Shown here piece by piece: positions 1 to 32,843 of a stretch of 32,843 nt of DNA (its first letter is position 1; each line of letters starts with the position of its first letter). Location of the stretch: positions 1-32,843 of the forward strand of contig CAJXRS010000024.1 in assembly GCA_913060555.1 (NCBI GenBank), in the 5' to 3' direction. Both the position numbers and the translations under genes were made by a program. The notes beneath the pieces were generated by a model that did no database searches, had not been told where the DNA came from, and worked only from the letters and a program-made list of their open reading frames with translations. The DNA is from an uncultured Gammaproteobacteria bacterium. Lineage in GTDB: Bacteria; Pseudomonadota; Gammaproteobacteria; Pseudomonadales; Porticoccaceae.

Positions 1-26
1 GGCTCGGAGATGTGTATAAGAGACAG
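1..26 (+). other. Residual Nextera sequencing adapter at contig end
   Basis: The first 26 bases end in the 19-base Tn5 mosaic end AGATGTGTATAAGAGACAG, preceded by GGCTCGG, the 3' part of the standard Nextera read-2 adapter. This is library sequence and not genomic DNA. Genomic sequence starts at about 27, where the AnmK reading frame is intact on the minus strand. Any reading frame using bases 1-26 is artificial. Confidence 0.97.
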
Positions 27-397
27 GTGTCATTGGGTGGGCGGTGCCTTACCGTCTGGCCGTGGCTGCCGATGGCGGTCACGGCCGCGGCCGCCACCCC
101 GGACTGGGCGAGCAGTTCCATGGCCGCCGCGGCGAAAAGCTCGCCGAGGCAGCGATCGGTCGCCCCGAGCAGGTCGATGGCGTCCCGGTCAGCCATACCT
201 CCGGTGTGACGGCCTCCGGGGTGACAGAGCGCTGTCAGGTCAGCGCGTAGCGCTGCAGGAAGGGGGTGGCTGTGAGAGGCCAGCAGGCGGATCCGTTCGG
301 GGCCCAGTTCGACCAGCGCGGCATCGATCGCGTCCATGCTGGTGCCCGAGATCAGGCCGATGAAAAGCCCGCTTTCAGCGCTGGGATCCGGTTTCAA
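27..397 (-). CDS. anmK: Anhydro-N-acetylmuramic acid kinase, 3' truncated by contig end
   Basis: AnmK phosphorylates and opens 1,6-anhydro-MurNAc, feeding it to MurNAc-6-phosphate during cytoplasmic recycling of the cell wall. The visible part is the N-terminal ~123 of roughly 370 residues. It shows the family's first nucleotide-binding motif, GLISGTSMDAIDAALVE, near residues 14-30, and the segment GSHGQTVRHRP near the break. The start is inferred to be TTG at 395-397: the only in-frame ATG lies inside the conserved GTSMD motif and so cannot be the start. That TTG overlaps the TGA of the upstream peptidase gene by two bases, suggesting translational coupling. A peptidoglycan hydrolase followed by a muropeptide-recycling kinase is a common gammaproteobacterial order and makes functional sense. 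The C-terminal part lies beyond the assembly edge. Confidence 0.93.
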
Positions 398-1740
398 TCG
401 CCGAGCGCCAAGGGCGCGGCCTGGCTGTCCAGTTGTGCGAGCAGGGTCTGGGTCCCGGCGGTGAAGTCCGCCCGCAGGCGGGTCGGGATGGGTTCGGCCT
501 TGGGCAGTGCGACGGTGCGCGGGTTGCGATGTACCCCGTCGACCAGAAATTCGTAATGCAGGTGGGGGCCGGTGGCGTAGCCGGTCGAGCCCACGGTGCC
601 GATCACCTGGCCCTGCTTCAGGGTCTGGCCGACCTTGACCAGACGTTTGTGCAGATGCAGGTACTTGGTGGTGTATTGGGTGCCGTGCTGGATCACCACA
701 TAGTTGCCGTTGGGGCCCGTATGGCCCGCGCGTACCACCTTGCCGTTGCCGGCGGCGTAGACGGGGGTACCCCGGGATGCGGCGTAATCGATGCCGTTGT
801 GCGGGCGCACCGTCTTGAACACTGGATGCAGGCGCTTCGGATTGAAGTTGGAGCTGACCCGGGTGAAATCGAGCGGGGCGCGCAGGAAGGCCTTGCGCAT
901 GGGGCGGCCTTCCGGTGTGTAATAGTCGGCCGAGCCGTCCGGGGCGACGAAGCGCACCGCGGTATAGGTGGTGCCCTGGTTGGTGAAGCGGGCGGCGAGG
1001 ATGTCGCCGTTGCCGATCTTGCGGCCGTCGAGGAATTTCTCCTCGAAGAGTACGTTGAAGCTGTCGCCGTCGCGCAGATCCAGGGCGAAGTCGATGTCCC
1101 AGGCGAAGATGCCCGCCAACTCCATGATCTGGGCGTGGGACAGGCCGATGGCCTCGGCGTCCACGAACAGCGAGGAGCGGATGGTGCCCGAGCGCGCCAC
1201 CGCCGCCCGCTCGGGCTCCGTGACCAGGTACTGGCGCGCAAAGCCGGCGTCCGGCCCCAGGTACTCGTACAGGTAGGTTTCCGTCGGCGACGGCGAGTAC
1301 CTGAGCTTGTCGAGCGTGCCATCTTCACCGAATGCGACCGCCAGGGTCTCGCCGATATGGAGCCTCGCCAACGCCTCGCTGTCGGCGTCCGCCGAAGTCA
1401 CCGCATAGACGTCGCCAAGGCCCAGCGACAGGCGGCGAAACACGCTGGTCAGGGTGTCGCCGCGGCGCACTCGCTCCTCCCGCCAATCCAGGTCGTCGAG
1501 CACGCCGGTCGCCGGCGCGTGCCCGGTGTCTTCGGCGCTCGGGAGCTGCGGCCGCGAGTCCAGATTCAGGGGGATTTCCATGACCACCCGCTTGGCCTCC
1601 ACCCGCTCGGAGGGCAGCAGCACCAACAGCATCGCGATCAGCACCGCCACGGTAGTGGCGGCAGCGAGATGACCCTTGGGAAGATTGGCTAGCAGGCTCG
1701 GTAGTGCCGCGAGCGCGGCTGGTAGCTTGTGAAATTGCAT
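394..1740 (-). CDS. mepM: M23 family murein DD-endopeptidase, MepM/OapA-like
   Basis: This is a 448-residue peptidoglycan hydrolase expected to act in the periplasm, anchored to the inner membrane. An N-terminal membrane segment lies at about residues 26-43. A LysM/OapA-like region follows at about 88-135 (RRGDTLTSVF, then LHIGETL). The C-terminal LytM (M23) domain spans about 300-410. Its zinc motif is complete: HNGID gives H314 and D318, and GPHLHYEF gives the H-x-H pair at 393-395. Length and architecture match E. coli MepM (about 440 aa), which cleaves D-Ala-mDAP cross-links to allow cell-wall growth; this role is inferred from family. The ATG at 1738-1740 was chosen because it leads directly into the membrane anchor. 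anmK follows with a two-base overlap, so the two are probably co-transcribed. Confidence 0.92.
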   Translation of the reverse strand: MQFHKLPAALAALPSLLANLPKGHLAAATTVAVLIAMLLVLLPSERVEAKRVVMEIPLNLDSRPQLPSAEDTGHAPATGVLDDLDWREERVRRGDTLTSVFRRLSLGLGDVYAVTSADADSEALARLHIGETLAVAFGEDGTLDKLRYSPSPTETYLYEYLGPDAGFARQYLVTEPERAAVARSGTIRSSLFVDAEAIGLSHAQIMELAGIFAWDIDFALDLRDGDSFNVLFEEKFLDGRKIGNGDILAARFTNQGTTYTAVRFVAPDGSADYYTPEGRPMRKAFLRAPLDFTRVSSNFNPKRLHPVFKTVRPHNGIDYAASRGTPVYAAGNGKVVRAGHTGPNGNYVVIQHGTQYTTKYLHLHKRLVKVGQTLKQGQVIGTVGSTGYATGPHLHYEFLVDGVHRNPRTVALPKAEPIPTRLRADFTAGTQTLLAQLDSQAAPLALGD

Positions 1741-1827
1741 GCGCGGGTCGTTTGTTCGGAGGCCTAGGTTAGAGGCGGTGAACTTATCGCAAAACGACCT
1801 CCAGTGGAACCGCCAGTACTGTCTAAT

Positions 1828-1855
1828 GGCACACGAACCCGCACGGCGGGTGTGA
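1828..1855 (-). terminator. Weak hairpin between the cupin gene and mepM
   Basis: A perfect 6-bp inverted repeat (ACCCGC / GCGGGT at 1837-1842 and 1846-1851) with a 3-base loop sits between the cupin stop codon and the mepM start, flanked by an imperfect CACA/TGTG extension. No T-run follows on either strand, so this is at best a weak or Rho-assisted terminator. The rest of the 208-bp gap 1741-1948 shows no gene and no convincing promoter. Confidence 0.3.
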
Positions 1856-1948
1856 TTGCAGCGTGAAGTGAGCCTGAAGGCGGTTTGTGGCCTGGGGTAC
1901 TTTGGAGGAGCAGCGTGGCCCACTAGAAGCTGGCCGCGCGTCAGTTCG

Positions 1949-2410
1949 CTATCGCGGCAGATCGCCCGCCACGAATTCCTCCAGAGAGGTCTGCGCCAGC
2001 ACGCGCTCGGCGCGGCCCAGCACTTCGAACAAGTGGCCGTCGACCGCCTGCATGCTGAAAAACACCAGCGAACCCCGGGGCCCGGCGAACTCCATGTGCG
2101 CCTCGCCGCCGGCCTTGCGGGCGTAGTCGCCCGGGTTGCGCACCTGGTGAACTTCCCGACCGGCGACGGTTTCCACCGTGTGGTGTTCGCCCTCCAGTAC
2201 CAGTGAAGTGGTGGCGCCGAGGTGGCGGTGGAAATGGCAGTAGGCGTGCGGCGCCCACTTGCCCAGGAAGTCGACGGTCTGGGTGTCGGGTGACCAGCCC
2301 AGGATGCGGATGGCGTAATCAATGGGGTATTCGAAGCGCGGGTCGGGGCCGAAGTGCAGCCATTCGCCGCTGTCGGCCGGAAGCTGGGTTGCGGGAGTCG
2401 AAGTGGTCAT
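1949..2410 (-). CDS. Small cupin-domain protein, function unknown
   Basis: A 153-residue single-domain protein with cupin signatures. The metal-binding first motif is HFHRHLGATTSLVLEGEHH, and a second-motif region, PGDYARKAGGEAHMEF, follows about 25 residues later. The His-rich first motif suggests a bound divalent metal, as in small cupin dioxygenases and isomerases. The sequence does not identify the substrate, and it could also be a non-enzymatic binding protein. No signal peptide is seen, so it is probably cytoplasmic. The ATG at 2408-2410 is preceded by an AGAGG ribosome-binding site. It points the same way as mepM but lies 208 bp away with a hairpin between, so it is probably a separate transcription unit. 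Confidence 0.78.
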   Translation of the reverse strand: MTTSTPATQLPADSGEWLHFGPDPRFEYPIDYAIRILGWSPDTQTVDFLGKWAPHAYCHFHRHLGATTSLVLEGEHHTVETVAGREVHQVRNPGDYARKAGGEAHMEFAGPRGSLVFFSMQAVDGHLFEVLGRAERVLAQTSLEEFVAGDLPR

Positions 2411-2583
2411 GGGCAGAACCTCTGCTAAGTTTTGCGCTCGGGCGGATGTGGGGTTGTCGGCCGCGGCGGGGCGACCGGAGCCGCCTGTGACGCCGACAGG
2501 TTTCATTGAAGCAATGTGCCACCAGCGGCGCAAGGCACGCCTCTCGGGTGCCGTCCGGGCGCCGATTCAGACCTATTGGTCAC

Positions 2584-2603
2584 GATTTAACAATAGTTAA
2601 ATC
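2584..2603. promoter_or_regulatory. 20-bp palindrome, probable regulator-binding site
   Basis: A perfect inverted repeat with 8-bp arms, GATTTAAC and GTTAAATC, separated by AATA. An AT-rich palindrome this long is unusual in such GC-rich DNA. It covers the -35 hexamer of the promoter proposed for the downstream small RNA and lies about 175 bp upstream of the divergent cupin gene. A dimeric regulator is the natural reading, but its identity cannot be told from sequence. The 4-base loop also allows a cruciform or RNA hairpin. Confidence 0.55.
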
Positions 2604-2616
2604 AATGAGTTATGTT
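2587..2616 (+). promoter_or_regulatory. Possible sigma-70 promoter of the small RNA
   Basis: TTAACA at 2587-2592 and TATGTT at 2611-2616 are separated by 18 bases in a locally AT-rich stretch. Transcription would begin near 2623 and run into the terminator at 2774-2799, giving an RNA of about 175 nt. The -35 element lies inside the 20-bp palindrome, so a bound regulator would be expected to block it. The -10 box matches the consensus only partly. Confidence 0.4.
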
Positions 2617-2622
2617 ATCTCG

Positions 2623-2799
2623 GAGCCGCGGGTCAAGGTGGGGGATAAAAATTGTTGTCGCGGTGCTGAACTTTCCGGATCCACGGCCGGTCTCAAGCCG
2701 TGCAAGCCAACTCTCTTGTTGTGTTGAGCGACCGGTAACCTCCCCCTCTAGGTGATCCGGTCAATCCATTGAGCGGCGTCATTTGACGCCGTTTTTTTT
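2623..2799 (+). ncRNA. Putative small regulatory RNA with a C-rich loop
   Basis: Three stem-loops follow one another on the plus strand. SL1: CACGGC/GCCGTG at 2682-2702, 9-nt loop. SL2: GACCGG/CCGGTC at 2730-2762, with an inner ACCT/AGGT stem presenting the loop CCCCCTCT at 2742-2749. SL3: the intrinsic terminator. No plus-strand gene lies upstream to need this terminator, and the downstream gene serA points the other way, so the terminator most simply ends an independent RNA. A C-rich loop complementary to Shine-Dalgarno sequences is a known feature of several bacterial trans-acting small RNAs. The 5' end is uncertain and depends on the promoter proposed at 2587-2616; the structured core begins at 2682. 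No known RNA family was recognised. Confidence 0.55.
2774..2799 (+). terminator. Strong Rho-independent terminator, plus strand
   Basis: A perfect 7-bp stem, CGGCGTC / GACGCCG, with the loop ATTT, is followed directly by eight T residues at 2792-2799. On the minus strand no T-run follows the stem, so it works for plus-strand transcription and not for serA. It is the clearest intrinsic terminator in the window. Confidence 0.9.
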
Positions 2800-2835
2800 G
2801 TCTTGCCGCCCCGCCAGGGTTCAGCCCGCTATCGG

Positions 2836-4005
2836 TTACAGCGCGCGGACGCGAATCACGCCCTCGACCGCGGTGATCAGGTCGAGGATGCATTGGTCGA
2901 GAGGCTGGTCGACATCGATGATGTTGTAGGCGAAGTCGTCGCGGCTCTGGTTGACCAGGTCGATGACGTTGTTGTTGCAGTCGGCAATCACCGCCAGCAC
3001 CTTGCCCAGCACCTTGGGCACATTGGCGTTGGTGAAGGTCAGGCGGTAGCCTCCATTGCGCACCATGCGGGTGGCGGGGAAGTTCACCGAGTTGCGGATG
3101 TTGCCGTGCTCGAGAAAGTCCATGAGTTGATCGGCGGCCATCACCGCGCAGTTTTCTTCCGCCTCCGCGGTGCTGGCGCCGAGGTGTGGCATGGCGATCA
3201 CGTCAGGGCGGCCGAGCAGAGCCGGGATGGGGAAATCGGTGACGAAGCGGCCGAGCTGGCCGCTGTCGAGGGCGGCGATCACGGCCGGGGTGTCGATGAT
3301 CTCCTCGCGGGCAAAGTTGAGCAGCACGGCGCCCGGCTTGAGGCTGCGCAGGGTGTCCGCATTGATCATGTGACGGGTGGAGGCCAGTGCCGGGACATGC
3401 AGGGTCACATAGTCGGCGCGCGCCAGCAGGCTCTGCAGGCTGTCCATCTTCTCGACGCTGCTGGACAGCCGCCAGGCGGCTTCCACGGACAGCGCCGGGT
3501 CGTAACCGACCACCCTCATGCCCAGTTCCAGCGCCATGTTGGCGACGATGGCGCCGATCGCGCCGAGGCCGACCACGCCCAGGGTGCGGCCCTGGATCTC
3601 GCAGCCGGCAAAGCGGCTCTTTTCCTTCTCCAGCAGGGTTGCCATGGCCGCATCTTCGGTGATGTCGGTCAGCCCCTGTACGTAGCTCATGCCGGTGAAG
3701 ATGTCGCGCGAGGCCAGCAGCATGCCGGTGAGCACCAGTTCCTTGACCGCGTTGGCGTTGGCGCCCGGGGTGTTGAACACCACCACGCCGCGCTCGCTGT
3801 ATTCGGCGACCGGGATGTTGTTGACGCCCGCGCCGGCGCGGGCGACGCCGAGCAGGGTAGCGGGGATTTCCTGGCCGTGAAGCTTGTGGCTGCGCAGGAC
3901 GTAGCCTTCTGGCTCCTCTATGTCCGGCCCGATCTGGTAGCGGTCGCGCGGAAAGCGTTCGAGTCCCTTGCTGGAAATCTGGTTGTAGGTGCGAATCCTG
4001 AACAT
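2836..4005 (-). CDS. serA: D-3-phosphoglycerate dehydrogenase
   Basis: This 389-residue enzyme oxidises 3-phosphoglycerate to 3-phosphohydroxypyruvate with NAD+, the first step of serine synthesis, in the cytoplasm. The NAD-binding motif GVVGLGAIG is at about 143-151. The catalytic Arg is in NFAREEIID (R233) and the catalytic His in MPHLGAST (H274). A C-terminal ACT domain (about 318-389) suggests amino-acid feedback. The acidic residue usually found in the DxFPxEP-like segment is not obvious here (TDFPIPALLG, 256-265). The ATG at 4003-4005 has a strong AGGGGAG ribosome-binding site. serC lies 51 bp upstream on the same strand, so the two form a serine operon. It converges on the putative small RNA. 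Confidence 0.95.
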   Translation of the reverse strand: MFRIRTYNQISSKGLERFPRDRYQIGPDIEEPEGYVLRSHKLHGQEIPATLLGVARAGAGVNNIPVAEYSERGVVVFNTPGANANAVKELVLTGMLLASRDIFTGMSYVQGLTDITEDAAMATLLEKEKSRFAGCEIQGRTLGVVGLGAIGAIVANMALELGMRVVGYDPALSVEAAWRLSSSVEKMDSLQSLLARADYVTLHVPALASTRHMINADTLRSLKPGAVLLNFAREEIIDTPAVIAALDSGQLGRFVTDFPIPALLGRPDVIAMPHLGASTAEAEENCAVMAADQLMDFLEHGNIRNSVNFPATRMVRNGGYRLTFTNANVPKVLGKVLAVIADCNNNVIDLVNQSRDDFAYNIIDVDQPLDQCILDLITAVEGVIRVRAL

Positions 4006-4026
4006 CGGTCTCCCCTAGGGTCGGGT

Positions 4027-4043
4027 CGCCGGCCGGGCCGGCG
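4027..4043 (-). repeat. GC-rich hairpin in the serC-serA gap
   Basis: A perfect 7-bp inverted repeat, CGCCGGC / GCCGGCG, with a CGG loop fills much of the 51-bp serC-serA spacer. It has no T-run and lies just ahead of the serA ribosome-binding site. It could affect mRNA processing or relative expression, or be a by-product of high GC content. Confidence 0.4.
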
Positions 4044-4056
4044 CGGCGGGTTCGAA

Positions 4057-5172
4057 TCAGCCCCGGCTGTTTTCATGGGCCCAGATGAGCCAGGGCATCA
4101 GGGCTGCCAGGTCTTCGGTCTCCACGGTGGCGCCGCACCAGATGCGCAGGCCGGCCGGCGCGTCCCGATAGGCGCCGATGTCGTAGGCCACGTGCTCGGC
4201 TTCGAGCAGCTGGGCCATGCGCTTGACCGCGGCTTCGGGCAGGTCGACCGTCAGGCAGACGCTGGTGTTGGAGCGGATTTTCGGATCCGTGGCGAGAAAG
4301 TCGATCCAGTCGTTGGCGGTGACGAAGTCCTCGAGCACCGCCAGATTGCGGTTGGAGCGGGCGATGGTTTCCTTGACCCCGCCGATCGCGCGCACCCAGT
4401 CGAGAGCGTCCAGGTAGTCGGCGACGCACAGCATCGAAGGGGTGTTGATCGTCTCGCCCCGGAAGATGCCCTCGATCAGCTCGGCGTTTTTGGTGAGGCG
4501 GAAGATCTTGGGCAATGGCCAGGGCGGCCGGTAGCTCTCCAGGCGGGCCACTGCACGCGGGCTCAACACCAGCATGCCGTGCGCGCCTTCGCCGCCGAGC
4601 ACCTTCTGCCAACTGAAGGTGGCGACATCGAGCCTGTCCCAGGGCAGGTCCATGGCAAACACCGCCGAGGTGGCGTCGCACAGGGTCAGCCCTTCCCGCT
4701 CGGTGCTGATCCAGTCGCCATCCGGAACCCGGACGCCGGACGTGGTGCCGTTCCAGGTGAAGACGATGTCGTGGCCGGGATCGGCGCGGCCCAGGTCCGG
4801 CAGTTCGCCATAGGGCGCCCGGTAGGTGTTCACCGCATCGAGTTTCAGCTGCTTGACGATATCCGTTACCCAGCCCTCGCCGAAGGATTCCCAGGCGAAG
4901 ACGTCCACCGGGCGGGGCCCGAGCAGTGACCACATGGCCATTTCCATGGCGCCGGTATCGGAGGCGGGCACCACCCCTACCCGATAGTCCTCGGGCAGGC
5001 CCAACAGCTCGGCGGTATCCCGGCAGGTGCGCAGCAGCGCCGCCTTGCCCAGCGCCGAGCGATGGGAGCGGCCCAGGGTCGCCGGGTCGAGCCTGGCGAG
5101 GTCATAGCCGGGCCGCTTGCTGCACGGGCCGGATGAGAAGTTCGGGTTGCGGGGCTTGCGCGTGGGCTTCAT
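4057..5172 (-). CDS. serC: Phosphoserine aminotransferase
   Basis: This 371-residue PLP enzyme converts 3-phosphohydroxypyruvate and glutamate to phosphoserine and 2-oxoglutarate, the step after SerA. The probable PLP-binding Lys is K190 in [14 protein letters not shown]. The N-terminal [15 protein letters not shown] and the segment [16 protein letters not shown] match the SerC form common in alphaproteobacteria and some gammaproteobacteria, not the shorter E. coli type. The ATG at 5170-5172 follows a GGAGA site. The frame continues far upstream without a stop, but that part has no SerC similarity and overlaps the divergent reductase. serA is 51 bp downstream. No phosphoserine phosphatase gene is in the window. 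Confidence 0.94.
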
Positions 5173-5266
5173 CCGGGTCTCCGCTGGCGGCCTTCCCTGG
5201 GAAAAGGGCGGGCAGTTTACTGGGCTTCGGCGCCCGGCGAAAGGATGGCTGCCGGGCCGGCGCCTG

Positions 5267-5295
5267 TTGTGGGGCGCGGCGGCGCCGGTTATGGT
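5267..5295 (+). promoter_or_regulatory. Possible promoter of the aldo/keto reductase
   Basis: TTGTGG at 5267-5272 and TATGGT at 5290-5295 are separated by 17 bases, 30 bases before the reductase ATG, in the 153-bp gap from divergent serC. The -35 match is weak. Confidence 0.35.
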
Positions 5296-5325
5296 GGGGC
5301 GAAACGGCAGCATATGGGGGTAGCG

Positions 5326-6279
5326 ATGAGCAAGACATGGCAACTGGGGGCCAGCGACCTGCGGATCTCTCGACTCGGTCTCGGCTGCATGGGCATGTCC
5401 GAGTTCTATGGTCCGGCCGAAGACGCGGAATCGATCCGTACCCTGCACGGTGCCCTGGAGTTGGGCGTGAACTTCTTCGACACCGCCGACATGTACGGCA
5501 GCGGCCGCAACGAGGAACTGTTGGCCAAGGCCTTCCAGGGGCGTTGGGATGAGCTGGTGTTGGCCACCAAGTTCGGCATCCTGCGCGGCGAGGATGGCAG
5601 CCTGGCCGGCGTCTGCGGGCGTCCCGACCATGTGCGCCAGGCCTGCGACGCCAGTCTCCAGCGCCTGGGTGTGGACACCATCGATCTCTATTACCAGCAC
5701 CGCGTCGATCCCGAGGTGCCCATCGAGGACACCGTGGGTGCCATGGCCGATCTGGTGAAGGCCGGCAAGGTGCGTTTCCTGGGCCTCAGCGAGGCCGACG
5801 CCGGGCAGATCCGCCGCGCCCACGGGGAGCATCCGATCACCGCGCTGCAGACCGAATATTCGCTGTGGAGCCGGGATGCCGAGGGCGACATTCTCGACAC
5901 CTGCCGGGAGCTGGGTATCGGGTTTGTCGCCTACAGTCCGCTGGGACGGGGCTTTCTCACCGGGGCAATCCCGGATCGCGAGGCGCTGGATCCCGGGGAT
6001 TACCGGCTCCATTCGCCGCGCTTCCAAGCGGAGGCCCTGGCGCAGAACCGGGCTTTCGTCGGTCTGGTGGAGGATATCGCCGCCACCAAGGGCATCACTC
6101 CGGCCCAGGTCGCGCTCGCCTGGGTGCTGCACCAGGGCGATGACATCTTTCCGATCCCGGGGACCCGCAAGCTCGGCCGCCTGCGCGAAAACCTCGCCGC
6201 GATGGCGGTCGAATTCAACGCCGCCGAGCTCGCCGACATCCGCGCTCGCCTGCCGACTGCGGTGGGCGGGCGCTACTGA
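5326..6279 (+). CDS. Aldo/keto reductase
   Basis: A 317-residue cytoplasmic NADPH-dependent oxidoreductase of the aldo/keto reductase fold. The catalytic tetrad is visible: Asp in FFDTAD, Tyr in [12 protein letters not shown], Lys in LATKFG and His in YYQHRVDP. The C-terminal [14 protein letters not shown] segment is the usual cofactor phosphate-binding region. It resembles the bacterial and plant IolS/AKR13-like group, which reduces varied aldehydes and ketones; the physiological substrate cannot be assigned. The ATG at 5326 is preceded by GGGGG at a suitable distance and begins at the family's usual N-terminus ([19 protein letters not shown]). It is divergent from serC, and the next gene starts 115 bp later, so it is probably monocistronic. 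Confidence 0.92.
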
Positions 6280-6394
6280 GTTGCCGCCCGGCCCGGCCGG
6301 CCAACGCGCGGTGCCGCTGCGCGCGCTCGTCCGGGGTGGCTGTCTTCTGCTTGTCAACCGCGGGCGGTCATAATGGCCGCCGCCAAAGTGAGCC

Positions 6395-9300
6395 GTGGTC
6401 GTGGACTCTGATCAGCGCAGACGGGATCTATTGAAGCAGGTTGCCCAGCTGGTGGCCGAGCGCTGGCCGGGTGACGAACGGCCCCTGGTGCAGTCCTTTG
6501 TCGAACACTACTACGGCCATGTCGCCAGCGCGGATCTGACCGAGCGCAGCGCCGCCAATCTGTACGGTGCCGCGCTGTCTCACTGGAGCCTGTTCAGGCG
6601 CCGGCCGCGCGGCGAACCCCGGATCCGGGTGTACAACCCCGACCCGGAGCAGCACAGCTGGCAGTCGCTGCACAGCGTTGTCCAGATCGTCACCGATGAC
6701 ATGCCCTTTCTGATGGATTCGCTGACCATGGCCTGTAACCGGCTGGGTCTCACCGTCCACCTGATCGTGCATCCCACACTGTGCGTGGCCCGCGACCAGG
6801 ATGGGGAGGTGACGGCGATCACCGACTGCGGGCAGCCCACGGATGCCGGGCTGCATTTCGAGATCGATCGCCAAGAGGGCACCGACCGTCTGGCTCAGAT
6901 TCAGGACGAGATGCTCGGGGTGCTCGGCGAGGTGGGCCTGGTGGTCGGCGACTGGCCGGCGATGTGCGCACGGGTCGAGGCGGTGATCGACGAGCTGGGC
7001 GCCGCGCCGCTGGCGGCTGCCGACCGCGACGAGGCCCAGGCGTTTCTGCGCTGGCTGCTGGACGACCACTTCACGCTGCTGGGCTATCGTGCCTACGAAT
7101 TGGTGGCGGCCGCTGCCGAGGGTGATACCGCGTTGTGCGAAGTGGCCGACTCCGGCCTCGGCATCCTGCGCCGGGACAGCGGCGGCGGTGTCTCGCAGAG
7201 CTTCGGCGCTCTGCCCGAGCCGGTGCGCGCCCGGGCGCGATGTCCGGAGCCGCTGATCCTTACCAAGACCAATCAGCGCGCGCAGGTCCACCGCCCCGCC
7301 GCCATGGACTATGTCGGCGTGCGGCGCTTCGCCGCCGACGGCCAGGTGATCGGCGAGCACCGCATCCTGGGCCTCTACGGTTCCTCTGTGTACTACCGCG
7401 ATCCGCGCGTCGTGCCGGTGCTGCGCCGGAAGATCGAGGCGGTGCTGGAGCGCGCCCGCCTGCCTGCGGCCGGCCATGACTATAGGGCGCTGGTGAACAT
7501 CCTCGACGGCTATCCCCGCGAGGAACTGTTCCAGATCGACGTCGATACCCTGTATCGCATTGCCCTGGGAATCCTCCATCTCCGCGACCGCCAGGCGGTG
7601 CGCCTGTTCGTGCGCCCGGATCCCTTCCAGCGCTTCGTCTCCTGTCTGGTCTATGTCCCGCGCGAGAGTTACAACACCGCGATCCGCCGGCGCATGGAGC
7701 AGGCGCTCAAGGAGGCCTATGCCAGCGACCAGTGCGAGTTCGCGGTCAATCTGTCCGAGGCCACCCTGGCGCGGGTGCACTTCACGGTGCGCATGCCGGA
7801 GCGCCAGATTCCGGAGGTCGACGAGCGCGCCCTGGAACTGCGTCTCGCCCGCGCGGTGCGCGACTGGGCCGATGACCTCCATGATGCGTTGCGCGAGCAC
7901 TGCGGCGAGGCGCGCGGCAACCGCCTTCATGTCCGCTACCGCGACAGTTTCAGCGCCGCCTACCGCGAGGACACCCTGGTGGGCGCGGCGGTGCACGACA
8001 TCGAACGGATGGAGAGCCTCCAAGGCGGGAAAACCCTGGCGCTGATGCTCTACCGCCCGCTGGAGGCGGCCGCCGATCGCCTGCGCCTGCGGCTCTATCA
8101 CCGCGGCGGCCCCATTACCCTGAGCGCAGCCCTGCCGGTGCTGGAGAATCTGGGTGTCGAAGTGCTGGAAGAGCATCCCTACCAGCTGCGCCTCGCCGAC
8201 GCTGATGACCAGCGCTGGATCCATGATTTCGGATTGCGCTATCCACAGGCCGGTCGCGAGCTGGACCTGGAGCCGGTGCGGGAACTGTTCGAGCACGCCT
8301 TCGGCGCGATCTGGCACGGCAGCGCGGAGAACGACCAGTTCAATCAGCTGGTGCTGACCGGCCGCCTGACCTGGCGCGAGACCGCCGTGCTGCGTGCCTA
8401 CTGTCGCTACCTGCGCCAGGCCGGTTCGCTGTTCAGCCTCCAGTACATGGCCCAGACCCTGGTGCGCAACGCCCGCATTGCCCGGTTGCTGCTGCGCCTG
8501 TTCCACAACCGCTTCGATCCCGGGCGCGTCGAGACGCGGCGCGCCACGCGCATTGCCGAACAGCTCGAACTGGCGCTGAACGAGGTGCCGAGTCTCGACG
8601 AAGACCGCATGCTGCGGCGCATCCTCGCGGCGATTCAGGCCACGGTGCGCACCAACTTCTATCGCACCGGGGATGCGGGGAGGCCGTTGGTCTATCTCAG
8701 TTTCAAGCTGCTGCCCGGTCAGATTCCCGAAATGCCCAGGCCGGTGCCGGCCATGGAAATCTATGTCTATTCGCCGCGCACCGAGGGCGTACATCTGCGC
8801 GGCGGCAAGGTGGCGCGGGGCGGCCTGCGCTGGTCGGAGCGCCGGGAGGATTACCGCACCGAGGTGCTGGGCCTCATGAAGGCGCAGCTGGTCAAGAACG
8901 CGGTGATCGTGCCGGCCGGCGCCAAGGGTGGCTTCGTGGTGCGCAATCCGCCGGCGGACTGGGCGGCGCTGCGCGCCGAAACCCAGGACTGTTATCGGAT
9001 CTTTGTCCGCGGCCTGCTCGACCTGACCGACAATTACCATGGTGGCGCGGTGGTGGAGCCCCCGCAGGTGGTGCGCCACGATGATGACGACCCTTATCTG
9101 GTGGTCGCCGCCGACAAGGGCACCGCGACCTTTTCGGACCTCGCCAACGAGGTCGCCGCCGAGTTCGGCTTCTGGCTGAGCGACGCCTTCGCTTCGGGCG
9201 GCAGCCACGGCTATGACCACAAGCGCATGGGTATCACCGCCCGCGGTACCTGGGTGGCGGTCAAGCGGCACTTCCGGGAGATGGACCGGGACCCCGACCG

Positions 9301-11281
9301 TGAGCCCTTCACCGCGGTGGGTATCGGTGACATGTCCGGAGATGTATTAGGTAACGGTGTGCTGCTGTCGCGCCAGCTACGCCTGCTCGCCGCCTTCGAT
9401 CATCGGCACATCTTCATTGATCCGGACCCGGACCCCGAGGTCTCCTTCCAGGAGCGGGCACGGCTGTTCGCGCTGCCGCGCTCGAGCTGGGACGACTACG
9501 ACCGCGCCCACCTGTCGCCCGGCGGCGGCATCTACCCGCGGGCCGCCAAGGCGATCCGGCTGACACCGGAGGTGCGCCGCGCGCTCGCGATCGACGCCGA
9601 CGAGCTGACGCCCGCCGCGCTGGTCCAGGCGCTGCTGCGGGCGCCGGTCGACCTGCTGTGGAACGGCGGTATCGGGGTGTTCGTGAAATCGGCCCAGGAG
9701 ACCCATCTCGAAGTCGGCGATCGCGGCAACGACGGCGTGCGCATCGACGCCGGGCAGCTGCGTTGCCTGGTGGTTGGCGAGGGCGGCAATCTGGGTATTA
9801 CCCAGCGCGCGCGAATCGAGTTTGCGCTGGGCGGGGGGCGGATCAATACCGACGCCATCGATAATGCCGGCGGCGTCGATTGCTCGGATCACGAGGTCAA
9901 TATCAAGATCCTGCTCGATGCCGCCGTGGAGGAGGGGGAGCTCACCAACCGGCAGCGCAACCGACTGCTCGCCGAGCTTGCCGACGAAGTGGCGGAGCTG
10001 GTATTGCGCAACAGTTACCGGCAGACCGGCGCGCTCAGCCTGATGGTGGCACAGGCGCCGCGCCTGCTCGGCGAACAGGCGCGCCAGATCCGTGCCCTGG
10101 AGGCCGACGGCCGCATCACCCGCGAGCTCGATGGGCTCCCGAGTGACGCCGAGATCGAAGCCCGAGCCGCCGCCGGCCTGGGGCTGACCCGGCCCGAACT
10201 GGCGGTTTTGCTCGCCCACGCCAAGTTGCAGCTCGACGAAACGCTGACCGAGACCGGGCTCGCCGACGAGGCCGGCTTCGAGACGATCCTGGAGCGCTAC
10301 TTTCCGGAACGGCTGGCGGCGCGTTTCGGTGCCGGGTTGCGCCGTCATCGCCTGCGCCGGGAAATCATCTGCAACGAAATGGCCAATGAAGTCCTCAATC
10401 GCATGGGCGCGGGTTTCGCGTTCCGGCTCGCCGATACCGAGGGGGTGGCCACCGCGGACGCCATCCAGGCCTACTTTGCGATCCGCGATATCCACCGGCT
10501 GGAAGCGCTCTGGGAAGCCATCGACACGCTCGACGGCCAGGTGGCGTCCGGCACCCAAATGGAGATGCAGCTCGCGGTGCTGGATCTGGCCGAGATCGGC
10601 GTGGCCTGGCTGCTGCGCAACCTCGGGGAGGGTGCGGCGATCCGCTCCGCCGCCGGTCATCTGCAGGCTCAGGCAAGGGCCCTGGAAGCGGTACTGGAGG
10701 GTGTGCTGCCGGAAGCCGAGCGCCAGCGTCTCGCGGAGCGCGCCGGCGCCCTGGTCGGCAAGGGGGTGCCGGATGCCCTGGCTACGCGCATGGCGCGTCT
10801 GGAGCCTCTGGCCGCGGCGCTGGACATCGCCGCCGTCACCGATCGGACCGGCGTGCGTCTGGAACGCACTGCGGCTCTCTACTTCGAGTTGGCCCGGGCC
10901 CTGGGATTGACCCAGCTGCAGGCGGCGCTCGACCACTATGCGCCGCGCGATCTCGCCGAGGAACGCTGTCGCGCCGGTCTGCGCGAGGACTGCGCCCAGC
11001 ATCTGTGCAGCCTGGCGGCGACCGCCGCTGCCGCCGACCGGCACGGGCGGACCCCGGCGGAGTGGATCGATGACTGGCTCGCCGGCCATGGTGGTGCGCT
11101 CGCCCGCCTGTGCCGGACCCTCGCCGAACTGCCCGCTGCGGGTGCCGGGCTCGCGCAACTCACAGTGGCGGTTCAGGATCTCAAACAGCTGGCCGAAAGC
11201 AGCCGGCGCGGGGGCGGCGGGCACTCCCCGGCGGCACTCGGGGGCGAACAGGCGGAGGCCGGCGCGGCGCGCAGCGGGTGA
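6395..11281 (+). CDS. gdhB: NAD-dependent glutamate dehydrogenase, large (GDH-180) type
   Basis: At 1628 residues this is the very large NAD-specific glutamate dehydrogenase known from Streptomyces, Pseudomonas and other proteobacteria. It deaminates glutamate to 2-oxoglutarate and ammonium, mainly in amino-acid catabolism. The N-terminal ~700 residues are the regulatory portion. The catalytic domain begins near residue 800 with [20 protein letters not shown] (from about 809), then [15 protein letters not shown]. Further conserved blocks are [26 protein letters not shown] and [20 protein letters not shown]. The C-terminal ~380 residues are the helical domain typical of the family. The start is GTG at 6395; a second GTG at 6401 is possible, and the ribosome-binding site (AGTGAG) is weak. 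A CATAAT box at 6369-6374 is a possible -10 element. The next gene starts 55 bp downstream. Confidence 0.96.
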
Positions 11282-11336
11282 CGCGGTTTTCGGCGCTGCG
11301 TATGATGTTGCACCTTTCTGGACCAGCCCTTCCAGC

Positions 11337-12275
11337 ATGCGGGTAGAGCAACCGAGCGCTGCCGCTCCCCTGGTCGTCGCCCACGGCCTGTGCAAGCGCT
11401 ACGGCGAGCAGTGGGTGGTGGACGGCGTCGACCTCGAGGTGCGCCAGGGCGAATTTTTCGGACTGCTGGGACCGAACGGCGCCGGCAAGACGACCATATT
11501 GCGCATGCTGCTCGGGCTCACGCCGCCCGACGGCGGCGAACTCCAGGTGCTGGGCGAGCCCATCCCGGCGCGGGCCCGGGAGGCGCGGACCCGGATCGGC
11601 GTGGTGCCCCAGTTCGACAGCCTGGATCCGGATTTCACCGTGCGCGAGAACCTGGTCACCTACGCCAGCTATTTCGGGCTGCGCGGCAAGGATCTGGCGC
11701 CGCGCATCGCCGAACTGCTAGCGCTGGCCAACCTGGAGGGCCGCGAGGACACCCCGATCGCGGCCCTGTCCGGCGGCATGAAGCGTCGCCTCACCCTGGT
11801 GCGGGCGCTGGTCAACGAACCCCGGTTGGTGGTGCTCGACGAGCCCACCACAGGTCTGGATCCCCAGGCCCGGCACCATATCTGGCAGCGGCTGCGCGAA
11901 CTGCGTGACACCGGCACCACACTGATCATGACCACCCATTACATGGAGGAAGCCGAGCGCCTGTGCGATCGGCTGGCCATCATTGACGCCGGCCGGGTGC
12001 TCGCCAGTGCTTCGCCGCGGACCCTGATCCAGGCCCATATCGAGCCTCATGTCATCGAGTTGCTGGATGCCCCGGGCCGCGCGGCGGGCGAAGTCCTGGC
12101 CGCCCGAGGTGCCGGGGTGCGCGCCTACCGGGCCGGGGATCTGTTGCTGCTCTATACGGCGACGCCCGGCGCGCTGCTCGAGGAACTGGATGCCGCCGGT
12201 CACAGGTACCTGCACCGGCCGGCCAATCTCGAGGACGTCTTTCTCAAACTCACCGGCCACGAACTGCGCGACTGA
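11337..12275 (+). CDS. NodI-like ABC exporter ATP-binding protein
   Basis: A 312-residue ABC ATPase that should power the membrane protein encoded just downstream. Walker A is GPNGAGKTT (45-53), followed by the Q-loop VPQFDSLD, the signature LSGGMKRR, Walker B VVLDEPTTGLD and the switch His in TTHYMEEAE. The extra C-terminal ~80 residues and the pairing with a 257-residue ABC-2 permease match the NodI/NodJ group (the DRA-type exporter family). In rhizobia NodIJ exports lipochitooligosaccharides, but homologues are widespread in bacteria without nod genes and their cargo is unknown. No nod genes are seen here. The ATG at 11337 is the first in-frame start before the ABC domain. The stop is 5 bases from the next start. 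Confidence 0.9.
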   Translation: MRVEQPSAAAPLVVAHGLCKRYGEQWVVDGVDLEVRQGEFFGLLGPNGAGKTTILRMLLGLTPPDGGELQVLGEPIPARAREARTRIGVVPQFDSLDPDFTVRENLVTYASYFGLRGKDLAPRIAELLALANLEGREDTPIAALSGGMKRRLTLVRALVNEPRLVVLDEPTTGLDPQARHHIWQRLRELRDTGTTLIMTTHYMEEAERLCDRLAIIDAGRVLASASPRTLIQAHIEPHVIELLDAPGRAAGEVLAARGAGVRAYRAGDLLLLYTATPGALLEELDAAGHRYLHRPANLEDVFLKLTGHELRD

Positions 12276-12280
12276 CGTAG

Positions 12281-13054
12281 ATGATCGCTCTGCCCCGCCC
12301 CAGCTTCCGCAGCCTGGCCGTCTGGCAACGCAACCTGCGCGTGTGGCGCAAGATGTTGCTGCCCTCGATACTGGGCCATTTCGGAGAGCCGCTGCTCTAT
12401 CTGCTGGCTTTCGGTTATGGCTTTGGCCGGCTGGTGGGCGATCTCGGCCAGCTGTCCTATGTGGCTTTTCTGGCCTCGGGCATCATCTGTTCCAGCGCCC
12501 TGTTCACCGCGAGCTTCGAGGCCATGTATTCGGCATTTACCCGAATGGCCAACCAGCAGACCTGGAATGCGATGCTCAACGCACCCCTGGTGGTCGACGA
12601 TATCGTGCTCGGCGAGGTGCTGTGGGCGGCGACCAAGGGTCTGATGAGCGCCATGGCCATCCTCCTGGTGGCCACCGCCATGGGCCTGGTGGCGGACTGG
12701 CGCGCGCTCTGGGCGCTGCCCGTGGTGGCGCTGTCCGGATTCACCTTCGCCGCCTGCGCCATGGTGGTTACCGCCTTTGCTCGCAACTATGACTTTTTTC
12801 TCTATTACTTCACCTTGATACTGACCCCCATGCTGCTCACCGGCGGGGTCTTCTTCCCCCGCGAGCAGTTTCCCGAATGGTTGCAGGGACTGACCTATGT
12901 GCTGCCGCTGCCCCATGCCGTGGACCTGATCCGACCGCTGCTCACCGGCGGCAGTCTGCATCAGCCCTGGCTGAACCTGGCGGTGGTGGTCGGCTACGGG
13001 CTGGCGGGGTTGATCTCCGCCACCGCGCTGATCCGCCGGCGCATGATCTGCTGA
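12281..13054 (+). CDS. NodJ-like ABC-2 type permease
   Basis: A 257-residue inner-membrane protein with about six hydrophobic segments, forming the channel for the ATPase encoded upstream. The N-terminus [33 protein letters not shown] and the segment [16 protein letters not shown] are typical of NodJ-family permeases. The later [22 protein letters not shown] is the usual ABC-2 motif before the last helices. The ATG at 12281 lies 5 bases after the ATPase stop with no clear ribosome-binding site, which points to translational coupling. The transported molecule cannot be inferred. Confidence 0.9.
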
Positions 13055-13113
13055 GCGGAAAGCCGGGATCTGTTAGGCTCGCGGAAGTCGTTCATTGGCG
13101 GGGAGGAAGCGGT

Positions 13114-13635
13114 ATGAGAAGTCGTGTGGCGTTGGTGGCCTTGCTGGCCCTGGGTAGCGCGCAGGCCGCGGAACTGGAAGTGCCGGTGCATGCCGCGCAG
13201 GCGGATGGCGTGGGTGGGCCGCTGGGCAGTATCACCATTCGTGAAACCGAATACGGCTTGGTGTTCAGGCCGCGCCTGGAGGGGCTCAGTCCCGGATTGC
13301 ACGGCTTTCATCTGCACCAGAATCCGGCTTGCGGCCCGGCGGACAAGGACGGTGCCGCGGTGCCGGCCCTGGCCGCGGGCGGCCATCATGATCCCGCCGG
13401 TACCGACCGTCACGGCACGCCCTGGGGAGACGGCCACCTGGGCGACCTGCCCCCGCTGTTCGTCGCCGCGGACGGGACCGCCGATCAGCCGGTGCTGGCG
13501 CCCCGGTTGCGCAGCCTGGATACAGTGGCGGAGCGCGCGCTGGTCATCCACCAGGGCGGAGACAACCACGCCGATCAACCGGCGCCCCTGGGCGGGGGCG
13601 GCGCGCGGGTCGCCTGCGGAGTGGTCGGCGGCTGA
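13114..13635 (+). CDS. sodC: Cu/Zn superoxide dismutase, periplasmic
   Basis: A 173-residue precursor with an 18-residue signal peptide ([18 protein letters not shown]). The mature enzyme dismutes superoxide in the periplasm. Metal ligands are recognisable: [26 protein letters not shown] and [11 protein letters not shown]. The disulfide pair is the Cys in NPACGP and the one in RVACGV near the C-terminus. [17 protein letters not shown] is the bacterial SodC signature. The ATG has a strong GGGGAGG site. It lies 59 bp after the exporter permease on the same strand and converges on yheS with only 10 bp between the stops. No terminator is visible there. Confidence 0.95.
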
Positions 13636-13645
13636 CCCCGGAGGT

Positions 13646-15523
13646 TCAGGCTTGAGTACGGGCCGCTTCCAGCGCTTCCTCGGCGTCGACCCAGTCGCTT
13701 TCCAGGTTTTCGCAGCGCTGGCGCAGCGCGCCCTGGCGACGCAGTAGCTCCTGGAGCTGCGGGCGGGCTTCCGGCGTATAGAGTTCCGGGTCCGCGAGTT
13801 GCGTCTCGATGTCGGTCAGCTCGCCGCCCAACCGGTCCAGCTCCGCCGCCAGCCGTGCCGCGCGGTCGCGCAGCGGGCGCAGTTCGGTGCGCCGCTGCGC
13901 TTCGCGGCGGCGTTGCTCGCGGCGCCCAGCGGAGGGAGCGCACGGGGCCTCCTGCTGCTGTGACTCAAGGCCCCGGCGATAATCCTCGAGGTCGCCGGCA
14001 AAGGGCGTCACTCTGCCGTCGGCCACCAACCAGTAACTGTCGACCGTGGTGGCCAGCAGATGGCGGTCGTGGGACACCACCACCAGGGCGCCGGCATAGT
14101 CCTGCAGCGCCAGGGCGAGCGCGGCGCGCATGTCGAGGTCGAGATGGTTGGTGGGCTCGTCGAGGAGCAGCAGGCCCGGCGCCCGCCGGGCGAGCAGTGC
14201 CAGCACCAGGCGCGCCTTCTCGCCGCCGGAGAGCGGTGCCACCGGTGCCGTGGCGCGATCCCCGGTGAAACCGAACCCCCCCAGAAAATCGCGCAGCTGC
14301 TGTTCCGCAGCTGTCGGATCCAGGCGCTGGAGGTGCGTCAGCGGACTCGCGTCCGGGTCCAGCTGTTCCAACTGATGCTGGGCGAAGTAGCCGATCTGCA
14401 GCCGGTTGCCGGTGCTGCGCTCGCCGCGCAGTGGCGCCAGGCTGCCGGCCAGGGTCCGGATCAGGGTGGACTTGCCGGCGCCGTTGGCGCCCAGCAGGCC
14501 GATGCGGTCCCCCGGGGCGAGCTGTAAGGAAACCGCTTCCAGCACGGCGTCGTCTCCGTAACCCAGTGCGGCGTCGTCCAGGGTGAGCAGCGGATTGCCG
14601 GGCGGCTCCGGCTCGCGGAATTCGAACCGAAACGGATTGGCTGCCTGCACCGGGGCGACCAGGCGCATCCGCTCCAGTGCCTTGAGCCGGCTTTGTGCGG
14701 CCCGCGCCTTGGTGGCCTTGGCGCGAAACCGATCGATGAACTGTTCCATGCGGGCGATCGTCTGCCGCTGTTGTTCATGAGCGGCCTGCTGTTCGGCGAG
14801 GCGCGCCGCGCGCTGGCGCTCGAAGTCGCTGTAGCCGCCCCGATAATGGTGCAGGCGGCGACCTTCGATATGCAGCACCTCGCCGATGACGGCGTCGAGA
14901 AAGTCGCGGTCGTGAGAGATGACCAACAGGGTGCCCCGATAGCCGCGCAGCCAGTGCTCCAGCCAGACCACGGTTTCCAGGTCCAGGTGGTTGGTGGGTT
15001 CGTCCAGCATCAGCAGGTCCGAGGGGCACATCAGGGCGCGCGCCAGCCCCAGGCGTACCCGCCAGCCCCCGGAGAATTCGACGGCCGGCCGCTGCTGGTC
15101 GGCGGCGCCGAAACCCAGACCGGAGAGCAGGCGGGCGGCACGGGCCGCGGCGCTGTAGCCGTCCGTCTGGCGATAGTCCTCGTGGGCGCGGGCGATGGCG
15201 GCGCCATCGCCCCGGGACTCGGCGCGCTGCACATCGCGCTGCGCCGCCCGGAACCGGGGGTCGCCATCCAGCACCAGCTCCAGGGCGGGCCGGTCGAGGT
15301 CGCCCAGGTCCTGTTCCATGTGGGCGATGCGCCAGTCTGCCGGCATCGCCACCTCGCCCGTGTCCGCGCTCAGCTCGCCGCGCAGGAGGGCCAGCAGGGA
15401 GCTCTTGCCGCTGCCATTGGCGCCGATCAGTCCGATCCGGTGGCCGTGAAACAGGGTCGCGCCGGCATGTTCCAGGAGCAGCGCCGTGCCGCGGCGCAGG
15501 CTGACGTCGGTAAGCTGGATCAA
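13646..15523 (-). CDS. yheS: ABC-F family ATPase, YheS-like
   Basis: A 625-residue soluble protein with two ABC domains in tandem and no membrane segments. Domain 1 has Walker A GANGSGKSS (about 34-42), signature FSGGWRVRL and LDEPTNHLD. Domain 2 has GANGAGKST, LSGGEKARL and LDEPTNHLD. The linker is Arg/Gln-rich with FIDRFRAKATKARAAQSR, the ABC-F interdomain (P-site) motif. A charged, probably coiled-coil C-terminal tail follows from about residue 535. ABC-F proteins act on the ribosome, and length and linker fit YheS (637 aa in E. coli). The start is a TTG at 15521-15523, which gives the N-terminus MIQLTDVSL and has a GGGAG site 9 bases upstream. No in-frame ATG fits better. Confidence 0.92.
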   Translation of the reverse strand: MIQLTDVSLRRGTALLLEHAGATLFHGHRIGLIGANGSGKSSLLALLRGELSADTGEVAMPADWRIAHMEQDLGDLDRPALELVLDGDPRFRAAQRDVQRAESRGDGAAIARAHEDYRQTDGYSAAARAARLLSGLGFGAADQQRPAVEFSGGWRVRLGLARALMCPSDLLMLDEPTNHLDLETVVWLEHWLRGYRGTLLVISHDRDFLDAVIGEVLHIEGRRLHHYRGGYSDFERQRAARLAEQQAAHEQQRQTIARMEQFIDRFRAKATKARAAQSRLKALERMRLVAPVQAANPFRFEFREPEPPGNPLLTLDDAALGYGDDAVLEAVSLQLAPGDRIGLLGANGAGKSTLIRTLAGSLAPLRGERSTGNRLQIGYFAQHQLEQLDPDASPLTHLQRLDPTAAEQQLRDFLGGFGFTGDRATAPVAPLSGGEKARLVLALLARRAPGLLLLDEPTNHLDLDMRAALALALQDYAGALVVVSHDRHLLATTVDSYWLVADGRVTPFAGDLEDYRRGLESQQQEAPCAPSAGRREQRRREAQRRTELRPLRDRAARLAAELDRLGGELTDIETQLADPELYTPEARPQLQELLRRQGALRQRCENLESDWVDAEEALEAARTQA

Positions 15524-15737
15524 GGTCGAAAACTCCCTGGCCGCCGCCGGTCCGCGGCGAGCTCGATGTTGCTCCGGGTCGCGGCCGGTGGCGTTGGCTT
15601 ACTGGCTGGTTGAACCTTCCCGCTGCGCGGCTGCGGCGCCGTGCGCTGCCCGCTGTCCGCTCCCTCGCCGGTCTAGCCGATGGGTCTCGGTCGCTTCCCG
15701 CCGTGCGCTTCGCATCCGGCCGTACTCGCGACGTTTT

Positions 15738-16460
15738 TCAACGCGCAGCCTGGTGGCTGCCGAGTAGCGGGCCGAGGGCGGCGGCGACCCGATCCGGGGC
15801 GCAATTCAGGTACAGCGACTGGTGCAGCCATCGCGGATCCGGGTAGTAGGAGAACAGGAATTGTCCTTCCTTCAGGTTCTCGACCACCCGGTTGATGATG
15901 TTGGGGCGCACCGCCGGACAGCCGTGGCTGCGGCCGATCCCGCCCTTGAGGTGGATCCAGATCGGATCCACGTATTCGGCGGCGTGGATCACGATCTTGC
16001 GTTTGCGCGCCAGATCGTTGATTCCGGGCTCCAGACCGTCGAGCCGCAGGGAGTAACCGAAATTGCCGTAGTAGGTCTCTGCGGTGCGGAACAGGCCGAG
16101 GCTGGACTGTCGGCTGCCCAAGCGATTGGAAAACTGGGTGGGCCGCTCTTCTCCGGAGCCGCGGCCGTGCGCGACATGGTCCTCGACCAGCAGGCGGCGG
16201 CGCTCCAGGTCGAAGATCCACAGCCGCTGCTTGCTCGATGGCAGCGAAAAATCGATCACCGCAAGCCGCCGTGCCGGTTCCAGGCCGCCGCGGACCGCGC
16301 AGTTCATTGCGCCGACCGCTTTGCCGAGTACGCCGCGATCGAGCGCCGGAGCGGCGCGCGCCAATGCCCGAACCAGGACTTCGGCGCTGTTTTCCGCGGC
16401 GTACAGCGCCGTCGGCGCCAGGCACAGGATCGACAGGAGCAGGCGTGACAGGGCGGCCAC
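15738..16460 (-). CDS. Periplasmic L,D-transpeptidase catalytic-domain-like protein
   Basis: A 240-residue protein with an N-terminal signal peptide (LLLSILCLAPTALYAA). The segment KIVIHAAEYV, then GRSHGCPAVRP, carries the His and Cys expected at the active site of the YkuD-related murein L,D-transpeptidase superfamily (H159, H179, C181). The conserved FSLPSSKQRLWIFDL before it is typical of the shorter YkuD_2-like group, whose members often lack demonstrated activity. A peptidoglycan cross-linking or attachment role is inferred. The start is GTG at 16458-16460 with a GGGAGA site 9 bases upstream. It lies downstream of the tRNA gene on the same strand and 214 bp before yheS; that gap holds nothing recognised. 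Confidence 0.85.
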   Translation of the reverse strand: MAALSRLLLSILCLAPTALYAAENSAEVLVRALARAAPALDRGVLGKAVGAMNCAVRGGLEPARRLAVIDFSLPSSKQRLWIFDLERRRLLVEDHVAHGRGSGEERPTQFSNRLGSRQSSLGLFRTAETYYGNFGYSLRLDGLEPGINDLARKRKIVIHAAEYVDPIWIHLKGGIGRSHGCPAVRPNIINRVVENLKEGQFLFSYYPDPRWLHQSLYLNCAPDRVAAALGPLLGSHQAAR

Positions 16461-16596
16461 GGGATGGGTCTCCCAGGGACATGGGTCGGCGAAACTGTAT
16501 CAGGAGCGGCCCCGCAGCTGAACCCGGCGCGCGGCCTTTCCGCGCAGCTTTGCGGTGGCCGGCGCACAGGTGCCGGGCCGTTGTCGGCGGCAGGAA

Positions 16597-16673
16597 TGGT
16601 GCCGGAAAGAGGATTCGAACCTCCGACCAACGCATTACGAATGCGCTGCTCTACCGAGCTGAGCTATTCCGGC
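16597..16673 (-). tRNA. tRNA-Thr (anticodon CGT)
   Basis: A complete tRNA cloverleaf on the minus strand: 74 nt plus encoded CCA (16597-16599). The acceptor stem is GCCGGAA/TTCCGGC, the D arm GCTC...GAGC, the anticodon stem GCGCA/TGCGT with loop TTCGTAA (anticodon CGT, reading ACG), and the T arm GGAGG-TTCGAAT-CCTCT. The 5' end lies 15 bases downstream of the dsbA stop codon, so it may be released from a dsbA transcript or use a promoter inside dsbA. Confidence 0.97.
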
Positions 16674-16688
16674 GGGAATCGGGAAAGT

Positions 16689-17354
16689 CTACTGTTCCGG
16701 CGCTGCGCTGTCACCGCCTGCCGCGGCGCGTTTCTCCCGCTCCAGTGCGATCAGGTGGTCGGCGACCGTCAGCATGCCCTCGTGGCCCCCCGCCATGCGT
16801 GCAGTGATCCGGTATTTGCCGTCCACAATCATCTCTGGGGTTCCGGAGATCTGGTAGCTGCGCTGTCGGGCGTCGGCCTGACGTACCGCACTGTTCACAC
16901 CGAATGAGTTGAAGGTCTGGTGGAAGCTGTCCGCGTCCACCCCATGGTCGGCAAAGATCTCGGCGATGGCGTCTTCGCTTGCCAGCCGGTTCTTTTCCAG
17001 ATTCATGGCATCGAACAGGGCTCGGTGCAGTTCGTCGAGCACCCCCAGTGCCTTGGCGGTGTAATAGGCGCGGGCATGCAGTTCCATGGTCGGGTGCCAG
17101 ATCGCGGGGCTGCGGGTCAGGACCACATCGTCGCCGAGTCCCGCTGCCCATTGTTCGAGATGGGGTTCGAAGGTGAAGCAGTGGCCGCAACCGTACCAGA
17201 ACACTTCCGCCACCTCGATTTTCTCGGGGGTTGCGGTGCGCACCGGTGTATCCAGCACCTGGTAGTGCTTGCCGGCTACATACTCGGCGGCGGTGGCTGG
17301 AAGCGCGGCGGCCAGCACCAGGAGGGCGGTGAAAAGGCGGGCGGCTGTTGGCAT
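16689..17354 (-). CDS. dsbA: Thiol:disulfide interchange protein DsbA
   Basis: A 221-residue periplasmic thioredoxin-fold oxidase that introduces disulfides into exported proteins and would be reoxidised by DsbB. A signal peptide ends near residue 22 (ALPATAAEY). The active site is WYGCGHC, C56-G-H-C59, in place of the usual C-P-H-C. The cis-Pro loop reads GTPEMIVDGKY, with Thr before Pro173 where E. coli DsbA has Val. The helical insertion and C-terminal part are of normal length. The ATG at 17352-17354 follows a GGAGA site; the in-frame upstream ATG has no better support. The order cytochrome c4-dsbA, with engB divergent, is conserved in Pseudomonas and relatives. SodC, with a disulfide, and cytochrome c4 nearby are plausible client-type proteins. 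Confidence 0.94.
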   Translation of the reverse strand: MPTAARLFTALLVLAAALPATAAEYVAGKHYQVLDTPVRTATPEKIEVAEVFWYGCGHCFTFEPHLEQWAAGLGDDVVLTRSPAIWHPTMELHARAYYTAKALGVLDELHRALFDAMNLEKNRLASEDAIAEIFADHGVDADSFHQTFNSFGVNSAVRQADARQRSYQISGTPEMIVDGKYRITARMAGGHEGMLTVADHLIALEREKRAAAGGDSAAPEQ

Positions 17355-17444
17355 GGCGTTGAGTCTCCAGGTACGCGGCAAGGGCGGCGGAGTTCGCTGT
17401 GCGCCGCCGCAGGCGGTGGACCGCCGCCGGTGGCGAGAGTTCCT

Positions 17445-18086
17445 TTATTTGAGTCCGGCGATGTAATTGGCGACCGCGGCGATCTCCTGATCGTTCATGC
17501 GTGCGGCCACGCCGCGCATCACGGCATTGTCGTCATTGGTGCGCGCACCCGGCCAGGATTTGTCGTGGGCGCCGTCGCGGAAGGCGTGCAACTGCTTGGC
17601 GATATAGTCGGCGTGTTGACCGCCCAGCGCCGGGTAGCCGGCCGGGGCGTTGCCATTACCCACCGGGGAGTGGCAGCCGGTGCAGGCGGCCACACCGGTT
17701 TCATGGTTTCCGCCGCGGTAGATCTTCTCGCCCAGGGCGAGCGAATTCGGATCCTCCTTGGCACCGGCCCAATGGCGCGGCTGGCGCGCGTAGTAGGCGG
17801 CGAGGTCGGCCAGGTCCTGGTCCGACATGGCGTCCAGTTGCCCGGTCATCTCGGGGATCTGGCGCTGTCCGGATTGAATGTCGCGAAGCTGCTTGAGCAG
17901 ATATTTCTCGCCGATCCCGGCGAGATTGGGAAAGTTGGGCGCGGAGCTGGCACCCTGGGGACCGTGGCAGGCCGCACAGGCAGCGGCCTTGGCCTCTCCG
18001 GCGGAGGCGTCGCCGGCGGCTGCGGGGGTCTGCGCGAAGCCCAGTGAGATCAGGGCGGACAGGCACAGCAGGACTTTTCTGGTCAT
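17445..18086 (-). CDS. Diheme cytochrome c4
   Basis: A 213-residue precursor with a signal peptide ([25 protein letters not shown]). Two class I cytochrome c domains each bind a covalent heme: CAACH (37-41) and CTGCH (135-139). Axial Met candidates are M80 or M87 in domain 1 and the Met residues of [11 protein letters not shown] in domain 2. Cytochrome c4 is a periplasmic electron carrier in gammaproteobacteria, donating to terminal oxidases. The ATG is at 18084-18086. dsbA follows 90 bp downstream, and engB is divergent across a 161-bp shared promoter region. Confidence 0.95.
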
Positions 18087-18108
18087 CTTCAGCTTCGCTC
18101 GATTTGGC

Positions 18109-18150
18109 TACAATGGACGTCCGCGCGACCGCGGGCGGGCCGAATTATAT
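18109..18150. promoter_or_regulatory. Possible divergent promoters of cytochrome c4 and engB
   Basis: The 161-bp gap between the two divergent starts contains TACAAT at 18109-18114 (plus strand) and an AT-rich GAATTATATACC stretch near 18140-18152 that includes TATAAT on the minus strand. Neither has a good -35 partner, so assignment to either gene is tentative. Confidence 0.3.
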
Positions 18151-18247
18151 ACCAATCCCCGCGTGCTCTTGGGTGAGGCTGCGGCCGGTACCCAGCCGAA
18201 TTGTTCCAGGTCAGGCGGCCGCCACGCGCCGCACGGAGAGATGGGTA

Positions 18248-18919
18248 ATGGCCGATTCCAGTGTGGGACACGGGGCGAACCCGGGCCTCCCGGCGAAGTC
18301 AGCGGAACCCGACCCCCGTGCCCGGTTTCGCGCAGTGTGTTTTCTGCGCAGTGCCGCGAGCCTGGCCGACTGCCCGCCCGACAGTGGTGCCGAGGTCGCC
18401 TTTGCCGGCCGCTCCAATGCCGGCAAGTCGAGCGCACTCAATGCCCTGACCGGCCAGGGCAAGCTGGCCCGGACCAGCAAGACGCCCGGCCGCACCCGGC
18501 TGCTGAACTTCTTTGCGTTGACGCCGGAGCGGCGGTTGGTCGACCTGCCGGGTTACGGATACGCTCGTGTTCCCAAGGCACAGAAGGAGGAATGGGACCA
18601 GCACCTGGCCGCCTATCTGCGTGCCAGGCGTTCGCTACGCGGGCTGGTGCTGCTCATGGACATCCGCCACCCGTTGCAGGATTTCGACCGCCATATGCTC
18701 GCCTGGGCCGCGGAATCCGGAGTACCCGTCGAAGTGTTGCTCACCAAGGCCGACAAGCTGAACCGCGGGCCGGCGCAGGCGACCCGGCACGCGGTGCGCC
18801 GCGAACTGGCCGGCCTGGGGATGGATTGGGTCTCGGTAGAGGTCTTTTCCGCCCATTCGGGGCTGGGGGTGGCGGAACTGGCGGCAAGGTTGAGCGAATG
18901 GCTGGCGGCTTCAGGCTGA
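18248..18919 (+). CDS. engB: Ribosome biogenesis GTPase EngB (YihA/YsxC)
   Basis: A 223-residue essential-type GTPase involved in late assembly of the 50S ribosomal subunit. G-motifs are present: G1 GRSNAGKSS (54-62), the G2 region [15 protein letters not shown]3 DLPGYGYA (99-106) and G4 TKADKLNR. The N-terminal ~25 residues are a loose extension. The ATG at 18248 has GGAGAG seven bases upstream; an ATG at 18241 is in another frame. It is divergent from cytochrome c4, as in Pseudomonas. Its last nine bases overlap the end of the convergent histidine kinase gene. Confidence 0.95.
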
Positions 18920-21577
18920 CGCCAGACTGTTGTGCTGGCGCTGGGTGCGGCTCTCCAGGCGCATGCGGATCACCATGGCCGCCGCTCGCTCCCAGTCGGA
19001 GACGCGCACCAGGGAGTGCAACAGCCGGGTCTGCTGTTCCAGTTCTCCCAGTTTGAACACGGCGACGATACCGGCGAGCTGGTGGCAGGCGCCGCGGGCT
19101 CCGTCGAGGTCGCGCTGCGACAGGCTCTGTTCGACGGCGGTGAGCAGGCGATCGATTTCGTCGAAATAGACGTTTCGCGGCAGTTTCGCACTGCTGCCGA
19201 ACCAGCCGGCCGGCGGTAGTCCGCTGCGCCCGGTCAGGGTCAGGAGCACTTCCAGCAGCCGGCGTTCGTCGTAGGGCTTGCTCAGGATCTGCTCGACGCG
19301 GACCAACCCCAGCGCGCGGCCGGCGTCGAGCATCTGGTCGGCGGTCAGCACGATCACCGGTGTGTCTGCGTTGATCTCTCCGGGCCGCTGGATCAGCGCC
19401 AGGGCCTCGACACCTGCTACCTCGGGCATATGGAGATCCATCAGGATCACGTCGAAGCGCCGCTGGCCGCAGATGTCCGCGGCGGTCTGGCCGTCGGACA
19501 CTTCGGTGTACTCGCAACCGGTGCGCTCCAGCAGCGCGCCGAGCAGCATGCGGCTGAAGGCATTGTCCTCGACCACCAGCACCCGGACTCCGGAGAGGTC
19601 GGCGGTTTGCTGATTCCGAGATCCCGCATCGCCGCAGAGGGTGGTTCTGAGCTCTTCGAGGCCAGCGGGTTTGCCCAGCCAGTGGACATGGGAGTGACCG
19701 CGGACCAAGGTCCGGGGGATGGTGTCGTGGAGTGCACTCAGGGGGATCTGCACGGTGATCGGGCAGCGCAGTTCGTCGATCAGGTGGCGCAGGGTCGCAA
19801 TCTGGCGCGCCGGGGGCTCGTCCAGCGACCAGTTGACATTGAGGGCCGCGATCGGCTGGCTGGCGAGGACGTCGATCAGGTCGTCGAAGCTTCCCAGGCC
19901 GCGAACCTCGGTGTAGAGGCGGCTCAGCACCTGGAGCGTGCAGTGGCGACCCAGGTCCTGGGTATCGTAGACCAGTGCGGTGCCCGACAGCGCCGCCGTG
20001 GCATCGACGTCTTCCCGCCACCGGCAGGGCAGGGATACGCGGAATTCGCTGCCCTCGCCGGGGTGGCTGTGCAAACTGAGGGCACCGCCCAGCATTTCGA
20101 TGTGATGTTGGGTGATGGCAAGACCCAGGCCGGTACCGCCAAAGCGCCGGGCGATGCCGGAATCCGCCTGCTGGAACGCCTCGAAGATCTGCTCCTGCTG
20201 GCTGGCGGCAATGCCGATACCGGTGTCGCGGACGCGGATTTCCAGGCGCTGCTCCGCGGTCCGCATGCAGTGCACCAGGACATGGCCGCTGGCGGTGAAC
20301 TTCACCGCATTGCCCACCAGGTTGTTGACGATCTGGCGCAACGCCCGGGCGTCGCCCAAGACGGTGTCCGGCGTGTCGGGCTCGATGTCCAGGTAGATCT
20401 CAACGCCCTTGTCGTGCGCGGCCGGGGCCAGCAGCCGCACCGCGCCCTCCAGGGGATCACGCAGCGCAAAGGTCGTCGGCGGGTTGCGTTGCGGGTCGGT
20501 TTGCAGGCGGGCGAATTCGAGGATGTCGTCGATCAACGCCATCAGCGAGGTGGCCGCCTGATCGATGATATGGCAGTAGCTGCGGTCGGCGGCTTCGGGC
20601 AGCGCGTTTTCGAGCAGGCGCACGAAGCCCTGGATGGAGGTCAGGGGGGTGCGCAGTTCGTGGCTCATGCGCGCCAGAAAGTCGCTCTTGGCGCGGTTGG
20701 CGCTCTCCGCTTTTTCGGTGGCGATTTCCAATTCCCGGTTCTTGCTGCGCAGGGTATCCAGGGTGCGGCGCAGATCACTGGTGGCCTGCTCGACCTGCTG
20801 TTCGAGGTGGCGCTGGCTGCGCTCCACCGACTCGCCGAGGTGATTGATGCCCTCAGCCAGTTGGGCCAGCTCATTACTGGTGGAGGGCCGCGCCCGGGCG
20901 CGGAGATCACCCTGCCGGAGACGGGTGACGGTCTCCGTCAGTCTGTGGATCGGGGTGACCACAACTCGCGACAGCACCAGCGACATCAGCAGGGCGGTGC
21001 CCAGCACGCTGGCGCCGATACCGATACTGCTGACCATGATGGTGTGCTGTGCCTGTTGGGCCTCGGTCAGGTCCAGCGCCACCACGACCCAGCCGAGCGG
21101 CTCGCCGGAGGAGTGGCTGGCGGCGGGCACGGCACCGGGATAGTCCTCCACATCCCAGGCGCGCGGACGAACCTCCCGCTCCAGAAGCAGTGCATTGCCC
21201 ATCCGCACCGATCCCATGCCCAGCGGGTGGCTCAGATCGAAGCCGGGGTCTAGCGCGGGGAATCCGGAACTCACGTGCAGCATGCGGCGCCGGGGGTCGA
21301 GGAAGGTGACGCCCTGGACCCCCGGGACGGTCTGGATGTCGGCCGCGATGTCGGCGAGCATGGAGGGTTCGCGGGCGAAGAAGGCGAAGTCCAGGGTGTC
21401 GGCCAGATAGCCTGCGGTGCGCTCGCCGAAGATTTCGACCCGGTGAAGGATGTCGCCCTGGCGGCTGTAGATGGCGTGCGCGGTGAACAGTACCGTGATC
21501 AGCAGCAGCGGCAGCGCGCCGATCAACAATAGGCGCAGTTGTATGCTGCCGCGCAGCTTCCGGCCGGAGCGGCTCAT
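18911..21577 (-). CDS. Hybrid sensor histidine kinase, BarA/GacS-like
   Basis: An 888-residue inner-membrane kinase. TM1 is about 13-32, a periplasmic sensor region 33-178, TM2 about 180-203, and HAMP about 203-256. A coiled-coil segment follows, then HisKA with phospho-acceptor H306 in MSHELRTP, and HATPase with [10 protein letters not shown] (418 on), DTGIG (451-455) and GGTGLGL (480-486). A receiver-like region at about 530-650 has no phosphorylatable Asp in place. A true receiver follows (E670-D671, phospho-D714 in LMDLHMP, K767), and a C-terminal Hpt domain has H832 in CHQLAG. This His-Asp-His relay needs an external response regulator; none is encoded nearby. The ATG overlaps the stop of the periplasmic binding-protein gene (ATGA), so the two are coupled. 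The likely cue arrives through that protein, which is an inference. Confidence 0.94.
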
Positions 21578-22539
21578 GGCAGGGCCTCCAGGACGGCCTC
21601 GAACCGCGCCCGCAGCGCCTCGTCGTCCGGCAGTTCGATATCCAGGGCCGTGGCGACCGCGGGATTGGTGGCAATGCTGTAAGCATCCGGATATTGCATA
21701 CCCCGCGGATATTCCCCGGTTTTCAGCCAGCGGTCCAGAATGCCGGCGGCTTCGCGACCGATATCTTCCGGAGTGACGAACACCGACGCCAGGGCTCCGG
21801 CATTCGCATAGGCGCGGGAAAAGGCGATCACCGGGGTGCGCGCCCGGAAGCTCAGCTGCAACAGCCAGCGGGCGACCGCGCTGTTGAAGTCGGCGCTGTC
21901 CGGGAGCACCAGTGCGGCATCGGTCGCCTCGACCAGCGGTGACAATGTCGCCAGCGGGTTGGCATCCGCACTCAGGGCACCGACCAGGGGTTCGAAGCCG
22001 GCCTTTTCGGCTTCACCATGCACTTGATTCAGGTGCTTGCCGGAAATCGGGCCCAGCACGATCGCCAGGGTTGTGGCCCGGGGCAGCAGCGCCCGAGTGA
22101 GGGCCACCAGGTGTCGTGGTGGCTGGTCGAACACCAACGCCGGATTTTCGGCCAGGCCGGGATCCCCGGCGCGCTGCTGGAGCCAGGAGTCGCTGGTGAT
22201 GAACAGGTGCAGCGCGACCCGCTGAGGGTGTTCCGCGCGCAACCTCACCATGGCGTCCGAGCCCACGGTGACCAACAGATCTTCGGCTTTCCAGTCGGCT
22301 TTGAGGTCGGTGTCGACCTCGGTCACGACACCGGGGTGCAGGGCCGCCAGATGCTCGCGCAGGCTGGCGACCGCCTGCATGTAATAGGAGTCTTCGCTGG
22401 CGATCAGCACCTGGACGTCGGCGCCCAGCGTCGTGGGTAGATCCCCGGCCAGGGCCAGCGCGCAGACGAGCAGGTGCCGGGACAGTACTGCCCACCGTCG
22501 CCTCGGACGCCGCTCACGCTGGTCTCCCAATGCCCGCAT
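21574..22539 (-). CDS. Periplasmic ABC-type substrate-binding-like protein
   Basis: A 321-residue protein with a basic N-terminus (RERRPRRRW), a hydrophobic segment (HLLVCALALAGDLPTTLGA) and then a two-lobe periplasmic-binding fold. VQVLIASEDSYYMQAVASL, LAIVLGPISGKHLNQ, DAALVLPDSADFNS, TPVIAFSRAYANAGALASVF and IGREAAGILDRWLKTGEYP resemble the ABC_sub_bind (PF04392) family. Members are sometimes transporter components, but many sit beside histidine kinases. No permease or ATPase is adjacent, and the stop codon overlaps the kinase start. A role as ligand receptor for the kinase is therefore more likely than transport. The start used is ATG at 22537-22539; a GTG at 22588-22590 would add 17 residues. 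The ligand is unknown. Confidence 0.85.
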   Translation of the reverse strand: MRALGDQRERRPRRRWAVLSRHLLVCALALAGDLPTTLGADVQVLIASEDSYYMQAVASLREHLAALHPGVVTEVDTDLKADWKAEDLLVTVGSDAMVRLRAEHPQRVALHLFITSDSWLQQRAGDPGLAENPALVFDQPPRHLVALTRALLPRATTLAIVLGPISGKHLNQVHGEAEKAGFEPLVGALSADANPLATLSPLVEATDAALVLPDSADFNSAVARWLLQLSFRARTPVIAFSRAYANAGALASVFVTPEDIGREAAGILDRWLKTGEYPRGMQYPDAYSIATNPAVATALDIELPDDEALRARFEAVLEALP

Positions 22540-22674
22540 TCCCTGCCCTTTGTCGCCGCGCCGAGCGCTTGCCGTCGTCGTGAGCCGCACGGATCGCCGA
22601 TGTATCTGAGCTGCTGCCCGTGTCCCTTGGTTCTGGTCGCCGGGGCGCGCGAACGCGTACCACCCCTGCGCCGA

Positions 22675-24777
22675 TCAATCCGGCAGATCTACCTGCGCGC
22701 GCAGATAAAAAGCCGTTTCAAATCGGTTTTCCCGGTTGAACTCGCGGTAGTCGCCACCCAGATTCTGGGCCACCAGCTGCAACTGGCCGCGGCTTGGACC
22801 GATCTGCAAGCGCCAGGTCACCTGGGCGTCGATCCGGGTAAAGGCTCCGATCTGGTTGCCGTTGCGCCAATCCACGCCGCTTTGATGGTAGACAAAGAAT
22901 CCGGCGTCGAATTGCTCCGACCAGCGATGATTGAACAGCAGGCCACCGGAATGCCTGGGGGTGCCGCCGTCGAAGTCCTTGATTTCTAAGGCGGGTTCGA
23001 ACTGGTTGATGTAGCGGCTGTCCAGATCCTGGTAGGCGTAGTGCAGGCGCGCCCAACTGCGCTCCGAAAGGCGATAGAAGAGCTGTGCCTCGACTCCCGT
23101 GGTATCCCAGGAAGAGGAGTTGTCCCTCACCAGCCGCTCGTCGTCAAAGAAAGGAGGCAGTGCCGGGATGGGCTCCCGATGATCGTCGATACCGTCGCTG
23201 ACCTCTTCGCGAAACAGCTTGATGTCGAAATCGATGCCCTGTTCGGGAAACCGCGCCAGGTAGGCCAGCTCCAGGCTGTCGATGCGCTCGTCGTCGAGAT
23301 CCGCGGTGCGGCGGATATCGTCGGCCACCATACCGCCGAGCAGCGCAAACTGGCGTTCCTCGGCTTCGGAGATCGACGGCGCGCGTCGCCCCCGGGCACC
23401 GCTCAGGCGCAGCGTCTGAGCGGGAAACAGCTCGTAGGCGACGGAGACCCTGGGCGACAACAGGACGCCCACCGAGGTTTTTTCCGCCATGGCGCCGGCC
23501 GAGATCGACCACCGATCGAACGGCAGCCACTCGCTGTGGGCGAACAGCCGGAATCGCTGTTCATCATGGGTGCCGCCATCGCCGGTGAGAAAGACGCTGT
23601 CGATGGCATCCTGCCGGGCGCCGGCGCCGGCGGCCCAGGTCAGCCGTTCGGTCTGCGCTCGATACAGGGCCTCGAGGTCGAAGCGCTCGGATTCTATGGT
23701 GTGAAAGCCGGTCACGAAGCTCTGGTCGGGGATGCCGAACAGGGTCGGGATGGCCACCGGGCCCAGCCCGGTCAGGTCCGATACCAGGCCCAAGTCGCGT
23801 ACCCCGTTGGCGCGCAAATGGTTGCGGTAGAAGGTGATCTCCAGTTCTCGGCCGCTGAACAGCTGATGCTCCCAGGCGACCCGCTGATACTGGCTGTAGT
23901 AGCGCACCGGGATGTATTCGTCCAGCCGGTCGGCGTCCCCGAATTCGGTGTCGTGGCGGGAGAAGCCGGCATCGAAGCTCAAGGTGTCGGCCAGCGTCGG
24001 CGTGAAGGTGGTCCTCAGATTGGCGTTCCAGGTTTCGGCGCCGTCGTCGGGACCAAGGGCGTTGTAGTCCGGGAAGCCGTCATTGTGATCGAAGCCCAGG
24101 GAGAGCCGATAGTCGAAATTGGCAGTCTGGTCGCTGTGGCGCAGCGCCACCCGGCGTGTGCCGCGCTCGCCCGTGGTGGCGCGCACCTGGGTGCCATTGT
24201 CCTGCACCGGCGCGCTGGTGATGATGTTCACCGCGCCGGAGAAGGCATTGGAGCCGTGGGCGGCGGCGCTGGAACCACGCACGATTTCGATGCGGTCGAT
24301 TTCGTCGAGCTCCACACCCAGGGCGCCCCATACCACGGTGGACTGGATGGGGTCGTAGACCGACCGTCCGTCCACCATGACCTCGAGGTGGTTGGGCAGC
24401 TCCCGGCCCTGGCCGTGGTAGGAGATGCCGAAGCGGTTGGCGTTGACCGCATAGGCCTGGAAGCCGGGCACCAACCGAAACACATCCACCCAGTTCATGG
24501 CGCCGGCGGCGCGGATCATGTCCGCGGTGATCACCGTGGTGCTCGCGGGCGCCCGCGCCGCGGTCTGCGGGAAGTGGCTGACGATGCTGAGCTCCGGGAT
24601 GGGGCCCAGCAGATCGGCTTCCGCGAGCCCGAGTGGGTCGCCCGCGGCCTGTGCCGTCGCGGCCAGCGCCAGGGAAGCGCAGACCGCGAATCTGGCGCCG
24701 GGCCGGTGAAGGCCCGGGGAGGTTGCTCGCGAGTGATGATCGGCCACGGTTGGGGGCTCCGGTTGTTGCGGTCGCAT
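22675..24777 (-). CDS. TonB-dependent outer-membrane receptor
   Basis: A 700-residue outer-membrane beta-barrel receptor. A signal peptide (FAVCASLALAATAQAAG) sits after a long basic N-terminus. A possible TonB box, PELSIVSH, precedes the plug domain: STTVITADMIRAAGAMNWVDVFRLVPGF, then VMVDGRSVYDP, then the conserved IDRIEIVRGSSAAAHGSNAFSGAVNIIT. The rest is barrel strands. It ends in QVDLPD, without the usual terminal aromatic residue. The ATG at 24775-24777 has no clear ribosome-binding site; a GTG at 24745-24747 with GGAG nine bases upstream is an alternative that shortens the leader. Family members import iron complexes, cobalamin or other scarce nutrients; the ligand here is unknown. It is first in an operon with the binding-like protein and the kinase. 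Confidence 0.94.
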   Translation of the reverse strand: MRPQQPEPPTVADHHSRATSPGLHRPGARFAVCASLALAATAQAAGDPLGLAEADLLGPIPELSIVSHFPQTAARAPASTTVITADMIRAAGAMNWVDVFRLVPGFQAYAVNANRFGISYHGQGRELPNHLEVMVDGRSVYDPIQSTVVWGALGVELDEIDRIEIVRGSSAAAHGSNAFSGAVNIITSAPVQDNGTQVRATTGERGTRRVALRHSDQTANFDYRLSLGFDHNDGFPDYNALGPDDGAETWNANLRTTFTPTLADTLSFDAGFSRHDTEFGDADRLDEYIPVRYYSQYQRVAWEHQLFSGRELEITFYRNHLRANGVRDLGLVSDLTGLGPVAIPTLFGIPDQSFVTGFHTIESERFDLEALYRAQTERLTWAAGAGARQDAIDSVFLTGDGGTHDEQRFRLFAHSEWLPFDRWSISAGAMAEKTSVGVLLSPRVSVAYELFPAQTLRLSGARGRRAPSISEAEERQFALLGGMVADDIRRTADLDDERIDSLELAYLARFPEQGIDFDIKLFREEVSDGIDDHREPIPALPPFFDDERLVRDNSSSWDTTGVEAQLFYRLSERSWARLHYAYQDLDSRYINQFEPALEIKDFDGGTPRHSGGLLFNHRWSEQFDAGFFVYHQSGVDWRNGNQIGAFTRIDAQVTWRLQIGPSRGQLQLVAQNLGGDYREFNRENRFETAFYLRAQVDLPD

Positions 24778-24832
24778 TGTACCCGGGGCGGTGTTGACTG
24801 CCAGCGTTCGCCTCAGGCGCTGCGCGGCGCGG

Positions 24833-24861
24833 CTGACAGGTCCGGCATCGCTGTGTACCAT
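24833..24861 (+). promoter_or_regulatory. Sigma-70-like promoter of the nine-gene acyl-CoA operon
   Basis: CTGACA at 24833-24838 (5/6 match) and TACCAT at 24856-24861 (4/6 match) are exactly 17 bases apart. Transcription would start near 24868, giving a leader of about 73 nt before the first gene. It lies in the 163-bp gap from the divergent TonB-dependent receptor. Confidence 0.5.
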
Positions 24862-24940
24862 GCCCGGGATAACCCGCAGCCCTCCCGCGATGCTAACGCG
24901 AGGTATCCCGGTGCTGCGGATCGGCCCGCAGGGCAAGCCC

Positions 24941-25642
24941 ATGAGTGAAATCTATTTTGTGCGCCATGGCCAGGCTTCGCTCGGCGCGCGGAACTACGAT
25001 CAGCTTTCTCCGCTCGGCTGGGAGCAGGCGCGCTGGCTGGGCGAACACTACCGTGCGCGCGGTCTCGACTTCGACCGCGTCATCGTGGGCGACATGCAGC
25101 GCCACAAGGAAACCTTGCAGGGCATCGGCGCGGGCATGGGACGCATGTTCGATCCGGTCGTGGACCGACGCCTGAACGAGTTCACATTCCGCCCGGTGAT
25201 GCGCCTGTACTGCCAGCGCTATCGGCCCGAGGTTCCAGAGCCGACCACAGCGGCGGAGTTTTTCGGGATCCTGCGCGAGGTGATGGTGGCCTGGATCGCC
25301 GGCGATCTGGATGCCGAGCTCGCGACGCAGGCCGAGCGCGGCGGGCAGCGCACCGAGACCTGGCGCGAATTCAACGAACGCGTGGTGGCGGGTGTCGAGG
25401 CGGCCCGCGCGGGAAGCCACGGCGAGCGGGTATTGATCGTTTCTTCCGGTGGGCCCAAGTCGCTGACCGTCAAGCATGTCATGGGCCTGTCCGACGACGG
25501 CGCCATCGACCTGATGTTGCAGATTCGCAACACCTCCACCACCCGCTTCTTGAGCGATGGCGACCGCCTGTCGCTGCACGCCTTCAATGCGCTCGCCCAT
25601 ATGGAACGACCCGATCGCGAGCACGCGATCACCATGGTCTAG
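24941..25642 (+). CDS. Histidine-phosphatase-fold protein lacking the second catalytic His
   Basis: A 233-residue cytoplasmic member of the histidine phosphatase (phosphoglycerate mutase-like) superfamily. The nucleophile motif is intact, FVRHGQAS with H9, as are the basic residue of DMQRHKET (R54) and an acid in LNEF (E80). In the second active-site motif, normally V-x-H-G-G, the sequence is VLIVSSGGPKS, with Ser169 in place of His. Either catalysis is altered or the protein binds a phosphorylated ligand without turning it over. It begins an operon with an acyl-CoA dehydrogenase and a small-molecule kinase, so a phosphorylated CoA intermediate is a plausible partner (inference). The ATG at 24941 gives the usual family N-terminus. 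Confidence 0.88.
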   Translation: MSEIYFVRHGQASLGARNYDQLSPLGWEQARWLGEHYRARGLDFDRVIVGDMQRHKETLQGIGAGMGRMFDPVVDRRLNEFTFRPVMRLYCQRYRPEVPEPTTAAEFFGILREVMVAWIAGDLDAELATQAERGGQRTETWREFNERVVAGVEAARAGSHGERVLIVSSGGPKSLTVKHVMGLSDDGAIDLMLQIRNTSTTRFLSDGDRLSLHAFNALAHMERPDREHAITMV

Positions 25643-25681
25643 ATTTTCCGGATCCAATTCCACTGGAGGATGTATCAACCC

Positions 25682-26890
25682 ATGAATTTCGACTATTCGG
25701 ACAAGGCGCGCGACCTACAGTTGCGACTCCAGCAGTTTATGGTGGACGAGGTCTACCCGGTAGAACACGCCTATCAGGAGTACCTCAAGACCGCGGAGAA
25801 TCCCTGGGCCAGCCCGCCGCTCATGGAGGAACTCAAGGCCAAGGCCAGGCAGGCCGGTCTGTGGAACCTGTTCCTGCCCGTTCGTCACCATCCCGACGGG
25901 CTCAGCAACCTCGATTACGCGCCCCTCGCCGAGATCATGGGCCGGGTGCTCTGGGCACCCGAGGTGTTCAACTGCAATGCGCCAGATACCGGCAACATGG
26001 AAGTCTTCATCAAATATGGCACTGATGAGCAGAAGGCGCGCTGGCTGGAGCCCCTGCTGGCCGGGGAGATCCGCTCGGCGTTCGCCATGACCGAACCCGA
26101 CGTGGCGTCCTCGGATGCCACCAATGTGCAGTGTTCCATCGTCCGCGACGGTGACGAGTATGTGATCAACGGTCGCAAGTGGTTCATCACCGGGATCATG
26201 CACGAGAACTGCAAGATCATCATCCTCATGGGCAAGACCGATCCGGACAATCCCAGCCGTCACGTCCAGCAGTCGCAGATCCTGGTGCCGCGCGACACCC
26301 CGGGCGTGAAGGTGACCCGAGCGCTCACCACCCTGGGTTATACCGATCCGCCACTCGGGCACGGCGAAATGGTGTTCGAGAACGTGCGGGTGCCCGTGGC
26401 AAACGTGCTGCTCGGCGAGGGGCGGGGTTTCGAGATCGCCCAGGGCCGCCTGGGCCCGGGGCGCATCCACCACTGCATGCGCCTGATCGGCTGCGCGCAG
26501 CGCGCGCTGGAGCTGATGTGCCAGCGGGTCGAGCGGCGCAGCACCTTCGGCCGCAAGCTCAGCGAGCATCAGTCGGTGCGCGAGGACATCGCCCAGTCCT
26601 TCTGCGACATCGAGCAGGCGCGGTTGCTGACGCTGCGCGCCGCCGAGAAGATCGACCGCGAGGGTACCAAGGAGGCCCGCGACCTGATCGCCGCCATCAA
26701 GATCGTCACGCCGGCCATGGCCCAGCGGGTGATCGACCGGGCCATTCAGGTACACGGCGCCGGCGGCCTGACCGAGGATTATTTCCTCGCCGAGGCCTTC
26801 ACCTATGCCCGCCAGATCCGCTTTGCCGACGGTCCCGATCAGGTGCACATGATGCAGCTGGGCCGCTCGCTGGTGAAACAGTACGCCTGA
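25682..26890 (+). CDS. Acyl-CoA dehydrogenase, ACAD10/11-like
   Basis: A 402-residue FAD enzyme. It has the acyl-CoA dehydrogenase middle domain ([20 protein letters not shown], then [11 protein letters not shown]) and the C-terminal helical domain with [20 protein letters not shown] and [19 protein letters not shown]. The catalytic-base region reads [13 protein letters not shown], the version found in ACAD10/ACAD11 and LvaC-like proteins, not the YEGTAQ of medium-chain enzymes. An APH-like kinase follows 16 bp downstream, and these are the two halves fused in animal ACAD11. The start is ATG 25682 because GGAGG at 25665-25669 abuts the earlier in-frame ATG at 25670. Substrate preference is inferred to include 4-hydroxyacyl or branched acyl-CoAs. 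Confidence 0.93.
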
Positions 26891-26906
26891 GGCCGGGAGA
26901 GTATTC

Positions 26907-27953
26907 ATGGCACAACCCAATGATCAGCTGCCCGTCGAACGTCTGGGCAGCTACCTGGCCGCGCATATCCCCGGCTTCGGTACCTTGCTGAGCGCCGAGA
27001 AGTTCGAGGGCGGGCAGTCCAACCCGACGTTTCTGCTCACCGCCGGTGGCGGCCGCTATGTGCTGCGCCGCAAGCCGGCGGGCGAGGTGCTGCCTTCCGC
27101 CCACGCCGTGGACCGCGAATACCGGGTGATGAAGGCGCTCGCCGCCACCCCGGTGCCAGTGCCGGAGGTGCGGGTGCTGTGCGAGGACGACGACGTCATC
27201 GGCAGCATGTTCTACGTGATGGATTTCCTCGACGGCAACGTCTACTGGGAGGCGCCGCTGTCCGGCTTCGCCAAGGCCGATCGCACCGCCATGTACGATC
27301 GCATGAACGCCGTGCTGGCGGACCTGCATCAGGTCGATGTCGAGGCCGTCGGCCTGACGGATTTCGGCAGGCCGGGCAGTTACTTCGAGCGCCAGTTCAA
27401 GCGCTGGACCAAACAGTACCGCGCCTCCGAAACCGAGCACATCGAGGCCATGGAAGCGCTGATCGAATGGCTGCCGGCGCGGATGCCGGCCGACGACGGC
27501 CGGGTGGCGCTGATCCATGGCGACTACCGGCTCGACAACCTGATCTTCGCCAAGGATCGCCCAGAGATCCTGGCGGTGCTGGATTGGGAACTGTCCACCC
27601 TGGGCCATCCCTTTTCCGACGTCGCCTACCAGTGCATGCAGCTGCGCATTCCGGCCGATCCCGAGCTCGGCAACCTGGGTGGTCTGGGCGGCCTCGACCG
27701 CCGCGAACTGGGCATTCCCAGCGAGGAGGAATACGTCGCCCGTTACTGCGAGCGCATGGGGCTGCCGGGTATTCCCGACTGGTCGTTCTATCTGGGCTTC
27801 AGCTTTTTCCGTTTTGCGGCCATCCTGCAGGGCATCATGAAACGCTATCAGGACGGCACCGCGTCCAGCGCCGAGGCGCTGACCTATGGGCGCATGACGC
27901 GCCCGATGGCGGAAATGGCCGTCGCATTCCTGCGCGAGCAGGGCGAACTCTGA
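26907..27953 (+). CDS. APH-like phosphotransferase (ACAD10/11 kinase-domain type)
   Basis: A 348-residue protein of the aminoglycoside-phosphotransferase/choline-kinase fold. The N-lobe FEGGQSNPTFLLTAGGGRYVLRRKP provides the glycine loop and ATP-binding Lys/Arg. The catalytic loop is LIHGDYRLDNLIF at about 204-216, and the metal-binding Asp is in VLDWELSTLGHP. Bacterial proteins of this subtype next to an acyl-CoA dehydrogenase include LvaA of Pseudomonas putida, which phosphorylates 4-hydroxyvaleryl-CoA. Antibiotic resistance is unlikely given the context. It lies between the acyl-CoA dehydrogenase (16 bp) and the quinone-oxidoreductase-like gene (21 bp). The substrate is inferred, not shown. 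Confidence 0.92.
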   Translation: MAQPNDQLPVERLGSYLAAHIPGFGTLLSAEKFEGGQSNPTFLLTAGGGRYVLRRKPAGEVLPSAHAVDREYRVMKALAATPVPVPEVRVLCEDDDVIGSMFYVMDFLDGNVYWEAPLSGFAKADRTAMYDRMNAVLADLHQVDVEAVGLTDFGRPGSYFERQFKRWTKQYRASETEHIEAMEALIEWLPARMPADDGRVALIHGDYRLDNLIFAKDRPEILAVLDWELSTLGHPFSDVAYQCMQLRIPADPELGNLGGLGGLDRRELGIPSEEEYVARYCERMGLPGIPDWSFYLGFSFFRFAAILQGIMKRYQDGTASSAEALTYGRMTRPMAEMAVAFLREQGEL

Positions 27954-27974
27954 CACAGATACACGGGGGGTAGC

Positions 27975-28952
27975 ATGAAAGCACTGGTATGTGAGGACTT
28001 CGGTCCGGTCGACAACTTGGTCTATCGGGAATTTCCGGATCCGGTGCCGGCCGAGGGCGAGGTGTTGGTCGACGTCGATGCGATCGGGGTGAATTTCCCC
28101 GATGGCCTGCTGGTGGAGGGCAAGTATCAGCTGCGGCCGCAGTGCCCCTTCGTGCCGGGCAGCGAGTTCGCCGGGCGGGTGGCGGCCCTGGGTGCCGGGA
28201 CGAGCGGCTTTGCCGTCGGCGATCGGGTGTTCGGCTGGCACATGGGCGGCGGCGCCTACGCCGAACGGGTGGTGGCCTTGACTTCGGAAATCCATCCCCT
28301 GCCCGCCAGCCTGTCGGTCGAACAGGGGGCGGCACTGCTCTGCGCGACCGGCACCGCGCACCACGCGCTGCGTCAGCGCGGCCGCCTGCAGCCCGGTGAG
28401 ACCCTGGTGGTGCTGGGCGCGGCCGGCGGCACCGGCATCGGTGCGGTACAGATCGGCAAGGCGATCGGTGCCCATGTGATCGCGGTCTGCTCCAGCGACG
28501 AGAAGATCGAATTCGCGCGCTCCCGGGGCGCCGACGAGGGCATCAACTACAGCCGCGAGGATCTCAATCAGGCGATCAAGGCACGCACCGGCGGCCGCGG
28601 CGCCGATGTGGTCTATGACGCCGTGGGCGGTGACGCCTTCGACGCCTGTTCCCGGGCCATGGCCTGGGACGGCCGCCTGTTGGTGGTGGGCTTTGCCTCC
28701 GGCCGGATTCCCAAACTGCCGGCCAATCTCACCCTGGTGAAGGGTTACTCCGTGGTGGGGGTGTTCTGGGGAGAGTTCACGCGCCGCGAGCCGCAGGTCC
28801 ATGCCGCCAACATGCGTGAACTGCTCGCCTGGGTGGAGGCCGGCAAGGTGGTGCCGGTCATCGATCGGGAGTTTCGTCTCGCCGACGGCATCCAGGCCAT
28901 CCAGTATGTCACCGGCCGCAATGTGCGCGGCAAGGTGGTAGTGAAACCCTGA
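27975..28952 (+). CDS. NADPH:quinone oxidoreductase-like, zinc-free medium-chain reductase
   Basis: A 325-residue member of the medium-chain dehydrogenase/reductase superfamily, quinone oxidoreductase branch. The N-terminal GroES-like domain has VDAIGVNFPDGLLVEGKYQ and FVPGSEFAGRV without the zinc-binding Cys residues of alcohol dehydrogenases. The nucleotide-binding motif is LGAAGGTGIGAVQIGKAIGA, and ADEGINY lies downstream. The enzyme probably reduces an enone, a quinone or an enoyl-CoA-derived compound using NADPH. It is inside the acyl-CoA operon, with 21 bp and about 10 bp to its neighbours. The ATG has GGGGGG upstream. Confidence 0.92.
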   Translation: MKALVCEDFGPVDNLVYREFPDPVPAEGEVLVDVDAIGVNFPDGLLVEGKYQLRPQCPFVPGSEFAGRVAALGAGTSGFAVGDRVFGWHMGGGAYAERVVALTSEIHPLPASLSVEQGAALLCATGTAHHALRQRGRLQPGETLVVLGAAGGTGIGAVQIGKAIGAHVIAVCSSDEKIEFARSRGADEGINYSREDLNQAIKARTGGRGADVVYDAVGGDAFDACSRAMAWDGRLLVVGFASGRIPKLPANLTLVKGYSVVGVFWGEFTRREPQVHAANMRELLAWVEAGKVVPVIDREFRLADGIQAIQYVTGRNVRGKVVVKP

Positions 28953-28962
28953 GGGCATGAAG

Positions 28963-29724
28963 ATGGCAGAGAATTTCGATCTCAGCGGCCGGGTGGCGCT
29001 GGTCACCGGCGCCTCCAGCGGCTTTGGACAGCATTTTGCCCGGGTGCTGGCGGGTGCCGGGGCAAGGGTGGTGATCGGCGCGCGCCGCGAGGACCGGCTG
29101 CGCGCGTTGGTCGACGAACTCGGAGCGGATCGCGCCCTGGCGGTGGCCATGGACGTCACCGATGCCGGCAGCGTGGCCGCCGCCTTTGCCGCCGCCGAGG
29201 CCGCGTTCGGCACCGTGGATCTGTTGGTCAACAATGCCGGGGTGGCGGCGCCGGGTGCGCTCCACAAGACCAGCGAGGCGGATTGGGACTGGGTGGTGGA
29301 CACCAACCTCAAGGGTGCCTGGCTGGTGGCCGCGGAAGCCGCGCGGCGCCTGCTGGCCGCCGGCAGGAGCGGCGCCATCGTCAACATCGCCTCGGTACTG
29401 GGCATGGCCACCAGCCGCGGCCACGGCGTGTATTCGGCCACCAAGGCGGGCGTCATCCAGCTCACCAGGCACATGGCGCTGGAACTCGCCGGCAAAGGCA
29501 TCCGGGTCAACGCCATCTGCCCGGGTTACTTCAAGACCGAAATGAACGAGGCCTACTTCGACAGTGCTGCCGGGCAGCAATACATTGCCACCACCCCGGC
29601 CGGCCGCCTGGGCCGCATGGAAGAAATGGACGGCCCCCTGTTACTGCTGGCCAGCGAGGCGGGTTCCTTCATCAATGGCGCGCTGCTGCCGGTCGACGGC
29701 GGGCATCTGGTGATGTCGATCTGA
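28963..29724 (+). CDS. Short-chain dehydrogenase/reductase (first of three)
   Basis: A 253-residue classical SDR. It has the cofactor motif TGASSGFGQHF near the N-terminus, NNAG, the catalytic Ser in NIASVLG, the Y-x-x-x-K motif YSATK, and LLPVDGGH at the end. The preference for NAD or NADP is not certain. Start ATG 28963 is chosen because GAGGG (28951-28955) is at proper spacing and the resulting N-terminus MAENFDLSGR aligns with the next gene's MASQLFDLSGR; ATG 28957 is also possible. It is likely a 3-hydroxyacyl-CoA or related dehydrogenase given the operon, but the substrate cannot be read from sequence. Confidence 0.92.
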   Translation: MAENFDLSGRVALVTGASSGFGQHFARVLAGAGARVVIGARREDRLRALVDELGADRALAVAMDVTDAGSVAAAFAAAEAAFGTVDLLVNNAGVAAPGALHKTSEADWDWVVDTNLKGAWLVAAEAARRLLAAGRSGAIVNIASVLGMATSRGHGVYSATKAGVIQLTRHMALELAGKGIRVNAICPGYFKTEMNEAYFDSAAGQQYIATTPAGRLGRMEEMDGPLLLLASEAGSFINGALLPVDGGHLVMSI

Positions 29725-29737
29725 GGAGAATCCAGCA

Positions 29738-30502
29738 ATGGCAAGCCAACTTTTCGATCTGAGTGGCCGGGTGGCACTGGTGTCCGGCGCCAGTCGCGGC
29801 ATCGGCGCGGCCATCGCCCGGCTGTTCGCCGAGCAGGGCGCGCACGTGATTGTCACCAGCCGCAAGCGCGCAAGCTGCGAGCAGGTCGTCGAGGAGATCC
29901 GCAACCTGGGGGGGAGCGCCGAGGCCCTGGCCTGCCACATCGGCGATCTGGAGCAGATCGAGGCGGCTTTCCAGGACGTGAGGGACAGGCACGGCCGACT
30001 CGACATCCTGGTCAACAATGCCGCCGCCAACCCCTATTTCGGCCATGTCGTCGATACCGATGTCGGCGCCTTTCAGAAAACCCTGGACGTCAATGTGCGC
30101 GGCTACTTCTACATGTCGGTGGGCGCGATCCGCCTGATGCGCGAAGTGGGGCGCGGCGCCATCGTCAATGTCGGTTCGGTCAATGGCATCACTCCGGGCC
30201 CGCTGCAGGGCATCTACTCGATCTCCAAGGCGGCGATTATCAGCATGACCAAGACCTTCGCCAAGGAGTGCGCGGGCGAGAACATTCGCGTCAATGCGCT
30301 GTTGCCCGGGCTGACCCGCACCAAATTCGCCGGCGCGCTGTTCACCAACGAGGACGTCCACCGCGAGATCATGGCGGGTATCCCCCTGGGCCGGCACGCC
30401 GAGCCCGAGGAGATGGCCGGCGCCGTGCTCTATCTGGCGTCCGATGCCGGCAGCTACACGACCGGTGTCTGTCTACCGGTCGATGGCGGTATTACCATTT
30501 GA
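29738..30502 (+). CDS. Short-chain dehydrogenase/reductase (second of three)
   Basis: A 254-residue classical SDR with SGASRGIGAAIARLF (cofactor binding; SGAS in place of TGAS), NNAAANPYFG in the NNAG position, Ser in NVGSVNG, YSISK as the catalytic Tyr-Lys motif, and a VDGGI ending. The NNAAANP form resembles the human DHRS4 / bacterial SDR group that often acts on hydroxy-lipids or retinoid-like carbonyls; this is only a family hint. It begins 13 bp after the first SDR and ends 21 bp before the third. The ATG has a GAGGAG site upstream. Confidence 0.92.
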   Translation: MASQLFDLSGRVALVSGASRGIGAAIARLFAEQGAHVIVTSRKRASCEQVVEEIRNLGGSAEALACHIGDLEQIEAAFQDVRDRHGRLDILVNNAAANPYFGHVVDTDVGAFQKTLDVNVRGYFYMSVGAIRLMREVGRGAIVNVGSVNGITPGPLQGIYSISKAAIISMTKTFAKECAGENIRVNALLPGLTRTKFAGALFTNEDVHREIMAGIPLGRHAEPEEMAGAVLYLASDAGSYTTGVCLPVDGGITI

Positions 30503-30523
30503 AAATCGAGACGGAGACAGGCG

Positions 30524-31285
30524 ATGCGCACCCAGTATGATTTCGACAACCAGGTGGTCCTGATCACCGGTGCCGGGTCCGGTTTCGGGCGACTGGCCGC
30601 GGAGCGCTTTGCCGCTGCCGGCGCCCGGTTGGTGCTGTGCGATATCGACGAGGTGTCACTGCAGGCCACCGCGCAACGCCTGCAGACCGAGGTCCTGGCG
30701 CGGCCCTGCGACGTCGGTGATCCGGGCCAGGTGGCAGCCCTGTTCGCCGCCCTCGACGAACGTTTCGATCGCCTCGATGCGGCGATCAACAACGCCGGGC
30801 TGTCGCACGCCAAGCTGCGTCTGCACGAGACCGACCTGGGCATGTGGGAGCGGGTGATGGGCGCCAATCTGCGCGGCGTCTATCTGTGCATGCAGCAGGA
30901 GCTGGCGCGCATGGCGGAGCGCAACAGCGGCGCCATCCTCAATGTCAGTTCGGCGGCGGGCATCATGGGTGCGCCCTTTCTCAGTATCTACAGCGCCAGC
31001 AAGCACGGTGTCATCGGGCTGACCAAGTCGGCGGCACTCGAATACGGCCGCAAGGGCATCCGGGTCAACGCCCTCTGCCCGGCCTTTACCCTGACGCCCC
31101 TGGTCGAGGCCAGTCTCAATGCCGGCGGCGGCAAGAGCCGGAGCAACCTCGAGGCCGGCAACCCCATGCGCCGGCTGGGCGAGATGGAGGAGGTGGTCCA
31201 GGCCATGCTCTGGGCCTGCTGTGACGACAACAGTTTCATGAATGGTGCAGTGATCCCGATCGACGGAGGCCTGGCGGCGAGCTGA
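30524..31285 (+). CDS. Short-chain dehydrogenase/reductase (third of three)
   Basis: A 253-residue classical SDR. Motifs are TGAGSGFGRLAAERF, a CDIDE acid pair after the second strand that suggests NAD(H) preference, NNAG, the Ser in NVSSAAG, YSASK, and IDGGLAAS at the end. It differs clearly from the two SDRs before it, so the trio is not a recent duplication. It is followed by pdxH after four bases. The substrate is not identifiable; the operon suggests oxidation of a hydroxyacyl intermediate. Confidence 0.91.
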   Translation: MRTQYDFDNQVVLITGAGSGFGRLAAERFAAAGARLVLCDIDEVSLQATAQRLQTEVLARPCDVGDPGQVAALFAALDERFDRLDAAINNAGLSHAKLRLHETDLGMWERVMGANLRGVYLCMQQELARMAERNSGAILNVSSAAGIMGAPFLSIYSASKHGVIGLTKSAALEYGRKGIRVNALCPAFTLTPLVEASLNAGGGKSRSNLEAGNPMRRLGEMEEVVQAMLWACCDDNSFMNGAVIPIDGGLAAS

Positions 31286-31289
31286 ACCC

Positions 31290-31931
31290 ATGGCCATCGA
31301 CTTCGCCCGTCGCGAATATCGCTTCGGTGTGCTCACCCGGGAGTCGCTGCACGACTCGCCCTTCGAGCAGTTCCGGCTGTGGCTCGACGAGGCGCTGGCA
31401 TCGTCGATCAAGGATCCCACCGCAATGACGGTCGCCACCCTGGATGCCGAGGGCCGGCCCTGGCAGCGCGCGGTCCTGCTCAAGGGCTTCGACCAGCGTG
31501 GCTTCGTGTTCTACACCAACCTGGGCAGCCGCAAGGCGCACGAAATCACTCGTAACTCATGGCTCAGCCTGCATTTTCCCTGGTTCTTTCTCGACCGCCA
31601 GGTGTGTGTGCAAGGCGCCGCCAGCCCCGTGTCGCGGGAGGAGGTAGAGCGCTACTTCGCCACCCGGCCGCGCGACAGCCAATTGGCCGCCTGGACCTCG
31701 CGCCAGAGTACGGAAATTCCCTCCAGGGAAGCCTTGGAAGCCAGTTTCCGCCGCTGCCGCGAGCGCTTTGCAGGAGTGGCTGTGCCGGTCCCGGAATACT
31801 GGGGTGGCTTTCGAGTCGCGCCCGAAGTATTTGAATTCTGGCAGGGCGGTGAGATGCGCCTGCACGATCGCTTCGATTATCGTCCCGACCCGGCCGCTGG
31901 CGGCTGGCGCATCCGGCGGCTGGCGCCCTGA
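31290..31931 (+). CDS. pdxH: Pyridoxamine/pyridoxine 5'-phosphate oxidase
   Basis: A 213-residue FMN enzyme that makes pyridoxal 5'-phosphate from PNP or PMP. Matches to the family are REYRFGVLTRESL at the N-terminus, the FMN-binding RAVLLKGFDQRGFVFYTNLGSRKAHEI, the ERYFATRPRDSQLAAWTSRQS block, VPVPEYWGGFRV, the RLHDRFDY substrate-binding segment and the terminal WRIRRLAP. Length is normal (E. coli 218). The ATG lies four bases after the SDR stop. Why a PLP-biosynthesis gene is in this operon is unclear; none of the operon's other proteins needs PLP. It may simply be carried by readthrough. Confidence 0.95.
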   Translation: MAIDFARREYRFGVLTRESLHDSPFEQFRLWLDEALASSIKDPTAMTVATLDAEGRPWQRAVLLKGFDQRGFVFYTNLGSRKAHEITRNSWLSLHFPWFFLDRQVCVQGAASPVSREEVERYFATRPRDSQLAAWTSRQSTEIPSREALEASFRRCRERFAGVAVPVPEYWGGFRVAPEVFEFWQGGEMRLHDRFDYRPDPAAGGWRIRRLAP

Positions 31932-31940
31932 GGATAGATC

Positions 31941-32552
31941 ATGACGCGCATCCATTTGATCCGTCACGGAGAGACCGCCTGGAACGCGGAGGGGCGCGTC
32001 CAGGGCCATGCCGATAATCCGCTCAACGAAACCGGACGCCGGCAGGCGCTGGCGCTGCGCGAGCGCTTGGCCGAGCTGCGCCCCGCGCGTCTCTACGCCA
32101 GTTCCAGCCAGCGCGCGCGCGAGACCGCGGAGCTTGCTTTTGGCCACCTGGGCCTCGAACTCGAACTGGTTCCGGAGCTGCGCGAGATCTGCCTGGGCGA
32201 ATGGGAGGGGCAGCTGTACCGCGATCTGGAGGGCATGCATCCCGAGGAGGTACGGCTGTTCCGTGAGGAACCCCATCGCTTTCGTTACCCGGGGGCGGAA
32301 ACCTTCGCCGAGATCCAGGCGCGCGGGTTGGCGGCACTCGACGAGATCCTGGCGGGCGCCGAGCCGGGTCGCGATCTGGTGGTGGTCAGCCATGGCGCCA
32401 TGATCCGCGCGTTGCTCAGCCATTATCTGGATCGCCCCCTCAACCGTCTGTGGCAGCCGCCGCGGATGCACAACTGCGCCCACAGCATCGTCGAGTTCAC
32501 TGACGGCCCGCGAGTGCTGCGTTATGCGGACCTTGAAGAAGGCTTCCATTGA
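31941..32552 (+). CDS. Histidine phosphatase, cobC/GpmB-like
   Basis: A 203-residue phosphatase of the phosphoglycerate mutase-like superfamily with a complete active site: LIRHGETAWN (nucleophile His), SSQRARETAE (Arg), LREICLGEWEG (acid) and VVVSHGAMIRALL (second His). It resembles alpha-ribazole phosphatase and general phosphatases of the group; no cobalamin genes are nearby, so that assignment is not made. It is the last gene of the operon, nine bases after pdxH with a GAGGA site. The pairing of this canonical enzyme with the His-less relative at the start of the operon is notable. No strong terminator is visible after it. Confidence 0.92.
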   Translation: MTRIHLIRHGETAWNAEGRVQGHADNPLNETGRRQALALRERLAELRPARLYASSSQRARETAELAFGHLGLELELVPELREICLGEWEGQLYRDLEGMHPEEVRLFREEPHRFRYPGAETFAEIQARGLAALDEILAGAEPGRDLVVVSHGAMIRALLSHYLDRPLNRLWQPPRMHNCAHSIVEFTDGPRVLRYADLEEGFH

Positions 32553-32644
32553 TCCGCCGCGCAGGCCGTTCGCAACGGGGTTTGGGTCAACGCCGATCTG
32601 GTCCTCGCCGTGTATTGGGGCGCCGAGCAAGCCTCGAAAAATTA

Positions 32645-32672
32645 TTCAATTATTTGATTTGGAAGCGATAAT
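32645..32672 (+). promoter_or_regulatory. Possible upstream promoter (P1) of the last gene
   Basis: TTCAAT at 32645-32650 and GATAAT at 32667-32672 are 16 bases apart, in an AT-rich stretch (about 32635-32675) within otherwise GC-rich DNA. The -10 is strong and the -35 is weak. Confidence 0.4.
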
Positions 32673-32686
32673 TCCCTGCCATCTGG

Positions 32687-32715
32687 TTGACATGAATGGG
32701 GGCGACGGGGATCAT
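32687..32715 (+). promoter_or_regulatory. Sigma-70-like promoter (P2) of the last gene
   Basis: A perfect TTGACA at 32687-32692 and GATCAT (4/6) at 32710-32715 are exactly 17 bases apart. Transcription would start near 32722, giving a leader of about 43 nt before the ATG at 32765. Confidence 0.5.
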
Positions 32716-32764
32716 CGCGGCCGATCGTATTGAACTTCACACACACGAAATTCAGGAGTGCAAC

Positions 32765-32843
32765 ATGGGTGTAAGTGAAAACGAAAAGATTTTTCGCTCC
32801 CTGGCTGTCGGCAAGCGCAAGCCGCGGGTGGTGGTGATCGGCA
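32765..32843 (+). CDS. Start of a probable nucleotide-binding oxidoreductase, cut by window end
   Basis: Only 26 codons are present. They encode a short charged leader (MGVSENEKIFRSLAVGKRKP) and then RVVVIG, the first beta strand and start of the Gly-rich loop of a Rossmann fold, as in FAD/NAD(P)-dependent oxidoreductases. AGGAG at 32754-32758 is six bases upstream of the ATG, and two promoter-like sites precede it, so the start is well supported. The product cannot be named from this fragment. Confidence 0.7.
   Translation, partial: MGVSENEKIFRSLAVGKRKPRVVVIG

Follow-up and report, generated by a model that had tools for sequence, protein, structure and literature searches.

A conserved unit of TonB-dependent receptor, binding protein and GacS/BarA-type kinase without a permease

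Three genes in one orientation, on the minus strand of the 32,843-nucleotide stretch of gammaproteobacterial DNA analysed here (the window), encode a TonB-dependent receptor, an exported substrate-binding protein (SBP) of the PF04392 type, and a GacS/BarA-type hybrid histidine kinase. The order of receptor, SBP and signalling enzyme is a conserved one, and the unit has no permease. On balance, this module appears to deliver a signal, passed from a receptor-imported ligand through the SBP and the GacS-type kinase to UvrY. The receptor would import a ligand, scarce or bulky, to the periplasm; the SBP would capture the ligand and dock on the single-cache sensor domain of the kinase; and the kinase would hand phosphate on by way of its receiver and Hpt domains, with a UvrY/GacA-like regulator encoded elsewhere as the recipient. 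That regulator would in turn act on the CsrA system, components of which are present. In other lineages, receptor, SBP and sensor are instead coupled to a GGDEF-EAL output.

Layout of the unit and its periplasmic components

The original prediction described three co-oriented genes with an ATGA overlap, and open reading frames, Pfam matches and the sequence itself bear this out. The receptor gene (22675-24747 from a GTG start, or from an ATG at 24777) is followed by the SBP gene (21574-22539) and the kinase gene (18911-21577). The kinase ATG (21577) and the SBP stop codon TGA (21576-21574) share the ATGA at 21574-21577. The receptor stop and the SBP start are about 135 nt apart if the latter is the ATG at 22539, or 84 nt if it is the GTG at 22590; the ATG is probably the start, because a purine-rich stretch lies just 5' of it. 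Between 17000 and 26000 the search yielded no terminator-like site. The only promoter-like site on the minus strand lies at the receptor start (24804-24776) and is a weak signal: two such sites were found over both strands, versus 0.7 expected in shuffles.

The flanking genes (GTPase and cytochrome c downstream; histidine phosphatase and acyl-CoA dehydrogenase upstream) are unrelated to the unit. A census of the neighbourhood flagged no permease, ATPase or response regulator, as had been predicted. Absence of a FecR/FecI-type arrangement likewise holds: none of the four flanking genes scanned encodes FecR or a sigma factor, and the receptor contains only the Plug (59.6 bits) and TonB_dep_Rec barrel (80.9 bits) domains of Pfam, so it lacks a FecA-type signalling extension. 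The prediction took FecR/FecI-type pairs as the known route for TonB-receptor signalling, but these are not the only kind; PfeSR and PirSR are two-component systems paired with TonB receptors.

Against 32 receptors from related loci, the receptor shows 23-38% identity. Its best NCBIfam match, as for the 10 other unit receptors scanned, is NF053590, a likeness to the TOL_0244/OmpS receptors that one report links to alkane uptake (PMC6304351). However, all 11 unit receptors score far under the family cutoff of 645 bits (168-247 bits; the window receptor, 168), so the TOL_0244/OmpS ligand cannot be transferred to them, and alkane sensing was dropped as a candidate. No paper was found on the genes beside OmpS (B5T_01486 and B5T_01487).

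The SBP matches PF04392 at 35 bits (cutoff, 25.9). Its AF2 model (pLDDT 90.8) has as nearest solved folds 3LFT, 3LKV and 6HNI/6HNJ, followed by LuxP, all with moderate TM-scores. One of the nearest solved relatives binds L-Trp; the window SBP reaches 26 bits on the TrpX model NF041285, below its cutoff of 390. A signalling subgroup within the family is marked by residues G93, D138-Q139, P213, N219, S241 and A247. The window SBP has all seven, but carries H at position 143, where R is usual. Relatives encoded alongside a permease and an ATPase have lower profile scores and differ in their residues. Thus, by context and by residues, the subgroup lives away from ABC transport genes. (The wide SBP alignment is without conserved stretches.) Long frames were screened for true SBP-kinase fusions, which would have spoken for contact between the two proteins; the three that came up (loci L037, L058 and L081) were taken as overlapping frames rather than fusions.

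Recurrence in other genomes

SBP relatives are present in 52 of the 274 sampled genomes of the class, and 51 places were mapped. The three-gene order recurs, as a co-occurrence search proposed with the original prediction would have it: 32 of the 51 loci have a receptor upstream of the SBP and a kinase or GGDEF-EAL gene downstream. A kinase lies downstream of the SBP in 10 further loci; nine mapped loci have SBP and kinase without a receptor; and five have receptor and SBP without a recognised signalling gene. Where a downstream signalling enzyme is present, a 4-nt ATGA-type overlap is frequent (25/42). Three of 54 loci were lost to the ORF picker, and a separate map shows SBP with kinase in one (L034) and SBP with receptor and kinase in the others (L058, L072). 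A narrower SBP alignment yielded 50 loci in named genomes, 47 of them mapped. Recurrence of this order in distant genomes argues for more than chance.

A permease or ATPase is not the usual neighbour in relatives: none was recognised in any of the 51 mapped loci, window included, with ATPases recognised by Walker A and LSGG words and permeases by a hydrophobicity count, a procedure that may miss divergent ones. In a second set, chosen rather than drawn at random (L157-L216; 20 of 33 and 40 of 81 places), a permease or ATPase adjoins 0/42 loci whose SBP scores at least 100 profile bits, versus 9/18 at lower scores. Loci within transport operons (L192-L195, L210, L211, L213, L215 and L216) provide the positive control.

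In some loci the output has been swapped to GGDEF-EAL and the sensor kept; the GGDEF-EAL proteins of L042, L061 and L113 carry sCache_4 and HAMP. Distances in the SBP and receptor trees are correlated (0.87). A distance-matrix test on 48 units that have a receptor, an SBP and an HK kinase (five of 53 were excluded, for near-identity or because the core was unplaced) gave similar values for SBP with sensor given the kinase core (0.55) and for SBP with core given the sensor (0.51; both p 0.001). The sensor is thus not singled out, specific SBP-sensor coevolution was dropped, and the result indicates joint inheritance only. A literature search, covering titles, abstract openings and few subscription papers, found no description of a receptor-SBP-kinase unit.

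The kinase and its regulator

The 888-residue kinase comprises a periplasmic sensor domain (approximately residues 33-178; 21044-21481), HAMP (20822-20977), HisKA (20498-20692), HATPase_c (20027-20356), a receiver (Response_reg; 19247-19582), and an Hpt-like domain (18977-19174) just below the Pfam cutoff (24.5 versus 24.6 bits). From HAMP onward, this is the order of Escherichia coli BarA. The tail after the receiver is 103 residues long, and is 103-112 residues in 13 family relatives. The AF2 model of the sensor matches PDC folds by VIA-align, LuxQ among them, which places it with the PDC/single-cache domains. Pfam sCache_4 gives no match for the window kinase alone; 26/28 sensors in the alignment and 4/4 family relatives scanned do match. 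A profile of unit sensors, window included, matches the GacS sensor 5O7J (E 3e-12). The N-terminus of E. coli BarA gives 99.8% by hhalign.

The kinase tree places the window protein on one side together with E. coli BarA and a further 21 solo genes (SH-aLRT 95), and the far side holds 11/11 other hybrids and ArcB; inner branches are weak. (From 158 kinase frames, 31 without a full core and 10 more duplicates were left out; 12 of the remaining 117 rows, long branches or redundant, were dropped beforehand.) Its best NCBIfam model is BarA NF008318, at 460 bits against an equivalog cutoff of 890, which only 3/274 class genomes pass among the matches listed; the kinase of an SBP-kinase pair (L075) does so at 908 bits. 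By domain order, tree side and sensor profile, the window kinase is of the GacS/BarA type, though below the curated BarA cutoff. Nine other unit kinases (L034, L047, L049, L056, L062, L063, L065, L174 and L278) lie on the far side with other hybrids, as do PA1611-type unit kinases. Serving a GacS is therefore not a property of all such units.

The SBP gene adjoins the kinase gene in 34/57 genomes, among the matches listed; the 57 have a BarA-model match that starts within the first 40 model positions, with three candidates scored per genome and matches down to about 437 bits. Many related units, as well as several solo BarA genes, occupy a cysM-rlmD / pdxJ-recO-era locus (the gene names other than rlmD being putative, assigned from sequence), and locus numbers for related units count some twice, because L086-L135 lie partly on the same contigs as L032-L085. 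The window flanks differ.

UvrY/GacA is normally unlinked to a GacS/BarA-type kinase, which accounts for the lack of a response regulator beside the window kinase; in E. coli, uvrY adjoins uvrC, far from barA. The window genome has a UvrY/GacA-like gene just before uvrC (233 bits; cutoff, 280), and CsrA. A search for CsrB-type RNA (RF00018, E<=10) found none in this genome. Within the window's family, a UvrY match is present in 14/14 genomes with a regulator-less unit versus 2/11 without one (p 2.7e-5), or 3/11 if a weaker match in G296 is counted (p 1.5e-4); these are raw counts that ignore kinship, and L168, one of the 14, is cut off by the contig end at its receptor.

Alternatives and precedents

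The kinase might instead be a dedicated two-component sensor, a cousin of GacS rather than this genome's own GacS, whose native NarL-type partner was once adjacent and here has been lost or has moved. NarL-type regulators do adjoin related units (L033, L035, L044, L051, L080, L082 and others; the first four by Pfam), and so they do in L167, L171, L172 and L173, which come from the same family and order as the window; the sister group of that family mostly has such a regulator (SH-aLRT 98). However, in the three genomes of the family whose unit has a regulator beside it (G281, G286 and G292), no match to UvrY reaches E<=1e-20, whereas the 14 regulator-less ones have one. Moreover, the BarA model finds just two kinases in the window genome at E<=1e-30, and each of them belongs to such a unit. 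This cousin scenario therefore seems unlikely, if the least so of the alternatives.

It is quite improbable that the unit is chiefly an autoregulatory loop, in which the kinase sets receptor expression according to substrate, as PfeS/PfeR controls PfeA. The receptor gene is the first of the unit and is doubled in tandem in L076, L166 and L172, as such a loop might have it, and the loop could coexist with signal delivery to UvrY. But regulation by GacS/BarA-type kinases and UvrY/GacA is global, and a Pfe-like loop would have no need of an SBP. Receptor and SBP could also serve uptake through an unlinked permease, with the kinase a coincidental neighbour that senses something else. PF04392-related proteins do act as ABC components in the transport-operon loci named above; yet the empty permease census beside the subgroup, residues sharply unlike those of the transport type, the frequent overlap with the signalling gene, and the placement of both PF04392 members found in the window genome within such units make this very unlikely.

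Signal delivery from receptor through SBP to kinase, as originally proposed, is partly supported, through the conserved permease-free unit. The proposal missed the GacS/BarA identity of the kinase, and the nine loci with SBP and kinase but no receptor count against it. Its comparison to LuxP/LuxQ stays plausible, since LuxP is among the fold matches of the SBP and LuxQ among those of the sensor. LuxP/LuxQ and TorT/TorS each combine a periplasmic binding protein with a hybrid kinase (E. coli torT adjoins torS); we know of no outer-membrane receptor in either. NspS/MbaA resembles the GGDEF-EAL variants of the unit in that its binding protein is paired with a GGDEF-EAL protein, although to our knowledge it has no TonB receptor and its SBP is of a different family.

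Kinase architecture, sensor fold family, the unlinked UvrY-like gene by uvrC, and CsrA are common to the window genome and the GacS/BarA-UvrY/GacA-CsrA/RsmA system. E. coli barA differs: its neighbour is rlmD, and no SBP or receptor gene adjoins it. In Pseudomonas aeruginosa, the gene order is PA1612-PA1611-fabAB, and RT-PCR and fusions suggest co-transcription of fabA with the PA1612-PA1611 operon (PMC3462791). Six loci (L179-L181 and L185-L187) have receptor, SBP and hybrid kinase followed by a fabB-type gene, and from these neighbours their kinases are likely PA1611 orthologues. Two papers place PA1611 within the GacS network (PMC4866733; PMC8175716), the latter in a wider "GacS cluster". 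However, the kinases of the six loci lack an Hpt extension (5-8 residues after the receiver in four loci), and fall on the far tree side from BarA.

The unit suggests how the signal of a GacS/BarA-type kinase may reach its sensor. A 2020 review calls the GacS ligand unknown, and its text does not contain the word TonB (PMC7695008); the unit therefore offers a direct test. With a linked, co-inherited SBP and outer-membrane port at hand, purified protein could be screened for ligand, and unit knock-outs could be scored with sRNA or CsrA reporters. More tentatively, and with the balance somewhat against it, GacS/BarA signals might in general be delivered by a dedicated SBP loaded through a TonB-dependent receptor, with the three-gene unit the older state, from which solo GacS/BarA kinases such as those of Pseudomonas and enterics were reduced by loss of receptor and SBP, and the same input rewired to c-di-GMP enzymes elsewhere. 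GacS/BarA steers lifestyle switches across the Gammaproteobacteria through CsrA/RsmA. The unit itself would form a sensing route of three layers that leads from the outer membrane into the cytoplasm and whose output can be exchanged between phosphorelay and c-di-GMP.

A conserved receptor, binding protein and signalling enzyme unit

The window encodes three co-oriented genes, all on the minus strand: a TonB-dependent receptor (22675-24747, or from an alternative start at 24777); an exported PF04392 substrate-binding protein (SBP; 21574-22539); and a hybrid kinase of 888 residues (18911-21577). Open reading frames and Pfam confirm this arrangement, as originally predicted, and the window sequence itself confirms the ATGA common to the SBP stop and kinase start. 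The three genes are probably co-transcribed. None of the four scanned flanking genes is related to the unit.

Receptor, SBP and signalling enzyme together form a conserved unit. A search at E<=1e-10 located relatives of the SBP at 54 places in 52 of 274 sampled gammaproteobacterial genomes; all 54 neighbourhoods (the window and 53 others) were read, and a script mapped 51. The proposed three-gene co-occurrence recurs, with a receptor upstream and a kinase downstream of the SBP at 30 of the 51 mapped loci, and a receptor and GGDEF-EAL protein at two. Ten have the downstream kinase but no receptor directly upstream (slightly further up in one); five have a receptor but no recognised signalling gene (one at a contig end; another, L084, with a weak kinase match two genes further on); two have the kinase on the opposite side of the SBP (in L074, the receptor precedes the kinase); and two have neither partner (of these, one lies at a contig end, and L057 has a HisKA_3-like kinase by Pfam though the script recognised none). 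The SBP and signalling genes overlap by 4 nt at 25 of 42 loci.

Four loci (L035, L044, L051, and L057) pair the SBP and kinase but carry a NarL-type regulator in the receptor's usual position; some lineages can therefore dispense with the receptor. Two tandem TonB-dependent receptors precede the SBP in L166, L172, and L076. At 8 to 11 Porticoccaceae loci among L157-L170, the unit is flanked on one side by a divergent gene that we take to be pyridoxamine-phosphate-oxidase-like, and on the other by convergent, presumably serA/serC-like genes.

A signalling-linked subgroup of binding proteins

The original prediction noted no permease or ATPase beside the SBP. Relatives checked for true transporter partners agree: at none of the 51 mapped class loci was an ABC ATPase or a polytopic permease-like gene recognised near the SBP. 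A second set of 60 chosen loci was split at an SBP profile score of 100. At or above this score, no permease-ATPase pair was found at 42 loci, and a recognised kinase or GGDEF-EAL gene adjoins at 38; below it, 9 of 18 loci are plain SBP-permease-ATPase operons, so the test detects genuine transport operons. The signalling SBP subgroup, then, was not seen in such operons, and is without recognised transporter partners. Seven residues (G93, D138, Q139, P213, N219, S241, and A247) each occur in 72-97% of 121 signalling-linked SBPs and in none of nine transport sequences. The window SBP carries all seven, with H at position 143, where R is usual. Its genome encodes two PF04392 proteins, both within such units.

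A GacS/BarA-type kinase and its exchangeable output

The window kinase is of the GacS/BarA type. Among NCBIfam models, BarA matches it best (460 bits, against an equivalog cutoff of 890). The first 255 residues of E. coli BarA align end to end with the unit-sensor profile (hhalign, 99.8%), which also matches 5O7J (E 3e-12), the GacS periplasmic domain (PMC5595915). The window kinase alone gives no sCache_4 match; four of four scanned family relatives score above cutoff.

A kinase tree of 105 rows, with weak inner branches, supports a BarA-side split (SH-aLRT 95). This side holds the window kinase, 54 other unit kinases, the L072 unit kinase, and 22 solo genes (outside such units), E. coli BarA among them. 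The far side holds ArcB, all 11 other hybrids, the PA1611-type kinases, L275 (a solo gene), and nine unit kinases (L034, L047, L049, L056, L062, L063, L065, L174, and L278). Conversely, 57 genomes have a listed BarA-model match beginning within the first 40 model positions; among the matches listed, an SBP adjoins the kinase in 34 (32 through SBPs of the E<=1e-10 class survey and two through a wider profile). Inspection covered 22 of the remaining 23 (all but G139); in one, L277, a receptor but no recognised SBP precedes a kinase fused to GGDEF-EAL. The kinase of L075, an SBP-kinase pair without a detected receptor, scores 908 bits, above the BarA cutoff.

Many units lie between a divergent group of rlmD and what we take to be cysM-like genes, and a convergent, presumably pdxJ-recO-era-like group. 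Several solo BarA genes occupy this same place; the receptor and SBP thus appear to have been inserted or lost at one ancestral locus. The window unit sits elsewhere, and its family's kinases are sister to a group made up mostly of regulator-linked units (SH-aLRT 98). For these reasons, and because both the kinase and the UvrY-like protein of its genome score below their cutoffs, we file the kinase as GacS/BarA-type, not as a BarA equivalog.

In Pseudomonas-like genomes, a related unit lies before fab genes, in agreement with the published gene order PA1612-PA1611-fabAB, for which RT-PCR and fusions suggested that fabA is co-transcribed with PA1612-PA1611 (PMC3462791). PA1611 is described as one kinase of the GacS network (PMC4866733). 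The kinase of these fab-linked loci differs in falling outside the BarA side of the tree and lacking the Hpt extension. L043 and L064 hold a receptor and SBP but no kinase. TrmO and fabA/fabB-like genes come next; these fab neighbours match those of PA1611-type units, and the kinase may have been lost.

A GGDEF-EAL protein takes the third position in L042, L061, and the loci of Methylotenera and similar ones. Its amino terminus is the same sCache_4-HAMP module found in unit kinases, so the periplasmic sensor stays with the SBP while the output is swapped. This retention provides the strongest indirect evidence for probable communication between the SBP and the periplasmic sensor. Among loci L102-L124, from Methylotenera and its relatives, 13-14 carry the GGDEF-EAL variant between genes that we take to be ruvC-ruvA-like on one side and ruvB-tolQRA-like on the other.

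The window's genome holds a second unit (L085:3405-14330; G000:C2): a gene judged ThDP-enzyme-like from its resemblance to L202; two small genes, of which one matches citrate synthase just under cutoff; a receptor; an SBP; and a 1522-aa frame, HisKA-HATPase-REC-Hpt-REC-GGDEF-EAL, combining phosphorelay and c-di-GMP output in a single protein. In four genomes from another class of the phylum (L197, L200, L201, and L202), a ThDP enzyme and two citrate-synthase-like halves (by Pfam for L202) are encoded between the receptor and SBP, all on the same strand, which hints that the ligand of this branch is a metabolite.

Proposed route of the signal

As originally noted, no response regulator adjoins the window kinase, which is expected for GacS. 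Its genome (97.96% complete) encodes CsrA, above cutoff, and the UvrY-like protein, which is 42% identical to E. coli UvrY and whose gene lies directly before uvrC; a CsrB-type RNA was not found in this genome. Its two BarA-model kinases (E<=1e-30) both lie within such units. Among 25 family genomes, 14 carry a unit lacking an adjoining regulator (one of them, L168, is cut off by the contig end at the receptor). UvrY is present in all 14, versus 2 of the other 11 (Fisher p 2.7e-5, kinship ignored), or 3 of 11 counting a weaker match in G296 (E 1.4e-32; p 1.5e-4, kinship likewise ignored). In three of those 11 genomes, a NarL-type regulator accompanies the unit, and UvrY is absent.

The SBP model (pLDDT 90.8) most closely resembles 3LFT (with bound L-Trp), 3LKV, and CD0873, with LuxP next; the kinase sensor model (pLDDT 86.3) adopts a PDC fold like those of CitA, DctB, and LuxQ. 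Across 48 units, the receptor tree parallels that of the SBP (r 0.87), which shows joint inheritance, not contact. Presumably, the receptor admits a ligand into the periplasm; the SBP would capture it and present it to the kinase sensor by direct contact; and the kinase would pass phosphate to UvrY. Admission by the receptor, capture by the SBP, and presentation to the sensor are consistent with all parts of the unit.
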